Assembly (NCBI GenBank): GCA_016201105.1
Contig: JACQDN010000030.1
Coordinates: 169,014 to 233,013, forward strand
Origin: Pseudomonadota bacterium
Lineage (GTDB): Bacteria > Pseudomonadota > Alphaproteobacteria > Micropepsales > Micropepsaceae
DNA: 64,000 nucleotides
Direction: 5' to 3'
Below, piece after piece: positions 1-64,000 of this stretch (positions within the stretch are counted from its first letter, which is position 1; each line of letters opens with the position of its first letter). Under the pieces are notes generated by a model, which was not told the DNA's origin, ran no database searches, and saw only the letters and a program-made list of their open reading frames with translations. The position numbers and the translations under genes are program-made.

Positions 1-908
1 ACCACTTTGGAGACTTCCGCCGGCGCCAGCGCGTTGACGATGAAGGTGGCGGGATCGGGCGACCACGGAATGATGTCGATGCGCTCGCCCTGCAATTCCT
101 GCACGACGGCCTGCACGCGCACGCCGCGCATGCCGACGCAGGCGCCGACCGGATCTATGCTGGAATCCTTCGAAATCACCGCGATTTTCGCGCGGCTGCC
201 GGGATCGCGCGCCACGGCGCGGATCTCGATGATGCCGTCGTAGATTTCCGGAACTTCCTGCGCGAACAGCCGCACCATGAACTGGGGATGCGAACGCGAG
301 AGAAAAATCTGCGGTCCGCGGGTTTCGCGGCGCACGTCGTAGATGTAAGCGCGGATGCGATCGCCGGTGCGGAAGCTTTCGCGCGGGATCATCTCGTCAC
401 GGCGCACGACGCCTTCGGCGCGGCCCAGATCGACCACCACTGAACCGAATTCCACGCGCTTGACGATGCCGTGCACGATTTCGCCGATGCGGTCTTTGTA
501 TTCTTCATACTGACGCTCGCGCTCGGCATCGCGCACCTTTTGCACGATCACCTGCTTGGCGGCCTGAGCGGCAATGCGGGAGAAATCGACCGGCGGCAAA
601 GTTTCGGCGATGATGTCGCCCACTTGCGCAGCCGGATTGCGGCGGCGGGCTTCTTCGAGGCTGATCTCGATTTTGTCGTTATCAACCAGTTCGACGACAT
701 TCAGATAGCGCGAGACATGCGTTTCGCCCGTCTTCGGATCGATCTCGACCTTGATCTCGTTCTCGCTGCCGTATCGCGCCTTCGCCGCGCGCTGCATGGC
801 CTCTTCCATCGCGCCGAGCACGACCTGCTTGTCGATCGATTTGTCGCGTGCAACCGCATCTGCAATCTGCAGAAGCTCAAGCCTGTTGGCGGCAACTCCG
901 GTAGCCAT
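1..908 (-). CDS. nusA: Transcription termination/antitermination factor NusA (N-terminal part; 3' end beyond window start)
   Basis: Reverse-strand reading from ATG at 908: MATGVAANRLELLQIADAVARDKSIDKQVVLGAMEEAMQRAARARYGSENEIKVEID...GSVVVDLGRAEGVVRRDEMIPRESFRTGDRIRAYIYDV...DPVGACVGMRGVRVQAVVQELQGERIDII; NusA N-domain, S1 and KH. Follows rimP. Confidence 0.95.
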   Translation of the reverse strand, partial: MATGVAANRLELLQIADAVARDKSIDKQVVLGAMEEAMQRAAKARYGSENEIKVEIDPKTGETHVSRYLNVVELVDNDKIEISLEEARRRNPAAQVGDIIAETLPPVDFSRIAAQAAKQVIVQKVRDAERERQYEEYKDRIGEIVHGIVKRVEFGSVVVDLGRAEGVVRRDEMIPRESFRTGDRIRAYIYDVRRETRGPQIFLSRSHPQFMVRLFAQEVPEIYDGIIEIRAVARDPGSRAKIAVISKDSSIDPVGACVGMRGVRVQAVVQELQGERIDIIPWSPDPATFIVNALAPAEVSKV

Positions 909-916
909 TTTTTCTC

Positions 917-1420
917 CTATTGCGCCTTCCGCGCCTTCAAATCTTCTTCGATGAGTTTTTCCGTCAGCACGAGCTTGGCTTCGCCGATTGCGCGGAACGG
1001 AAATTTGAGGTGGGACCCGTCGACATCGATTTCGACATCGGTTCCATCGAGACCGAGCAGCGTGCCCTTGAATCGTTTTCTTCCCGTGGGATCGGGCGCG
1101 GAAAGTTCGAGCTTGGCTTCGTGACCGGCCCAGCGCGAGAAATCGGAAAGCCGCGTCAACGGCCGGTCGATGCCGGGCGAGGACACCTCCAGATTGTATT
1201 CGCCTTCGATCGGGTCCTCGGCATCGAGAAAATCGGAGAGCGCGCGAGAGAGCGCGGCGCAATCCTCCACATTCATCGTGCCGTCGGCCCGCTCGGCCAT
1301 GATCTGCAGCGTCTTGGTCTTGCCGCCCATGAGCCTGAGGCGCACGAGCTTGAAACCCGCAGCCTCGATGGCCGGGGTGAGGATGGGCTCCAAATGCGAC
1401 ATGGCGGTGATAATCGCCAA
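917..1420 (-). CDS. rimP: Ribosome maturation factor RimP
   Basis: 167 aa, LEPILTPAIEAAGFKLVRL..., EGEYNLEVSSPGIDRPLT motif; directly upstream of nusA. Confidence 0.95.
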   Translation of the reverse strand: MAIITAMSHLEPILTPAIEAAGFKLVRLRLMGGKTKTLQIMAERADGTMNVEDCAALSRALSDFLDAEDPIEGEYNLEVSSPGIDRPLTRLSDFSRWAGHEAKLELSAPDPTGRKRFKGTLLGLDGTDVEIDVDGSHLKFPFRAIGEAKLVLTEKLIEEDLKARKAQ

Positions 1421-1587
1421 TTCTCCTGCTCTTTATTCCCCCGAAGCGTCGGACAAAGTCTTTGGCCCGCGGCGGTCTTGCGACTGCCACCCAACAGAAT
1501 TCTGTTGTCTGGGAATGGCCGGGGATATAGGCGCAGAGCCGCCCAAAGGCAAGCGGGAAGTGGATATTTTGCCGATTGTCTTGGATC

Positions 1588-2178
1588 TTACGGCGTCGGC
1601 TGGCCCGGTTTCCAGCCCTTGGTCCACTTGTCCGTCCTCGCCACGTTATCGACGGTTGCTTCCAGCTGCGCGACCGCTTGGGGCATGCCGATCATGCGGC
1701 CGGCGTAGTCGGTGACGACTTTCTCGTGCCCGTCGTAGGAAATCGACAGGCGATAGGTCGGAAGATCGGTGACGAAGGCGTGGTAGCTGCCGTAGAGCCA
1801 GAAGAAATTCGCGCGTTTGAACCGCGCGTACAGCGCTTTGACATCCCTTCGCGCAATGTTGGCGTGCTGTTCTCCGGTTGTCCCGACAAAGCGAAGCCCA
1901 TTGTAGTTCACGCTGCCGTCGCCCTGGATGGAGACCGTATAGTCCGGACATGCTCCGAAGCACCCAGTGCGGGTGAGTGTAATGACAAGTGAGTCCCAAT
2001 CGCGGATCTTGGGAAAACTTACGCGCTGCGGCGGCCGGCCGTGATGGGGCACCTTATGATCCGGACCCAGCGGCGCGATGGCGTCGGCATCCGTCGGCGC
2101 ATCCATCGTCTGGGCCACGGCAGCAACGGCCAAGGTCACAGCAGCAACAACGACAACGAAAAACCTGGTGGAGCGCAT
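1588..2178 (-). CDS. Exported DUF6438-like protein
   Basis: Signal peptide; DSLVITLTRTGCFGACPDYTVSIQGDGSVNYNG motif typical of DUF6438. Confidence 0.75.
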   Translation of the reverse strand: MRSTRFFVVVVAAVTLAVAAVAQTMDAPTDADAIAPLGPDHKVPHHGRPPQRVSFPKIRDWDSLVITLTRTGCFGACPDYTVSIQGDGSVNYNGLRFVGTTGEQHANIARRDVKALYARFKRANFFWLYGSYHAFVTDLPTYRLSISYDGHEKVVTDYAGRMIGMPQAVAQLEATVDNVARTDKWTKGWKPGQPTP

Positions 2179-2238
2179 GGTTCAACCCTTCGATCGCGCT
2201 CGCAATATAAAGCGCGAAAAGGGGCGAATTGCGGCCAA

Positions 2239-3051
2239 TCAGCGGCGCACAAAGCGCAAGAAAGCCGGCGTGCCGTGCAACTGCTTGGCTTCGTAGCGGG
2301 TTTGCGGCCAATCAGGAGTGCGCGAACGCCAATCGGCGGCGCACGTTGCCGTCCACGCAAAGCGCGGATGCGCGAGGAGGCGCTCTAGCGTCCACTCCAG
2401 ATAGGGCGCGTCATCGCTTGCGAAACGAAGCTCCGCGCCCTTGCGCATCACGCGAGCGAGTTGATCGAGCGTCTCGGTTTGGATGAAGCGGCGCTTGTGG
2501 TGCCGCGTCTTGGGCCACGGATCGGGGAAGAGGATAAAGACGCGGCCGAGGCTCGCGTCGGGCAACGCTGCGATGACGTCGCGCGCATCGCCCATGTGGA
2601 TGCGGATGTTGCGCGACACCTCGACGAATTTCGAGAGAAGCTTTGCAACGCCGTTCACGAACGGCTCGGCGCCGATGATGCCGATGTGCGGATGGTTTTC
2701 CGCCTGCCAATGCAGATGCTCGCCGGCGCCGAAGCCGATTTCGAGCCAGACGTCTTTGATTTCGTCATCACCTCTCCCTTGTGGAGAGGTCGAAAAATCG
2801 GAGCGCAGCAAAGATTTTTTGGGTGAGGGGAAGTGGTGAGGCTTCCCCTCACCCGAAATTTGCGTGCCGCAAATTTCGACCTCTCCACGAGGGAGAGGTA
2901 AGAAATATGAGCGTGGATCGGCGCCCGGCTTTAGATGCAGCGTCAGCTGCGGAAGCAGTGTCTCCAGCAAATGCTGCTGATGCGCGGAGAGCTTCGGCCC
3001 TTTGCGCCGTCCATACAAAAGTCGGCGCTGGCGTTCGGGGCGCTCGCTCAA
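2239..3051 (-). CDS. trmB: tRNA (guanine(46)-N(7))-methyltransferase TrmB carrying an in-frame repeat-encoded insertion
   Basis: VWLEIGFGAGEHLHWQAENHP, GAEPFVNGVAKLL, FPDPWPKTRHHKRRFIQ motifs. Probable TTG start at 3051, one base after the metK stop; the track ORF extends to 3159 into metK. Segment encoded by about 2770-2899 is repeat A. Confidence 0.9.
   Translation of the reverse strand: MSERPERQRRLLYGRRKGPKLSAHQQHLLETLLPQLTLHLKPGADPRSYFLPLPRGEVEICGTQISGEGKPHHFPSPKKSLLRSDFSTSPQGRGDDEIKDVWLEIGFGAGEHLHWQAENHPHIGIIGAEPFVNGVAKLLSKFVEVSRNIRIHMGDARDVIAALPDASLGRVFILFPDPWPKTRHHKRRFIQTETLDQLARVMRKGAELRFASDDAPYLEWTLERLLAHPRFAWTATCAADWRSRTPDWPQTRYEAKQLHGTPAFLRFVRR
2770..2899. repeat. Repeat A copy (palindromic element) inside trmB
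   Basis: acctctcccttgtggagaggtcgaaaa...cccctcacccgaaatttgcgtgccgcaaatttcgacctctccacgagggagaggt; same architecture as the other repeat A copies. Confidence 0.85.
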
Positions 3052-3052
3052 T

Positions 3053-4240
<1,188 letters not shown>

Positions 4241-4348
4241 TTCCCAAGACGCCTTCTTTTGTCGAAAAAGCGCGGACTTCTTGCAAGGAATCCGGCGAGG
4301 GTCAACACTGCCAGGCCTCGTTGGCTGTCACAATTCGGGAGAAGCCCA

Positions 4349-4768
4349 ATGGTTGCGCCATTTTCCGGCGGCTGTGCCTGCAAAGCCGTCCGCTACGAAG
4401 TCTCCGCCGAGCCGATCGCCGTCATGGATTGTCACTGCCGGGATTGCCAGTACGCCTCTGGCGGCGCCTGCACCACCGCGGTCGTGGTGCCGGCCGGCGC
4501 CTTCAAATTGACGAAGGGCAAGCCCAAGCGCTACGGCTCCAAGGGCGACACCGGGAACGATGTCTTCCGCAACTTCTGCGACAATTGCGGCTCGCCCGTT
4601 TTCAGCGAACCGCCGAACGGCGCGATCATGGTGGTGAAGGCGGGATCGCTGGACGATCCCAGCTGGCTCAAAATCGGCGGCGCGCTCTACACCTCGTCGG
4701 CGCAGCCCTGGGCGCATATCGATCCGAACAAGATGCAATTCGAAAAGATGCCGCCGCGGGCGGGGTGA
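4349..4768 (+). CDS. GFA family (glutathione-dependent formaldehyde-activating enzyme-like) protein
   Basis: GGCACKAVRYEVSAEPIAVMDCHCRDCQYASGG...FCDNCGSPVF cysteine pattern. Confidence 0.85.
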   Translation: MVAPFSGGCACKAVRYEVSAEPIAVMDCHCRDCQYASGGACTTAVVVPAGAFKLTKGKPKRYGSKGDTGNDVFRNFCDNCGSPVFSEPPNGAIMVVKAGSLDDPSWLKIGGALYTSSAQPWAHIDPNKMQFEKMPPRAG

Positions 4769-4776
4769 GTTTGAAC

Positions 4777-4911
4777 GACCCTCCCTCGGGAGGGTCGAAA
4801 TTCGCGAAGCGAATTTCGGGGAGGACGCGCGACACCTGCGCCAGTGCCTTCCTGATCCTCCCCGAAAATTCTCGCTGCGCTCGAATTGTCGACCCTCCCA
4901 AGGGAGGGTGG
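4777..4911. repeat. Repeat A copy
   Basis: gaccctccctcgggagggtcgaaattcgcgaagcgaatttcggggagga...tcctccccgaaaattctcgctgcgctcgaattgtcgaccctcccaagggagggtgg. Confidence 0.9.
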
Positions 4912-4913
4912 AT

Positions 4914-6227
4914 TCAAAGAATATACCGCGACAGATCCTGGTCCTTGGCCAGGCCCTCCACGCGGTCGCGTACGTAAGCCGAATCGATTTTCACGGTCTC
5001 TCCGTTGCGGTCGGTGGCAGAGAAGCTGATCTCGTCCAGCACGCGTTCCATCACGGTCTGCAGGCGGCGGGCGCCGATGTTCTCCACGCTCGCATTCACC
5101 AGTGCGGCAATGTCCGCGATGGCGCCGATGCCGTCTGCCGTGAAATCGAGCTTCACGCCCTCAGTGTCGAGCAAGGCCACATATTGCTTGATGAGGCTCG
5201 CTTCCGGCTCAGTGAGGATGCGCTGGAAATCGTCGCGCGTGAGCGCTTTCAACTCGACGCGGATCGGCAAGCGGCCCTGCAATTCGGGAAGCAGATCGGA
5301 CGGCTTGGCGAGATGGAATGCGCCCGACGCGATGAAGAGAATGTGATCGGTTTTCACACTGCCATGCTTGGTGGCGACGGTGGTGCCTTCGATCAAGGGA
5401 AGCAGATCGCGCTGCACGCCTTCGCGGCTGACGTCACCGCCGCCGCGATGTTCGGAACGGGCGCAGATCTTGTCGATCTCGTCGAGGAACACGATGCCGT
5501 TGTTTTCGACAGTCTCGATGGCTTCGCGCAGGATGGCATCGTTGTCCAAAAGCTTGTCGGCTTCTTCGGCGATCAACGGCGCATGGGCTGCCGCGACGGT
5601 GACGCGCTTGGTCTTGGCGCGGCCTCCCATGGCTTTGCCGAAAATATCGCCGATATTGATCATGCTCACTTGGGCGCCCGGCATGCCGGGAATCTCGATC
5701 ATCGGTGCACCGCCGCCGGAATCGCGCATCTCGAGCTCGATCTCCTTGGCATCGAGTTCGCCCGCACGCAGCATGCGGCGGAAACTTTCGCGCGTGCCGC
5801 TGCTCGATTTTTCACCGACCAGCGCGTCCAGCACCCGCTCTTCGGCGCGCGCTTCGGCCTGGGCCTCGACTTCTTTGCGCTTTCTTTCGCGCACCTGCGA
5901 AATGCCGACTTCCAGAAGATCGCGCACGATCTGATCGACGTCGCGTCCGACATAGCCCACTTCGGTGAACTTCGTCGCTTCGACTTTGAGAAACGGCGCC
6001 TGCGCGAGCTTGGCCAGGCGTCGCGAGATTTCCGTCTTGCCGACACCGGTCGGCCCGATCATCAGAATATTTTTCGGCAGCACTTCTTCGCGCAATTCGG
6101 GCGTGAGCTGCTGGCGCCGCCAGCGATTGCGCAAAGCGATGGCGACGGCGCGTTTGGCCTCGTGCTGTCCGACGATATAGCGATCCAGCTCGGAAACGAT
6201 TTCACGCGGGGTGAAGAACGAACTCAT
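4914..6227 (-). CDS. hslU: ATP-dependent protease ATPase subunit HslU
   Basis: [62 protein letters not shown]. Confidence 0.97.
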
Positions 6228-6781
6228 GCGGTGGGCAGACTTTCCAGGGTGACGTTGTCGTTGGTGTAGACGCAGATGTCGGCGGCGATCTTCATGGCGC
6301 GGCGCGCGATTTCCTCGGCCGAAAGATCGAGCGGCAGCAGCGCCCGCGCGGCCGCCAGTGCAAAGGGACCGCCGGAGCCGATGCCGATGAGACCGTCTTC
6401 GGGTTCCACCACGTCGCCGGTGCCGGAGAGGATCAGCGACGTCTTGGCATCGACCACCGCCATCATCGCTTCAAGGCGGCGCAGGTAGCGGTCGGTGCGC
6501 CAGTCCTTGGCGAGCTCGACGCAGGCGCGCGCCAGATTGCCGGGATGTTGCTCGATCTTGGCTTCCAGCCGCTCGGAAAGCGCAAAGGCGTCCGCGGTCG
6601 CCCCCGCAAAGCCGACAATCACGTCGCCTTTGCCGAGGCGGCGAACTTTGCGCGCGTTGGATTTCATCACCGTCTGGCCCGCTGTGACTTGGCCATCGCC
6701 CGCCACGACAACCTGTCCGCCCTTGCGGACGGACAGAATAGTGGTAGAGCGCCAAATTTTCTCGCTCGATGTCTCTTTCAT
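6224..6781 (-). CDS. hslV: ATP-dependent protease proteolytic subunit HslV
   Basis: [38 protein letters not shown]; overlaps the hslU start. Confidence 0.97.
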
Positions 6782-6826
6782 GGGTCTGCTCTATATAGGA
6801 AGCGTGCAAGGACAGTTGGAGGCCTG

Positions 6827-7666
6827 ATGAAAGCCAGCCGGATTCTCGCTCTGGCGTGCGTGGCCGGCCTCATTTTGGGCCCAAACAATGCGGCGGCGCA
6901 ATTCACCGCCGCCTGCCCCAAACCCGACCCCAAAGAAATCGCGGCCTCGCCGCCGGGCGATGATCCCATGACCTGGGTTTGCGAGGCGACGGCCAAAAAA
7001 CCCGTCAGCAACGCGCTGCACTGGATGCGCAACTCGGCGGAATACAAAGCGCTGACCGAAGCGGTTTACGCGGACGCGACACGCGCCGCGGAACGCGCGG
7101 CCAAGCGCTACGGCCGCTGGGGTTTCATCGTCATCGTCGACGCCGACGAAACCCTGCTCGACAACCTGCCCTATCAGCGCGAACGCGAAATTTGCGGGCT
7201 TGCTTACACCGAGGCGAGCTGGTGCCGCTGGACAAACGAACAGAAGGCGGCAGCCGTTCCCGGCGCGCTCGCCTTCATCACCCGCGTGCATCGTTTGGGC
7301 GGGCTCATCGCCGTCGTCACCAATCGGGCAAAGGCCGAGGAATGGGTGACGCGCGAAAATCTGCACAAGGATGGATTCTCTTATGACGCCATCCGCGTCA
7401 CGGAGTCCGAAGCCGACAAGACCGCGCGCTGGAGGAGCGTGACGAGGGAATTGGCGGAAGTCGCCCGCAAATTGGGACGCAAGGGCGCCGCGCCGAAGGC
7501 ACTCATCTGGGTAGGCGATCAGATCGGCGATCTGCCCAAGCTCGATGGTAAAGGACAAATCCTGGGTGCGAGAGATCAGAGCGATGCGGGCGAAGGCGTT
7601 GGCATCAACCTCTTCCTGCTGCCCAATCCCGAATATGGCGGCTGGCAGAAGAGCCCGGACCAGTGA
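6827..7666 (+). CDS. HAD superfamily acid phosphatase (class B / lipoprotein e(P4)-like), exported
   Basis: Signal peptide; IVIVDADETLLDN motif; GLIAVVTNR; WVGDQIGDL. Confidence 0.85.
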   Translation: MKASRILALACVAGLILGPNNAAAQFTAACPKPDPKEIAASPPGDDPMTWVCEATAKKPVSNALHWMRNSAEYKALTEAVYADATRAAERAAKRYGRWGFIVIVDADETLLDNLPYQREREICGLAYTEASWCRWTNEQKAAAVPGALAFITRVHRLGGLIAVVTNRAKAEEWVTRENLHKDGFSYDAIRVTESEADKTARWRSVTRELAEVARKLGRKGAAPKALIWVGDQIGDLPKLDGKGQILGARDQSDAGEGVGINLFLLPNPEYGGWQKSPDQ

Positions 7667-7677
7667 GCGCGCTTGTC

Positions 7678-7857
7678 GACCCTCCCCTTGAGGGAGGGTC
7701 GAAATCTTTGCGAACGAAGTGAGCAGAGATTTCGGGGAGGGGTCATGCCGTGTCGTCTGAAATACATCCTCGATATTTGTATTCTGGCTTTTGCGGGCTC
7801 GGCATGACCCCTCCCCGAATTTGCTGCGCAAATTCGACCCTCCCTCAAGGGGAGGGT
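7678..7857. repeat. Repeat A copy (long form)
   Basis: gaccctccccttgagggagggtcgaaatctttgcg...ggggaggggtcatgccg...cggcatgacccctccccgaatttgctgcgcaaattcgaccctccctcaaggggagggt. Confidence 0.92.
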
Positions 7858-7922
7858 TGATTGCAGAGACTTTCGCCCTCGGCCTCGTCTTGGTATCAAG
7901 GTGCCCGCACCCGGAGCCAGCC

Positions 7923-8522
7923 ATGCGCACCGCCACTGTCGAACGCAAAACCAGGGAGACCGAGATCGCCGTGTCGCTCGACCTCGACGGCTCGGGCGAT
8001 TGCGACATCGACACCGGCATCGGCTTCCTCGACCACATGCTGGAGAGCTTCGGGCGCCATTCCATGATCGACCTGAAGGTCCGCGCACTCGGCGATCTGC
8101 ATATCGACTACCATCACACCACCGAGGACACCGCCATTGTCATCGGCCAGGCCGTGAAAAAGGCGCTGGGCGATTTCGCCGGCATCACGCGCTTCGGCGC
8201 GGCGCTGATTCCCATGGACGAAACGCTGACGCGCGTGGCGGTGGACGTGTCCAACCGGCCCTATCTCATTTGGAAAGTGGTGGTGCCCAGGCCCAAGCTC
8301 GGGGAGATGGACACCGAGCTGTTCAAGGAATGGTTCCAAGCCTTTGCGCAGCATGCGGGCATCTGTCTGCACATCGAAAATCTCTACGGCGACAACAGCC
8401 ACCACATCGTGGAATCCTGCTTCAAAGGGCTGGCGCGCTCATTGCGCCAGGCCATCGCGCCCGACGAGCGGCTGGAAGGCGGCGTCGCCTCCACCAAAGG
8501 CACGCTCAGCGAAAAAGGCTGA
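7923..8522 (+). CDS. hisB: Imidazoleglycerol-phosphate dehydratase
   Basis: [51 protein letters not shown]...[14 protein letters not shown]...[18 protein letters not shown]. Confidence 0.97.
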
Positions 8523-8535
8523 CGCAGCGATTTTC

Positions 8536-8548
8536 TGACGCCGCGTCA
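8536..8548. promoter_or_regulatory. Inverted repeat TGACG-CCG-CGTCA upstream of diiron-protein gene
   Basis: tgacgccgcgtca. Confidence 0.4.
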
Positions 8549-8554
8549 TCAAAG

Positions 8555-8568
8555 TGACACAAGCGTCA
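8555..8568. promoter_or_regulatory. Candidate operator TGACACAAGCGTCA
   Basis: Imperfect 14-bp palindrome matching the sites at 8602 and 30240. Confidence 0.5.
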
Positions 8569-8601
8569 TTTTCGTTGACACTTAGCACGATCTCCCCATA
8601 T

Positions 8602-8615
8602 TGACGCGAGCGTCA
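8602..8615. promoter_or_regulatory. Candidate operator TGACGCGAGCGTCA
   Basis: TGACGC-GA-GCGTCA, perfect 6-bp arms, 27 bp before ATG 8643. Confidence 0.55.
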
Positions 8616-8642
8616 TTCCTTTGAGCCGCCCGGAGAGTACCC

Positions 8643-9761
8643 ATGGTCGATATCACCAAAGACGATGCCTACGACGCCGCCGACCCCAAGGATTTTCCGG
8701 CGATGCTGGAGGTCGAGCGTTACGGCCACCGTTCCACGGCGTTCGACAAGATCATCAGCGCGACGCACGACCATTTCTGGGATCCGCTGGACAAGAAGTA
8801 CATCGACTTCAGCGCGCCCTTCGATCAGACGAAGGACAGCGTGCTCCCCTATGAAGAGTTCTTCCCCATCTTCCGCACCCGCATCGGCGATGCGATGACG
8901 CACGAGCAGAAGCTGAAGTTCGCCAGCCAATCGACGCGCTGGCAGCTCTCCGCGATTTTGCACGGCGAACAGGGCGCGCTGGCGCTATCGGCTTCGCTCT
9001 GCCACATCTTGAAGGACCCCGGCGCGCAGGAATACGCCGCGAACCAGACCCGCGAAGAAGCCCGTCACGTCACCGCCTTTGCCAGCTACATCAAAGCGCG
9101 CTGGGGTTCGCCGCTTCCTTGCGGCGACACGCTGCAAAGTCTTCTCACCGAAATGGTGCTGGCGCCGGAGGTCTACAAAAAGATCGTCGGCATGCAGATG
9201 CTGGTCGAGGGTCTCGCCATGGGCGCCTTCGCCACGCTCTACCAGAAATCAAAGGATCCGCTGCTGGTGAAACTCTGCCAGCTGGTGATGACCGACGAGG
9301 CCTTCCATCACAAGTTCGGAAAGATTTGGGCCGACCGCACCGTTCCCAAGCTGACGCAAGAAGAACACGTCATCGTGGAAGACTGGGCGGCGCGGTGCTT
9401 TCAGACGCTGCTCTTCAACCTGGTCAATCCGGAACAGATGAAGGTGGTTTACGCCTCCATCGGCATCGACTGGCAGGACGCGATGGCCGCCATCCAGGAA
9501 GCCTTCACCGACGAAGACCGCCGCAAGGCGATGAAGCAATCGGCCAACATCTTCCGCGTGCTCATCAAGACGCTGCTCAATGCCGGCATCATCACCGAGC
9601 GCACCAAGTCGTTCTACGGCATGTATGTCGACATGAACGAATTGGCAGGCGAAGGCGAGCGCATGGTGGGCGACGACATCGCCGAAGAGGGCATCCGCTA
9701 TCTGCAGTCGATCAATTTCGCCGACACCTCCAAGGGCCAGGCGCTACTCGCCGCGGAATAA
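8643..9761 (+). CDS. Ferritin-like diiron-carboxylate protein, paralog 1
   Basis: E...EEARH...VEGLAMG...DEAFHHKFG: two ExxH pairs and additional Glu residues typical of diiron four-helix bundles; strongly similar to ORFs 27772-28890 and 29035-30150. Confidence 0.8.
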   Translation: MVDITKDDAYDAADPKDFPAMLEVERYGHRSTAFDKIISATHDHFWDPLDKKYIDFSAPFDQTKDSVLPYEEFFPIFRTRIGDAMTHEQKLKFASQSTRWQLSAILHGEQGALALSASLCHILKDPGAQEYAANQTREEARHVTAFASYIKARWGSPLPCGDTLQSLLTEMVLAPEVYKKIVGMQMLVEGLAMGAFATLYQKSKDPLLVKLCQLVMTDEAFHHKFGKIWADRTVPKLTQEEHVIVEDWAARCFQTLLFNLVNPEQMKVVYASIGIDWQDAMAAIQEAFTDEDRRKAMKQSANIFRVLIKTLLNAGIITERTKSFYGMYVDMNELAGEGERMVGDDIAEEGIRYLQSINFADTSKGQALLAAE

Positions 9762-9782
9762 ACATCCGCATCGCACAAAGTG

Positions 9783-9812
9783 AAAGCCCGGTATGCAAAT
9801 GCCGGGCTTTTT
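9783..9812 (+). terminator. Rho-independent terminator
   Basis: AAAGCCCGG-tatgcaaatg-CCGGGCTTTTT just after the diiron-protein stop. Confidence 0.85.
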
Positions 9813-9843
9813 CTATTCCCGGCGGGCCGCTTAGAGTGAGCCC

Positions 9844-10530
9844 ATGCAAAAGCCGTCATCTGTCACGCGCGCGCGACTCATCCAAGCCGAGGAACGCGGC
9901 ATTGCGTTGTTCGCCGCGATCGAAGCCGCAGGGCTGATCGCAGCTGGAAAGCGCGAGAGCGAACTCGACAAGGACATCTTTGAACTCGCGCAATCGCGTT
10001 TCGGTGTCGAGAAGCACTGGCATAAGCGCGTCGTGCGCACAGGTCTCAACACGCTCTGCACGTTCTACGATACGCCCCCCGAACGCACGATCGCGCCGGA
10101 CGACATCCTCTATCTCGATCTCGGCCCCGTCTTCGAAGAATGGGAGGCCGATATCGGCAGGAGCTATGCGCTCGGACCTGATCCGGACAAGAAGCGCCTG
10201 GTCGCCGATCTGCCGCGGATCTTCGAAATCGTGAAAGCGCTCTACGAAGCCGCGCCCGAAATTACCGGAGCCGAGCTTTATGCCTTTGCGCGGAAGACAG
10301 CGCAGGACGCGGGCTGGGAGTTCGGCGGCGTCATCGCCGGCCACATCGTCGGGGAATTTCCCCATGCCCAGCGTATACCGGGCGATCGCGATTTCCACCG
10401 CATTGCGCCGGCAAACACGCGACCCATGCGCGATCCCGATGCCAACGGCGACGAGCGCCACTGGATCCTGGAAATTCATCTTGTGGACCAGGCGCGGACC
10501 TATGGCGGATTCTACGAACGGCTTCTCTGA
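9844..10530 (+). CDS. M24 family metallopeptidase (Xaa-Pro aminopeptidase-like)
   Basis: LYLDLGPVFEEWEADIGRSYALG, GHIVGEFPH, WILEIHLVD pita-bread motifs. Confidence 0.85.
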   Translation: MQKPSSVTRARLIQAEERGIALFAAIEAAGLIAAGKRESELDKDIFELAQSRFGVEKHWHKRVVRTGLNTLCTFYDTPPERTIAPDDILYLDLGPVFEEWEADIGRSYALGPDPDKKRLVADLPRIFEIVKALYEAAPEITGAELYAFARKTAQDAGWEFGGVIAGHIVGEFPHAQRIPGDRDFHRIAPANTRPMRDPDANGDERHWILEIHLVDQARTYGGFYERLL

Positions 10531-10595
10531 ATACGGGTTCAGAATACGGCTCAGGACGGTCGGCAGGCCCCTCGCGTTTTGCTTATAATCGGTCC

Positions 10596-11051
10596 ATGCA
10601 GAACTTCGGCACGGCGGTGGATGTGGCGCGCGGCGTGAGCCGGCTGCTCATCCAGGAAGGCTATAGCCCGATCCTCGAATTCACGCTGGCCAATGGGCGC
10701 CGGCTGGATGTGGCCGCGCTCGGCCCCGACGGCACGGTCGTCGGCGTCGAGATCAAGGTCGCCCTGGGCGACCTCAAGGGCGATCTCAAATGGCCCGAAT
10801 ATCTGGAATTCTGCGAACTCTTCTATTTCGCGATTCCTCCCGGCTTCCCCGACGAGTACGTACCCTCGGATACCGGGTTGATCGTCGCCGACCGTTACGG
10901 CGGCGCGATCGTGCGCCCCTCACCCGTCGCCACGCTTCACGCGAGCCGCCGCAAGGCCGTGACCTTGAGCTTCGCCAAAGTGGCAGCAGAGCGGCTCGCC
11001 AATGTCATCGAGTTGGCGGCCGACGCGCGCAATGGGGTGTCCAGCGAATGA
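10596..11051 (+). CDS. mmcB: MmcB family DNA repair protein
   Basis: RGVSRLLIQEGYSPILEFTLANGRRLDVAALGPDGTVVGVEIKVALGDLKGDLKWPEYLEFCE... nuclease-fold family. Confidence 0.85.
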   Translation: MQNFGTAVDVARGVSRLLIQEGYSPILEFTLANGRRLDVAALGPDGTVVGVEIKVALGDLKGDLKWPEYLEFCELFYFAIPPGFPDEYVPSDTGLIVADRYGGAIVRPSPVATLHASRRKAVTLSFAKVAAERLANVIELAADARNGVSSE

Positions 11052-11437
11052 GCCTCAGCAACGCTCAGATGAAGAAGATCGTGCTCAGCTTTGCGTTGGC
11101 CGAGGAAGGCAAGTCGTACGGCTATCCGTCCTTCAAAGTGAATGGAAAATTCTTCACGCGGCTGCGCGACGAAGACAATTCCCTGGTATTGACTGTCGGT
11201 TCCATCGACGAACGCGATCTTCTGCTGCAAGCCAACCCCAGACTGTTTCACATCACCGATCACTATAAGAACTATCCAGCGGTTCTCGCACGCATGGAAA
11301 AGCTCGACGCCAAGACGTTCAAGCATATGCTGGAACAGCATTGGCGCACGCTGGTGCCGAAGAAGCTGCTCGCATCACAAACAGCACAAAAGAAAGAAAA
11401 GAAGGGCTCGCGCGGAGTCGCGGAGACACAGAGATAG
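11048..11437 (+). CDS. MmcQ/YjbR family protein; C-terminal residues encoded by repeat B
   Basis: LAEEGKSYGYPSFKVNGKFFTRLRDEDNSLVLTV...; ATG overlaps the mmcB stop. Confidence 0.75.
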   Translation: MSLSNAQMKKIVLSFALAEEGKSYGYPSFKVNGKFFTRLRDEDNSLVLTVGSIDERDLLLQANPRLFHITDHYKNYPAVLARMEKLDAKTFKHMLEQHWRTLVPKKLLASQTAQKKEKKGSRGVAETQR

Positions 11438-11622
11438 CGAGTCTCGGTGGGCTACTTTCCAGATCAGCGATGAAAGTATTGGCGCGCAATGCGCGCCAAC
11501 AAATTCCCATTCACACAGCATGAGGAGGTTGCACGCGGAAACGCCGTATCTCTGCGCCTCCGCGTCCTTGGCCCGGCGTAGCTCGCGAAGCGAGCGAAGA
11601 CGGCTCCGCGCGAATCCTTTTC
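11405..11622. repeat. Repeat B copy 1 (inverted-repeat element)
   Basis: cgcggagtcgcggagacacagagatagcgag ... ggcgcgcaatgcgcgccaacaa ... tatctctgcgcctccgcgtc. Confidence 0.8.
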
Positions 11623-11629
11623 TTCGAAA

Positions 11630-12175
11630 CTACCGCGGGCTGCGCTTGGCGAGGATGCGTTGCAGCGTGCGGCGGTGCATGTTGAGCCGGCGCGCCGTCT
11701 CCGAAACGTTATGACCGCAGAGTTCGTAGACGCGCTGGATATGCTCCCAGCGCACGCGATCGGCCGACATGGGATTTTCCGGCGGCTTGGGTTTGGAGCC
11801 GGCCGGCGCCTGCAACGCGGCAAGAATATCGTCGGCATCGGCGGGCTTGGGCAGATAATCGATGGCGCCGTATTTCACCGCCGCCACGGCAGTGGCGATA
11901 TTGCCGAAACCGGTGAGCACGACGACGCGCGCTTCGGGGCGCACGGCATGCATTACTTCCACCACGTCGAGCCCGTTGCCGTCGTCCAGCTTGAGGTCGA
12001 CCACCGCGAAAGCCGGCGGGGCTTCCTTGGCGCGCGCGATTCCCTGCGCCACGTTTTCGGCGATGGCCACGGTGAAGCCTCTGGCTTCCATGGCACGCGC
12101 CAGACGCTCGCGGAACGGGCGATCGTCCTCGACGATGAGAAGCGTGCGGTCTTCGGACACGGGCTCTTTGCTCAT
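11630..12175 (-). CDS. regA: ActR/PrrA/RegA family redox response regulator
   Basis: LLIVEDDRPFRERLARAM, VVDLKLDDGNGL, VVLTGFGNIATAVAAVKYGAIDYLPKPAD, NVSETARRLNMHRRTLQRILAKRSPR Fis-type HTH. Confidence 0.92.
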   Translation of the reverse strand: MSKEPVSEDRTLLIVEDDRPFRERLARAMEARGFTVAIAENVAQGIARAKEAPPAFAVVDLKLDDGNGLDVVEVMHAVRPEARVVVLTGFGNIATAVAAVKYGAIDYLPKPADADDILAALQAPAGSKPKPPENPMSADRVRWEHIQRVYELCGHNVSETARRLNMHRRTLQRILAKRSPR

Positions 12176-12262
12176 AGTTCGTTCTTGGGGTCGTTCTTGG
12201 GCATTTCTCCGCCCCGTCGATAGCCCCCGGCGCTGGCCGGAGCAATCGATATTCTACGCATA

Positions 12263-13663
12263 TTAGTCTTCCAGCGCGGCGCCGGGCGGCGCGTCCCCGT
12301 CAATGGCCCCGCGTGGCCAGCGCACATCCACCTCCGCCCCACCCCCGTCTCGGTTAAAGGCCTCCAGCCGTCCGCCGGTCTGTTCGATCAGGGTCTTGGC
12401 GATGAAAAAGCCAAGCCCCATACCTTCACGGCCGGTGAAGCTGCCCGAAGGGCCGAGTTCGTTGTCGCCCAAGGCAAAATTGCCCGGCCGCGAGGTGGTG
12501 TAGGGCTCACCCAGTCGTTCGAGAATCTCGGGGGAGAACCCGTCGCCGTCGTCGACGACGGAGATGCTGAGGACGGAATCCGTCCAGCCCGCGCGCACCC
12601 GCACGCGCGTCCTGGCGAAATCGGCCGCGTTGGCGATGAGATTGCCGAGCCCGTGCAACAACTCGGGCGCGCGCCACACTTTGGGTTCGTTCTCGTCGTC
12701 CAGCGCGATCGCGATCTCGACGTCGCCGCCGCGATATTGCTCGGCGATCTCGTCCAGGAACGCGCCGAGCGGCAAGCGGTCGGTGGCGCCGAGCACGGTT
12801 TCTTGCGGACGCGCGAGCTGCGTGAGAATGCCCCGGCAGCGCTCGGCTTCCTGACGCAGCAGCTTGGCATCTTCGCTTTCGGGCGAGTTGGCCGGCAGGG
12901 CGCGCTCCAATTCGCGCGCCACCACGGCGATCGTGCCGAGCGGCGTTCCCAATTCATGGGCCGCCGCCGTCGCGAGCGCACCGAGCGCGGCCAAACGATG
13001 TTCTCGCGCCAGCGCCAGCTGCGTCGCCGCAAGTCCGGCCTGCATGCGCACGGTTTCACTTGCTGTGCGCCAGGCATAGATCGACGTGAAGCCGATGCCG
13101 ATCACCAGCGACGCCCAAATGCCGCCTTGATAGAGCGGCGGCAAATGAAAGCGATCGCTCGCAGACCACGGCAAAGGCTCGTGCACGGCCGCAATGAGCG
13201 AGACCGAGGCAAACGAGATGCCGGCGAGGATCAGCGTGTTGCTGAGATCCAGGGTCGCCGCCCCGATCACCACCGGTGCGATGAACATCAGCGCAAACGG
13301 ATTTTCGATTCCACCGGTGAGAAAAAGCAGAGCGGCGAGTTGCAGCACGTCGTAAGCAAGATAGACGGTGGCCTCGCGGCTGGTGAGGCGATGCGAAGGC
13401 TCGTAGCGAATTGCAAGAAAGATATTGAGCGCCATGCTGGTGGCAATCACCACCACGCAGCGAAACAGCGGCAGGTGATAGTTGAGGCCGAAATAGACGA
13501 TGAACAGCGTCGCCGACTGGCCCGCGATCGCGAGCCAGCGCAGATTGGAAAGCGTGCGCAGCCGCACCCGCCCGCGGATGCCGGGAAAGGCGGAGACAAT
13601 CTCGCTGGTATTCAGAGGCCAAAATCGCGACCAGGGGTAGCGGCGGGAATTGGGTTGGTTCAT
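12263..13663 (-). CDS. regB: ActS/PrrB/RegB family redox-sensing histidine kinase
   Basis: GGIENPFA quinone-site motif, AHELGTPLGTIAVVARELE H-box, AERCRGIL conserved Cys, GDGFSPEIL and GMGLGFFIAKTL ATPase motifs; ATG (MNQPNSRR) at 13663. Confidence 0.92.
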   Translation of the reverse strand: MNQPNSRRYPWSRFWPLNTSEIVSAFPGIRGRVRLRTLSNLRWLAIAGQSATLFIVYFGLNYHLPLFRCVVVIATSMALNIFLAIRYEPSHRLTSREATVYLAYDVLQLAALLFLTGGIENPFALMFIAPVVIGAATLDLSNTLILAGISFASVSLIAAVHEPLPWSASDRFHLPPLYQGGIWASLVIGIGFTSIYAWRTASETVRMQAGLAATQLALAREHRLAALGALATAAAHELGTPLGTIAVVARELERALPANSPESEDAKLLRQEAERCRGILTQLARPQETVLGATDRLPLGAFLDEIAEQYRGGDVEIAIALDDENEPKVWRAPELLHGLGNLIANAADFARTRVRVRAGWTDSVLSISVVDDGDGFSPEILERLGEPYTTSRPGNFALGDNELGPSGSFTGREGMGLGFFIAKTLIEQTGGRLEAFNRDGGGAEVDVRWPRGAIDGDAPPGAALED

Positions 13664-13768
13664 CGCTTTGTGAAGAAATCCGGTCGCGGCGAGACCATTC
13701 GCCGCTTTCGAGCGTCCGGGCAAGAGACTATCAATCCTTCGCCGCTGCGTCCCGCGCAATCAAGACCA

Positions 13769-14380
13769 ATGGCAGATCCCATGGTCCGTACTCCGCTTGC
13801 TCTGATCCCCTATCTGTTTGCCGCCGCGTTCACGCTGAGCGGCTATCTCTGGCATGTGTCCGAGACCATGCCCGGGTTTGGCCGCGTGAGCGAGACCGGC
13901 ACTGCCGCCGTCGGGGGACCCTTCACGCTCACCGACCAGAACAATGCGAAACGCAGCGACACCGATTTCCGCGGGCGCTACATGCTGGTCTTCTTCGGCT
14001 ACACCCACTGCCCGGATGTCTGTCCCACGCTTCTGGGCGTGATGGACGATGCGCTGGGCAAACTGGGCGCCAAGGCAAACGCCGTCGCGCCGATCTTCAT
14101 CACGACCGATCCCGAGCGCGATACGCCCAAAGTGCTCAAGCGCTATTTTCAGGCGTTCGGCGCGAAATTCGTGGGGCTGACAGGACCTATCGCCGCGATC
14201 ATGAACGTCGCGCGCGAATACCGCGTCTACATCAAGAAGGTGCCGCTGGAGGGCGGCGGCTACGGCATCGATCACACGAGCACCATCTATCTGATGGGGC
14301 CGGACGGGAAATTCGTCACGTTCTACGACGAGACGACGGGGCCGGATGCGATGGCGGCAGATTTGCGCAAGAGGCTATAG
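13769..14380 (+). CDS. senC: SCO1/SenC family protein
   Basis: FFGYTHCPDVCPTLL Cu-binding CxxxC, DPERDTPKVLKRY, YGIDHTSTIYLMGPDG. Confidence 0.92.
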   Translation: MADPMVRTPLALIPYLFAAAFTLSGYLWHVSETMPGFGRVSETGTAAVGGPFTLTDQNNAKRSDTDFRGRYMLVFFGYTHCPDVCPTLLGVMDDALGKLGAKANAVAPIFITTDPERDTPKVLKRYFQAFGAKFVGLTGPIAAIMNVAREYRVYIKKVPLEGGGYGIDHTSTIYLMGPDGKFVTFYDETTGPDAMAADLRKRL

Positions 14381-14408
14381 ACTGCCGTCAACCGCAGTTG
14401 CTCCCCAA

Positions 14409-14614
14409 AAGAAAGAATGGTTCACGCGGAGACGCGGGCGCGGCGTTGCCGCGCCACGGAGATAGCGAGAATTCGGTGAGTCATTTTAACAGCAGAACTT
14501 CAAGTTTGTTGGCGCGCAAAGCGCGCCGATGTCATTGCCAACAAATTCACGCAGACGCTGGCCGCAAGCTTGTCACTCCGCGTCTCCGCGGCTCCGCGTG
14601 AACCATTCCTTTTA
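14409..14614. repeat. Repeat B copy 2
   Basis: agaatggttcacgcggagacgcggg...ccacggagatagcgag...ggcgcgcaaagcgcgcc...ctccgcgtctccgcggctccgcgtgaaccattcct. Confidence 0.8.
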
Positions 14615-14620
14615 GTGCGT

Positions 14621-15517
14621 TCAGATCGCGGGCGTTGGTAATCCTGCTTGCATGCTCGCGGCGATCAGCGTGTTGCGCATCAGGCAGGCGATGGTCATGG
14701 CGCCGACGCCGCCGGGCACCGGGGTGATAGCGCCGGCGCGCGAGTGTGCTTCATCGTATGCGACGTCGCCGACCACGCGCGTTTTGCCGCCGCCCGCGTC
14801 GACGCGGTTGATGCCGACATCGATGACAGTCGCCCCTTCCTTCACCCAATCGCCGCGCACCAATTCCGCCTTGCCGATGGCGGCAACGAGAATGTCCGCG
14901 CGCCGCGCCAAGCCCGGCAGATCGCGGGTTTTGGAATGGGCCATGGTGACGGTCGCATTCGCCGCCAAGAGAAGCTGCGCCGCAGGCTTGCCGAACAAAA
15001 GCGAGCGGCCGATGACGAGCGCATCCTTGCCGGTGATGTCGCCGACATACTCCTTGAGCAGCATCATCATGCCGGCGGGCGTGCAAGAGACGAGCTTGGC
15101 ATGTCCGCTCAAGAGGAGACCCGCATTGGTGGGCGTCAGTGCATCGACGTCTTTTTTCGGGTCGAGCAGATCGAGAACGGCTTCTTCGCGCACCTGCTTG
15201 GGCAGCGGCATCTGCACGAGAATGCCGTGCACCGATTTGTCGTCGTTCAGTGCTTTCACTTTGGCGAGCACTTCGGTTTCGCTCGCGGTTTGAGGCAAAG
15301 AGAAGCTTACCGATTTGTAGCCGAGAGCTTCCGCCATCTTGTTCTTGTTGCGGACATAGATCTCGCTCGCCGGATCCTGGCCTACGAGCACCGTCGCCAG
15401 TCCCGGCACGATGCCGTGCCGGGATTTGAGCCGCGCGGTCTCGGCAACGACGCGTTCGCGCAATTTCGCCGAGGCAGCCTTGCCGTCGATGATGATGGCG
15501 CTCATGACGCCTGTCAT
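14621..15517 (-). CDS. folD: Bifunctional methylenetetrahydrofolate dehydrogenase/cyclohydrolase
   Basis: VGQDPASEIYVRNKNK, HGILVQMPLP, KDVDALTPTNAGLL, TPVPGGVGAMTIACLMRNTL. Confidence 0.96.
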   Translation of the reverse strand: MTGVMSAIIIDGKAASAKLRERVVAETARLKSRHGIVPGLATVLVGQDPASEIYVRNKNKMAEALGYKSVSFSLPQTASETEVLAKVKALNDDKSVHGILVQMPLPKQVREEAVLDLLDPKKDVDALTPTNAGLLLSGHAKLVSCTPAGMMMLLKEYVGDITGKDALVIGRSLLFGKPAAQLLLAANATVTMAHSKTRDLPGLARRADILVAAIGKAELVRGDWVKEGATVIDVGINRVDAGGGKTRVVGDVAYDEAHSRAGAITPVPGGVGAMTIACLMRNTLIAASMQAGLPTPAI

Positions 15518-15834
15518 ACGTCGTTCAGCCGCGCGGTCAAGGCGGCGTTTTCGCCCGCCACTTCGACGAGCTTTTGTCGCGCCGTCGCACCCCCGACGAT
15601 CGTGACGGACGATTTCGAAACAGCGAAGAATTTGGCCAGCAGCACGATCAAGGCGGCGTTGGCCTTGCCGTCTTCCGGCGGCACTGAGACACGAACCTTA
15701 AGGTGACGCGATCCATCCGCGGCCGTCGCCCAACCATCGATGGCGTCGCGGCCGCCGCGCGGGGTGAGCCGCACCGCAAAGCGGATACCATGGGATGTTT
15801 TCGTGATGGCGCTTGAGAAACGATGTTCCGTCAC
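15514..15834 (-). CDS. DUF167 / YggU family protein
   Basis: FAVRLTPRGGRDAIDGWATAADGSRHLKVRVSVPPEDGKANAALIVLLAKFF; GTG start at 15834 overlaps the yggT stop. Confidence 0.85.
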   Translation of the reverse strand: MTEHRFSSAITKTSHGIRFAVRLTPRGGRDAIDGWATAADGSRHLKVRVSVPPEDGKANAALIVLLAKFFAVSKSSVTIVGGATARQKLVEVAGENAALTARLNDV

Positions 15835-16136
15835 AGCATTTGCGCATAGCTGTTCACGAGCGAACGGATAACTTGCAATGCAATGATGACAATGAGCGGC
15901 GTCAAGTCGAGTCCGCCAAGCGGCGGCAGGATTCGCTGAATCGGACGAAAAACGGGCCGCGTCAACGCATCGAGCACGCGTACCAGCGTGCGCGCGTTGG
16001 CGTTGTAAGTGTTCAGTACACCGAAGGCGATAAGCCAACTCACCACCACCACGGCGATCACGACAAAAATGTAGAGATCGACGATGGTGTTGAAGATATA
16101 GAGCAGCGCATTGAGGATCGGATAGAACACTTGCAC
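15831..16136 (-). CDS. YggT family membrane protein
   Basis: Two TM segments; TLVRVLDALTRPVFRPIQRILPPLGGLDLTPLIVIIALQVI. Confidence 0.9.
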   Translation of the reverse strand: MQVFYPILNALLYIFNTIVDLYIFVVIAVVVVSWLIAFGVLNTYNANARTLVRVLDALTRPVFRPIQRILPPLGGLDLTPLIVIIALQVIRSLVNSYAQML

Positions 16137-16274
16137 GAATGCCTCTCGAAATTTGACGGAACGAGCGCGGACAGAAGCTTTTAGCGGTCTGCTGCGGGCT
16201 TTCCAAGCCGCGCCGAACCGCTTCGCTCAGCGCTGCTTGACAGCAAAACCTTCCACTGCTCCGAATCCTTCGAA

Positions 16275-17228
16275 ATGTCCGACCGCGCGATCCGTTCCAC
16301 CTTCGAGGCCCACGCCGCGAAACCTTTCTCGCCGGCCATGGTTGCGGCCGAGACGGCGGTGGCCAAACGAGGCGACGGCGCCGCCCTGCAGTCGCTCGCG
16401 GCGGCGTTCGCGCATACAGCTTTTCTGGCGCCGGAAACGGCGATGGCGATTTACGAAGCCTTTTCAACGAGCTGGCTCGACGGAACGCTGAACGCCTCGC
16501 AAGACATCGTGCGGACGTCCGAGGCTCTGTCGCCGGAATTCTGGAACGCGTTCTGGGCCCTGCTGGACGACACAGGCTCGGGCGCCACGAATGCGGCGAC
16601 CTTCACCGAGCGCGTGGCGGGGTTGGGGAAATTTCTGCCGCCGTCCTTGCGCGAACGCTCGGAGAACGCGGCGCGTTCTCATCGCCTCGCCGCGCAACCG
16701 GAAAGTCGCGAGCCGCCGCGCCGTCTGGTGCTGGACGAACTCGCGCACGCGCCGACAGATTCGCTGGGCCATGCGATCCACCAGTTGATCGTCGACAACC
16801 GGTTCGATCTTGAAGTGCTCGACCGCGAGAGCATCGGCCTTGCGCAATTGCCGCCGGCTTTGCGCTTTCTCAACACGCGCATTTTGCAGATGCACGATGT
16901 GTGGCATCTGATCGGTGGTTTCCGCACGACGGGATTGCACGAGATTGCGATCTCCGCCTTTCAACTGGCGCAGTTCGGCCACGGCTATTCGGCGATGCTG
17001 CTCGCCACCGTTGTCACCGCAACCGCACTCAGGCAAAATCGCGACTCCTCAATTCTGCTGCAGACCATCGCGGAAGCCTGGCGGCACGGACACACCTCAC
17101 CGAGCTTCATGGCGATCGATTGGGAGGCCGAATGGGACCGCCCGATCGACGACATCCGGGCGCGCCACGCCATCACGCCGTTCCGCGGAAGTTTCCCGGC
17201 GGATTTGTTCGAGCAGATGCGCGGGTGA
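16275..17228 (+). CDS. Coq4 family protein (ubiquinone biosynthesis)
   Basis: QMHDVWHLIGGFRTTGLHEIAISAFQLAQFG: HDxxH-x11-E Coq4 motif. Confidence 0.8.
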   Translation: MSDRAIRSTFEAHAAKPFSPAMVAAETAVAKRGDGAALQSLAAAFAHTAFLAPETAMAIYEAFSTSWLDGTLNASQDIVRTSEALSPEFWNAFWALLDDTGSGATNAATFTERVAGLGKFLPPSLRERSENAARSHRLAAQPESREPPRRLVLDELAHAPTDSLGHAIHQLIVDNRFDLEVLDRESIGLAQLPPALRFLNTRILQMHDVWHLIGGFRTTGLHEIAISAFQLAQFGHGYSAMLLATVVTATALRQNRDSSILLQTIAEAWRHGHTSPSFMAIDWEAEWDRPIDDIRARHAITPFRGSFPADLFEQMRG

Positions 17229-17315
17229 TGGCGAGGGGTTGCTTATCCCTTTCGTGATAGCCCAGAAGCCTTCTGCGCTTTGGCGTTTCGCGCCCGATTG
17301 CGGTATGATTGCAGC

Positions 17316-17534
17316 ATGAATAAGAACGCCAGCCTGCTGAGTCCCGCTGAAGTTGCCGCCGCGAAGGAGCGGCGCTTGGAAGCCATGCACCTGCAGGAGA
17401 TCGAGAACAATGCTCTCGATGCCGACGACGTTGCCATGTTCGAAATGTTCGAGCGTGAGCGCTGGTCGCATGAGAAATGCACGGCCTATATCGTCGCGCA
17501 GGCTAAGGGTAGCCTTGCCGATGCCGCCGAATGA
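17316..17534 (+). CDS. Small Fic-associated antitoxin-like protein
   Basis: 72 aa; EIENNALDADDVAMFEMFERERWSHEKCTAYIVAQAKG; stop overlaps (ATGA) the start of the fic N-terminal remnant. Confidence 0.6.
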   Translation: MNKNASLLSPAEVAAAKERRLEAMHLQEIENNALDADDVAMFEMFERERWSHEKCTAYIVAQAKGSLADAAE

Positions 17535-17653
17535 CCGACGATCCATACGTCTATCGCGGTACTGCCCCGTCGCCCAACTTCCGCTTTGCGCCAGGACGTG
17601 CTGTTCGCTATTCGCCACTGCCGCTGAGCAATTTCCCACCGGATCAATGGTGA
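17531..17653 (+). pseudogene. Fic/DOC family toxin, N-terminal remnant
   Basis: MTDDPYVYRGT... start typical of Fic proteins, then degenerate and stopped; Fic motif found 1.4 kb downstream. Confidence 0.6.
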
Positions 17654-18817
17654 TCAACAATCACCGAGCCCGTACCAGCGGAAGTCGAGACGACCAGCGC
17701 TGAGATAAACACAAACGCGATCCCCGCGCCGAAGCGGGTGGATAAGGTGACCTGGAATACGGACTTCATCAGGGGTGCTGCGGGGTCCCCAAGGTCCCAC
17801 TCTCACATAATCGAAGTGATCCGACTGGCGGACCCCAAGCACATGCACCGGAAAACGAGCCGGCGCAGCGCGATCAAACAGCACGTCAATGCCGCTCATC
17901 AAGCCCGCGGCATAACCGAACAGCATCGCAGCGCAGAGCACTGTGGGCCAGAGATGCCGCCGAAGGGACTCGCTGCGTACGGCCAAGGCGAGAGCGGCGA
18001 CCGAACCAAGCACTCCGGCATATGCGAGGAGTTCTTGGAGATCCAGAATATTCCACCGGTAAAACACCATTCCCGGAAGCGCAAGTCCGGGTAAAAAGAA
18101 CTGAAGGACGAGCGTGGGACGCGCGTCGTTTGGCCCAAAACGGTAATCGTATCGCACGCCGCCTCGCGTTAGCACATCAAGAACGACGGCAATAACCGGC
18201 AACGACGCGAGCGCCACCCACGCCCACAAGAAAGGCCGCGGCCAGATTAGAGCCCACATGAACACAACAAAGGTGGACCAGTACAAGGGGCCGCTCAACC
18301 GTCGAAGGCACAGTATCCGGGCGACACGTTTTTCCGGCGTCGATCCAAGGCGCTCATCTTGTGAAACCCGGTCCATGGCTGCGTGAAAATCCAGGGCATC
18401 GAGATCATCGAATTCATCGAACCAACCGGCGGCGGTCTCATCGTCTTTCAGCAGCTTCAATAGCAGAATCATGACCCTGCCATCTCTCGATACAATTCGC
18501 AGCACCGACCCATCTCCGCTTTTCCTGCCCCCGCGGATGTCGCTTCGCAATATGGTGCGAGACCAGAAGCCGTTGAATTTCACAATTCGGTCGGTGTGCA
18601 GGATGATGCACCCTCTCCACGCCATCCAAGCGAAGACACTGAAGAGGACGAACGCAGGCAAAAAAAATCCGAATGCGATAGCCAGAGGGACGAGACCATC
18701 AGCGCGAGCGACCAGCGATATGAAGATGGCGGCCATGACCATGGCCGCGGCAGAGCATCCGGCCACTGGAAAGAACAGGTTCAGCCCTATCCTTCGTAGG
18801 ATTATCGAATCTGTCAT
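17654..18817 (-). CDS. Hypothetical polytopic membrane protein
   Basis: 387 aa, multiple hydrophobic segments; no family recognised. Confidence 0.6.
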   Translation of the reverse strand: MTDSIILRRIGLNLFFPVAGCSAAAMVMAAIFISLVARADGLVPLAIAFGFFLPAFVLFSVFAWMAWRGCIILHTDRIVKFNGFWSRTILRSDIRGGRKSGDGSVLRIVSRDGRVMILLLKLLKDDETAAGWFDEFDDLDALDFHAAMDRVSQDERLGSTPEKRVARILCLRRLSGPLYWSTFVVFMWALIWPRPFLWAWVALASLPVIAVVLDVLTRGGVRYDYRFGPNDARPTLVLQFFLPGLALPGMVFYRWNILDLQELLAYAGVLGSVAALALAVRSESLRRHLWPTVLCAAMLFGYAAGLMSGIDVLFDRAAPARFPVHVLGVRQSDHFDYVRVGPWGPRSTPDEVRIPGHLIHPLRRGDRVCVYLSAGRLDFRWYGLGDC

Positions 18818-19042
18818 GAACTCGCCCCCTGGGGATCGAGCGTATCAAAAAGGCGGAGACATCGTTAGCTTTTGGAACGCCCCTGGTGTTTTCAGAAGCG
18901 TTCACATAGCGGCATGGTCAAAAGCGAACGGCAAGTTCTGGCGGAACTCTGCCATCCGGAACGTCAAGTTCAATTACGGCTTCCCACTCTTGGCGGCCGC
19001 AAAAGCGGGGTACCAAACATCAGATTTTGACCACTAGGCGAT

Positions 19043-19258
19043 GTGAACTATGTGCACCCCTTTCGAGAGGGAAACGGACGCACGCAGTTACAATATCTGA
19101 AGCAGCTCGCCGAGCGTGCCGGACATCGTATCGACCTCAGGAGGATCAGACCGGAGCAATGGCACGAAGCATCGCGCCAAGCCCACGAGGTGAGCTACGG
19201 TTCGATGGCGAAGTGCATTACCGAAGCGTTGATTTCGTCCACACCCATCAAAAAGTAG
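19043..19258 (+). pseudogene. Fic/DOC family toxin, C-terminal remnant carrying the catalytic motif
   Basis: HPFREGNGRTQLQYLKQLAERAGHRIDL = HPFxxGNGR Fic motif with no upstream Fic domain. Confidence 0.75.
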
Positions 19259-19287
19259 GGACAAGAAGTAACCGCGGGCGCTGCGCC

Positions 19288-19893
19288 TCAGTCAATCCCG
19301 TATCGATAATGCCCGGTGATCTGATGGCGGAAGAGAATGTCTTCGAGGATCTGGCCGCCTCCCATGTTGTGCAGGATGAGCGGCCTTGAGCCGTCTGCCG
19401 TCCGATTCGGCATGACGATCCCGATATGTGGCATGGAGCCGCCCGGCTGCAGATTCCAGGTGACGAGATCGCCGGGTTTGTAGTCGTTGGGATTTGCGGT
19501 GATCTTCAAGTCCTCTCCGTGACGTTTGAAGAACACTCTCAGATTGAGAACGCGACGGTGATCGATGTTGGGATCGGGATGGCTCAGTCCCCAGATCTTC
19601 GGATAGACGGAAAAATTCCGTTTCATGTCCTCGTGGACGAGCTTTTGCAGATCGATGCCGATCTTGCGGTAGGCCCGCACGACGACGTCCGCGCACACGC
19701 CCACATTCGCGGGCACGTCACCCAGCGGATAGGCGATCCTGCTGTAACCGGGGTCGAAGCGGACAGACTTGTTCTCGAGTGAGGCAGCAGCGTGGACGAA
19801 TTTTGAGGCCGGCACTTCACCGGCAAGTGAGGGATGTGTTGCCAAGAGCAAACCGGCAACAGCAAAGCAAACAAGATGCCGGACAACAGCCAT
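19288..19893 (-). CDS. DUF1287 domain exported protein
   Basis: Signal peptide; GVCADVVVRAYRKIGIDLQKLVHEDMKRNFSVYP, HRRVLNLRVFFKRHG, PGDLVTWNL, PHIGIV. Confidence 0.85.
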   Translation of the reverse strand: MAVVRHLVCFAVAGLLLATHPSLAGEVPASKFVHAAASLENKSVRFDPGYSRIAYPLGDVPANVGVCADVVVRAYRKIGIDLQKLVHEDMKRNFSVYPKIWGLSHPDPNIDHRRVLNLRVFFKRHGEDLKITANPNDYKPGDLVTWNLQPGGSMPHIGIVMPNRTADGSRPLILHNMGGGQILEDILFRHQITGHYRYGID

Positions 19894-20058
19894 TGGATTG
19901 CGCGTGCGATTTCGGGTGGCGCAAATTCACCAAGGCAAATGGCAGAGTTGAGGCGGCGGAATGAATTCGAGTTCAGGTTGTCAGCGAAGGGTGGCTTGCC
20001 AAATATGGCTCCCTGCAACCAGCCCGGCTTCGCTCGCTGCCGCGAGCTACGCCGCGGC

Positions 20059-20085
20059 ACTTTTCGCAGCGAAGCTGCGAAAAGT
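20059..20085. terminator. Hairpin abutting the tRNA-Ala 3' end
   Basis: ACTTTTCGCAGC-GAA-GCTGCGAAAAGT, 12-bp arms; no downstream T-tract. Confidence 0.4.
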
Positions 20086-20160
20086 GGTGGAGCTGAGCGG
20101 AATCGAACCGCTGACCTCCTCATTGCGAACGAGGCGCTCTCCCAACTGAGCTACAGCCCC
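20085..20160 (-). tRNA. tRNA-Ala (CGC)
   Basis: GGGGCTGTAGCTCAGTTGGGAGAGCGCCTCGTTCGCAATGAGGAGGTCAGCGGTTCGATTCCGCTCAGCTCCACCA; G3:U70 pair, anticodon CGC, encoded CCA. Confidence 0.97.
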
Positions 20161-20234
20161 AAGCCAAAGCCTGGTGCCCTTTCGGGCGAAGGAGGCGTAT
20201 GTAGGAAGCACCCCTTCGGCCTGTCAAGCCGCGC

Positions 20235-21473
20235 CTATTTGCCCGCGTAGCTCACGCGCCAGACGGTTTTTCCTGCGTCGTCGGCGATCAAGAGGCTGCC
20301 GTCTTTCGCGACTGCCAAGCCCACCGGACGGCCCCAGACTCTGGCCGGGCTTGTCGTTCCGTCCCAGAAGCCGGTGGCGAAATCCTCGTAGCCGCCGACA
20401 GGCTTGCCGTTCGCGAATTTTACCCGAACCACTTTGTAGCCGGTGGGGGTGCTGCGATTCCACGAGCCGTGCAGCGCGACGAAGGCATCGCCTTTGTAGT
20501 CGGCGGGAAATTGCGTGCCTTCATAGAACGCCAGGCCGAGCGTTGCGGAGTGCGCCTGGAAAAGCAGATCCGGCGTTTTCGTCTTGGCGACGAGATCGGG
20601 GCGTTTGCTGCCATAGGTGGGATCGGGATGCGGGCCGATATAGGCGTAAGGCCAGCCGTAGAACTCGCCTTGCTGAAGGTGGGCGAGATAATCGGGCACC
20701 AAATCGTCGCCAAGCCCGTCGCGCTCGTTCACCGTGACGAAGAGATTGCCGGTGCCCGGATAGAACGTGATGCCGACGGGGTTTCGCAGCCCCGTCGCGA
20801 AGGGCGAAAGCGTGCCGTCCGCATTCACTTTCTGCACGCTGGCGCGCGTCGGCGCTTCGCCCTCTTCCACATTCGCGCCCGAGCCGATGGCGAGATAGAG
20901 ATCGCCCCTGGGACCGAACGCGATGTTGCGTGACCAGTGATCGCCGGCGCCGCCGAAATCCTCTTTGGTCACGCGCTGGCGAAGTCCGGCTTGTGTGCCG
21001 CCGTCCTTGTAAGGAATGCGCCACACGGCATTCACGTCGGCGACGTAGAGAAAGCCGCCATGGAACGCCAGGCCGTGCGGGCGATCGAAGCCGCTGGTGA
21101 AGGTGGACTTCATTTCCGCTTTGCCGTCGCCGTCGGCATCGCGCAGCAGCGTGATTTTTCCATCTCGGGGTTCGGAGAGAAACACATCGCCGTTCGGCGC
21201 CACCGCCAGCCAGCGCGGACTGGTGAGATGGGTTGCGAAAATCGACGCGACGAATCCCTTCGGCACGTGCAGCACGACATTGTCCGGCCGCGGAATAGTG
21301 ATCGACGAGTTGGCCACAGCGGGTGTCGCGTATGGTTTCGCCAGAGCGGTGGGTGAAATCATGGTCTTGGCGCCCGGCGCATCTTTTGCGGCAGGCCTTT
21401 GCACGAGCAGAGAGCCGCCGCCGATAGCCGCTAAGCCTATGATTGCGGCGAGAAATTTCCGCGAATGCCGCAA
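20235..21473 (-). CDS. PQQ-dependent sugar (sorbosone) dehydrogenase family protein
   Basis: RWLAVAPNGDVFLSEPRDGKI, RPHGLAFHGGFLYVAD, GLRNPVGITFYPGTGNLFVTVNERDGLGDDLVPDYLAHL, FVALHGSWNRSTPTGYKVVRVKF. Confidence 0.88.
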   Translation of the reverse strand: MRHSRKFLAAIIGLAAIGGGSLLVQRPAAKDAPGAKTMISPTALAKPYATPAVANSSITIPRPDNVVLHVPKGFVASIFATHLTSPRWLAVAPNGDVFLSEPRDGKITLLRDADGDGKAEMKSTFTSGFDRPHGLAFHGGFLYVADVNAVWRIPYKDGGTQAGLRQRVTKEDFGGAGDHWSRNIAFGPRGDLYLAIGSGANVEEGEAPTRASVQKVNADGTLSPFATGLRNPVGITFYPGTGNLFVTVNERDGLGDDLVPDYLAHLQQGEFYGWPYAYIGPHPDPTYGSKRPDLVAKTKTPDLLFQAHSATLGLAFYEGTQFPADYKGDAFVALHGSWNRSTPTGYKVVRVKFANGKPVGGYEDFATGFWDGTTSPARVWGRPVGLAVAKDGSLLIADDAGKTVWRVSYAGK

Positions 21474-21558
21474 ACTTGTCTCCCGCTACCGATGCCGGTC
21501 GTCAACTCCAGATTTACCAAGTTACCCGTATTCAGTCCCAGAACGTATGGGCCTTGCG

Positions 21559-21993
21559 ATGCGATCCTCCTTCTTGCACGCCGTCCTTCTCGGTCTTGCT
21601 CTGGCCGCAGCACCTGCCATGGCGCCCACGAAGGCAGACGAAAAGAAGGGCGCGCCGGTCCACAAGATCACCCAGTCCGAAAGCTTCATCATGCTGGAGC
21701 CGATGTATGCGACCGTTCTGGACGCGAACCATCCCTCTGGCCTGTTGATGGTGGCGATCGGGCTCGACATCCCCAACGAAGAGTTGCGCGGCGAAGCCGA
21801 TCACGCGCTGCCCGTGCTGCGCGATGCCTATATCCGCAATCTGATGAATTTCGCCGCCTCTTCGGTCAGGCCATGGCGCCAGCCCGACGTGGTCGAAATC
21901 GGCGCGCGGTTGCAGCGCGTGACCGATCGCGCGCTCAAACGCAAAGGCGCACAAGTACTGCTCGCCCAAATCGCGATCCACATTACGAAGTAG
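21559..21993 (+). CDS. Exported hypothetical protein (possible distant FliL-like)
   Basis: Signal peptide; LLMVAIGLDIPNEELRGEADHALPVLRDAYIRNLMNFA. Confidence 0.55.
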   Translation: MRSSFLHAVLLGLALAAAPAMAPTKADEKKGAPVHKITQSESFIMLEPMYATVLDANHPSGLLMVAIGLDIPNEELRGEADHALPVLRDAYIRNLMNFAASSVRPWRQPDVVEIGARLQRVTDRALKRKGAQVLLAQIAIHITK

Positions 21994-22002
21994 AGTTTTG
22001 CA

Positions 22003-22716
22003 TTATCCGGCGAGTGCGAGAGCGACCGCCGTCTGCGCTTCAGGATTGGAACCGACGGTCGTATGGGCGCCGGAGATGCGCACGTTCTTCGCCATATCCG
22101 TTTCATCCTGCAGGCACTGCCGCCAATCGACGATGCCGTCCTCTTCGGTATAGACCGCGGTCACCGGCACGCTCAGCGGCTGGGCGATCTCATCGCGGCG
22201 TGCCACCCAGCTCTCCTCGTGAAATGGCGCGAGCGCCTGGGCGAAAGGCTGCAACGGCGTCGTCACCGGAAAGCGGATGGGACTGCACAATGTCACGACG
22301 CTGCGCACCGTCGAAGGATTGCGCAGCGCCAGATGACGCGCGAGCACACCACCGAGGCTTATGCCGACGAGGTGGATCGGCCCTCTGGATTCCGTAATCA
22401 GGCTTGCGACCTTTGCATCCAAGCGCATGAGAATTGATTTGGTGGGTCCTGCATTGAAAAGGATCTCGGCCGTTTCCACGCGATAGTCGAGCGAACGCAG
22501 GAAATCGCGCAGCCGCGCCGTCGTCCAATCGCCGGCGAGGAAACCAGGCAGCACCAGCACGATCCGCCCGTCGCCGCGCGGCAGCGGCCCTTGCGGAAAT
22601 GGCGGTGGCTTCAGCGCAACGGTGGCGAGTGCTTCCATTTCCCGCGCCAGACTCTGCAATCCGAGTCCGGAATCCTTGTGCGGAAATTTCGCCGTCGCCT
22701 CGTGCAACTTTTTCAT
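22003..22716 (-). CDS. Alpha/beta hydrolase (esterase/lipase-like)
   Basis: IVLVLPGFLAGDWTTARLRDFLRSLDY, HLVGISLGGVLARHLA nucleophile elbow. Confidence 0.8.
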   Translation of the reverse strand: MKKLHEATAKFPHKDSGLGLQSLAREMEALATVALKPPPFPQGPLPRGDGRIVLVLPGFLAGDWTTARLRDFLRSLDYRVETAEILFNAGPTKSILMRLDAKVASLITESRGPIHLVGISLGGVLARHLALRNPSTVRSVVTLCSPIRFPVTTPLQPFAQALAPFHEESWVARRDEIAQPLSVPVTAVYTEEDGIVDWRQCLQDETDMAKNVRISGAHTTVGSNPEAQTAVALALAG

Positions 22717-22717
22717 G

Positions 22718-23506
22718 TCACTGGGCCGAGATACCGCCGTCGACTTTCAATTCTGCGCCGGTGACGAATTTGGATTCGTCGCTCGCCAGATAAAGTACCG
22801 CATAAGCGATATCGTCGGGCTCGCCGATTTTTCCAAGGGGGACCTGGCGGGCCAGTTTCGCATACGCCTCTTGCTTGCCGAAGCGCTCCACCAGCGGATC
22901 GAGAATGGGCGTGGCGATGAACACCGGATGCACGGAATTGGAGCGGATGCCGTAACCCTTGCGCGCGCAATAAAGCGCCACGGATTTGGAAAGATGGCGC
23001 ACCCCGGCTTTGGCCGAGTTGTAGGCCGCCATGTTGTGGCCCGCGATGATGCCGGAGATGGACGAGATATTGACGATGGAGCCGCCGAGGCCCGTCGCCT
23101 TCACCGTCTTGGCGATCAGCGCGACGGAAAGTTTGCAGCCCAGGAACACCCCGTCCAGATCGATCGCGTGCACGCGGCGCCATTCTTCCAGCGTGATGTC
23201 TTCGAGATCTTTGGTGAGGCCGATGCCGGCATTGTTCACCAGCACGTGCAATCCGCCGAACGCCATTTCCGTCGTGTTGAGAGCCCGCACCCAGTCGCCC
23301 TCGCTCGTCACGTCGTGCGGCACGGCGATGGCCGAACCTTTGCGCTGTTCGTTGAGCGAGGCGGCGATCTTCTGCGCGCCTTCCAGATTGACATCGGTGA
23401 TGGCGACACGCGCACCCTCGCGCGCCAGCATACGCGCCGCGGCCTCGCCCAAACCCTGCGCGCCACCGGTAATGAGCGCGATTTTCCCTTCAACACGACC
23501 TGACAT
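22718..23506 (-). CDS. SDR family oxidoreductase
   Basis: KIALITGGAQGLGEAAARMLAREGARVAITDV, NNAG, YNSAKAG. Confidence 0.92.
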   Translation of the reverse strand: MSGRVEGKIALITGGAQGLGEAAARMLAREGARVAITDVNLEGAQKIAASLNEQRKGSAIAVPHDVTSEGDWVRALNTTEMAFGGLHVLVNNAGIGLTKDLEDITLEEWRRVHAIDLDGVFLGCKLSVALIAKTVKATGLGGSIVNISSISGIIAGHNMAAYNSAKAGVRHLSKSVALYCARKGYGIRSNSVHPVFIATPILDPLVERFGKQEAYAKLARQVPLGKIGEPDDIAYAVLYLASDESKFVTGAELKVDGGISAQ

Positions 23507-23542
23507 GGATGACCCCGTGAATAGCGATTTCGCATATCACTC

Positions 23543-23724
23543 TACCCTCCCCTTGAGGGAGGGTCGAATTGGATGCGCGCGACAGCGCGGAGACAAATTC
23601 GGGGAGGGGTCAGGCCGAGGCCTTCAAACGCACGGGACATTCAGCGTATTGATTTACACAGCACGGCATGACCCCTCCCCGAAATTTGCTTGGCAAATTT
23701 CGACCCTCCCTCAAGGGGAGGGTG
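23543..23724. repeat. Repeat A copy (long form)
   Basis: taccctccccttgagggagggtcgaatt...ggggaggggtca...tgacccctccccgaaatttgcttggcaaatttcgaccctccctcaaggggagggt. Confidence 0.92.
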
Positions 23725-23726
23725 AA

Positions 23727-24530
23727 TCACCGCCCCGTAAACTTCGGCTCGCGCTTTTCGAGGAAGGCCTTTATCGCCTCTCTGTAATCTTCGCTGGTCG
23801 CCGCGAGTGCGTATTGGTCGAGGTCCATGAAGGCGGAAACGTGATGCAGCGCATTCGCTGCCGCATTCACCGACTGCTTGGACATGCGCACCGCATTGGG
23901 CGGAAGCTTGGCGATGCGCTGCGCCCATTCTTGCGCGCGGGACAGCACCTCGCCGTCGGGCGCGACATCGTCGGCGAGGCCCCACTCCAGCGCCTGTTTG
24001 GCGCCGGTGCGTTCGCCGAAAATCACAAAGCGCTTGGCGCGCGCCGGCCCGATGAGCGAGACGAGCCTGGGCACGGCGTGCCAGCTCATATTCATGCCGA
24101 GAGGAATTTCGGGCAGCGACGTCCAGGCGCTTTCGCCGAAGATGCGAAAATCGCAGGCCGCCGCCAGCGCCGCGCCGCCGCCGATGCAGAATTTCTCGAT
24201 CGCCAGGATAGTGACCTGTTCGACCCTCTCCCAGGCATCGCAAAGATCGGGACCGATCCTGACCATGTGACGGCGATCGAGCAGGCCGGCGGCTTTGCGC
24301 CGATCCATGGCGGGGTCTTTCAGATCCGCGCCCGCGGTGAACGCGCCTTTGCCGGTCAAGACGATTGCATGCGTTTCAAGATCGTCGGCGAAACTTTTCG
24401 CCGTCTCGGTGAGATCGAGGATCAATTCGCGAGACAACGCGTTGCGCCGATCGCCGCGATCGATGGTGACGGTGGCCACCGCCCCTTCGCGGACGATGGT
24501 GATGAAGTTGCCGATTTTGGTGGCGGTCAT
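23727..24530 (-). CDS. Enoyl-CoA hydratase/isomerase family protein
   Basis: AIVLTGKGAFTAGADLKD, AIEKFCIGGGAALAAACDFRIFGESA. Confidence 0.9.
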   Translation of the reverse strand: MTATKIGNFITIVREGAVATVTIDRGDRRNALSRELILDLTETAKSFADDLETHAIVLTGKGAFTAGADLKDPAMDRRKAAGLLDRRHMVRIGPDLCDAWERVEQVTILAIEKFCIGGGAALAAACDFRIFGESAWTSLPEIPLGMNMSWHAVPRLVSLIGPARAKRFVIFGERTGAKQALEWGLADDVAPDGEVLSRAQEWAQRIAKLPPNAVRMSKQSVNAAANALHHVSAFMDLDQYALAATSEDYREAIKAFLEKREPKFTGR

Positions 24531-24545
24531 GTCACCACACTATCT

Positions 24546-24570
24546 CCCTCTCCCCCTTCGGGGGAGAGGG
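24546..24570. terminator. Hairpin CCCTCTCCCCC-TTC-GGGGGAGAGGG
   Basis: Perfect inverted repeat between two minus-strand genes. Confidence 0.5.
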
Positions 24571-24572
24571 AA

Positions 24573-25394
24573 TCAGATGGGACTCTGCAGCCGGTGCGCG
24601 ATGTTTAAAATCGTCGTGCGCGGTAGATAGGGCACCAGCCGCGCGAGGGCGCGGTTGCGAAAACCGGTGATCAGCACGCGCTGGTTTTTCTGAAAGGCGC
24701 GATAGCCGGCCTTGGCCACGCTCATGCTGGTGACGGGCGTGCCCAGCGTCGAGAGCCGCGTGGCGCCGGTGCCGGCGCGTTCGCGGAATTTGCTGGCCGT
24801 GGGTCCCGGACAAAGGCAGCTGACTTGTACGCCGGTCCCCTGCGCTTCGCGCCACAGCGCTTCGGAGAACGAAAGCACAAAGGCTTTGCTGGCGTAGTAG
24901 ATCGCCATCAGCGGGCCGGGCTGGAAGGCCGCGGTGGAGGCGACGTTCAAAACGCCGCCGCGTTTGTTTGCGAGCATGAACGGCCAGAAGGCGTGGGTGA
25001 GTTCGACGAGGGCTCGCACGTTCAAATCGATCATGCCGAGCTGATCGGATTCTTTCGAGCTGTCGAACGCACCGGCAATGCCGTAGCCCGCATTGTTCAC
25101 TAGCACATCGACCGCGAGACCGCGGGCGCGAATATCGTCGGCAAGCTTGTGCCCTGCGCCTTGGACGCCAAGATCGGATGCGATCGCTGTCGTGGTCACA
25201 TTGTATTTCTGCGCCAGGCGCGCGGCTTCCTGTTTCAGGGCCGGTTCGGAGCGCGCCACGAGAATGAGATTGTAGCCGTCCTTGGCGAAACATTCGGCGA
25301 GATCCAGACCGATACCGCCGGATGCGCCGGTGACGAGCGCGGTTTGTCCTTCACCTTTTCTCTTGCGTGCCATGAAATTTCTCCGTGATTGCAA
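24573..25394 (-). CDS. SDR family oxidoreductase
   Basis: TALVTGASGGIGLDLAECFAKDGYNLILVARSE, NNAGYG, YYASKAFVLSFSEAL. Confidence 0.9.
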   Translation of the reverse strand: MQSRRNFMARKRKGEGQTALVTGASGGIGLDLAECFAKDGYNLILVARSEPALKQEAARLAQKYNVTTTAIASDLGVQGAGHKLADDIRARGLAVDVLVNNAGYGIAGAFDSSKESDQLGMIDLNVRALVELTHAFWPFMLANKRGGVLNVASTAAFQPGPLMAIYYASKAFVLSFSEALWREAQGTGVQVSCLCPGPTASKFRERAGTGATRLSTLGTPVTSMSVAKAGYRAFQKNQRVLITGFRNRALARLVPYLPRTTILNIAHRLQSPI

Positions 25395-26009
25395 TTAGGT
25401 ATTTGCGATGGCGCGCCACAGCGCCTCTTCCATGTCCGCGGCGGTCTCAGCATCGAACGCGAGTGCGCCTTGCGCCGAAAACTTCACCAGCCCGGCGCAA
25501 GCGCCCCACATCAGCGCCACCACCATCATGGGATCGAGATCGCGCAGATCGCCGGAACGCCGCGCGTCCCTGACGAAGGTTTCGGCGGCGCTTGCATAGT
25601 TGCGCGACAGCGCACGGCTTTCCGCATCGAGATAGGCGGCATGATGATGAAGGTCCATGAAGCGGATGGCGCGGGGAAAGGCGCGGGCGAACAGCGTCAT
25701 GCGCTGCCAATAGTGCGAGAAGGTCTGGCGCGGGGTTGCACCCTCGTAAGGCGGCGCCAGCACCACTTCGTTGTATTGCTTCTTCCAATAGCGATAGAGC
25801 GCGTTGACCAGGGCTTCCTTGGTTTCGAAGTAGCGATAGATGGTGCCGGTCGCGACGCCGGCTTTCAGCGCGATTTCGGGCACCGCGACACCGTCGAAGC
25901 CCCTTGTTTCGAATAGCTCAAGCGCCGCTTCCAGAATCCGCGGACGCTTGGCGTCCTGCGGTTCTTCGCGGTCGAGACGCTTGCGAACGACAACCTTGTC
26001 CGTGTGCAT
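25395..26009 (-). CDS. TetR/AcrR family transcriptional regulator
   Basis: ILEAALELFETRGFDGVAVPEIALKAGVATGTIYRYFETKEALVNALYRYW. Confidence 0.92.
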   Translation of the reverse strand: MHTDKVVVRKRLDREEPQDAKRPRILEAALELFETRGFDGVAVPEIALKAGVATGTIYRYFETKEALVNALYRYWKKQYNEVVLAPPYEGATPRQTFSHYWQRMTLFARAFPRAIRFMDLHHHAAYLDAESRALSRNYASAAETFVRDARRSGDLRDLDPMMVVALMWGACAGLVKFSAQGALAFDAETAADMEEALWRAIANT

Positions 26010-26019
26010 TTTGCACTTG

Positions 26020-26037
26020 TGAATGAATATTCATTCA
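26020..26037. promoter_or_regulatory. Palindromic operator TGAATGAATATTCATTCA
   Basis: Perfect 18-bp palindrome 11 bp upstream of the TetR gene start. Confidence 0.75.
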
Positions 26038-26169
26038 TCGTCAAGTGTTAAGGAACACCAGTGATCCCAAGGGTTTGATCGGAACCACCGTCGCAGTGTG
26101 GCCAGACTTTGTGCCACAATCGGACCAACGTAGGATTTTTGGGCAAGATTTTCGGCCAAGAATTTCAGC

Positions 26170-27768
26170 ATGAAAAACGCGTTGGGTCCCATCGCCTGCG
26201 CCGGGTTGAGCGGGGCGGCTTTCTTTCTCTCCACCGGATTTGGGGAGTTGTGGTGGCTTGCCTGGTTCGCACCGGTCCCGGTGCTGGTGCTCGCGTTCGG
26301 CAAAACCAATCCGATGGTGGTGATCGCAGCGGCGATCGGCGCAATGGCGCTCGGCGCCTCGAGCGCGCTGCTTCCTTACCTCGGACTGGTGCCGCTTCAG
26401 ACGATGGGCGCGGCGCTGGCGCTGGAAGGCATCGCCTTCGCGGTCTGTGCGATGGCGGCGCGATTCACCTCGCGCGTTCTTTTTCCCCTGGCGGGACCGT
26501 TGTGTTTCGCCGCGCTTTGGACGGCGTGGGACTTTCTCGCCTCGCACGGACCGGACGGCGCGATCTTCTCGCCGGCTTACAGCCAGGCCGGTTTTCCGAT
26601 TCTGATCCAGTCCGCTTCGCTGGTGGGCATGTGGGGCGTCACATTTCTTGTCGGGCTTCTCGCGGGACTGACGGCGCTTTCTTTCGCAACCCGCAATGCA
26701 ACGCCGGTGCTGCTGGCGGCGGGGCTCTTCGCGCTCAATCTCACGGTCGGCGCGATCCGCATGGAATTGGCCGACAGCGAAAAGACGCGCGTCGTGATGA
26801 TCGACAGCGATATTCTCACGGAAGCCTCGGCCATCGACCGCGAAGATCTGGCGATGGGCGCGATTACGGCTTACGCGGGCAAGAGCCGGCTGCTGGCGCA
26901 AAGCGCAGCGCTGATCGTGCTGCCGGAAAAAATCGCCATCGTGCGGCCGCAGTGGAAAGACGCGGTGCAAAGCGAGTTCCAGCACGTCGCCGATGCCACG
27001 GGGGCGGCCATTGTCGGCGGCTTCAATGTGCAAGGGCCGGCAGGCCTTGAAAGCCAGACCTGGGTGTTTCAATCCAATTCGCCGATGCTCACTTACAACG
27101 AGCGCGTTCCCGGTCCCGCCTTTGGCGCCCAAGCCGATCTGGCTTATTCGGGCGCGACGGACGGCGACGCGCTGATCGAAGCCTCCAGTCACATGAACTA
27201 TCAGGCGCTACTGCGCGAGGATGCGCTGCGCACGCACGCGCCGCTCGTCGCCGTGCCGGCCTGGGACTTCGGCATCGATACGAATCTGCAATCGCGCATC
27301 GCGATTCTGCGCAGTGTCGAAAACGGTTTCGCGTTGGCGCGCAACGCGCGGCACGGCGCGATGCTGCTCAGCGATCCATACGGCCGCGTTGCAGCGATGA
27401 AAAAGACCGGCGGTGACGGCTTTTCCACCCTCGTCGCCAATGTGGCGACCGGCGCGGGTTCCGGCTACACGCTCTATGACGTAATCGGCGATGCGTTTGC
27501 CTGGGTCTGCGCCTGCTTTGCGGGCGCGATGCTATTCGCCGCTTTCGTCCGCATGGTCATGGGCAAGAGCGGATTCAGACTGCGCGATCTGCGCATGAGA
27601 CCGTTCAGCGGAATTTTGCAGCCGGTGTGGAGTGCGAGTTTCACCCTCCCTCGGGAGGGTCGAAAAATTCGTAGCGCAGCGGAGAATTTTTCGGGGAGGA
27701 TCAGGACGCGCTATCTTCCGCATCCTCCCCGAAGCGCTTCGCGCTTCGACCCTCCCGAGGGAGGGTAG
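26170..27768 (+). CDS. Apolipoprotein N-acyltransferase (Lnt)-like membrane/nitrilase-fold protein, apparently lacking catalytic residues; repeat-encoded C-terminus
   Basis: N-terminal TM segments, TAWDFLASHGPDGAIFSPAYSQAGFPILIQSASLVGMWGVTFLVG Lnt-like; nitrilase-like domain with LIVLPEK; final residues FTLPREGRKIRSAAENFSGRIRTRYLPHPPRSASRFDPPEGG lie in repeat A. Confidence 0.7.
   Translation: MKNALGPIACAGLSGAAFFLSTGFGELWWLAWFAPVPVLVLAFGKTNPMVVIAAAIGAMALGASSALLPYLGLVPLQTMGAALALEGIAFAVCAMAARFTSRVLFPLAGPLCFAALWTAWDFLASHGPDGAIFSPAYSQAGFPILIQSASLVGMWGVTFLVGLLAGLTALSFATRNATPVLLAAGLFALNLTVGAIRMELADSEKTRVVMIDSDILTEASAIDREDLAMGAITAYAGKSRLLAQSAALIVLPEKIAIVRPQWKDAVQSEFQHVADATGAAIVGGFNVQGPAGLESQTWVFQSNSPMLTYNERVPGPAFGAQADLAYSGATDGDALIEASSHMNYQALLREDALRTHAPLVAVPAWDFGIDTNLQSRIAILRSVENGFALARNARHGAMLLSDPYGRVAAMKKTGGDGFSTLVANVATGAGSGYTLYDVIGDAFAWVCACFAGAMLFAAFVRMVMGKSGFRLRDLRMRPFSGILQPVWSASFTLPREGRKIRSAAENFSGRIRTRYLPHPPRSASRFDPPEGG
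27643..27767. repeat. Repeat A copy
   Basis: accctccctcgggagggtcgaaaaattcg...cggggaggatcaggacg...catcctccccgaagcgcttcgcgcttcgaccctcccgagggagggt. Confidence 0.9.
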
Positions 27769-27771
27769 TTC

Positions 27772-28890
27772 TTATTCCGCCGCCAGCGCGCTTGGGGTCA
27801 GCAGCGACTTTCCGCCGTTGAGCGTCATCAGATATTTGATGCCTTCCTCGGCGATGTCGTCGCCGATCATGCGGTCGCTTTCGCTATGCAGTTCGGCCAT
27901 GTCGACATACGCCGCGTAGGTGGCGCGGGTGCGATCGGTGATGATGCCGGCCTTGAGCAGCGTCTTGATGAGCACGCGGAAGATGGAGGTGGAATCCTTC
28001 ATGCGCTCGCGCAGTTTCGCGTCGGTGAAGGCTTCCATCATGGCGCCTTGCGCCCACTGCCAGTCGAGGCCGAATTCGGCATAGAGCCATTTCTTCTGTT
28101 CGGGCGAGCCGATGTTGCGCAAGAGGCCCATGAAGACTTGCGCGGCCCAATCCTCGATCTTGTTGCGCTCGTCTTCGGAGAGTTTGGGGATGGTGCGGTC
28201 GGCCCAGATCTTTCCGAACTTGTGATGAAAGGCTTCATCCGTCATCACCAGCTGGCAGAGCCGCTTGAGCAGCGGATCTTCGGCGTAGGTGTAGAACGTG
28301 GCGAAGGCGCCCATGGCGAGGCCTTCGACCAGCATCTGCATGCCCACGAGCTTCTTCCACACGAAAGGCGACAGCACCATTTCGGTGAGCAGATTGCCCA
28401 GCGCGGGTCCGACCGGCACCGGCTTGCCCCAGCGCGCTTTGATGTAAGCCGCGAACGCGGTGACGTGGCGGGCTTCTTCGCGGGTCTGGTTGGCGGCGTA
28501 TTCCTGCGCGCCGGGGTCCTTGAGGATGTGGCAGAGCGAAGCCGACAGCGCCAGCGCGCCCTGCTCGCCATGCAGGATCGACGACATCGAAAACAGCACG
28601 CCGGTATTCATGAATTTGATTTTTTGCTTTTCGGTGAGCTTGTCGCCGATAGCCGTCTGCAATTCGAGACTCATCTTCGGCGGGATGAGATAGGCGTTCT
28701 CCATATCCCACGGCGCGTCGAAGTCGATGTACTTCTTGTCGAGCGGATCCCAGAAATGATCGTGGGTGGCGGAGATGATCTTGTCGAAGGCGGTGGAGCG
28801 CCTGCCATAGCGCTCCACTTCCAGCATGGCGGGAAAATCGTGCGGATCGGCGGCATCGTAGGCCGGATCCTTGGTGATGTTGGTGTCCAT
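27772..28890 (-). CDS. Ferritin-like diiron-carboxylate protein, paralog 2
   Basis: ITKDPAYDAADPHDFPAMLEVERYGRRSTAFDKIISATHDHFWDPLDKKYIDF...EEARH...DEAFHHKFG. Confidence 0.8.
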   Translation of the reverse strand: MDTNITKDPAYDAADPHDFPAMLEVERYGRRSTAFDKIISATHDHFWDPLDKKYIDFDAPWDMENAYLIPPKMSLELQTAIGDKLTEKQKIKFMNTGVLFSMSSILHGEQGALALSASLCHILKDPGAQEYAANQTREEARHVTAFAAYIKARWGKPVPVGPALGNLLTEMVLSPFVWKKLVGMQMLVEGLAMGAFATFYTYAEDPLLKRLCQLVMTDEAFHHKFGKIWADRTIPKLSEDERNKIEDWAAQVFMGLLRNIGSPEQKKWLYAEFGLDWQWAQGAMMEAFTDAKLRERMKDSTSIFRVLIKTLLKAGIITDRTRATYAAYVDMAELHSESDRMIGDDIAEEGIKYLMTLNGGKSLLTPSALAAE

Positions 28891-28903
28891 CGGTTCCTCC
28901 CCA

Positions 28904-29028
28904 ACCCTCCCCTGGGGAGGGTCAAAAATTGAGCGGAGCGAAATTTTTGGGGAGGATCAGGACGAGCTATCTCCTTCCACATCCTCCCCGAAATCGCTTC
29001 GCGATTTCGGCCCTCCCGAGGGAGGGCA
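28904..29028. repeat. Repeat A copy between two diiron-protein paralogs
   Basis: accctcccctggggagggtcaaaaattgagcgg...ggggaggatcagg...atcctccccgaaatcgcttcgcgatttcggccctcccgagggaggg. Confidence 0.9.
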
Positions 29029-29034
29029 GTCTCT

Positions 29035-30150
29035 TTACTCCGCGGCCAGCAGCGACGGCGCCGTCATCTTTCCGCCGTTGAGCTTGATGAGATATTTGAT
29101 GCCTTCTTCGGCGATGTCGTCGCCGACCATGCGATCGCCTTCGGCATAGAGTTCCTGCATGTCGATGTAAGCCGCATATACACCTTTGGTGCGTTCGGTG
29201 ATGATGCCGGCTTTCAGCAGCGTCTTGATGAGGACGCGAAAGATGTTGGTGGCCTCCTGCATCTCCACGCGAATCTGGGCGTCGGTGAAGGCTTCCATGA
29301 ACGCTGACTGGCACCACGCGGGGTCGAGACCGACTTCGCGGTAGATCCATTCCTTCTGGTCGGGGCTGCCCAGATTGAACAGCAGGATTTGGAACACCTG
29401 CGCGGCCCAGTCTTCGATCAACTCGTGTTCGCTCTTGGAGAGATTGGGGATCGTGCGATCGGCCCAGATCTTTCCGAACTTGTGATGGAAGGCTTCGTCT
29501 GTCATGACGAGCTGGCAGGTCTGGCGCAGCAGTGGATCGCGCGCTTCCTTGTAGAGCGTGGCGAACGCGCCCATCGCGAGGCCTTCGATCAGCATCTGCA
29601 TGCCGACAAGTTTCTTCCACACCAGCGGCGAGCCGACGAGCTCGTTGAGCAAACTGCCGAGCGCGGGCCCGACTTGAACCGGCTTACCCCAGCGCGCCTG
29701 GATGTATTTCGTGAAGGCGGTGACGTGACGGGCTTCTTCGCGCGTCTGGTTCGCCGCGTATTCCTGCGCGCCCGGATCGCGCAGGATGTGACAGAGTGAG
29801 GCCGAGAGTGACAGCGCGCCCTGCTCGCCGTGCAGGATCGAGGACATCGTCCACAGCGTGTCGAGATTGGCGAGCTTGATCTTGTTACGCTCGTCGAGTT
29901 TTTCCGCGATTGCGGTTTTCAGATCGCCGTTCAATTCAGGATTGACGAGATACTCCTTCTCCATGTCGAAGGGTGCGGAGAAGTCGATGTATTTCCTGTC
30001 CAGCGGATCCCAGAAATGGTCATGGGTAGCGGAGATGATCTTGTCGAAGGCGGTGGAGCGGTCGCCGTAGCGGTTGACTTCCAGCATGGCGGGAAAATCG
30101 TTCGGGTCGACGGCGTTGTAGGCAGGATCCTTGGTGATGTTGCTGTCCAC
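29035..30150 (-). CDS. Ferritin-like diiron-carboxylate protein, paralog 3
   Basis: ITKDPAYNAVDPNDFPAMLEVNRYGDRSTAFDKIISATHDHFWDPLDRKYIDF...EEARH...IEGLAMG...DEAFHHKFG. Confidence 0.8.
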   Translation of the reverse strand: MDSNITKDPAYNAVDPNDFPAMLEVNRYGDRSTAFDKIISATHDHFWDPLDRKYIDFSAPFDMEKEYLVNPELNGDLKTAIAEKLDERNKIKLANLDTLWTMSSILHGEQGALSLSASLCHILRDPGAQEYAANQTREEARHVTAFTKYIQARWGKPVQVGPALGSLLNELVGSPLVWKKLVGMQMLIEGLAMGAFATLYKEARDPLLRQTCQLVMTDEAFHHKFGKIWADRTIPNLSKSEHELIEDWAAQVFQILLFNLGSPDQKEWIYREVGLDPAWCQSAFMEAFTDAQIRVEMQEATNIFRVLIKTLLKAGIITERTKGVYAAYIDMQELYAEGDRMVGDDIAEEGIKYLIKLNGGKMTAPSLLAAE

Positions 30151-30239
30151 AGCGGTGCCCTCCCAGGCGGTTCCAAAACGGCGGTTGGAAATAGTGCTGC
30201 TGAAAAATAGGGGCGTCCCGCAACATTCGCAAGAAAAGA

Positions 30240-30253
30240 TGACGGTTGCGTCA
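30240..30253. promoter_or_regulatory. Candidate operator TGACGGTTGCGTCA (reverse strand TGACGCAACCGTCA)
   Basis: Same half-site and spacing as sites at 8555 and 8602; 90 bp upstream of the 30150 start. Confidence 0.5.
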
Positions 30254-30335
30254 CTAAAAATTCTTCATTTTTTCGTTTTGCCCCTCAGGGCGCCTTAACC
30301 AACCGCTTCCATCGCAACCCATTGATCGTGTTAGG

Positions 30336-32624
30336 ATGAATCGTCCGGCGCCGGAGGGAAGCCGCCGGATGCCGGGACCCTCGATGAATTCTGCCTCACT
30401 CGCCAATCGCCGCGGTGCGATCTGGGCATTGCCGCTGGCGGTCTTGCTGGCAGCGGCCGGTCTGATGGTGAGCGACCTGGGCGGGATCGCTTCGCGGCTG
30501 GCCGCGATGCAGTTCGATTCCTACCAATATCTGCGGCCGCGTCCTTATGAAGATCCCGGTCCCAAGACGACGCTGACGGTCCGCACGCTCCAGATCGATT
30601 CCGCCAGCATCGCGAAGTTCGGGCCCTGGCCGTGGCCAACGGCCACTCTCGCCAAGCTGACCGACGAGTTGAAGGCGCAAGGCGCGGCCATCGTCGTATT
30701 CGCCTTTCCTTTGGACAAACAGGATGCCGCCTCGCCCCAGCAACTCGCGGCAAGCCTTCCGCCCGGACCGGGGACCGATCTCGCGCGCACCGCGCTGGCG
30801 CGATTGCCTTCGCCCGACGACGCGCTGGTCCATGCCATGGGGCAGCTGCGCACGGTGACGGGATTCGCCCTGCGCCCGACGCAAGGCGGATTGGACCCGG
30901 GCCCACAAACCGAAATCACGATCGACGGACCTGAGAGCGCATCGAACGCTCTGCGCGAATATGATTTTGCATCCGCCGCTCTCCCCAGAATTGAAAAAGC
31001 GAGCGCCGGAATTGGTGCATTGAATCTGTCACCCGACGCGGACGGCAAATTGCGCGCGATCCCGATGGCTTATCGCTGGAAGGACAAAATCGTGCCGTCC
31101 CTCGAAGCCGAAACCATGCGCCTCGCTGCCGGCCAGCCCGCCATCACGTTGCGCGCGCAGAGCGGCGGGCTTCCCGTGATCGATGGCGGCACGCGCTTCA
31201 GCGCCATCAAATCCGGATTGATCGATGTGCCATTGCGCAAGGACGGCGCGCTTGCCGTCTATTTCTCGGGTCCCAGAAGCGAGCGCGAGATTTCGCCCGC
31301 CGCGCTCGACGCAGGCACGCTCGGCGCGGGCACGTTGAAGAACGCCATCGTCTACATCGCCTCGCCCGATTCGGTGTTCGAAACGCCGGCGGGTCCGCGC
31401 AGCGAAGCGGAGATCCGCGCCGAAGCGATGGAGAACATCCTGCTCGGCACCGCGCTCAAGGTTCCTGCAGGATTGACGGCGCAGCTCATTCTTCTGGCCG
31501 TCACCGGCATCGGGCTCATTTTTTTGTTCGTGCGCTTCGGCGCGTTGTGGGCCGGGCTCTTTGCGGGCGCTGTGATCTTCGCCATCCAGGCCTTCACCTG
31601 GGACATGTTCGCCTCCACCCAGGTGCTGCTGGATTCGACGACCCCGTCTTTCGCGCTGGGTTTTGCGTTTTTGGCAGGACTGGCCGCGCGCAGCGTGGAA
31701 TTCCTGCGCGCGCGCACCGAACTGCGCAGCGCTTTTGCCGATGCCTTGGCGCCGAGTGCGCTCGACAAAATCGCACGCCAACCCGCGCTGCTCAAACTCG
31801 ACGGCGAAACACGCAACGTGACGTATCTTTCCTGCGGCGTGCGCGATTATGCGGAGCTTTCCGAATCCTTCCGCGACGACGCTGCGGGCTTCACCCGCAT
31901 GATGCGCAGCGCGCTGATGCCGTTGGTGAAAGAAGTGTTCGGCCAGGGCGGCACCATCGATCACTATAGCGGCGAAGGCTTTACCGCCTTCTGGAACGCG
32001 CCGCTGGACGACGGCGAACATGCGATCCACGCTTGCGAAGCGGCAAATCGCATGACGATTGCGCTGGCGCGCGTCAATGAGCAACTCGCGGGCGAACGAC
32101 GCTTGGACGGCACCGCGTTCAAACCCATCGAAATCGGCATTGCCGTGACGACGGGACCTGCCATCGCCGGCGGCTTCGGCGATTCGGGGCGCATGGCCTA
32201 TTCGGTGACCGGCGACTGCACGGCGCTTGCCGAAAGCATCCGCGCGCTGTCACAGCAATATGGGCCCGCGGTGATCGTCAGCGACGACACGCGCAAGGCG
32301 GCCGAACGCGGCTTTGCCTTCCTGGAAGTAGACTATCTTGTCATCGGCAGTCGCGCCGAACCGGTGAAACTCTATGCGATGCTGGGAAATCCCCTGATGC
32401 GAGCTTCGCCGAAATTCCGCGCCATGGCGACATTCCACGAACACATCTTCAATTCGCTGCACACCCAGCAATGGGAGAAGACGCGCGAGCTGATCGACCA
32501 ATGCCGCAAGCTCTCCGGCGCCAGCCAGAAGATGTACGACCTGCATTTGAAGCGCGTCGAATATTTCGAAACCAATCCCCCGGGTGCAGACTGGGACGGC
32601 GCGTTCAGGCCGGTGCTGAAGTAG
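30336..32624 (+). CDS. CHASE2 sensor protein with a class III adenylate/guanylate cyclase-like domain (probably catalytically degenerate)
   Basis: N-terminal TM plus extracytoplasmic CHASE2-like domain, TM cluster, then cyclase-like GGTIDHYSGEGFTAFWNAPLDDGEHAIHACEAA...IEIGIAVTTGPAIAGGFG...YSVTGDCTALAESI. Confidence 0.85.
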   Translation: MNRPAPEGSRRMPGPSMNSASLANRRGAIWALPLAVLLAAAGLMVSDLGGIASRLAAMQFDSYQYLRPRPYEDPGPKTTLTVRTLQIDSASIAKFGPWPWPTATLAKLTDELKAQGAAIVVFAFPLDKQDAASPQQLAASLPPGPGTDLARTALARLPSPDDALVHAMGQLRTVTGFALRPTQGGLDPGPQTEITIDGPESASNALREYDFASAALPRIEKASAGIGALNLSPDADGKLRAIPMAYRWKDKIVPSLEAETMRLAAGQPAITLRAQSGGLPVIDGGTRFSAIKSGLIDVPLRKDGALAVYFSGPRSEREISPAALDAGTLGAGTLKNAIVYIASPDSVFETPAGPRSEAEIRAEAMENILLGTALKVPAGLTAQLILLAVTGIGLIFLFVRFGALWAGLFAGAVIFAIQAFTWDMFASTQVLLDSTTPSFALGFAFLAGLAARSVEFLRARTELRSAFADALAPSALDKIARQPALLKLDGETRNVTYLSCGVRDYAELSESFRDDAAGFTRMMRSALMPLVKEVFGQGGTIDHYSGEGFTAFWNAPLDDGEHAIHACEAANRMTIALARVNEQLAGERRLDGTAFKPIEIGIAVTTGPAIAGGFGDSGRMAYSVTGDCTALAESIRALSQQYGPAVIVSDDTRKAAERGFAFLEVDYLVIGSRAEPVKLYAMLGNPLMRASPKFRAMATFHEHIFNSLHTQQWEKTRELIDQCRKLSGASQKMYDLHLKRVEYFETNPPGADWDGAFRPVLK

Positions 32625-32625
32625 G

Positions 32626-32817
32626 AAAAGGAATAGTTCGCGCGGAGACGCGGAGGCGCAGAGATAGCGAGTATTCAGTGAATTTCCTTGTGGGCTGATC
32701 AATAAATTTCCGGCGCGCAAAGCGCGCCAACAAGTAGCTGAAGTACTTTCGCGATGTGGACCTCAAGCTCGCTATCTCTGCGCCTCCGCGTCTCCGCGCG
32801 AATTCTTCTTGTTCCTT
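32626..32817. repeat. Repeat B copy 3, with perfect 35-bp inverted arms
   Basis: TTCGCGCGGAGACGCGGAGGCGCAGAGATAGCGAG (32637-32671) and its exact reverse complement (32768-32802), with central ggcgcgcaaagcgcgccaacaa. Confidence 0.92.
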
Positions 32818-33633
32818 CTACCGCGAAGCCAAACCGTAAATCGCCGCAGGTGTTTCGGTCAGCGCTGCCCAGAACTGGTCGCCATACGAGAAGTGCCACC
32901 ATTCGTCGGGATGGCCGGCGAAGCCTGCTTCCGTCATCACCCAATGCAGCAGGCGGCGGTTGGCGCGGGCTTCTTCGTCGGAGAAGGAAATCGCGTCGCT
33001 CGCGCGTTCGAAATGGTCCCGGTGCGCGATTTCGGTGACGTCGTCGAACAGCGAGCCCATCCAGAGCTGCTCGCCAGAGGTCCAGCGTAGCGTGAGATCG
33101 AGTGCCGCGCCTGTCGCGTGCGGCGCGGGCGAATTTTCATCCACCGTCGGTGCGGCCCAATAGCGCTCGACTTCGCGCACGAGCGCTTCGCCAGCGAGCG
33201 ACGGCCGGCGTTTCTTCAATTCGGCGGGCATCCACACATCGTGGAAATAGGCCTGCACGTCTTTCGGCCGCCAGGCATCGAAGAGAAAAAGTTCGAGTCC
33301 CGATTTGGCAAGCCGCAAGTTCACGTCCTTCAGCCGCGCCGCCACGCCTTCGCGCATGAGAAGATCGGGAATGGAGCCGCCGATCCGGCGCCAATAGGGC
33401 GGATTGCGGTTGATGAAATAATAGTTTTCGCCGGCGATGCCGTGCGTCTTGGCCGGGACAAGCTTTTCGCGGTAGGCCGCGCCGGCTCTGTCGATGACGT
33501 GCTTGCGAAAGCCTTCGCGTGCGGCGCGGATGGGTGTCTGATCGAGGATCGGCCGTTCGCGCAGGGCCGCCAACGCACCGAATGGCGATAACGAATCTGG
33601 CGCCACGTCCGCTTGGCCTTTAGAGTACGTCAT
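32818..33633 (-). CDS. M15 family D-alanyl-D-alanine dipeptidase (VanX/DdpX-like)
   Basis: LFLFDAWRPKDVQAYF, SPAPHATGAALDLTL (HxxGxAxD), EWWHFSYGDQ; likely ATG at 33633 (track ORF starts 33663). Confidence 0.85.
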   Translation of the reverse strand: MTYSKGQADVAPDSLSPFGALAALRERPILDQTPIRAAREGFRKHVIDRAGAAYREKLVPAKTHGIAGENYYFINRNPPYWRRIGGSIPDLLMREGVAARLKDVNLRLAKSGLELFLFDAWRPKDVQAYFHDVWMPAELKKRRPSLAGEALVREVERYWAAPTVDENSPAPHATGAALDLTLRWTSGEQLWMGSLFDDVTEIAHRDHFERASDAISFSDEEARANRRLLHWVMTEAGFAGHPDEWWHFSYGDQFWAALTETPAAIYGLASR

Positions 33634-33662
33634 ACAAAGAGAAGAATTTCCCGAAAAACACA

Positions 33663-34751
33663 ATGGTTGCCTCGCCCGAACGCTATTTTCCCGAAAACTA
33701 CCGCGATGGCCGCAGCGCTTTCATCGAAGCCTGCGAGGATGGCGGTTTGGGCGTGACCGCGCGCGTGCACCCCAAGGAGCAGGGTGCCGATGCGAAGCCT
33801 CTATTCATGGACGTCGCCACCATCGGTCCGCGCGACGCCAGGAAGGCCCTGCTTCTGATCTCCGGCACGCATGGCGTGGAGGGCTATTTCGGATCGGGCG
33901 TGCAGACGGGTTTGCTGCGCGAAGGTTTGGCGGCTCGCGTCCCCGAAGGCGCCAAGATCGTGCTGCTGCACGCGCTCAACCCTTACGGCTTTTCCTGGGA
34001 CCGGCGGGTGAACGAAGACAATGCCGATGTGAACCGCAACTTCGTCAATCACAAACATCCCCCGCGCAACGAAGCCTATGCCGCGCTCGCCGATGCCATC
34101 GCGCCCAGGGATATTTCGCGCGAGGCGATGAAAATGGCAAACGCGAAGCTGCGCGACTATTCCGACTTGCACGGCGCCTTCGCGCTGCAGGAAGCGATTT
34201 CCAAGGGGCAGTATCATCACCCCGACGGTGTCTATTTCGGCGGCAGCCGTGAGAGCTGGTCGGCCGCGATGCTGAAGGATGTGTTCGGCGAAGAACAATT
34301 CGTCGAGCTCGACAAGCTCCTGGTGATCGATTTTCACACCGGCCTGGGCGAATCCGGCGCCGCAGAAATGATCACCGAAGACGTTCCCGGCACGCCAGCC
34401 TATGCGCGCGCCAGGAAGATCTGGGGCGATCGCGTGGCGTCGAGCGAAGCCGGGGAATCGCTTTCCGCGCCGCTGACGGGCACCATTGACAAGCGCGTGT
34501 CCGAATGGATGGAGCGCACCGAGCTCACCTTCGCGGCGCTGGAAGTGGGCACCGAACCGGTGCGTGAGGTGTTCAACGCGCTGCGCAAGGACAACTGGCT
34601 GCATGCCTTCGGCGGGCTTGAGCGGCCCGAGCGTACCGCCATCAAGAAAGAAATGCGCGCCGCCTTCTATCCCGACGCGCCGCAATGGAAGAAGAGCGTC
34701 TGGCGGCATGCCACCGAAGTCGTGGACGCCGCGCTCAAGGCAATTGCATAA
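33663..34751 (+). CDS. DUF2817 / M14-like carboxypeptidase family protein
   Basis: LLISGTHGVEGYFGSGVQ, LLHALNPYGFSWDRRVNEDNADVNRNFV, LVIDFHTGLGESG. Confidence 0.85.
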   Translation: MVASPERYFPENYRDGRSAFIEACEDGGLGVTARVHPKEQGADAKPLFMDVATIGPRDARKALLLISGTHGVEGYFGSGVQTGLLREGLAARVPEGAKIVLLHALNPYGFSWDRRVNEDNADVNRNFVNHKHPPRNEAYAALADAIAPRDISREAMKMANAKLRDYSDLHGAFALQEAISKGQYHHPDGVYFGGSRESWSAAMLKDVFGEEQFVELDKLLVIDFHTGLGESGAAEMITEDVPGTPAYARARKIWGDRVASSEAGESLSAPLTGTIDKRVSEWMERTELTFAALEVGTEPVREVFNALRKDNWLHAFGGLERPERTAIKKEMRAAFYPDAPQWKKSVWRHATEVVDAALKAIA

Positions 34752-34780
34752 TGGTCTCTAGTTATTGATCCTGCGAAACT

Positions 34781-34930
34781 CGTCATGGCCGAGCGGCCGG
34801 ACCCCGGACTTGATCCGGGGGAAGGCGTCTCGGCCATCCATGATCACCATTCCGCATGGGTGTTCATGGATGGCCGGCACACGCTGCCCCCGGAATAAAT
34901 CCGGGGTCCGCGCTGGCCGGCCATGACGAT
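34781..34930. repeat. Repeat C copy (inverted-repeat element)
   Basis: CGTCATGGCC gagcggccggaccccggacttgatccggggg ... cccccggaataaatccggggtccg...GGCCATGACG. Confidence 0.8.
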
Positions 34931-34966
34931 TGGTGAAATCAAGAGTCTGATACGAGGGGAGATTTC

Positions 34967-36406
34967 ATGACATCGCGTTCACATCGCTTGGCTCTCGGCG
35001 CGACCGCGCTTGCCACCGTTTTTTTGCTGAGCGCAGCGCCGATGCCGGCCGTCAACAATCTCTCGGGGCCGGTACCACCGGCGGAGAACCAAAAACTCGC
35101 GCACGACATCATGCGCGACATCGTGGCGATCCATTCGGTGCATGACGTCGGCACCAAGCAAGTCGCCGATACGATGGTGAAATATCTGAAGGCCGGCGGC
35201 TTTACCGACGCCGATATTCACGAAATCGGCGATCCCAAATATCCCCATCAGATGAATGTGGTGGTGCGGCTGAAGGGAAAGGGCAAAGCCAAACCCATTC
35301 TCTACATCTGTCATATGGATGTGGTGGAAGCCAAAGCCTCGGACTGGTCGAAGCCGCCCTTCACGCTGACCGAAGAAGGCGATTACTTCTACGGCCGCGG
35401 CACTTCCGACATGAAAGACCAGGATGCGGCCGCTGCCGCCAGCCTCATCCGCCTGAAGAAGGAAGGCACCGTCCCCGATCGCGACATCATCATCGCCTTC
35501 ACCGCCGACGAAGAGGTGGGCCTGGAACAGGACGGTCCTGCCTGGTTGCTCAAGGCGCATCGCGATCTCGTCGATGCGAGCCTCGTCATCAATCCCGATG
35601 GCGACTCAGGGGAGATCGTCAACGGCAAGCGGATGGATTTCGACATCGAAACCAGCCAGAAAACCTATGTCACCTTCACCTTTGAAGTGAGAAACAAGGG
35701 CGGCCATTCTTCGGAGCCGCGCCCCGACAATGCGATCACTCAGCTGGCGGAAGGGCTGGTAAAGCTTTCACACTATAAGTTTCCCTTTACGCTGAACCCC
35801 ACCACCAGACTCTATTTCCAGAAGATGTCGCAGTTCGAAACCGGACAGCGCAGGAAAGATATGCTGGCGGTGGCACGGGCAAAGCCCGATCTGGCGGCCG
35901 CCGCGCGCCTCGCTGAGGACGTGCCGCTCAACGCCATTCTGCATTCGACGTGTACTGCGACGATGCTCTCCGGCGGCCATCAGGAAAACGCGCTGGCACA
36001 GCTTGCGACCGCGACCGTGCAATGCCGGATCATGCCCAACGAGACACCGGATCAAACGCGCGCAACGCTCGCGAAAATCGTCGGGCCCGGCATTGCGGTG
36101 AAGCCGGTGGCGTTTGTGGTCAGCGCACCGGAATCGCCGCCGGCGCCGGCATTGTTCGCGTCGGTGGAAAAGGTCGCCCATTCGATGTGGCCGGGCGTGC
36201 CGGTGATCCCGACCATGGCGGCGGGCGCGAGCGATTCCATCTTCACGCGCAACGCAGGAATTCCCAGCTACGGCATCTCGGGCGCCTGGATCGACATCCA
36301 CGACATCCGCGCCCACGGCCGCGACGAGCGGCGCGAAAAAGGCGCGTTCTATCAAAGCGTGGAATTCGATTATCGGCTGATGAAGGAATTGAGTGCGGTG
36401 AAGTAA
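34967..36406 (+). CDS. M20/M25/M40 family metallo-hydrolase, exported
   Basis: ILYICHMDVVEAK, YGRGTSDMKDQDAAAAASLI, IIAFTADEEVGLEQDG. Confidence 0.88.
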   Translation: MTSRSHRLALGATALATVFLLSAAPMPAVNNLSGPVPPAENQKLAHDIMRDIVAIHSVHDVGTKQVADTMVKYLKAGGFTDADIHEIGDPKYPHQMNVVVRLKGKGKAKPILYICHMDVVEAKASDWSKPPFTLTEEGDYFYGRGTSDMKDQDAAAAASLIRLKKEGTVPDRDIIIAFTADEEVGLEQDGPAWLLKAHRDLVDASLVINPDGDSGEIVNGKRMDFDIETSQKTYVTFTFEVRNKGGHSSEPRPDNAITQLAEGLVKLSHYKFPFTLNPTTRLYFQKMSQFETGQRRKDMLAVARAKPDLAAAARLAEDVPLNAILHSTCTATMLSGGHQENALAQLATATVQCRIMPNETPDQTRATLAKIVGPGIAVKPVAFVVSAPESPPAPALFASVEKVAHSMWPGVPVIPTMAAGASDSIFTRNAGIPSYGISGAWIDIHDIRAHGRDERREKGAFYQSVEFDYRLMKELSAVK

Positions 36407-36535
36407 AGCGAATAGCGAATAGGGGGACGGAGCGGCGAGAAAGCCGGTAGGCAAATCTGGGGCAGTTTCAATCGGATAGGAGCTATTCCCCGCCCTTTTT
36501 CCCACCTCGCTATTCGCTATTCGCCATTCGCTTCT
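36403..36535. repeat. Inverted-repeat element D
   Basis: agcgaatagcgaatag ... ctattcgctattcgccattcgc ends. Confidence 0.6.
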
Positions 36536-36579
36536 CGACATTTGCCGGGCCCCATTCGCAGCGCTATAGAGACAGCCAC

Positions 36580-36656
36580 GCACCCGTAGCTCAGCTGGAT
36601 AGAGTGCTGCCCTCCGAAGGCAGAGGTCACAGGTTCGAATCCTGTCGGGTGCGCCA
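36580..36656 (+). tRNA. tRNA-Arg (CCG)
   Basis: GCACCCGTAGCTCAGCTGGATAGAGTGCTGCCCTCCGAAGGCAGAGGTCACAGGTTCGAATCCTGTCGGGTGCGCCA; anticodon CCG, encoded CCA. Confidence 0.97.
36640..36656. repeat. Putative att site (left), tRNA-Arg 3' end
   Basis: TCCTGTCGGGTGCGCCA, identical to 40661-40677. Confidence 0.7.
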
Positions 36657-36716
36657 TTGATCAGCTTGGTGCGATACTACAATTAGCTTTTCATCAACCG
36701 GATTTGAGCGATCTCA

Positions 36717-37676
36717 ATGGGCGAGTTTGACGACGTCGCAGGATCGTTTCGCTTCAATCAAGCCGACGCGGATGCTGACATTCGTTCAGCTGCGTTTGCT
36801 GCCGTCAGACAACTCACCCAGCTTCATGGAAATTTGACCGCGCAGCATTTGTCAGGCGGATTCCAGTTTAGAGGCAGGCGAATACCGCTGATCAATCCGC
36901 AGAGGGGTATCTTCAAACCGCAACAAATGCAGCAACTACTTTCGATAAAAACGGTTTACCCAAGACCCGGTCGAAAAGTCTGGTACGACGATCAACGCGA
37001 AGTTCATCAACAAATATACAACGGCGATGAAACAGTCGACTACGCGTTCATGGGTTCAGACCCCAACGCAGCTGACAATCGCTGGTTACGCGACGCTTTC
37101 AATTCTCGCACACCAATAATCTATTTCCTTGGCACCGCCCCGGGCCTGTATCAGGCGGTAATGCCTGCGTTCTTAGTCGGGTTCGATGCAAAATCGTTAA
37201 AAGCAAGGGTTGCGTTTGCTCCTTCAGAATTTGCAACTGCTGAACCGCAGACCGCCGGAGAACGGCGCTACGCATTGAGAATGGTCAAGCAACGGCTTCA
37301 CCAAGCTTCCTTTCGTGAAATGGTCATCTCCGCATATGGAGGCAAATGCGCAATTTCTGGATTGCCCGAACCCCTGCTGCTCGATGCAGCTCACATTGTC
37401 GGAGATATCGACGAACAATATGGACAACCAACCATTGGCAACGGCATTCCGCTGTCAAAAATTCATCACGCCGCGTTTGACGCGCAACTCATAGGCATTG
37501 ATTCGGACTTCAAAATTCATGTGTCGAAGAAGCTTCTAGATCTAAGAGATGGCCCGACCCTCGATGCGCTCCTCAATTTCCACGGTCGAACGTTGCTGCC
37601 TCCTCGCCGAGAGAAAGATAGACCTGACCGTGATCGTCTTGCGTTACGGTTTGAGAAATTCAAATCGGCGGCATAG
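36717..37676 (+). CDS. HNH endonuclease (restriction endonuclease-like)
   Basis: LHQASFREMVISAYGGKCAISGLPEPLLLDAAHIVGDIDEQYGQPTIGNGIPLSKIHHAAFDAQLIGIDSDFKI: C-terminal HNH of putative restriction endonucleases. Confidence 0.85.
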   Translation: MGEFDDVAGSFRFNQADADADIRSAAFAAVRQLTQLHGNLTAQHLSGGFQFRGRRIPLINPQRGIFKPQQMQQLLSIKTVYPRPGRKVWYDDQREVHQQIYNGDETVDYAFMGSDPNAADNRWLRDAFNSRTPIIYFLGTAPGLYQAVMPAFLVGFDAKSLKARVAFAPSEFATAEPQTAGERRYALRMVKQRLHQASFREMVISAYGGKCAISGLPEPLLLDAAHIVGDIDEQYGQPTIGNGIPLSKIHHAAFDAQLIGIDSDFKIHVSKKLLDLRDGPTLDALLNFHGRTLLPPRREKDRPDRDRLALRFEKFKSAA

Positions 37677-37682
37677 CTCGGG

Positions 37683-38066
37683 ATGAAGCAGAGGACACGC
37701 TTGGCTGCTCTCGTACTGTTGGGATGCGCTGTCGTTGTGGGCGTCGTTCGGATGACGTTGCGTCCGCATCATCCCGAAGCCGTGGTCTCCCGGCCCGGAA
37801 TAGTTGCGGCCCAGGATGCCGCCGCTCACATCGGCCAAGCGATCACCGTCGAAGGGATCGTCAGCGAAGTCCACGTCGGCGATCGCGTCACGTTCATCGA
37901 TCTTGGCGGGCGTTATCCCAATGAGGAATTCACCGGCGTCATCTTCTCGGACGATTACAGAACCTTTCCGGACGTGACGAAATTGCAACGGCAGGGGCGA
38001 CGCCTTATATATTCGCCGATTGTTGCAAACATCACGACAGCTTCCGCGGGGGGCGGCATACGGTAA
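37683..38066 (+). pseudogene. Truncated paralog of 49963-50358; 3' end replaced by MITE-like element E
   Basis: RLAALVLLGCAVVVGVVRMTLRPHHPEAVVSRPGIVAAQDAAAHIGQAITVEGIVSEVHVGDRVTFIDLGGRYPNEEFTGVIFSDDY matches the paralog until VTKLQ, then changes to RQGRRLIYSPIVANI. Confidence 0.7.
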
Positions 38067-38082
38067 TATGCAAGGCGTCGCC
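37996..38082. mobile_element. MITE-like element E copy 1
   Basis: GGCGACGCCTTATATATTCGCCGATTGTTGCAAACATCACGAC...GGTAATATGCAAGGCGTCGCC; ends are inverted (GGCGACGCCTTRYATATT). Confidence 0.7.
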
Positions 38083-38187
38083 GAATTAGACGCGGCGTGC
38101 AATACCGGCGCGGCTGCGGGGGCGTTCCCTCGCGAAAGGGCATCCCGCAGCTCTCGGCGAGCCGTCGCAGCAGATCGGTGGCGTCTG

Positions 38188-38889
38188 TCATTTCCGATAT
38201 CGCAAAGTTTGCGCCGTGTGCACTGCTGGCGTTGCCGGTCCGCTAAGCACTGTCATGACGAGGACGGTCCAGAACCTCTGTTTTTGCGCGGCCGAAGGTT
38301 CGTCTTCGAGGCCGGCGCTCCGGCGAAAAGCCGCCCCAAACAGAGGGTCGAACGCCAGCACCTGGTGCATCATACCGACGACGAAGCGGGTTTCCTTGAG
38401 TGACGGCGCGCCCGAGCCGGAACGCTCGAACGCTTCCGTGCGAAGCGCATGCAGGGCGTCGACAACAGGATCCAGCAGTCCCGAGCCTCGGTCGCGCCAG
38501 CCGGCCAAATGCAGTCGGAGCGCCAAGCTTGCATAGGCCCCGTCTTCATAGATATTGGCGATGGCAGAGACGAGATTTTCAACGCGCACTCCCGTGTTCT
38601 GCCATTGGGCTATGGCGCTTTTGATCTGCTCCCTCAGTTGACGTCCGCCATGGCGCAACAGCGCTTCAAGAAGTTTTTCCCGTGTGCCAAAATGGTGATT
38701 GACTGCTGCATCGGTCACACCGATCGACGCGGCGACCGATCGAACCGTGACAGCGGCCTCGCCGTCTTCGCGTAAGAGACACTCGGCGGCGGCCAAAATT
38801 CGTGCTTTGGCCTCTTCCTTTGAACGGCGAATTCGCGGCCGCTTTGTCACCGCGCTCACGTGTAGCTCGCGTCGAGACCGGCGCCCCAC
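38188..38889 (-). CDS. TetR/AcrR family transcriptional regulator
   Basis: SKEEAKARILAAAECLLREDGEAAVTVRSVAASIGVTDAAVNHHFGTREKLLEALLRHGG. Confidence 0.88.
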   Translation of the reverse strand: MGRRSRRELHVSAVTKRPRIRRSKEEAKARILAAAECLLREDGEAAVTVRSVAASIGVTDAAVNHHFGTREKLLEALLRHGGRQLREQIKSAIAQWQNTGVRVENLVSAIANIYEDGAYASLALRLHLAGWRDRGSGLLDPVVDALHALRTEAFERSGSGAPSLKETRFVVGMMHQVLAFDPLFGAAFRRSAGLEDEPSAAQKQRFWTVLVMTVLSGPATPAVHTAQTLRYRK

Positions 38890-39299
38890 TCGGCCATCCA
38901 GCGTGTGAACTTTTGAGCTTCGCCGACATCGTAGAGGTCTATTAGGCGCTCAATTGCGTCGCCCTTGTACGTGGCTATCTCCCACAGCCGTGATTCGAGT
39001 ACCGGGCTCTCACCTCGCCGAAACCGAATGGATCCATGAACTAGAACGCTGTCTCCCTCCTCCAAAAGGATAGGGCTTCCGCCGATGCTGCGTTCGCACA
39101 GTCGATCGAAGCGGTTGATCGAGCGCCTGAGCCCGGAGATCACGGAGTCGCGGCCTCTCAGCGAACAATGGAACGGCATATTGAGCACTTCGTAACGAAC
39201 GTCAGCGTGCAGATAGGGTTCGACGCGTGACCAGTCATCGTCCCTGAGCGCAGCCTCGAAGGCGGCGCGCTGGCTAACAAATTTCTCCAATAGAGACAT
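38856..39299 (-). CDS. SnoaL-like/NTF2-fold protein
   Basis: LEKFVSQRAAFEAALRDDDWSRVEPYLHADVRYEVLNMPFHCSLRGRDSVISGLRRS. Confidence 0.7.
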   Translation of the reverse strand: MSLLEKFVSQRAAFEAALRDDDWSRVEPYLHADVRYEVLNMPFHCSLRGRDSVISGLRRSINRFDRLCERSIGGSPILLEEGDSVLVHGSIRFRRGESPVLESRLWEIATYKGDAIERLIDLYDVGEAQKFTRWMAEWGAGLDASYT

Positions 39300-39335
39300 C
39301 GGTCGACTCCGGGCTTAACAGCGAGCCTCTCGCCG

Positions 39336-39357
39336 TTACCTTGATTAGTCAAGGTAA
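39336..39357. promoter_or_regulatory. Palindromic operator TTACCTTGA-TTAG-TCAAGGTAA
   Basis: Perfect 9-bp arms in the divergent intergenic region between SnoaL-TetR and epimerase genes. Confidence 0.7.
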
Positions 39358-39587
39358 TAATAAGTCACTAGGGTCTGCACCCACATAGAACATTGGGACG
39401 AAGCGTGATTCACCGTGGTTGGTTTCGGCGGGCCGAGTGCTGTGAGAGCGAATTCCGCTTGCCGACGGATCGGTCGGCCGGCTTGTGACGACGATCGCTT
39501 AGCCGAGCCCCGCAATGGCGCGCGCATATTTTATGCGTGGCCTAATCCCGCCCGCCGCTGCTAGCCTGAGCGTGGAGTGTGGATTCC

Positions 39588-40571
39588 ATGACGATCCTTG
39601 TTACGGGAAGCGCTGGGCACCTCGGCGAAGCCTTGATGCGCAGCTTGCGCGCCACAGGTCAGGCTGCGCTGGGGATAGACCTCAAGCCGTCGCTATTCAC
39701 CGACAGCGTCGGGTCGATATGTGATCGAGGCTTCGTAGGGCGGAGCATGCATGGTGTAAGGGCCGTTCTTCACGCGGCGACCTTGCACAAGCCTCACATT
39801 GCAACCCACACGCAGCAGGACTTTCTGGACACCAACGTTACCGGGACGCTCGTTCTTCTTGAGGCGGCTTTGGCCGCGGGCGTCCGAGCGTTTGTCTTCA
39901 CAAGCACAACAAGTGCATTTGGATCGGCATTAACACCTTCCCCAGGCGAACCTGCTGCCTGGGTGACCGAAGACGTTGTGCCGATACCAAAGAATATCTA
40001 TGGCGTGAGCAAACTTGCCGGTGAAGACTTGTGTGAGCTCGCCTTTCGCACGAGGCGTCTGCCAGTGATTATTCTGCGAACGTCACGTTTTTTCCCGGAA
40101 GCCGACGACGACGCAAAGATCAGGGCGAAGTATGAAGTGGCAAACGTTCAGGCGAATGAACTGCTTTATCGGCGGGTGGATCTCGAGGACGTGGTTAGCG
40201 CGCATTTCCTTGCGGTTGGAAAGGCGGAAGAAATTGGCTTCGGGCGCTATATTATTTCCGCGTCGACGCCGTTTGCACCATCTGATTTGGCTGAACTTCG
40301 CCGAAACGCCCCTGCGGTCGTCTATCGGATGTATCCAGATTGCGAGGCTTTGTTTACGGCACGGAGTTGGGCCATTTTCCCAAACCTCGACAGGGTCTAC
40401 GTGAATGACTTGGCCAGAGCGAAACTAGACTGGAAGCCGAAATACGACTTCGCTCACATGCTTGCGTGCCTTCGAACAAGCACGGACTTTCGGAGCCAGC
40501 TTGCGCGCGACGTCGGCGCCAAGGGGTATCACTCTATAACGTTCGAGAACGAGCCCTATCCGATCGCTTGA
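39588..40571 (+). CDS. NAD-dependent epimerase/dehydratase family protein
   Basis: ILVTGSAGHLGEALMRSLRATG, VRAVLHAATLHKP, YGVSKLAGEDL. Confidence 0.88.
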   Translation: MTILVTGSAGHLGEALMRSLRATGQAALGIDLKPSLFTDSVGSICDRGFVGRSMHGVRAVLHAATLHKPHIATHTQQDFLDTNVTGTLVLLEAALAAGVRAFVFTSTTSAFGSALTPSPGEPAAWVTEDVVPIPKNIYGVSKLAGEDLCELAFRTRRLPVIILRTSRFFPEADDDAKIRAKYEVANVQANELLYRRVDLEDVVSAHFLAVGKAEEIGFGRYIISASTPFAPSDLAELRRNAPAVVYRMYPDCEALFTARSWAIFPNLDRVYVNDLARAKLDWKPKYDFAHMLACLRTSTDFRSQLARDVGAKGYHSITFENEPYPIA

Positions 40572-40660
40572 TGGCCTCAGGTTATTCGCCACTGACGTAC
40601 CGGGGCAAGTTTGAGGCCTTGATTCGTCGCGCTATGACCAAGATCCAGTTCGCAGTTTCC

Positions 40661-40677
40661 TCCTGTCGGGTGCGCCA
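40661..40677. repeat. Putative att site (right), duplicate of tRNA-Arg 3' end
   Basis: TCCTGTCGGGTGCGCCA, identical to 36640-36656. Confidence 0.7.
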
Positions 40678-40766
40678 CTCCCGCGTAAAATTTCCGGTGC
40701 GACCTGCCGGGCGTTGCGCTTCTAGTTTCCTCACCCCATGAGACATGACCCCACAAGCACGGCAGG

Positions 40767-40834
40767 GGCAACGCCTTATATATTCGCCGATTGTTGCAAT
40801 CGTCACAGCTGCTTTGAGCCACAGGGGCGGCACG
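40767..40834. mobile_element. MITE-like element E copy 2 (right end missing)
   Basis: GGCAACGCCTTATATATTCGCCGATTGTTGCAATCGTCACAGCTGCTTTGAGC... Confidence 0.65.
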
Positions 40835-40840
40835 CGCCGT

Positions 40841-41107
40841 CTAAGAAGCACCGGCAGTTGGCGCGCCGCTGCGTAGCCTCGACGACTCCGAGGAAGCCTG
40901 CGTCTGTTCCAGCAGTGCGTCCGCGCCGAGGCGATGCTTCATCGCTGCCAACTCGGTCTCGAGGCGATGGATCCGTCGCGCGTGATCCTCGAGGGGATCG
41001 TAATTCATCGCATCGTCGAGCGCCCTGAGACGCTCGAACCACTCTCGCCATTTCCCGCCGTTGGTTTTTCCGGAGTTTCCATTCATTGCGCTTTTGGTCA
41101 CAGTCAT
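40841..41107 (-). CDS. Hypothetical protein
   Basis: 88 aa, WREWFERLRALDDAMNYDPLEDHARRIHRLETELAAMKHRL; stop-start overlap region upstream with the flavoprotein stop. Confidence 0.45.
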   Translation of the reverse strand: MTVTKSAMNGNSGKTNGGKWREWFERLRALDDAMNYDPLEDHARRIHRLETELAAMKHRLGADALLEQTQASSESSRLRSGAPTAGAS

Positions 41108-41730
41108 GACACGACTCCAACATGGGAAGCGGCGGCGATGGCGGCTTTGTGGCTGCCGTCCGGGTCAGGATTGAGCAACGTGGGCTGAAAGCGAATTTCT
41201 TCGATGTCCGTTACGCCCGCCTGATTGAGCCAGGAGCGCAGATAGGTCGAGTGGTGATCGACACCATAAGCCGGGGACGGCGCGGTCGGCGAGTAGGCCC
41301 CGCTGGTCAACGCGATAATTGCCTTCTTGTTTTTCAGGAGGCCGAAATACCCGGTCGATGGCTCCAGGCCAAACAACAGACCCGGCTGGTGGATGAGATC
41401 GATATAGTGCTTGAGCCGATAGGGTATGCCGCCATTCCACATTGGTACGGCGAAGAGGTAAATATCGGCGGCAATGAATCGATTGGCGATCGCCGTGATC
41501 TCACTCCACGCCGTCCTCTGGCGTCTGTCGTGACGCCGGCCGGTGACAACCGACATTTTGGCATCCACCTTATCGCCGTCAAAAACCGGCAGTTTTTCGC
41601 GCCAGACATCGAGGATATCGACCGATAAGTTCGGCGCCCGCGCCTTCAGCGCCGCGAGACAAGCATCGGCGAGGGCGACCGACTTGGAGTCCGGACGCGG
41701 CGAGGCCTTGATATAGAGAAGCTTGATCAT
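41104..41730 (-). CDS. FMN-dependent NADH-azoreductase / NAD(P)H dehydrogenase (quinone)-like flavoprotein
   Basis: LLYIKASPRPDSKSVALADACLAAL, FAVPMWNGGIPYRLKHYIDLIHQPGLLF AzoR-like. Confidence 0.88.
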   Translation of the reverse strand: MIKLLYIKASPRPDSKSVALADACLAALKARAPNLSVDILDVWREKLPVFDGDKVDAKMSVVTGRRHDRRQRTAWSEITAIANRFIAADIYLFAVPMWNGGIPYRLKHYIDLIHQPGLLFGLEPSTGYFGLLKNKKAIIALTSGAYSPTAPSPAYGVDHHSTYLRSWLNQAGVTDIEEIRFQPTLLNPDPDGSHKAAIAAASHVGVVS

Positions 41731-42182
41731 TTTTCTGCTCCGCTTGAAGAGATTGAACATGCTTGCGGGTCGGTCATGCGGGGGGCGGGTGATGGGAGGA
41801 ACGCGGCCTGGACAAGCGCGGTGTCGGTGTACATGTTGAAGCGGGCGAGCCTGCCATCGCGCACACGCCACAGATGCGCAAAGTCTGCGTGCATTGACCT
41901 ACCGGTCGTCTTGACGGTGCCGGAGTACACACCGAACACCACGACCCGATCGCCCGCTTCGACGAAGTCGTGCGGGATTGCGGAAAAGCCGTCCCAGTCA
42001 CGCGCAAGCGGAACGAGCAGCTTGTCGACGACCTCCTGCGGCGTGCGCCACGTGCCGCTGTAATAGGGAAAGCCTCGCGCCTCGGTCCAGGCGAGTTCGG
42101 GATGGAGCACCGCGAGCACGCCGGCAACGTCGCCTCGCGCGATGCCGTCGTAGAAAAGCTTCACCGTTTCGAGAGACGTCAT
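41727..42182 (-). CDS. SnoaL-like/nuclear transport factor 2 family protein
   Basis: VKLFYDGIARGDVAGVLAVLHPELAWTEARGFPYYSGTWRTPQEVVDKLLVPL. Confidence 0.85.
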   Translation of the reverse strand: MTSLETVKLFYDGIARGDVAGVLAVLHPELAWTEARGFPYYSGTWRTPQEVVDKLLVPLARDWDGFSAIPHDFVEAGDRVVVFGVYSGTVKTTGRSMHADFAHLWRVRDGRLARFNMYTDTALVQAAFLPSPAPRMTDPQACSISSSGAEK

Positions 42183-42343
42183 TTTGGTTCTCCTAGGGTT
42201 GCCGAATTTGGACGGTCGACTTGGAAAAGCGCTCCACACGCGTTGGAAAAAAATTGCATTCGCTGCCAGGCAAGTCGCCGGGCTTACGCTGGATTGGCGG
42301 CTAACCGTCGCGTTGCGCCTCGACGCCGCTGGCTCCCTGAGCA

Positions 42344-43246
42344 TCAACCTTCGACGGTCGCGAGCGCGCCGAGCCCTAGCCCATCGACAACCTTGCGCTG
42401 CACGGGGGTGACGGCGGCGTTGATCGTATCCGCACCGTAGGCCCGGCCGACCACGACGCGGTCAGGGCGCCGGCCCTTGGGCGTGGCGACAAGTTTTGCG
42501 ACTGCTTCGGCGACATCGTGCGGATCGGGCGCGTTCTTCGCCGCGAACATCGCCGCGAAAGTCTCGAACATCTTGCCGGGGATCGCGCCTATCTCTCGAT
42601 AGGCCGCGCCGCGCTGGGCATCGGCGGGCTTCTGGACCGCCGCATACATGTTGGTGGGATACGCGCTTGGCTGAACCAGGACGACATCGACGCCAAGCTG
42701 CGACAGCTCATAGCGATAGCTGTCGGTAAGCGCCTCGACTGCGAACTTCGACGCGCCATAAAGGCCGAAGAAGGGAAACGTCACACGCCCCAGGATCGAA
42801 CCGATATTGATGACGAGGCCATCGCCCTTTCCGCGCAGCATCGGCAGCGTAGCGCGCAGCACGCGCTGAACGCCGAACACATTGACCTCGAACACATCGC
42901 GCACCTGTTCGGGTGTGAAGCCCTCCGACACGCCCGCCGAGGCGATGCCGGCGTTGTTGATGACGACGTCGAGCTTGCCGCCCGACTTGGCGTTAAGAGT
43001 CGCGATCGCAGCATCGACGCTGGCGTTGCTGGTGACGTCAAGCTCGATGGGCTCGATGCCCTTGGCGCGCAGCGCGTCGGCGACGGCGCGGTTGCGGCCT
43101 GCGATGTTGCGGGCGCCGGCGAATACCTTGTTTCCGGCGGCGGCGAGGGTTTCGGCTGTGTCGCGGCCGAAGCCGCTCGAAGCGCCGGTGATGAGGATGG
43201 TCTTGGTCATGGGCTTTTTCCCTCGGAAGAGGTTGAGAAGGTTCAT
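42344..43246 (-). CDS. SDR family oxidoreductase
   Basis: TILITGASSGFGRDTAETLAAAGNKVFAGAR, NNAG, YGASKFAVEAL. Confidence 0.92.
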   Translation of the reverse strand: MNLLNLFRGKKPMTKTILITGASSGFGRDTAETLAAAGNKVFAGARNIAGRNRAVADALRAKGIEPIELDVTSNASVDAAIATLNAKSGGKLDVVINNAGIASAGVSEGFTPEQVRDVFEVNVFGVQRVLRATLPMLRGKGDGLVINIGSILGRVTFPFFGLYGASKFAVEALTDSYRYELSQLGVDVVLVQPSAYPTNMYAAVQKPADAQRGAAYREIGAIPGKMFETFAAMFAAKNAPDPHDVAEAVAKLVATPKGRRPDRVVVGRAYGADTINAAVTPVQRKVVDGLGLGALATVEG

Positions 43247-43252
43247 TGCGGG

Positions 43253-44272
43253 TTAGCGAACGGTTCGGTCGAGGAATTCACGCATTGCCGCGCCGATTTC
43301 CTTGGCGTGGGTCTCAAGCGCGAAATGGCCGGTGTCGAAAAAGCGGATGTCTGCGTTCGGGATGTCGCGCTTGAAGCTTTGCGCGCCTGCAGGCAGGAAA
43401 AACGGATCGTTCTTACCCCACACAGCCAGCAGCGGCGGACGATGGTCCCGGAAATAGGCGTGAAATGTATCGAACGCGGCGATGTTAGTTTGATAATTCA
43501 GGAAGAGATCAAGCTGGATCTCGGCATTGCCTGGGCGCGCGAGATAGAAATCGTCGAGGGTACGGCCATCGGGCGAAACGATAGTCGGGTCAGGAACGCC
43601 ATGTGTGTACTGAAAGAACGTCGTCTGCGGCGCGAGGAAGCCGCGGAGCGCATCGCGGTTCTTTTGCGTTGGTGCGTTCCAATAAGCTTGGATCGGGTTG
43701 AATGCCTCCGAGACGCCCTCGAGATAAGCATTGCCGTTCTGCGTGACGATCGCGCTGATCCGCTCCGGGTGCATCACCGCAAGGCGGAAGCCGATGGGCG
43801 CGCCGTAGTCAAACAAGTAGACCGCGTAGCGCTGGAGCCCCACCACCTCGGTGAAACGGTCGATGACTTTGGCGAGGTTGTCGAAGCTGTAGGTGAAGGC
43901 GTCGCGCGCGGGCTGCGCCGATTGGCCAAAGCCCGGCAGATCGGGTGCGATGACGCGATACTGGCCCGATAGCTCCGGGATCAGATCGCGGAACATGTGG
44001 CTCGCTGAAGGGAAGCCGTGAAGCAGCAAGATCGCCGGCGCGTCCGGACTCCCCGCTTCGCGATAGAAGATGTCGACGCCGTCGACGGCGACAGTGCGGT
44101 AGTGCGTGATCATGGCGATGTCCTGTTTGTTGTGTGCTGAGGGGAGCGCTGCGTCGCCGGCCAGGCTCGGCGTGGTACAGCCGCCAAGCGCCAGCGCGCT
44201 GGTCGCCAGGACGATGCCGCTCAGCAATCGCCGGCGGTCGAGTTCTGGGTTGGGGCTGTATGGTGTCGTCAC
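43253..44272 (-). CDS. Alpha/beta hydrolase (epoxide hydrolase/haloacetate dehalogenase-like), with N-terminal signal
   Basis: ILLLHGFPSASHMFRDLIPELSGQYRVIAPDLPGFGQS, YLFDYGAPIGFRLA, GHFALETHAKEI. Confidence 0.88.
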   Translation of the reverse strand: MTTPYSPNPELDRRRLLSGIVLATSALALGGCTTPSLAGDAALPSAHNKQDIAMITHYRTVAVDGVDIFYREAGSPDAPAILLLHGFPSASHMFRDLIPELSGQYRVIAPDLPGFGQSAQPARDAFTYSFDNLAKVIDRFTEVVGLQRYAVYLFDYGAPIGFRLAVMHPERISAIVTQNGNAYLEGVSEAFNPIQAYWNAPTQKNRDALRGFLAPQTTFFQYTHGVPDPTIVSPDGRTLDDFYLARPGNAEIQLDLFLNYQTNIAAFDTFHAYFRDHRPPLLAVWGKNDPFFLPAGAQSFKRDIPNADIRFFDTGHFALETHAKEIGAAMREFLDRTVR

Positions 44273-44319
44273 GGGTAGCCTCGGTTGCGACTTGTAACCT
44301 ACTAAAGATCGTATTACAG

Positions 44320-44333
44320 GTTACTCAAGTAAC
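44320..44333. promoter_or_regulatory. Candidate operator GTTACT-CA-AGTAAC with flanking GTAACC/GGTTAC half-sites
   Basis: tgtaacct (44293), ggttactcaagtaac (44319), taggttaca (44352) between divergent genes. Confidence 0.5.
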
Positions 44334-44368
44334 TTGTCAAGTACCAATTATTAGGTTACAGATTGGTT

Positions 44369-45040
44369 ATGTCGAAGAAAACTGCTCCCGGCGGTGGTCC
44401 AGCCGCTTCAGACCCAAGCGATCGCCTGCCGCCGATATGGGTGGGCGACCACCTCGCGCTCGATTTCTTGAATTCGACGGCCACGCCGCGTGGAACCCCG
44501 ATCGAGTGGATCGCGAATGGACAGGCGCTCGTAACGTGGTTGACCGATGCGAAAGCGCTTGATCCGTCCGACGCCAAGCGCATTCGCACACAGTTTTCAG
44601 CGCGCGACCTCGACCAAACGGCGCGCGATGGCGTGGCCCTGCGTGAGTGGTTTCGTGAGGTACTCGTACGCGCAAAGGCTCGTGGCGTTGCGTCGTTACC
44701 GTGCGCCGACATCGATCGACTTAACGGCGTAATGACTCGCGGCACCGCCTATCGGCGCATCGAGAAGCAACGTGCGGACGGACAATTACATCTCGTCGAC
44801 AGACGCGCGTGGCGCACAGCGGGTGATTTGTTGGTTCCTGTCGCGACCGCCATGGCCGACATCTTGTGCGACAGTGATCTTGACCTCGTGCGCAACTGCG
44901 AGAACCCACCCTGCACAATGTGGTTCTACGACCGCACAAAAGGTCACCGGCGTCGCTGGTGCAGCCAGGCGATTTGCGGGAACCGCGCGAAGGTCGCCGC
45001 CTTTCGCAGCCGCCAGAAGCAGAACAAAGTGCCGCACTAA
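44369..45040 (+). CDS. CGNR zinc finger / ABATE domain transcriptional regulator
   Basis: DHLALDFLNSTATPRGTPIEWIANGQALVTWL...CENPPCTMWFYDRTKGHRRRWCSQAICGNRAKVAAFRSRQ. Confidence 0.9.
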   Translation: MSKKTAPGGGPAASDPSDRLPPIWVGDHLALDFLNSTATPRGTPIEWIANGQALVTWLTDAKALDPSDAKRIRTQFSARDLDQTARDGVALREWFREVLVRAKARGVASLPCADIDRLNGVMTRGTAYRRIEKQRADGQLHLVDRRAWRTAGDLLVPVATAMADILCDSDLDLVRNCENPPCTMWFYDRTKGHRRRWCSQAICGNRAKVAAFRSRQKQNKVPH

Positions 45041-45232
45041 ATTCGTTTTCAAGATCGCCAATACGATGGCTGATAGCGGATTCTCGGACGTCCAAAGCAC
45101 GCGCCGCTGCCCGAAACCGCTCTCGTCAGTTGCGGGGGGTCTTAAGTCGGCAACGTTTGGCCGTGCGCGGCGGTGGCTGCTGGGCAAGCAATTCGCCAAA
45201 GACCCGGCACGCCACTTTGCGCCGAAGCCAGC

Positions 45233-45841
45233 CTATGCTTCCGACTTCGCCGCAACCAACCCCTCGAGTTCCGCGATGCGCGCGTGTAACGGCGCCATCG
45301 CTGCTTCGATCTCAGTCAGCGCAAAGCGTTGCGTGATGTGCTGCGAACAGTTCCAATCGAGCGCTTCGACGTGGATCAAGAAACCGCGCTCGACGCGCGC
45401 CCGATAATCCGGTAGTTCCAGTTTCGCGAGCGTGTCCTTGGCCTCATCGCCAATCAACGTGACGCGTCCGTAGAGCTTGAGGCGCGCCCTGTTCGCATAA
45501 TCCATAAAAAACAACGAAACGCGATTGTCGGTCGAGACGTTGCCGACGCTGATATATTGCCTGTTGCCGCGAAAATCGGCAAAGCCGATCGTTTGCTCGT
45601 CGAACACGCGCACAAACCCGGCCGGCCCGCCGCGATGCTGCACGTAAGGCCAGCCGGTCTCGCCGATGCTCGCCATATAGAAACTGTTGCGCAAGCCGAT
45701 GAAGGCAGCCTCGCGCGGGCTCAGCGCCACGTTCGTCGGCTCGTCGTTTTCACGCTGCGCATAGACGCTGCGGCTGCCCAGTTTCTCTTGGATCTTCTTC
45801 ACCGCGTCGGTAAACGCAATCTCGCCGTATCGATATCCCAT
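45233..45841 (-). CDS. Pyridoxamine 5'-phosphate oxidase family protein
   Basis: SFYMASIGETGWPYVQHRGGPAGFVRVFDEQTIGFADFRGNRQYISVGNVSTDNRVSLFFMDY. Confidence 0.88.
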   Translation of the reverse strand: MGYRYGEIAFTDAVKKIQEKLGSRSVYAQRENDEPTNVALSPREAAFIGLRNSFYMASIGETGWPYVQHRGGPAGFVRVFDEQTIGFADFRGNRQYISVGNVSTDNRVSLFFMDYANRARLKLYGRVTLIGDEAKDTLAKLELPDYRARVERGFLIHVEALDWNCSQHITQRFALTEIEAAMAPLHARIAELEGLVAAKSEA

Positions 45842-45851
45842 CCCTCTCTCC

Positions 45852-46292
45852 TTAAATTCCGACGCGCCGCCCGGCGGCATCGATCTTCACGTCGTTGATG
45901 CTGGCCTCGCGGCGGCGCATCAGACCCTCGTCGTCAAATTCCCACATTTCGTTGCCATAGCTGCGGAACCATTGCCCACCCGCATCGCGCCACTCGTACT
46001 CGAAGCGCACCGCAATGCGGTTGTCCGTGAACGCCCAAAGATGCTTCTTGAGACGATAATCGAGTTCCTTCGCCCATTTCGCGGTCAGGAACGCCTTGAT
46101 CGTCTCGCGGCCGGCTAAGAACACATCGCGATTGCGCCATTGAGAGTCCGGCGTATAGGCCAGAGACACCCGTTCCGGATCGCGGCTGTTCCAGGCGTCC
46201 TCCGCGGCTTGGACCTTCGCGCGCGCACTCTCGGCGTCGAAGGGAGGTCGGATGGTGGATAGTCCGACCGCTGAACTTGTCGAAGCGGACAT
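45852..46292 (-). CDS. DUF1348 / nuclear transport factor 2 family protein
   Basis: [59 protein letters not shown]. Confidence 0.88.
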
Positions 46293-46367
46293 GCCGTTTC
46301 CTCGTTGGAGTTGAAAAAGACAAGGACCGGCGACGCGCCGAAACGCGCCGCCGGAACATGGTCGGTG

Positions 46368-46913
46368 TCAGGAAGCTTTCTGCAGCTCGATTTTCGGGAA
46401 GTCGATTTCGATCTGCGTCGCCTTGCCAATCAAGTTCGTAAAGATGTTCATCGCCACATGCGCAATGATCTCCATGATTTCGGCATCCGAATGGCCCGCG
46501 TTGCGCACCGCGTCGAACTCGCCCTTCGTCACTTCGCCCATATTGGCCACCAGCGCCCGTGCGAACGTCAGGGCCGCTGCTGCCTTGGCGTCGGACGACG
46601 CTCCGTTGCGGTTGGCCTGAATTTCGGCACTGTCGAGGCCCGCCTTGCGTCCGATCGCGGAATGCGCCGACACGCAGTATTGGCAGGCGTTCTGCTGCGC
46701 CACCGACAACGCCAAACGCTCGCGCGTCTTGGCATCCAGAACGCCGTTGCTCGAAATATGGTGCAGGCCTAAAAAGCCCTGCAAAGCTGCCGGCGACACC
46801 GCCAGCGCGCGGATGAAATTGGGAACGACGCCCAGACCGCTCTGCACGGCATCGAGCATTTGCTTCGTCTCTCCGGTCGCGGTCTTAGGATTGACGACTT
46901 CAATGCGTGACAT
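46368..46913 (-). CDS. Carboxymuconolactone decarboxylase/AhpD-like family protein
   Basis: ERLALSVAQQNACQYCVSAHSAIGRKAGL CxxCxxxH motif. Confidence 0.9.
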   Translation of the reverse strand: MSRIEVVNPKTATGETKQMLDAVQSGLGVVPNFIRALAVSPAALQGFLGLHHISSNGVLDAKTRERLALSVAQQNACQYCVSAHSAIGRKAGLDSAEIQANRNGASSDAKAAAALTFARALVANMGEVTKGEFDAVRNAGHSDAEIMEIIAHVAMNIFTNLIGKATQIEIDFPKIELQKAS

Positions 46914-47039
46914 GGACTTTCTCCTTTGTGATAGCTTGCGCGAAGGCATCATTGCCGCCGCCGATGGATCGACATGAGGCTTGACCGCTGCCATGAGAAC
47001 GCGCGTCGTCGGCAATTGACTGTTTCACGAACAGGAAGA

Positions 47040-47960
47040 ATGGCCCCCGTGGACCGCTTTCACGAACTGCAAGTCTTCATCGCCGCGGCCGATACCGGCA
47101 GTTTCGCCAAGGCCGGCGCCAAATTGCGCATCAGCCCACCCTCGGTCACACGCACCATCTCAAGCCTTGAAGATCGTATCGGCACGCGCCTCTTCAACCG
47201 AACGACCCGCAGTCTCAGCCTGACCGAACCCGGCCTCCGCTTCCTAGACCACGCGCGCCGCCTGCTTTCCGATCTCGACAATGCCGAAATAGATGCGGCC
47301 GGCGAATCCACTACACCAACCGGCCACCTCACGATCGGGGCCTCGGTCACTTTCGGGCGCGCCATCGTGGCGCCCCTGATGACGGCGTTTCTCACGGCGC
47401 ATCCGCGCATCACCGTCTCGGTCCTGCTTCAGGATCGTGTCGCCGATCTTGTCACCGACGGCATCGACGTCGCCATCCGCATCAGCCACCTGCCCGACTC
47501 GACGCTCGTGGCAAAGCGTATCGGCGATGTGCGCCGCGTATTGGTTGCAAGCCCCGCCTATCTGGCGCGACGCGGCGTGCCCGCACATCCGCGCGAGCTC
47601 AAGCTGCATTCCACGATCGCATTCACTGGCCTCATGCAAAACCGCGAATGGCGCTTCGTCAACGGCGAAGCCAACGCCACCGTGCAACTCTCGCCCACGC
47701 TTGAAATCAACGACGCAGTCGCAGCGATTGCCGCGGCCAAAGCCGGCGACGGCATCACCATCGCGCTCTCCTATATGGTCGCCGAAGCGATAGAGGCCGG
47801 AACACTCGTGCCGGTGCTCGACACCTTTGCGCCGCCCGCGGTGCCGGTGCACCTTGTCTATCCGCACAGCCCGATTGTCGCGCCCAAAGTGCGCGCCTTC
47901 GTCGACTTCGCCGCGCCGCGATTGAAGAAGCGCTTGGATGAGCTAAAGGCTCGTCCGTAA
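47040..47960 (+). CDS. LysR family transcriptional regulator
   Basis: ELQVFIAAADTGSFAKAGAKLRISPPSVTRTISSLEDRIGTRLFNRTTRSLSLTEPG. Confidence 0.93.
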   Translation: MAPVDRFHELQVFIAAADTGSFAKAGAKLRISPPSVTRTISSLEDRIGTRLFNRTTRSLSLTEPGLRFLDHARRLLSDLDNAEIDAAGESTTPTGHLTIGASVTFGRAIVAPLMTAFLTAHPRITVSVLLQDRVADLVTDGIDVAIRISHLPDSTLVAKRIGDVRRVLVASPAYLARRGVPAHPRELKLHSTIAFTGLMQNREWRFVNGEANATVQLSPTLEINDAVAAIAAAKAGDGITIALSYMVAEAIEAGTLVPVLDTFAPPAVPVHLVYPHSPIVAPKVRAFVDFAAPRLKKRLDELKARP

Positions 47961-48047
47961 AGGAATGATACCAACTTGCGCTGATCAGCATCCATCGGGC
48001 ACGACAGCTTGGATATTCTCAGTTGAGGCGTGAGGGGTACAAGCAGA

Positions 48048-48138
48048 GGCGACGCCTTATATATTCGCCGATTGTTGCAAACGTCACGGCCGCTTTGAGC
48101 TGCGGGGGGCGGCACATGGTGACATGCAAGGCGCCGCC
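48048..48138. mobile_element. MITE-like element E copy 3
   Basis: GGCGACGCCTTATATATTCGCCGATTGTTGCAAACGTCACGGCCGCTTTGAGC...GGCACATGGTGACATGCAAGGCGCCGCC. Confidence 0.7.
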
Positions 48139-48192
48139 GAATCGCAGCAGACCAAGGCTTGGGGCGAAATTCGAGGAAAGTGTAAAACCAAC

Positions 48193-48588
48193 CTATTCTT
48201 GCAGCCGTGCCTTCACATCCGCGTAGGACGCCTGGATGAGCGCAGCGAGCGCTTTGGAATCGAGCGGCGCACCGGGCCTGACTTTGACATGGCGCATGCG
48301 CTTGCCGCTACCTTCCAAGAGACGCACGGGATCTTTCAGCTCCGCGCCGAGGAAGAAACCCACAGCGGCGTGCGCCTTGAACACGTTGACGTTGGCAAAC
48401 GGAACGTCCTTCACGCATGCGACCGGACAACCGTCGTGCATCATCTCCAGCACGTCGAAGCCGCACGCCCGCGCCCGCGCAAACCATGTGCGCGCAATCG
48501 CACCCAGCTCGCCCGACTGCTCACTCAGCCAGTCTTCGACCGCGGGATCGCGTCTCACCCCCAAGGACAACCGGAACAACCCGTCCAT
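48193..48588 (-). CDS. DUF1801 domain-containing protein
   Basis: ACGFDVLEMMHDGCPVACVKDVPFANVNVFKAHAAVGFFLGAELKDP. Confidence 0.75.
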   Translation of the reverse strand: MDGLFRLSLGVRRDPAVEDWLSEQSGELGAIARTWFARARACGFDVLEMMHDGCPVACVKDVPFANVNVFKAHAAVGFFLGAELKDPVRLLEGSGKRMRHVKVRPGAPLDSKALAALIQASYADVKARLQE

Positions 48589-48913
48589 GCCATCAACTTA
48601 CTATGACCGCTGCGCGCCCAGAAGGCGGCGTGCTCGCTTTCACCGACGAGGGTAATGATCTTCGCGGGAAATTGGGGTAATGTGGATGGGTTGGCGAACG
48701 CGTTCGTCGTTCGAAATGTGAAATCTAATCGACCCAGTTCCATTCATTCCAGAAAAACATTGATGCGCGATTGCATGAGAGTGTCCCGGTCTATCGATTG
48801 AAAAGCGGCGAAGGGTTCGCAGGGGGCCTTCGCTGTTGGTGCGCTTTGCTCCAATCACAATCGGCCGAACGCAATCGGGACGGCCTCGCAGTCGCTGAGA
48901 GAGAGGAAGCCGC

Positions 48914-49915
48914 ATGCCCTCGCAGAACGACCAGGGTTCGCCGCCGATCATTCCCGCCGATCTCGATGCGAGATTTGCCGGCGCCACAATCAGCAACGAA
49001 CTCATCAGTTTCATGCAGCTTAGCGGCGTTGCTTACGAAAAAACCAAGGAGCTGATCCGCAGTGCGGTCGCCGACCCAAGCGAAGTGACACCCTGGGCCG
49101 GCGGAAAGTGGAAAGTGACCTGGGGCCCGGCCCTCGGTGACGGTCAAGCCAATTTGATTTACGTCGCTTCGCTCGTCACAGGCGCGAACGATTGGCCCAT
49201 TGTCACGGCTGTGGTGGTGAGAGGTACCGATGTCGACGTCAATTGGGAAGGCCTGCTGACACAGCTGCGCGAGGATCTCACGCCCGAATTTCAGTCCCCG
49301 CTCCCGTGGTTGCCCATACCGTCGCCGGTGCTGATCGCGGACGGCTCGCTGCTTGGATTCCATTCGGTCACCCGCGCAAAGGATGCGGACGTGACGGTGC
49401 TCGATTATCTAAAAAGCGTGAGGACCAAGTATGCCGCGCAGCCGCCGCGACTGGTTGTGACCGGACACAGTTTGGGCGGATGCATCGCCTCGGTCCTGGC
49501 GCCGTACCTGGACGTCATGCTCAACCTCACCGCGCCCAAGGTTCTGACGTTACCGTGCACGTTCGCTGCGCCGTCCGCGGGCAACAAAGCCTTCGCCGAG
49601 TATTTCGAGAAACGCTTTGCGGTCAGCCGCCGCTTCTTCAATACTTTGGATGTGATCCCTTGCGCGTGGAACGAGCTCAATCGAATCCCGTTCATCTACC
49701 TGCCCAAAATAGAAACTCCGGCTCTTGTCGACGACTTCGTTGTCTTCTTCGATCTTGCGCTCGACGGCAAGCACTACACGCAGGTAGCGACACCTGCTCC
49801 CCTGCCAGGGGTTTTCGACAGCAGCACCGGCGACTGGTACGCGGAGATGGGTCATCAGCACAATCACGAGACGTATATTGCGCTGATGAAATCTGCTTTG
49901 TTTCACGGAGCATAA
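48914..49915 (+). CDS. Lipase class 3 family protein
   Basis: PPRLVVTGHSLGGCIASVLAPYL, CTFAAPSAGNKAFAEYF, NTLDVIPCAW. Confidence 0.88.
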   Translation: MPSQNDQGSPPIIPADLDARFAGATISNELISFMQLSGVAYEKTKELIRSAVADPSEVTPWAGGKWKVTWGPALGDGQANLIYVASLVTGANDWPIVTAVVVRGTDVDVNWEGLLTQLREDLTPEFQSPLPWLPIPSPVLIADGSLLGFHSVTRAKDADVTVLDYLKSVRTKYAAQPPRLVVTGHSLGGCIASVLAPYLDVMLNLTAPKVLTLPCTFAAPSAGNKAFAEYFEKRFAVSRRFFNTLDVIPCAWNELNRIPFIYLPKIETPALVDDFVVFFDLALDGKHYTQVATPAPLPGVFDSSTGDWYAEMGHQHNHETYIALMKSALFHGA

Positions 49916-49962
49916 GTTTCGTCGGCACTAGTTTCGTTCGAAAGACTCAACGCGGCAAGACG

Positions 49963-50358
49963 ATGAAGAAGACACGCTTGGCTGCTCTCGTACTCCTGGG
50001 ATGCGCCGTCCTTGTGGGCATCGTTCGGCTGACGTTTCGTGCGCACCATAGCGAAGCGGTGGTCTTGCGGCCCGGCACAATTGCAGCGCAGGACGCCGCC
50101 GCCCATATCGGCCAAGCGATCACCGTCGAAGGGATCGTCAGCGAAGTCCACGTCTCCACCCGCGTGACGTTTATCGATGTGGGAGGACGTTACCCCAATG
50201 AGAAATTCACCGGCGTCATCTTTTCGGACGACTATGGAGCCTTTCCGGAAGTGACGAAATTGCAAGGCCGGACGATCGACATCAGCGGCACCATCCGGCT
50301 CTATGGCGCCAGACCCGAAATCGTCTTGAAGTCGGCGAACCAAATCCGGCGCAGATAG
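49963..50358 (+). CDS. Hypothetical membrane-anchored protein (OB-fold-like), intact paralog of 37683-38066
   Basis: One N-terminal TM; AHIGQAITVEGIVSEVHVSTRVTFIDVGGRYPNEKFTGVIFSDDYGAF...TIDISGTIRLYGARPEIVLKSANQI. Confidence 0.7.
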   Translation: MKKTRLAALVLLGCAVLVGIVRLTFRAHHSEAVVLRPGTIAAQDAAAHIGQAITVEGIVSEVHVSTRVTFIDVGGRYPNEKFTGVIFSDDYGAFPEVTKLQGRTIDISGTIRLYGARPEIVLKSANQIRRR

Positions 50359-50523
50359 GTTCATCTGGAGCCACACGCATTCAGATAGACAGAAAAATCG
50401 ACATGGCGTTCGGCCGAACCAAGCCCGTGCGTTGTTCGTTCAAGCCGCCACTCTGTTTCGGACAAAGCGCACCAATTGCGGCGTCTCTGCGATCGATGCT
50501 TGCGTGGCCGGGCCGGGAAGCAG

Positions 50524-51048
50524 TCAAAGCCGCCCGCTTGGCCGCCAGTTCGAATGCATGAGATAGTATCGTTCGCCGCACCGTCCCACGTCCGCGAACG
50601 GAAGATAGATTTCTTCGGCTTGAACGCTCCCCGATTCAGTTCCGAAGATCCGCCGGCCCCGCATGACAGAGCCCTCTACGATTTGCGTCGCGCGCTCAAC
50701 GCGCGCCTGGCGCTCACCCGGCGGCGTCAGCCGGAGCAGATTGTGGCCCGTGGGATCGATGCCAAGCCCGACCTGGAAGAAACCGCCCGCCTCTTGGCAC
50801 GCTATCCAGTCTTCCCCGACAAGCGCGAAAATTGCGGCGGCCGGGGCGTTCTCTCCCAAATCCTTCAGGGAAAACGACGCACGCAGCGGGGCACACTTGC
50901 CCTTCCACAGCGCAAGCCAGTACGCGGCTACATCGGCATTCGGGCCGTTCAGAGCGAGCAGATCGATGGCCCGCTTGGCGGCCTCAAGGCTCCAGTTCGG
51001 CATGCATCCCACAACGTAGAGGTGCGCGCCCGGCCAATTTGTCCGCAA
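50524..51048 (-). CDS. PAS_5-like (PF07310-type) domain protein
   Basis: VAAYWLALWKGKCAPLRASFSLKDLGENAPAAAIFALVGEDWIACQEAGGFFQVGLGIDPTGHNLL. Confidence 0.65.
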   Translation of the reverse strand: MRTNWPGAHLYVVGCMPNWSLEAAKRAIDLLALNGPNADVAAYWLALWKGKCAPLRASFSLKDLGENAPAAAIFALVGEDWIACQEAGGFFQVGLGIDPTGHNLLRLTPPGERQARVERATQIVEGSVMRGRRIFGTESGSVQAEEIYLPFADVGRCGERYYLMHSNWRPSGRL

Positions 51049-51209
51049 CGCAAGAAGAATTCGTCAATGATTGGCCGGAATGACGGGCAGTGCCGTTAAC
51101 CTTGAACCGCAGCTCGCTCGATAGACACTTTCCCCGATCGGCCCCGATCGTTCTAATGTCGGCTAATATTGGCTAATATTGGCTCCAGGATGCCCGGAAA
51201 GGGGGAGCG

Positions 51210-51608
51210 ATGCGCAAAAGCGCCGCCGCAACGTTTCTTGTTGGCGTAAGCCTGATGTTTTCGGCTTCGCTATCCGCCGCCACGCGATGGATCGACGTTT
51301 ACGGCAACGGATTGATCTGGGTGGACCGCGACGGCATTTCGCAAAAGAACGGGCTCACCTATTTTACGATCGAGCGTTCCCCCTCCACGTCCGTCACTTC
51401 ACAGGGTTCCGCCGACAGTTCCGGTCCCAGCGATGCCATCGATTGTAAGAGCGGCGACTATTACCACCACGATATCGTAAACTTCATGGAAGTCGCTCAG
51501 CACCGCGAGCGTGAGTTTCGCTACGCTTGGGCGAAGACGCCGGACTACCCTGTTGAGGGCGGCTTGCGGGAGATCTTGCGCAAAGCCGTGTGCGAACCGT
51601 CACCGTAA
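51210..51608 (+). CDS. Exported hypothetical protein
   Basis: Signal peptide; RWIDVYGNGLIWVDRDGISQKNGLTYFTIERS. Confidence 0.6.
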   Translation: MRKSAAATFLVGVSLMFSASLSAATRWIDVYGNGLIWVDRDGISQKNGLTYFTIERSPSTSVTSQGSADSSGPSDAIDCKSGDYYHHDIVNFMEVAQHREREFRYAWAKTPDYPVEGGLREILRKAVCEPSP

Positions 51609-51616
51609 GAGACACG

Positions 51617-51937
51617 ATGAAAGCGAAAATCGCACTCGTTGTCGTGGGAATTGCAGCCACCGCGCCCGCCAGCGCGGAGGCGGCGATGTGGCGCGTCTAC
51701 CTGCCGCCTTACGTTCCCGCGCCGCAGTTCTCGGTGCAGACTTGGGAGCTGATCGCGACGTTCGACGACAAGGGCGGCAAAATGGACGGCACTCCGATCG
51801 ATCCTTGCGATTCCGAATCGCTCGATATCGCCGCGCGATACAAGGAGGCCGGCGACATCGACAAGGCGCGGCGCGCACTGGAGATCGCCTGTGTGAGCGT
51901 GGAGACGGGCCGGATCGAGCGGATCTCGAACGAGTAA
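51617..51937 (+). CDS. Exported hypothetical protein
   Basis: Signal peptide, 106 aa, closely follows the preceding ORF. Confidence 0.55.
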   Translation: MKAKIALVVVGIAATAPASAEAAMWRVYLPPYVPAPQFSVQTWELIATFDDKGGKMDGTPIDPCDSESLDIAARYKEAGDIDKARRALEIACVSVETGRIERISNE

Positions 51938-52077
51938 GGTCCGCGTTCAAATCTGCGGGTGAACCCCTGAGGCGCCGGCTCGCATCTTCGCCCTGTCGGC
52001 TGCGCCATTGCACCTATACAATCGGCAACTGCGAGGCTGTGTCCGCATCAGTCCGCACATAAGGGGGCGCTTCCGCC

Positions 52078-53808
52078 GTGTTTCGACTCCGGATTCTGCG
52101 GCGCCTGTTGGTCGGCGTCAGCGCAGGAATGGTGGGCGGAACCCTCATCTACCTGGCGGGATGGTGGCTGGCCGACGGCCTGACCAAAAAGGTCGAACTC
52201 GCGCTCAACAGTCCTCATGTGCCGGGCCTTACCAGCATCATGAGTGCGCAGGTCACCCTTGAATCGCTGGCCGGCGCGGGGAGCGCGGTCAGCAGCCCGG
52301 CTCAAGTTCGTGTCATGGGGTTGGCCGAAAGCGTCGGCGAGCAACACTACTTCAGACCCGAACCGGCGTCGTTCGCCGTTGAAGTTCTGGAGCTCGCGAC
52401 GAACAATGCCTGTCTGCAGAGTCTCATTGCGACGCTCAGCCTTCAGAAGATAGGCGTGGCTGCGCAACCTGCGCCCACACCGTGTCCGCACGCGACGGTA
52501 CCGGGCGATCCTGCGAAGTTGGCCGCGCTGCAAGCCCAACTCGAAAACGAATACCAAGCCACATTGAGTGAGTTGGTAAGCGCCAGGCAGAGCGATCCGC
52601 TGGCCGGCTTGCAGCCCCTGGGGACACAGAGCGAGGAGCCGAACCGGCAGGCTCTGATGATGAACCTCGTGCTGGGGCAAGTCATGCTGACGCGTTCGCA
52701 ATGGGCCGCGAAGAACGGAGACATCGTGTCGGCGCTCGAATTGAGCCGCGACTACGCGATCAGCGAGCAGTCCAACATCAAGGATTTTGAGGATACGTTC
52801 CTGGGGCTCGAGTACATGGCCGCGACTCTTGTCGATTGGCACAACGCCCGGCATGAGGGAGAGGGTCAAGATTCTCGCTGGCTCGATCTGAAGGTCTCCG
52901 CAGGCGACCTCACCCATGATATCGATCTCGCGACCGAGGACTTCACCGCGCAATACCGCCATGGCGGCGGCGTCGAAGGCAGCATTCGGGTGTTTGTCCA
53001 GGAGCAGCAGGAACAGCACGGAGCCGATTTGGTGCAATCGCGCGATGCATCGCTCGCGCTGGAGCAACATTTGCGTTCCGCAATCGTGCACGCACAGGCC
53101 ATCCGCCGGATGCTGCTGTCGGTTCAACCTCTCACCCAAAGGCGCGTGGCCGATCAGCAAAGCATGCTGAAATCGCTGGAGTTCGGACTTCAGATTTGGC
53201 ACCTGACCTGGGGCGTCCTCGCAGGATTGATCGGTGCGTTGCTGGGCGAGTTGATGGTTCGAACGCGTCATTGGATTGCACATGCGCGCGCGTCGTCACG
53301 CGGACAAAAGTCGCGCGTTCACGTCCGGCTTTATTCCGATGCGATTTTTCCGCTGGCCGGTTTGATGCTGGCCATGCTGGTAAGCGTACGTCTCACCGAC
53401 GGCCTGGATGAACTCACCGAAAGCATCGTGTCGCCGCTGGCTGCCCTGGCCGCGAACAGCTGGCTTGGCTATCTCGCCAGCGTTCTGGCGCTCGGCGCGC
53501 TGGGTACTTTGATCGGCGGGTTGGCGGGGAGATTTCTCGTGCCGGCGTCTTCGCGAGGAATGATCGCCGAGACCGATGTGTGGTTGACCGGGACAGGCGG
53601 CGTTCTTGCCGGAGTGGTGGTGGCCATCGGGCTGCGCTGGCTGGTGGGGCCCGATCCGCAATCGACGTCCGCGACGCCGGACGTTCTGTCGATGCAGGCC
53701 TTTTTGTTCGCGCTTGCCCTGATCGGCGGTCTGTTCGGCAGCCTGATCGGCGCCACATTGATCTCGGGCGGATCTGCGGCGCCTTTGGGAGCGAACACGC
53801 CGTCCTAG
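52078..53808 (+). CDS. Hypothetical multi-pass membrane protein (GTG start)
   Basis: 576 aa; N-terminal TM, soluble helical region, C-terminal TM cluster rich in Gly (GTLIGGLAGRFLV, LIGGLFGSLIGATLISGG). Confidence 0.6.
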   Translation: MFRLRILRRLLVGVSAGMVGGTLIYLAGWWLADGLTKKVELALNSPHVPGLTSIMSAQVTLESLAGAGSAVSSPAQVRVMGLAESVGEQHYFRPEPASFAVEVLELATNNACLQSLIATLSLQKIGVAAQPAPTPCPHATVPGDPAKLAALQAQLENEYQATLSELVSARQSDPLAGLQPLGTQSEEPNRQALMMNLVLGQVMLTRSQWAAKNGDIVSALELSRDYAISEQSNIKDFEDTFLGLEYMAATLVDWHNARHEGEGQDSRWLDLKVSAGDLTHDIDLATEDFTAQYRHGGGVEGSIRVFVQEQQEQHGADLVQSRDASLALEQHLRSAIVHAQAIRRMLLSVQPLTQRRVADQQSMLKSLEFGLQIWHLTWGVLAGLIGALLGELMVRTRHWIAHARASSRGQKSRVHVRLYSDAIFPLAGLMLAMLVSVRLTDGLDELTESIVSPLAALAANSWLGYLASVLALGALGTLIGGLAGRFLVPASSRGMIAETDVWLTGTGGVLAGVVVAIGLRWLVGPDPQSTSATPDVLSMQAFLFALALIGGLFGSLIGATLISGGSAAPLGANTPS

Positions 53809-53973
53809 AGCAATACGCATTCAGATAGAATCGGTCTCCCACTTTCACCACCCCCTCGCGGGGAGGTGAAAATGGAAGTTAACCCGATCACGCTTGAACG
53901 CGCGATGCTCTAGATTCTCTGATTGTCGCGCAATTTGGCGGGTGAACCGCTTCACACTTCACCCGATTGCTCT

Positions 53974-54354
53974 CTAATGCTCGTTCTGCGGCAGGCCGTC
54001 GGCGATGTCGTAGTAGTCGCCTTTGTCGGCGACGTGGATGTGGATGTGCAATCGCGTGCCGGTCGGCTTTTCGAACGCGCCCATCGCGATGCCGATCCAG
54101 TCCCTGTAGATCGGATCAAAGAAGAGCGACGAACCGCAGGTGGAGCAGAAACCGCGCCGCACTTTCTCGGACGAGCGATACCAGGTGATGTTCTCATCGC
54201 CGCGGATCGTGACGGCGGCGCGCGGAACGTCGGTCGACACGAAATAGTGGCCCGATTGCTTTCGGCATTGCGAGCAATGGCAGGCGTCTGGCGGCGGCAG
54301 CGCGCCTTCCACTTCGAAACGCACAGCCCCGCAGAGGCAGGCCCCCTTGTGCAT
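53974..54354 (-). CDS. GFA family protein
   Basis: GACLCGAVRFEVEGALPPPDACHCSQCRKQSGHYFVSTDVPRAAV...GFCSTCGSSLFF. Confidence 0.9.
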   Translation of the reverse strand: MHKGACLCGAVRFEVEGALPPPDACHCSQCRKQSGHYFVSTDVPRAAVTIRGDENITWYRSSEKVRRGFCSTCGSSLFFDPIYRDWIGIAMGAFEKPTGTRLHIHIHVADKGDYYDIADGLPQNEH

Positions 54355-54583
54355 CGCGCATTCCTTTCCTCAAAATGATTGAAATTCTCGGACCAACTTT
54401 ACCAGCACCCGCGCAAAGCCGAAACGGAACCTCGCATGCTGCAGGTTTTCCTATTCCCCGCACACGCGCGCTGCGCATTCTTCGGCCCGCCGAGGAAATG
54501 AAACTTCCCTACGAGATCAAGAAAGAGACACTCGGTAGTGCCGAATTGTTCGCCGCCAATCCTTCGGCGAAAGGCGTCGCCGC

Positions 54584-54871
54584 CTATCCTGGGGCACGAT
54601 GTTGGGCGGCGGCACATTTTCCCGTTGTGAAATTCTGGGATGTTTCCGAAACGGCTCGCAGCTTGTCTTCCAAGATTCGCAGCAGCGCCAATCCCGCTTC
54701 GTGACGTTCCATGGCGGCCTCGTCTTCGGGAAGCTCCTCGAACAGGTTGCCCTGATCGATTGCGCAGAGAATGGCCAGGGCGTCTTGGATCGCGCTCAGG
54801 ATCCTGCATGACGCCTCCGCTTCGCAACCGAAGGGCAGAAGCCGTTCAAACGATGTTGCATCACCCTTCAT
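54584..54871 (-). CDS. Hypothetical protein
   Basis: 95 aa, helical; CRILSAIQDALAILCAIDQGNLFEELPEDEAAMERHEAGLALLRILEDKLRAV. Confidence 0.4.
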   Translation of the reverse strand: MKGDATSFERLLPFGCEAEASCRILSAIQDALAILCAIDQGNLFEELPEDEAAMERHEAGLALLRILEDKLRAVSETSQNFTTGKCAAAQHRAPG

Positions 54872-54910
54872 CGAAGTTCTCCGTGAGGATTGCGTGTGGA
54901 CGATCTCAAT

Positions 54911-55494
54911 TCACATCTTCCCGATCTGGACCCGATCTGAAATTGAGCCGCGCATGCCCGTCTGAGCAATCCAGGAGGCGGTCGGCTCGATGCGAACGGC
55001 GCCGTCACCGCGATGGGCGAAACCGACGATCGAGCCGTTCGGACTGGAAAACTGCGATGAGCGATCTTCGATCGCGTCGCTCAGAAATACCGCCTTGTTT
55101 CCGGCACGGCGGGCGTCCACCGCGGCGAGCCGCAAGTCCTGGCCGTTGAAGACGCCGGCGAATGTCAGCCTTTCGAATTGGGCCGCGGCTTCGGCGAAGT
55201 AGGGATTGTCGAAGCAAGACGGGCCATGGCGGGCGAACACGCCGTCGCTGCGTTTTGGTCCCAAGTCTTTCATTCCGCAAACGGGCGCGGGCACGGCGCC
55301 GTGTTGGGCGTAAAGCACCGGAATTTCCAGCAGGCGCGCGTGATGCAGCGCCATCCGGCACCATGAGATGGGATGGACTTTGGCGCCCCGATCGCGCCGC
55401 TCAATCGCTTCGGCGCGGCCCAGTCCCACGAGCACAAGCGCCTGCAGCGCGCGGGCGCGTTCGAAGTCTGCGGCTCGGAACTGGATGCTCACGG
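54911..55494 (-). CDS. Isochorismatase-like hydrolase family protein
   Basis: ALHHARLLEIPVLYAQHGAVPAPV...FERLTFAGVFNGQDLRLAAVDARRAGNKAVFLSDAIEDRS; probable GTG start at 55494 overlapping the upstream GNAT stop. Confidence 0.6.
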
Positions 55495-56721
55495 GACCGC
55501 CGGTGGCGCCGAACCGTTTCGCCGGGCGCTGCGTTCGAGAATGCCGGGCTGATGCCAGCGCCCTTCGGGCCTGATCATGATGTAGGGATTGGCGCCGATC
55601 GCCACGGCATTGGGCTGGCGGTCCAGGTCCATGACCACTTCGGTGTATTCGACGCCCGAGAACTGGAAATTCTTTGCGCCCTCGAATGTGTGAAATCCAA
55701 AGTGATTGTAAAAGCGAAGTAGATCGCTGCGCGGATGGCCGTAGAGCCGGCGATAGCCCTTGTCGCGGCACAGTGCGATCGAGGCGCGAACCAGGCGCTG
55801 CGCCAGGCGCGTATGACGAAACTCCTGGCGAATGGCCACGCGCTCCACTTTCGCGAAGTCCGCAAAGCAGCGGATGCGCATGCATCCGGCGGGTTCGTCA
55901 CCGACATAGCCGAGCAGATGCGTCGCGCAGAAATCATTGCCGTCGAACTCTTCTTCGTAGGGACAGCGCTGCTCGGCGACATAGACGGCACTGCGCACGG
56001 CAAATACGCGGAGCAGATCTTCGATGCTGCGCGCCACGGCGATGCCGATGCGATCCGGCGCTTGCGACGCGCGATAGGTGTCGTATGGCGGGCTGCTGCT
56101 TACGCCCGTGCGGTCCAGCCAGAACAGGTTCGGCAGATGACGGCCGTTGACGGTGGCGCCGCGCCGCAATCCGATCGCCTCGAAGAAGCGCGCGCCCGCC
56201 TCGGTCGCGGCATTGGTGAACATGTCGACGTGCTTGTAGAGCGGCGTCGAAATCTTCTCCATCACCAGAGGAAGGGCCGCAGCCAGGCCTTTTGGGGCGT
56301 AAACTGCCCAGGCGTAGATGCCGGCGGGGCGCTCGTTTTGCAGCGACAACAAGGAAAAATCCGGATTGGCGCCGTTGAAACGACCCTCGCTCAGATGCCG
56401 CATCCCTTCGGCATTAAGCATCAGAAACGCGAAAAAGCCTTCGGCAACGGGATTTGACGCATCGAAGCGGCTGCGCCGCGCCGCCGCCCACAGATTGTCG
56501 GGATTGTGGGACACGGCCCGGCGCACGATCGACACGCTCGCCACGTCCCCGATCCCTTCCCGGCCGAGCGACACCAGATCTTCGAGGGTTTTTCCGCTCG
56601 GCGTGAAGATCACGAAGCGGCGGCTTAATTGCTCCAGATTGAGGTCTGAAATGTTGTGACGGATTGGCGGCGGAGAGTAAGATTTGGCATCGAATGCCGC
56701 GTCCCTTGAATGAATCGTCAT
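55489..56721 (-). CDS. GNAT family N-acetyltransferase with two GNAT-like halves
   Basis: C-terminal RSAVYVAEQRCPYEEEFDGNDFCATHLLGYVGDEPAGCMRIRCFADFAKVERVAIRQEFRHTRLAQRLVRASIALCRDKGYRRLYGHPRSDLLRFYNHFGF. Confidence 0.82.
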   Translation of the reverse strand: MTIHSRDAAFDAKSYSPPPIRHNISDLNLEQLSRRFVIFTPSGKTLEDLVSLGREGIGDVASVSIVRRAVSHNPDNLWAAARRSRFDASNPVAEGFFAFLMLNAEGMRHLSEGRFNGANPDFSLLSLQNERPAGIYAWAVYAPKGLAAALPLVMEKISTPLYKHVDMFTNAATEAGARFFEAIGLRRGATVNGRHLPNLFWLDRTGVSSSPPYDTYRASQAPDRIGIAVARSIEDLLRVFAVRSAVYVAEQRCPYEEEFDGNDFCATHLLGYVGDEPAGCMRIRCFADFAKVERVAIRQEFRHTRLAQRLVRASIALCRDKGYRRLYGHPRSDLLRFYNHFGFHTFEGAKNFQFSGVEYTEVVMDLDRQPNAVAIGANPYIMIRPEGRWHQPGILERSARRNGSAPPAVP

Positions 56722-56817
56722 CCCTTAGCCCCCTCTTTTTTGGGCCCTCTTTGGGCCTCATTTTGGTCCCCGTTTTTGGGAACATAGGAAAAAGGATAGC
56801 GCGGAGGCGCCAAACCG

Positions 56818-57947
56818 TGGTGCAGACAAAAACCGAGAGGGGTGTTCCGCGCGCTGCACAACCGGACAAGGCCGTCCCCCGCCACGTGCCCGACTGGGAC
56901 GGCACGCGGATATTCCTGGAAATTGTCAGACAGGGAAGCTTTCGCGCGGCGTGCGAGCCGCTGAAGATGTCATTGAACGCCTTACGCAACCGCTTCCAGG
57001 AGTTCGAGAAGTATTGCGGCGTCACCTTGGCGACGCGCGACGCTTATGGCGTGCACCCGACGCAGGAAGGCCGGCGGATTTATGCCGCCGCCCTCAAGAT
57101 GGAACAAGCGCATTTCGGCGTGGTCCGGGCGCGGGACGAGACCGGTCAAGCCATCGAGGGCCGCGTCAAGCTCGCCATCACGGAAGGATTGGGAACTTTT
57201 TGGGCGACGCCGCGGCTGATCGAGTTTCAACGCGCCTTTCCCAAGCTTCTCGTCGAAATGCAATGTGCGATGTCGCCCGCCGACATCTTGCGCTCCGAAG
57301 CCGATGTCGGCGTGCAATTGGTGCGGCCGCAGAACGAGGAACTCAAGATCGTCAAGCTGGGGCGCCTGCATTCCATGCCCTTCGCCGCGCAATCCTATAT
57401 CGATCTCTACGGCAAGCCGTCGACGGCGAGCGAATATGCGCAGCACCGCATCGTGCTCCAGGTTTCGCCGCAAGCGGAGATGGAGTCCCATTGGAACGAC
57501 GTCTTTCCCAACCACGCGATGGACGCGATCGTGGCGTTCCAAAGCAATGTCAGCAGCGCGCATTATTGGGCAACCGCCAAAGGGGCCGGAATCGGCGTGC
57601 TTCCGACCTATGCCAATGCCATGGGCGCGCCGGTCGTCCCCATCGACATCCGCCGCGACGACGATCCGGGCAAATTCCTGCGCTGGCATTTCGACATCTG
57701 GCTGACCTATCACCCGCAGGGAAACCGCATCCTGCGGGTGCGGCGATTGATCGAATGGGTGCGCGAGGCGTTTTCGCCCCAGCGGCACCCCTGGTTCGGC
57801 GACGAGTTCATCCACCCCAACGATTTGCCGCTTTCCATCGACAATCTTCCGCTCGCCAATCTCTTTGCGGGATTCATGGCCAAAGAAAGAGACGATCTCG
57901 AGGCAGCGGCTGCCGCGATTCAAACGTCCGTTGCTTCGAGCGAGTGA
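56818..57947 (+). CDS. LysR family transcriptional regulator
   Basis: WDGTRIFLEIVRQGSFRAACEPLKMSLNALRNRFQEFEKYCGVTLATRDAYGVHPTQEG, LysR effector domain. Confidence 0.85.
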
Positions 57948-58342
57948 ACGAAATCCAGCACGCGCTTGCGTGCCGCCGGATCGCGCAAACGTTCCAGGGA
58001 TTCGAGCAGACGCCGCACGTCGTAGCCGCGCGAAAAATTCAGGATATCGGCATTGGTCAGGCTCGGCGCTCCCTTGCGATGGACGCCCTCCGCGTCAAGC
58101 CCCTCAAAGAAGACCATGATGGGAGTTTCCAGGATCTGGGCGATTTGAACGACCCTTCCGGCACTCGCCCGGTTCAAGCCGTTCTCGTATTTCTGCACCT
58201 GCTGGTAGCTGACGTTCAGAAGCCTGGCGAGCTCGCTTTGAGACAGCTTCGCCCGCTCGCGCTCGCGGCGAATGCGCTTGCCAATCTCCACATCGAATTC
58301 GCTGGCGCGTCTGGGTCTGGAGGTGCGGATTTTGCGGGTCAT
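57920..58342 (-). CDS. XRE family helix-turn-helix regulator
   Basis: IGKRIRRERERAKLSQSELARLLNVSYQQVQKYENGLNRASAGRVVQIAQIL. Confidence 0.92.
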   Translation of the reverse strand: MTRKIRTSRPRRASEFDVEIGKRIRRERERAKLSQSELARLLNVSYQQVQKYENGLNRASAGRVVQIAQILETPIMVFFEGLDAEGVHRKGAPSLTNADILNFSRGYDVRRLLESLERLRDPAARKRVLDFVHSLEATDV

Positions 58343-58527
58343 CGTCCTGGGCGATTCCATCAGGCGGCGAGTATACGCCGCTTGCGCGAAGACCGCGAGG
58401 CGTGGCCCGGCCGACAAGCCCGCCGCGGGACAGCCTGACCGGCGCGATATCGGCAATATAAGTGAAGGTCGGCGGTGAAGAGTGTGATTCGCAGACGCAA
58501 CAGCGCAGCGGCGGCGCGTAGTGTAAA

Positions 58528-58672
58528 TGGAGGTCGAAAAATCCGAAGCGGCGCACAGCGGCAGCGTAGTGTGTGAGAATTTTCGGGCGAGGATCGGGGG
58601 AAGAGCTCATTGCCGACCATCCCCCCCACCCGAAATTTGCTTCGCAAATTTCGACCTCCCCACGAGGGCCCA
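58528..58672. repeat. Repeat A copy (divergent, gaggtcgaaa form)
   Basis: ggaggtcgaaaaatccgaagcggcgc...cacccgaaatttgcttcgcaaatttcgacctccccacgaggg. Confidence 0.75.
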
Positions 58673-58887
58673 TGCGCTAGCATGTCGATCGAAATGCAGG
58701 ATGAACGTGAAATGGAGAACGACAACCGACACTAAGAAATATAGCCGGAGAATTTCTCTCTCCTGGCTATTGGAATCGCGCTGCAGAGAGAAAAAGGGCC
58801 TCAAAAACAATTTGGGATCTGGTTTTTCTGCCCATTGGCCTCGGTGCGATCGGCGCTTTCTGGTTTGCTTTTAGCAAAGCTTTTCTG

Positions 58888-59196
58888 TTGCTTCATGTCG
58901 TAATTTATCCTGCGGACAACGCCCGTCTCGGTGCTTTACTAGCAGGGCATATGACTCTTGCCGGTGCTCTCATTCTTTTTGTTCCGGTTTTTTCCGCCAT
59001 ACCACTAGGCTTGATGACCAGTAATGCTCTCATGTGGCTCGTGCCTTGGGCGAGACAGGCTTCTGAGGCGAAGGCCCAAGGCGTCAAGTGGGCGAGCTTT
59101 CGTGACGCGCAGACCGCACTTTTCAAAGTCGCTCTCGTCCTTGTCCCCATTGGCGTCGTTAGCGGATTTGTTGGCGCTTATATGCTGGGCCGATAG
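58888..59196 (+). CDS. Hypothetical membrane protein; true start probably upstream of the track TTG
   Basis: Frame remains coding-like upstream (TIWDLVFLPIGLGAIGAFWFAFSKAFLLLHVVIYPADN...) but no ATG seen. Confidence 0.45.
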   Translation: MLHVVIYPADNARLGALLAGHMTLAGALILFVPVFSAIPLGLMTSNALMWLVPWARQASEAKAQGVKWASFRDAQTALFKVALVLVPIGVVSGFVGAYMLGR

Positions 59197-59235
59197 TTTG
59201 GCTACTGTGAAGCCGGCAATCAGCGAACGCTTCCC

Positions 59236-60096
59236 TTACATCAACAAAACCGGTTTCACGACGCGCGCCGTCACCAGATCGTTCATCGCCTCTTCGATGT
59301 CGGCAAAGGGATAGAGCGTGATCAATCGCTCGATGGAAAACTTTCCCGCGCGATAGTGCTCGATCAGGTGGGGGAGAAATTTCTGGGGCGAGGAATCGCT
59401 GCCGAGGATGGCGCGCAAGGTGCGGCCGCCTTCGAGCAGGAACGGCGCCGGCACACTCCAGGGTTCTTGCGGCGCGGCGACGAAGCCCGCTGTCCCGCGC
59501 ATCGCGAGGCATTCGACGGCCGAGGTCAGTGCGTCCGCGCTGGTCGTCGTGTTCAGTGCGAAATCGAATCCGCGCGGGGAGAGCGCGCGCAGGCTTTTCG
59601 AGACGTCGGATTTCGTCGTGTCGATGATGTCGGTGGCACCTAGTTCCAAAGCGAGCTGAAGCCGCGCTGCGATCCGGTCGATCGCAATGATGTGCTTGAG
59701 GCCGAGGATCTTCGCCGCCATGACGGCGGACAATCCGACCGCGCCGGTGCCGAAGATCGCGAGGGTATCGTCGGCCGCTGCCGCAAAGGCGTTGAACACG
59801 GCGCCTGCCCCTGTTGAAACGCCACAGCCCAGCGGCGCCAATGTTGGCAGCGGCAGGTCGCTCGGCACCTTCACCGCGCTGCGCGCTTCAGCGATTGCGA
59901 ATTCGGCAAACGACGACTGGCCGAAGAAGTGGCCGAACACACGCGATTCCTTGGCGGTCAGGTCGAGATCGGTGCGACAGATGCCGCAGGCGACGATGCG
60001 CACGAGGATTTCGTCGGCCAGAGGCGCGCCGAGCTCCACCTCTTCAAGGACGGGGAATTCTTGGCCTTTGCGGGAGACGGCGGCGCGGATCTTCAT
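59236..60096 (-). CDS. Zinc-dependent alcohol dehydrogenase family protein, internally deleted
   Basis: MKIRAAVSRKGQEFPVLEEVELGAPLADEILVRIVACGICRTDLDLTAKESRVFGHFFGQSSFAEFAI...FGTGAVGLSAVMAAKILG; GHE motif and structural-zinc cysteine cluster missing. Confidence 0.8.
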   Translation of the reverse strand: MKIRAAVSRKGQEFPVLEEVELGAPLADEILVRIVACGICRTDLDLTAKESRVFGHFFGQSSFAEFAIAEARSAVKVPSDLPLPTLAPLGCGVSTGAGAVFNAFAAAADDTLAIFGTGAVGLSAVMAAKILGLKHIIAIDRIAARLQLALELGATDIIDTTKSDVSKSLRALSPRGFDFALNTTTSADALTSAVECLAMRGTAGFVAAPQEPWSVPAPFLLEGGRTLRAILGSDSSPQKFLPHLIEHYRAGKFSIERLITLYPFADIEEAMNDLVTARVVKPVLLM

Positions 60097-60135
60097 GCGC
60101 CTGCTCTCCGCCAAGTATGGATTAGATTTTTCCAC

Positions 60136-60260
60136 ACCACAACCGTCATGGCCGCCCTCGTGGCGGCCATCCATGATCACTGTGCCAACCATTTTCACGC
60201 GAAATTCGACATCGCGATCTTGGGTGGCCGGGACAAGCCCGGCCATGACGGTGTTGTTGT
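60136..60260. repeat. Repeat C copy
   Basis: cacaaccgtcatggccgccctcgtggcggccatcc ... gggtggccgggacaagcccggccatgacggtgttgttgtg. Confidence 0.75.
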
Positions 60261-60284
60261 GATGTAATCCAGCGCAAAGCAGTT

Positions 60285-60560
60285 CTAACCCGCGCCGTGC
60301 TTAGTGGCGTTTTTCGCGACGTAGGCGACGAGCGCGCCGAATGTGTCGAGCGAGGATTCGAACAGTCTCACGTCCAGCGCGACACCGAACTCTTCTTCCA
60401 GCGCGATGCAGAATTCCATCTTCTGGATGGAATCGAGCGCCATGTCGTCGCTCAGCGACATGGCGTCGGCCAGTTGCGACACATCGAGTTGCAGCGACAT
60501 GACGTCTTTCGACGTCAGGATTTCGGCGATCCGGCGGCGGACGAGATTGGCGTCGAGCAC
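60285..60560 (-). CDS. Acyl carrier protein (phosphopantetheine attachment site)
   Basis: SLSDDMALDSIQKMEFCIALEEEFGVALD: DS(I) carrier-protein motif. Confidence 0.88.
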   Translation of the reverse strand: MLDANLVRRRIAEILTSKDVMSLQLDVSQLADAMSLSDDMALDSIQKMEFCIALEEEFGVALDVRLFESSLDTFGALVAYVAKNATKHGAG

Positions 60561-60619
60561 TCTTTGGTCCTTTGGAAATAGCCTAGAGCGATTTTGATTT
60601 GAACTGAATCACCAAAGCA

Positions 60620-60703
60620 CGTCATCGCCCGGCTTGTCCGGGCGACCCATCTTGTGGTTTTGAAAAAAGAAAGATGGGTCACCCGGACAAGCCGGGTGAT
60701 GAC
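60620..60703. repeat. Repeat C-type hairpin between ACP and radical SAM genes
   Basis: CGTCATCGCCCGGCTTGTCCGGGCGACCCATCTT ... AAGATGGGTCACCCGGACAAGCCGGGTGATGACG. Confidence 0.85.
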
Positions 60704-60784
60704 GGATATTGGAGCGTATGGGTCCCGGCACGCGCATCGCTGCGTAATGCTTGGCCGGGATGACGGATGGAGAGATGGACGGCC

Positions 60785-62158
60785 TCATGACAGAACCGCT
60801 GCGGCGCTTTGTTCGGGCGAGCCCTTGACGATTTTGCTGCGCAGCATCTGGCTCGTCATCATGGTGGTGTGTTCGGGCAGGAAGAAATCGCGGCAGATAT
60901 CGTCGGCGAATATGGTGTGCGAGCGCGGCACGCGCAGTTCCTTGTCGTCGAGTTCGAGAAGGCCGCGCTTCACCAGAGGGCCGATGACGTCGCCATACAC
61001 CTCTTGCATGTCCGAGCCGTGGCGCGCGGCAAAAGTGGCGCGCGCCAGTTTCAGCACCTTGACGCCATTGACCATGGTGCGCGCCATTTTCTCGCGTTCG
61101 GTGATGTGGTGGGCGCGCAGAACGGGCAGCTCGCCCTTAAGCACAAGCTCGGCGTACTGATCGGGATTGGCCGTGTTCTGGTACATGTAGCTGTCGAAAA
61201 TTCCATACGACGACAGCCCCATCGCCAGCAGATCCTCGCCGTTCCAGATCGCCTTGGTGTGAACCTGCTCGACGTCCAGGCTTTGCGTCAGAGCCGAGCT
61301 GTTGCTGGGGATGTAACCTCCCGCATCCTCGAGGCGATCGAAGGCATATTTGGCCAGCCGCGCCTCTGCGGCATCGGACATTACCAGCGCCGCCTTCTTG
61401 TGACCGTGGCGCAGCGACGTCGTCAGACGCGAGTTCAAATAGAATTCGAGCTTGTAGAGCGAGACGTTCTGAGGGGCCAGATCCAGGATTTCGTCGATCT
61501 GTTTTTTCCAGCTCTGCATGGTTTCGCCGACCATGCCCGACATGAAATCGAGATTGATGCTGCGGAACCCAAGCGTGCGGGCATAGGCGTAGAGCCGCAG
61601 AAACTGATCCTTGCGCGCAGGCCGGCCGTTCAATTCCTGAATGCGGTCGTCCAGGCTTTGCACGCCCATGCTGAGGCGGGTGATGCCCATCTGTTTTAGG
61701 CAATCGAGCTTTTCGCGCGTCAGCACTTCTTCGTCGGGATAGGACTCGAAGCTGAATTCGTGGCCGGGCCGAAAACGAAAGCTCTCTCTGAGTTTTCCGA
61801 CCAGCAATTCGATCTGCTTGAGCGAAAGAAGCGACGGCGTGCCGCCGCCGATGTAAATGGATCGCACGGTGCGCGCCTGCACTTTGGCGGAGCGGGCATA
61901 GAGATCGATCTCGCGGAACAGCAGATCGAGATAGGATTGCGTGGAATCCGCCGCCTTCTCGCCGGTGCCCACGCCCCAGACCTTGTAGAAGCAGAACTGG
62001 CATTTGCTGCGGCAATAGGGAATGTGCAGGTAGAGATGCATGGGCCGATCGGCCGATGACGCGGCTTCCGCTTCCGTCCAGCCAACCTCGCGCTTGCCCA
62101 GCACGTTGAAGGGCGGGTACTGGAAGGTGAAGTCCACCCGGTTAAGTTCGCTGCTCAC
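60785..62158 (-). CDS. Radical SAM protein, HemN/HemW (coproporphyrinogen III oxidase-like) family
   Basis: HLYLHIPYCRSKCQFCFYKVW (CxxxCxxC), SIYIGGGTPSLLSLKQIELLVGKL, GITRLSMGVQSLDDRIQELNGRPARKDQ, SINLDFMSGMVGETMQSW. Confidence 0.88.
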   Translation of the reverse strand: MSSELNRVDFTFQYPPFNVLGKREVGWTEAEAASSADRPMHLYLHIPYCRSKCQFCFYKVWGVGTGEKAADSTQSYLDLLFREIDLYARSAKVQARTVRSIYIGGGTPSLLSLKQIELLVGKLRESFRFRPGHEFSFESYPDEEVLTREKLDCLKQMGITRLSMGVQSLDDRIQELNGRPARKDQFLRLYAYARTLGFRSINLDFMSGMVGETMQSWKKQIDEILDLAPQNVSLYKLEFYLNSRLTTSLRHGHKKAALVMSDAAEARLAKYAFDRLEDAGGYIPSNSSALTQSLDVEQVHTKAIWNGEDLLAMGLSSYGIFDSYMYQNTANPDQYAELVLKGELPVLRAHHITEREKMARTMVNGVKVLKLARATFAARHGSDMQEVYGDVIGPLVKRGLLELDDKELRVPRSHTIFADDICRDFFLPEHTTMMTSQMLRSKIVKGSPEQSAAAVLS

Positions 62159-62206
62159 GTCTGGCTCTGCCCCACTGCCGATCGGATCACGCTTTGATCG
62201 GCGACC

Positions 62207-63697
62207 TTACTCTATCAGATATTTGCGCAGCACCTTGCCGGTCGCGCTTCTGGGAAGCGTGCCGACTGCGTGAAATTCCCTGGGCATCTTAAAACTTGCC
62301 AGATGCGCGCGACAATGGGCCCGAACCCGCTCAAGGTCGCCGGCGGGCTTCAAAACCACATAGGCGCGGATAATTTCGCCGAACTGCGGCCTTTCAAGAC
62401 CGACGACGGCGCATTCCAGCGCCTCGTTGCTGGCAAGGATCGACAGTTCCACCTCGGACGGGTCGACTTTCAAGCCGCCGACATTGATGAAACTGCTCTT
62501 GCGGCCCGTGATGGTGAGATATCCCGCCGTATCGCGCCGGCCGATGTCGCCGGTGAAATACCAGCCGTCGCGAAATTTCTTCGCCGATATCTCCGGCCGG
62601 CCCAGATAGGCTTTTGCGGTGGCAGGACTGGAAAGAATGATTTCGCCTTCTTCGCCGTAGGGAACGTCGGCGCCATCCGCGTCGACAATCCTGACGTGCC
62701 GATCCTTCAAAGGAACGCCGACCGATGTGGGTGACGCGGAAACGCCGTCGCCAAAGTTGAGCGAGATCATTCCGGCTTCGGTCGAACCGTAAAGCTGGGA
62801 GATATTTTTGCCGAACCGCTCTTCGAATTTTTGCGCGATTTCGGCAAGCAACGGCGCTCCGGCCGAGAGCAGCAGGCGGAAGCTGGAGAAGTCGATCGCC
62901 TTCGCGCTCGGCGTCCGGCTCAAGACTTCGTACATCAAGGGCACGCCAAGAAAGATCGTGGGGCGATGCCGCGTCACGACGTCGGCGAGATCCGCCGGCG
63001 AAAAGCCCGGCATGATGATGAGCGACGCTTCAGCGCGAAGGCTCGCCATCAGTCCCGCGAACAGGCCGTAGGAGTGAAACAAGGGAACGGCCGCGACGAT
63101 GACATCGTCTTTCGAAAGCCGAACGCGGGCGACAAAATTGGCGACTTCGTCCTCTGCCTGCTCATAGCTCCGGCTGACCGCGAGGGGCACGCCGCTGACA
63201 CCCGAGGTGAACTGCACAATGAATTCGCGATTCAGCGGATCGACGAATTCGCGATTCCGCGGCGTCGATTGCGCGCCGCCATCGCCGACGTGCCACAGCT
63301 TTAAAGAGCCAATCGTCGATAGCGATATCTCATGCAGCAGGTGCGGGCGAAGAGCCGAAAGCTCTCTCTCTGCAGGATAGTCCGTCGGCGCGAGCAAAAG
63401 GCTTGCGCCGGTGACGGCCATCGCCTTCTCCACTTCGCCGGCGGTCAGGTGAGGATTGAGCAGCACGGCGCGGCCTTGGCGTGTGAACACGGACAAGAGC
63501 GCGGCGGCGAACAAGGCAGAATTTCCCAGCAGCAGCGCGACGCGCTGACGATCGCTTGCGTGCGCGGCGAGGATTTCGCACAGCTGCGAAATCGCTTGCT
63601 TCAGGCTGCTCGCGGGGATTTCGCCTTCCAGGCCATAGAGCCTGGGCAACGGCGGGATCGCTATGCCGGGAGTTGTGCCGCGATCTTGGCTCGACAT
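62207..63697 (-). CDS. Class I adenylate-forming enzyme (acyl-CoA synthetase/AMP-dependent ligase)
   Basis: FTSGVSGVPLAVSRSYEQ, YGSTEAGMISLNFGDGV, DGWYFTGDIGRRDTAGYLTITGRKSSFINVGGLKVDPSEVE, LPRSATGKVLRKYL. Confidence 0.9.
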   Translation of the reverse strand: MSSQDRGTTPGIAIPPLPRLYGLEGEIPASSLKQAISQLCEILAAHASDRQRVALLLGNSALFAAALLSVFTRQGRAVLLNPHLTAGEVEKAMAVTGASLLLAPTDYPAERELSALRPHLLHEISLSTIGSLKLWHVGDGGAQSTPRNREFVDPLNREFIVQFTSGVSGVPLAVSRSYEQAEDEVANFVARVRLSKDDVIVAAVPLFHSYGLFAGLMASLRAEASLIIMPGFSPADLADVVTRHRPTIFLGVPLMYEVLSRTPSAKAIDFSSFRLLLSAGAPLLAEIAQKFEERFGKNISQLYGSTEAGMISLNFGDGVSASPTSVGVPLKDRHVRIVDADGADVPYGEEGEIILSSPATAKAYLGRPEISAKKFRDGWYFTGDIGRRDTAGYLTITGRKSSFINVGGLKVDPSEVELSILASNEALECAVVGLERPQFGEIIRAYVVLKPAGDLERVRAHCRAHLASFKMPREFHAVGTLPRSATGKVLRKYLIE

Positions 63698-63803
63698 GAT
63701 CTGGGTTCTGTCTCTTCGAATGACGGCGGCTCAGCTGAGCGATACTATCACAGGGCACCTCGGCTTGATTTCCTCATCGGGTTAGCCTCCGTTCGAACCA
63801 TTC

Positions 63804-64000
63804 AACCCTCCCCTTGAGGGAGGGTCGAAATCATCGCGAACGCAGTGAGCGGGGATTTCGGGGAGGGGTCATGCCGCGGCAGTTCAGCGATCGCGGCATT
63901 GTCAAAACTGGCTCGGCGTTACCGGTCTTCATAGAGCGTCAATTTACGCAACACGGCATGACCCCTCCCCGAAGCGCTTTGCGCTTCGACCCTCCCTCCC
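63804..64000. repeat. Repeat A copy (long form), reaches the window end
   Basis: accctccccttgagggagggtcgaaatcatcgcgaacgcagtgagcggggatttcggggaggggtcatgccg...cggcatgacccctccccgaagcgctttgcgcttcgaccctccctccc. Confidence 0.9.

Follow-up and report, generated by a model that had tools for sequence, protein, structure and literature searches.

A dispersed palindrome in frame within trmB, and the apparently repeated filling of its loop across a Rhizomicrobium-like genus

The trmB gene of a Rhizomicrobium-like soil alphaproteobacterium, located within a 64,000-nucleotide stretch of genomic DNA (the window), carries a presumably mobile palindrome in frame, and the permissive TrmB loop that holds it has probably been filled many times across the genus—a reading to which we give a probability of about 0.72. 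A REP/MITE-like repeat of ~134 bp has inserted between codons 50 and 51 of trmB and, as its net addition is a multiple of three with a stop-free frame, the gene stays open. The repeat would then be translated into a 44-residue disordered surface loop and TrmB would retain its activity despite the insert, both of which we infer. This loop (site 1) and a second one further downstream (site 2) would have been filled repeatedly in the course of the genus's history.

The start of trmB is a TTG, as judged from relatives and from the stop of the adjacent metK. Its product matches Pfam Methyltransf_4 with an E value of 2.4e-39 and scores 112.1 bits against NCBIfam TIGR00091, ~0.5 bit below the curated cut-off of 112.65. 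The insert amounts to 44 codons (residues 51–94) between codons 50 and 51, and with these residues taken out, the remaining sequence can be aligned from end to end with that of relatives, the highest identities being 74–75%. The catalytic-core residues are invariant. A second full trmB had been named as something that would undermine the sequence-only reading of this stretch; a genome search returned the window gene as the sole TrmB. The dN/dS values are 0.12–0.13 for pairs of filled and empty genes (0.11–0.31 across the pairs compared), which shows trmB to be under purifying selection. The conserved core, the single copy, and this selection place the product in the TrmB family. In an AlphaFold2 model run with 38 relatives, the core reaches a pLDDT above 90 and matches the fold of E. 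coli TrmB, and the insert has values of ~46–61 without secondary structure. The insert is predicted to form a disordered surface loop that follows the N-terminal extension and precedes the first strand of the Rossmann core, where SAM is bound. The earlier suggestion that an insertion just before that strand could be tolerated is supported. TrmB of E. coli and B. subtilis share the fold and catalytic core but lack a palindromic insert at this point.

Table 1. Features of the trmB locus in the window, and genomes carrying inserts at the two TrmB loops
Feature	Position in window	Strand	Remarks
trmB, tRNA (guanine46-N7)-methyltransferase	2239..3051	-	270 aa with insert; Pfam and NCBIfam
Site 2 loop KFVEVSR	2611..2631	-	before NIRIH; empty in window, hairpin-filled in six congeners
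Original six-codon linker DDEIKD	2752..2769	-	kept after the insert, before VWLE; equal in length to the entire linker of most relatives with an empty site
Palindromic repeat copy	2768..2901	.	codons 51-94 of trmB
metK	3053..4240	-	directly upstream of trmB; repeat insert in no relative examined
Site 1 carriers			G000, G002, G022, G028, G034, G035, G036, G065, G071, G081, G082, G083
Site 2 carriers			insert before NIRIH; G004, G030, G065, G073, G081, G082

That a repeat copy lies in frame within trmB had been claimed from the sequence, and the reading frame is indeed open through the repeat with exactly the peptide then quoted. The span first given, 2770–2899, has the right location but not the full extent: the element is an imperfect palindrome of 134 bp (TCACCTC...GAGGTAA; Table 1). 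Its 26-nt end arms are 96% complementary in an inverted-repeat analysis of the window, and its RNA fold reaches -88.4 kcal/mol, where shuffled sequences average -39.4 (z -13). It is built of two convergent hairpin half-units, each of the form TCACCTCYCCCTYGTGGRGAGGTCGAAA-stem-TTTCGGGTGRGGG, and forms a double hairpin of ~134 bp with the ends TCACCTC/GAGGTGA. The repeat is also dispersed, as had been supposed, with 78 match rows on both strands at ~50 places in the window genome (G000; 3.85 Mb, 84 contigs), where the best two full-length copies are 90–91% identical to the trmB repeat over its whole length. A known structured RNA is ruled out as its identity by an Rfam search of the window, which returned two tRNAs only. 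The flanks of the copies hold no long target motif, just a weak TAA before TCACC, the trmB insert junctions compared have no consistent target-site duplication, and no parent transposon for the repeat was identified. As in a MITE, the element is short and non-coding with terminal inverted repeats (the 26-nt, 96% complementary ends), and it is best read as a short non-autonomous REP/MITE-like mobile palindrome. Two Y1 transposase genes are present in the window genome, and a RAYT (Y1) mobiliser is ruled against as no repeat copy lies beside either of them; in the carrier G022 no Y1 gene was found. On the short contig L080 (1883–3888) of the window genome, a Y1 gene adjoins an ORF that resembles, by eye, a group II intron reverse transcriptase.

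The window contains further repeats. Paired palindromes of the ACCCTCCC...GGGAGGGT type, at 4774–4912, 7676–7860, 23541–23723, 27639–27769, and 63802–63973, are a sister family of the trmB repeat. Inverted repeats starting CGTCAT (60133–60261 and 60620–60704) differ from the trmB repeat and look, by eye, like CGTC-tagged REP dimers. Three homologous stretches of ~1 kb (27808–28878, 29068–30138, and 8652–9715; 73–85% alike), two in tandem and one inverted, probably represent a paralogous gene family.

Across the genus, 69 genomes were searched and their trmB neighbourhoods compared, with trmB readable in ~65. Repeat-derived sequence occupies site 1 in 12 of these, the window genome included, as half-copies in G002 and G022 and as a short remnant only in G082. 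Site 2 holds hairpin inserts in six (G003 is left out of this count, its site 2 having no clear hairpin and a z of -0.9). Altogether, 15 species are affected: that of the window and 14 sister species. The earlier reading had proposed alignment with relatives lacking the insert, where a non-repeat linker of similar length would have spoken against it; ~50 relatives instead have a short linker of five to six codons at site 1. A similar-length non-repeat linker is therefore ruled out for most, the exception being G114, of another genus, with a longer linker that does not look repeat-like. Rhizomicrobium belongs to the Micropepsaceae, and G093, from another genus of the family, has a hairpin at site 2. 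Among the empty relatives, G079, G067, and G023 have shortened or odd linkers of five codons, and in G075 (L137:4966–5607, minus strand) the YF linker is wholly absent, which is perhaps the scar of an imprecise loss. In all carriers the insert adds an exact number of codons and leaves the trmB frame free of stops. Two of the three forward frames of full-length inserts contain no stops or almost none, so that an open frame by itself comes with the element; the evidence for coding is that the frame is preserved in every carrier.

A species tree built from 2696 columns of six neighbouring genes places the carriers in scattered positions, with 10–11 state changes, and constraining them to a single clade is rejected (p 1e-6). 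The TrmB tree likewise does not gather the carriers, and horizontal spread of one filled trmB allele is thereby ruled out. Two close relatives, G029 and G079, lack an insert at the site; the empty site of G029 is clean and stands beside the filled one of G028, with flanks 86–89% identical. Inserts in G000 and G034 are closest to copies in their own genomes (90–91% and 90%, respectively), above any other trmB insert, and those of G034 and its close relative G071 are in opposite orientation. In G036, a different element sits at a different junction, five codons further on, with 84–85% copies in G092 and G015. Such a scattered distribution points to repeated insertion into a permissive loop, or to replacement by other genomic copies. 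Five full-length inserts, however, have both junctions in common to the base and the same frame, and for the G083 insert, copies from its own genome are no better a match than copies from G071. Inheritance, loss, and replacement may thus account for part of the pattern: repeated filling of the loop is more likely than a single event, with inheritance possible inside some clades.

The same loop is occupied in other alphaproteobacteria. In a Hyphomicrobium MAG (L255, near 1333), site 1 holds a GC-rich palindrome that is dispersed in its own genome as one 91% copy and partial copies (20 match rows), and a MAG labelled 'Rickettsiales bacterium' (L238, near 925) has another palindrome there, most of whose 27 match rows are partial. 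The Hyphomicrobium repeat and that of the window are clearly unrelated, and the L238 repeat has only C-rich arms in common with the latter; hence, the site 1 loop has been used independently. Recurrence, the second loop, and this convergence in other orders escaped the earlier reading because they are invisible from a single window.

Location inside a gene is the exception for this repeat. A search for other copies inside ORFs had been proposed; among the copies read in the window genome, the trmB copy alone splits a recognised gene, and none of three other spanning ORFs has a Pfam domain on both sides of the repeat. MetK, HslU, HslV, InfB, RimP, and NusA of the same loci have no repeat-derived insert; in our reading, repeat-flagged matches in nusA are the nusA–rimP gap joined by one reading frame, and InfB length changes are low-complexity linkers rather than repeats. 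A Pfam check of ten spanning ORFs, from 44 elements sampled in G083 and G028, gave a second genuine intragenic case: dnaX of G028 (L310:10–2070, plus strand), in which a palindromic repeat lies in frame after domain III and before the C-terminal tau domain; in the nine others no domain is split as far as Pfam shows.

Repeated filling of the loop does not easily explain five base-exact junctions in the absence of a long target motif, and the chief competing account is one early ancestral insertion with many later deletions, together with gene conversion between the insert and other genomic copies, which would update the sequence and could flip the orientation. The identical junctions and frame agree with this, as do the half-copies and the shortened or odd linkers of the four empty relatives named above. 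It nevertheless calls for near-exact losses in roughly the number of the gains that the alternative requires, most of these losses restoring a linker of five to six codons, and it leaves G036, site 2, and the unrelated repeats of the two other alphaproteobacteria unexplained; we consider it unlikely, though the foremost of the rivals. Somewhat less probable still is a hairpin or loop with a selected role—for example in mRNA stability, pausing, or TrmB regulation—that would keep the insert and draw replacements. Such a role could account for trmB being hit in 15 congeners and by unrelated palindromes elsewhere, while neighbouring genes are spared. The insert is, however, absent from most species and not conserved in sequence, exists also as half-copies and remnants, and is modelled as disordered; the dnaX case, found among the genes examined and located in a linker, fits plain tolerance. 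Targeted insertion was also considered, as five full-length carriers have their junctions at the same base: that site 1 is a preferred, rather than simply tolerated, landing site for unrelated palindromes across alphaproteobacterial orders, through targeting or through a hairpin or loop that tunes TrmB, is a tentative and rather doubtful proposal.

Two further accounts are very improbable. The insert might be missing from the protein through ribosome skipping, removal from the mRNA, or a start downstream, to which the very stable hairpin lends itself; skipping or removal would need neither whole codons nor an open frame, yet both occur in every carrier, and the first 50 residues of the protein are conserved among carriers. 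A decaying pseudogene has nothing but the insertion itself in its favour, and is ruled out by invariant core residues, the low dN/dS, and the single TrmB of the genome. The preferred reading remains that of a mobile palindrome in a permissive loop with a history of repeated filling.

Rickettsia palindromic elements (RPEs) are palindromes of ~150 bp translated in frame inside unrelated protein genes (PMC10969869), and the analogy drawn with them from the sequence holds, RPEs being compared here by description. Both are palindromes in frame in a protein gene, translation of the trmB repeat being presumed; the latter differs in its Rhizomicrobium-like host, presumably in its sequence, and in recurring at one site across species. 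Close to half of RPEs are located in ORFs; of the copies read in the window genome, approximately one is, with two cases (trmB and dnaX) in the G028 copies examined. By analogy, the trmB repeat appears to work like an RPE without being one. Its presence outside Rickettsia had been thought unusual, a view that is not supported: in-ORF REPs were catalogued in 2013, among other hosts in free-living alphaproteobacteria such as Sphingopyxis alaskensis and Erythrobacter litoralis, with truB, which serves tRNA modification, as one of the genes affected (PMC3733652). These GTAG- or CGTC-tagged REP/BIME form hairpin dimers in opposite orientation, mostly intergenic and occasionally in frame in ORFs (PMC3733652). 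Compared with their 20–40-bp hairpins, the trmB repeat is longer (~134 bp) and its ends lack GTAG or CGTC; RAYT-mobilised REPs share its hairpin character, but neither Y1 gene of the window genome adjoins the trmB repeat. The kind is already established beyond Rickettsia, with in-frame intragenic REPs known from alphaproteobacteria and from a gene for tRNA modification. In the open-licence papers searched, neither a bacterial-repeat paper with this sequence nor many-fold recurrence at one loop was found; as far as these papers show, the novelty lies in this genus's repeat family and chiefly in the many-fold recurrence in two loops of one gene.

The two interpretations of in-frame palindromes, selfish DNA concealed within proteins or a source of new protein segments, have mostly been built on isolated cases. 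In trmB, about ten or more events can be compared, alongside sister species with empty sites, at two acceptor loops and with repeat families that are unrelated, so that the entry of such repeats, their translation and harmlessness, and their repeated uptake by some genes become testable. The gene is thus probably a repeated natural landing site for repeats that would code for protein.
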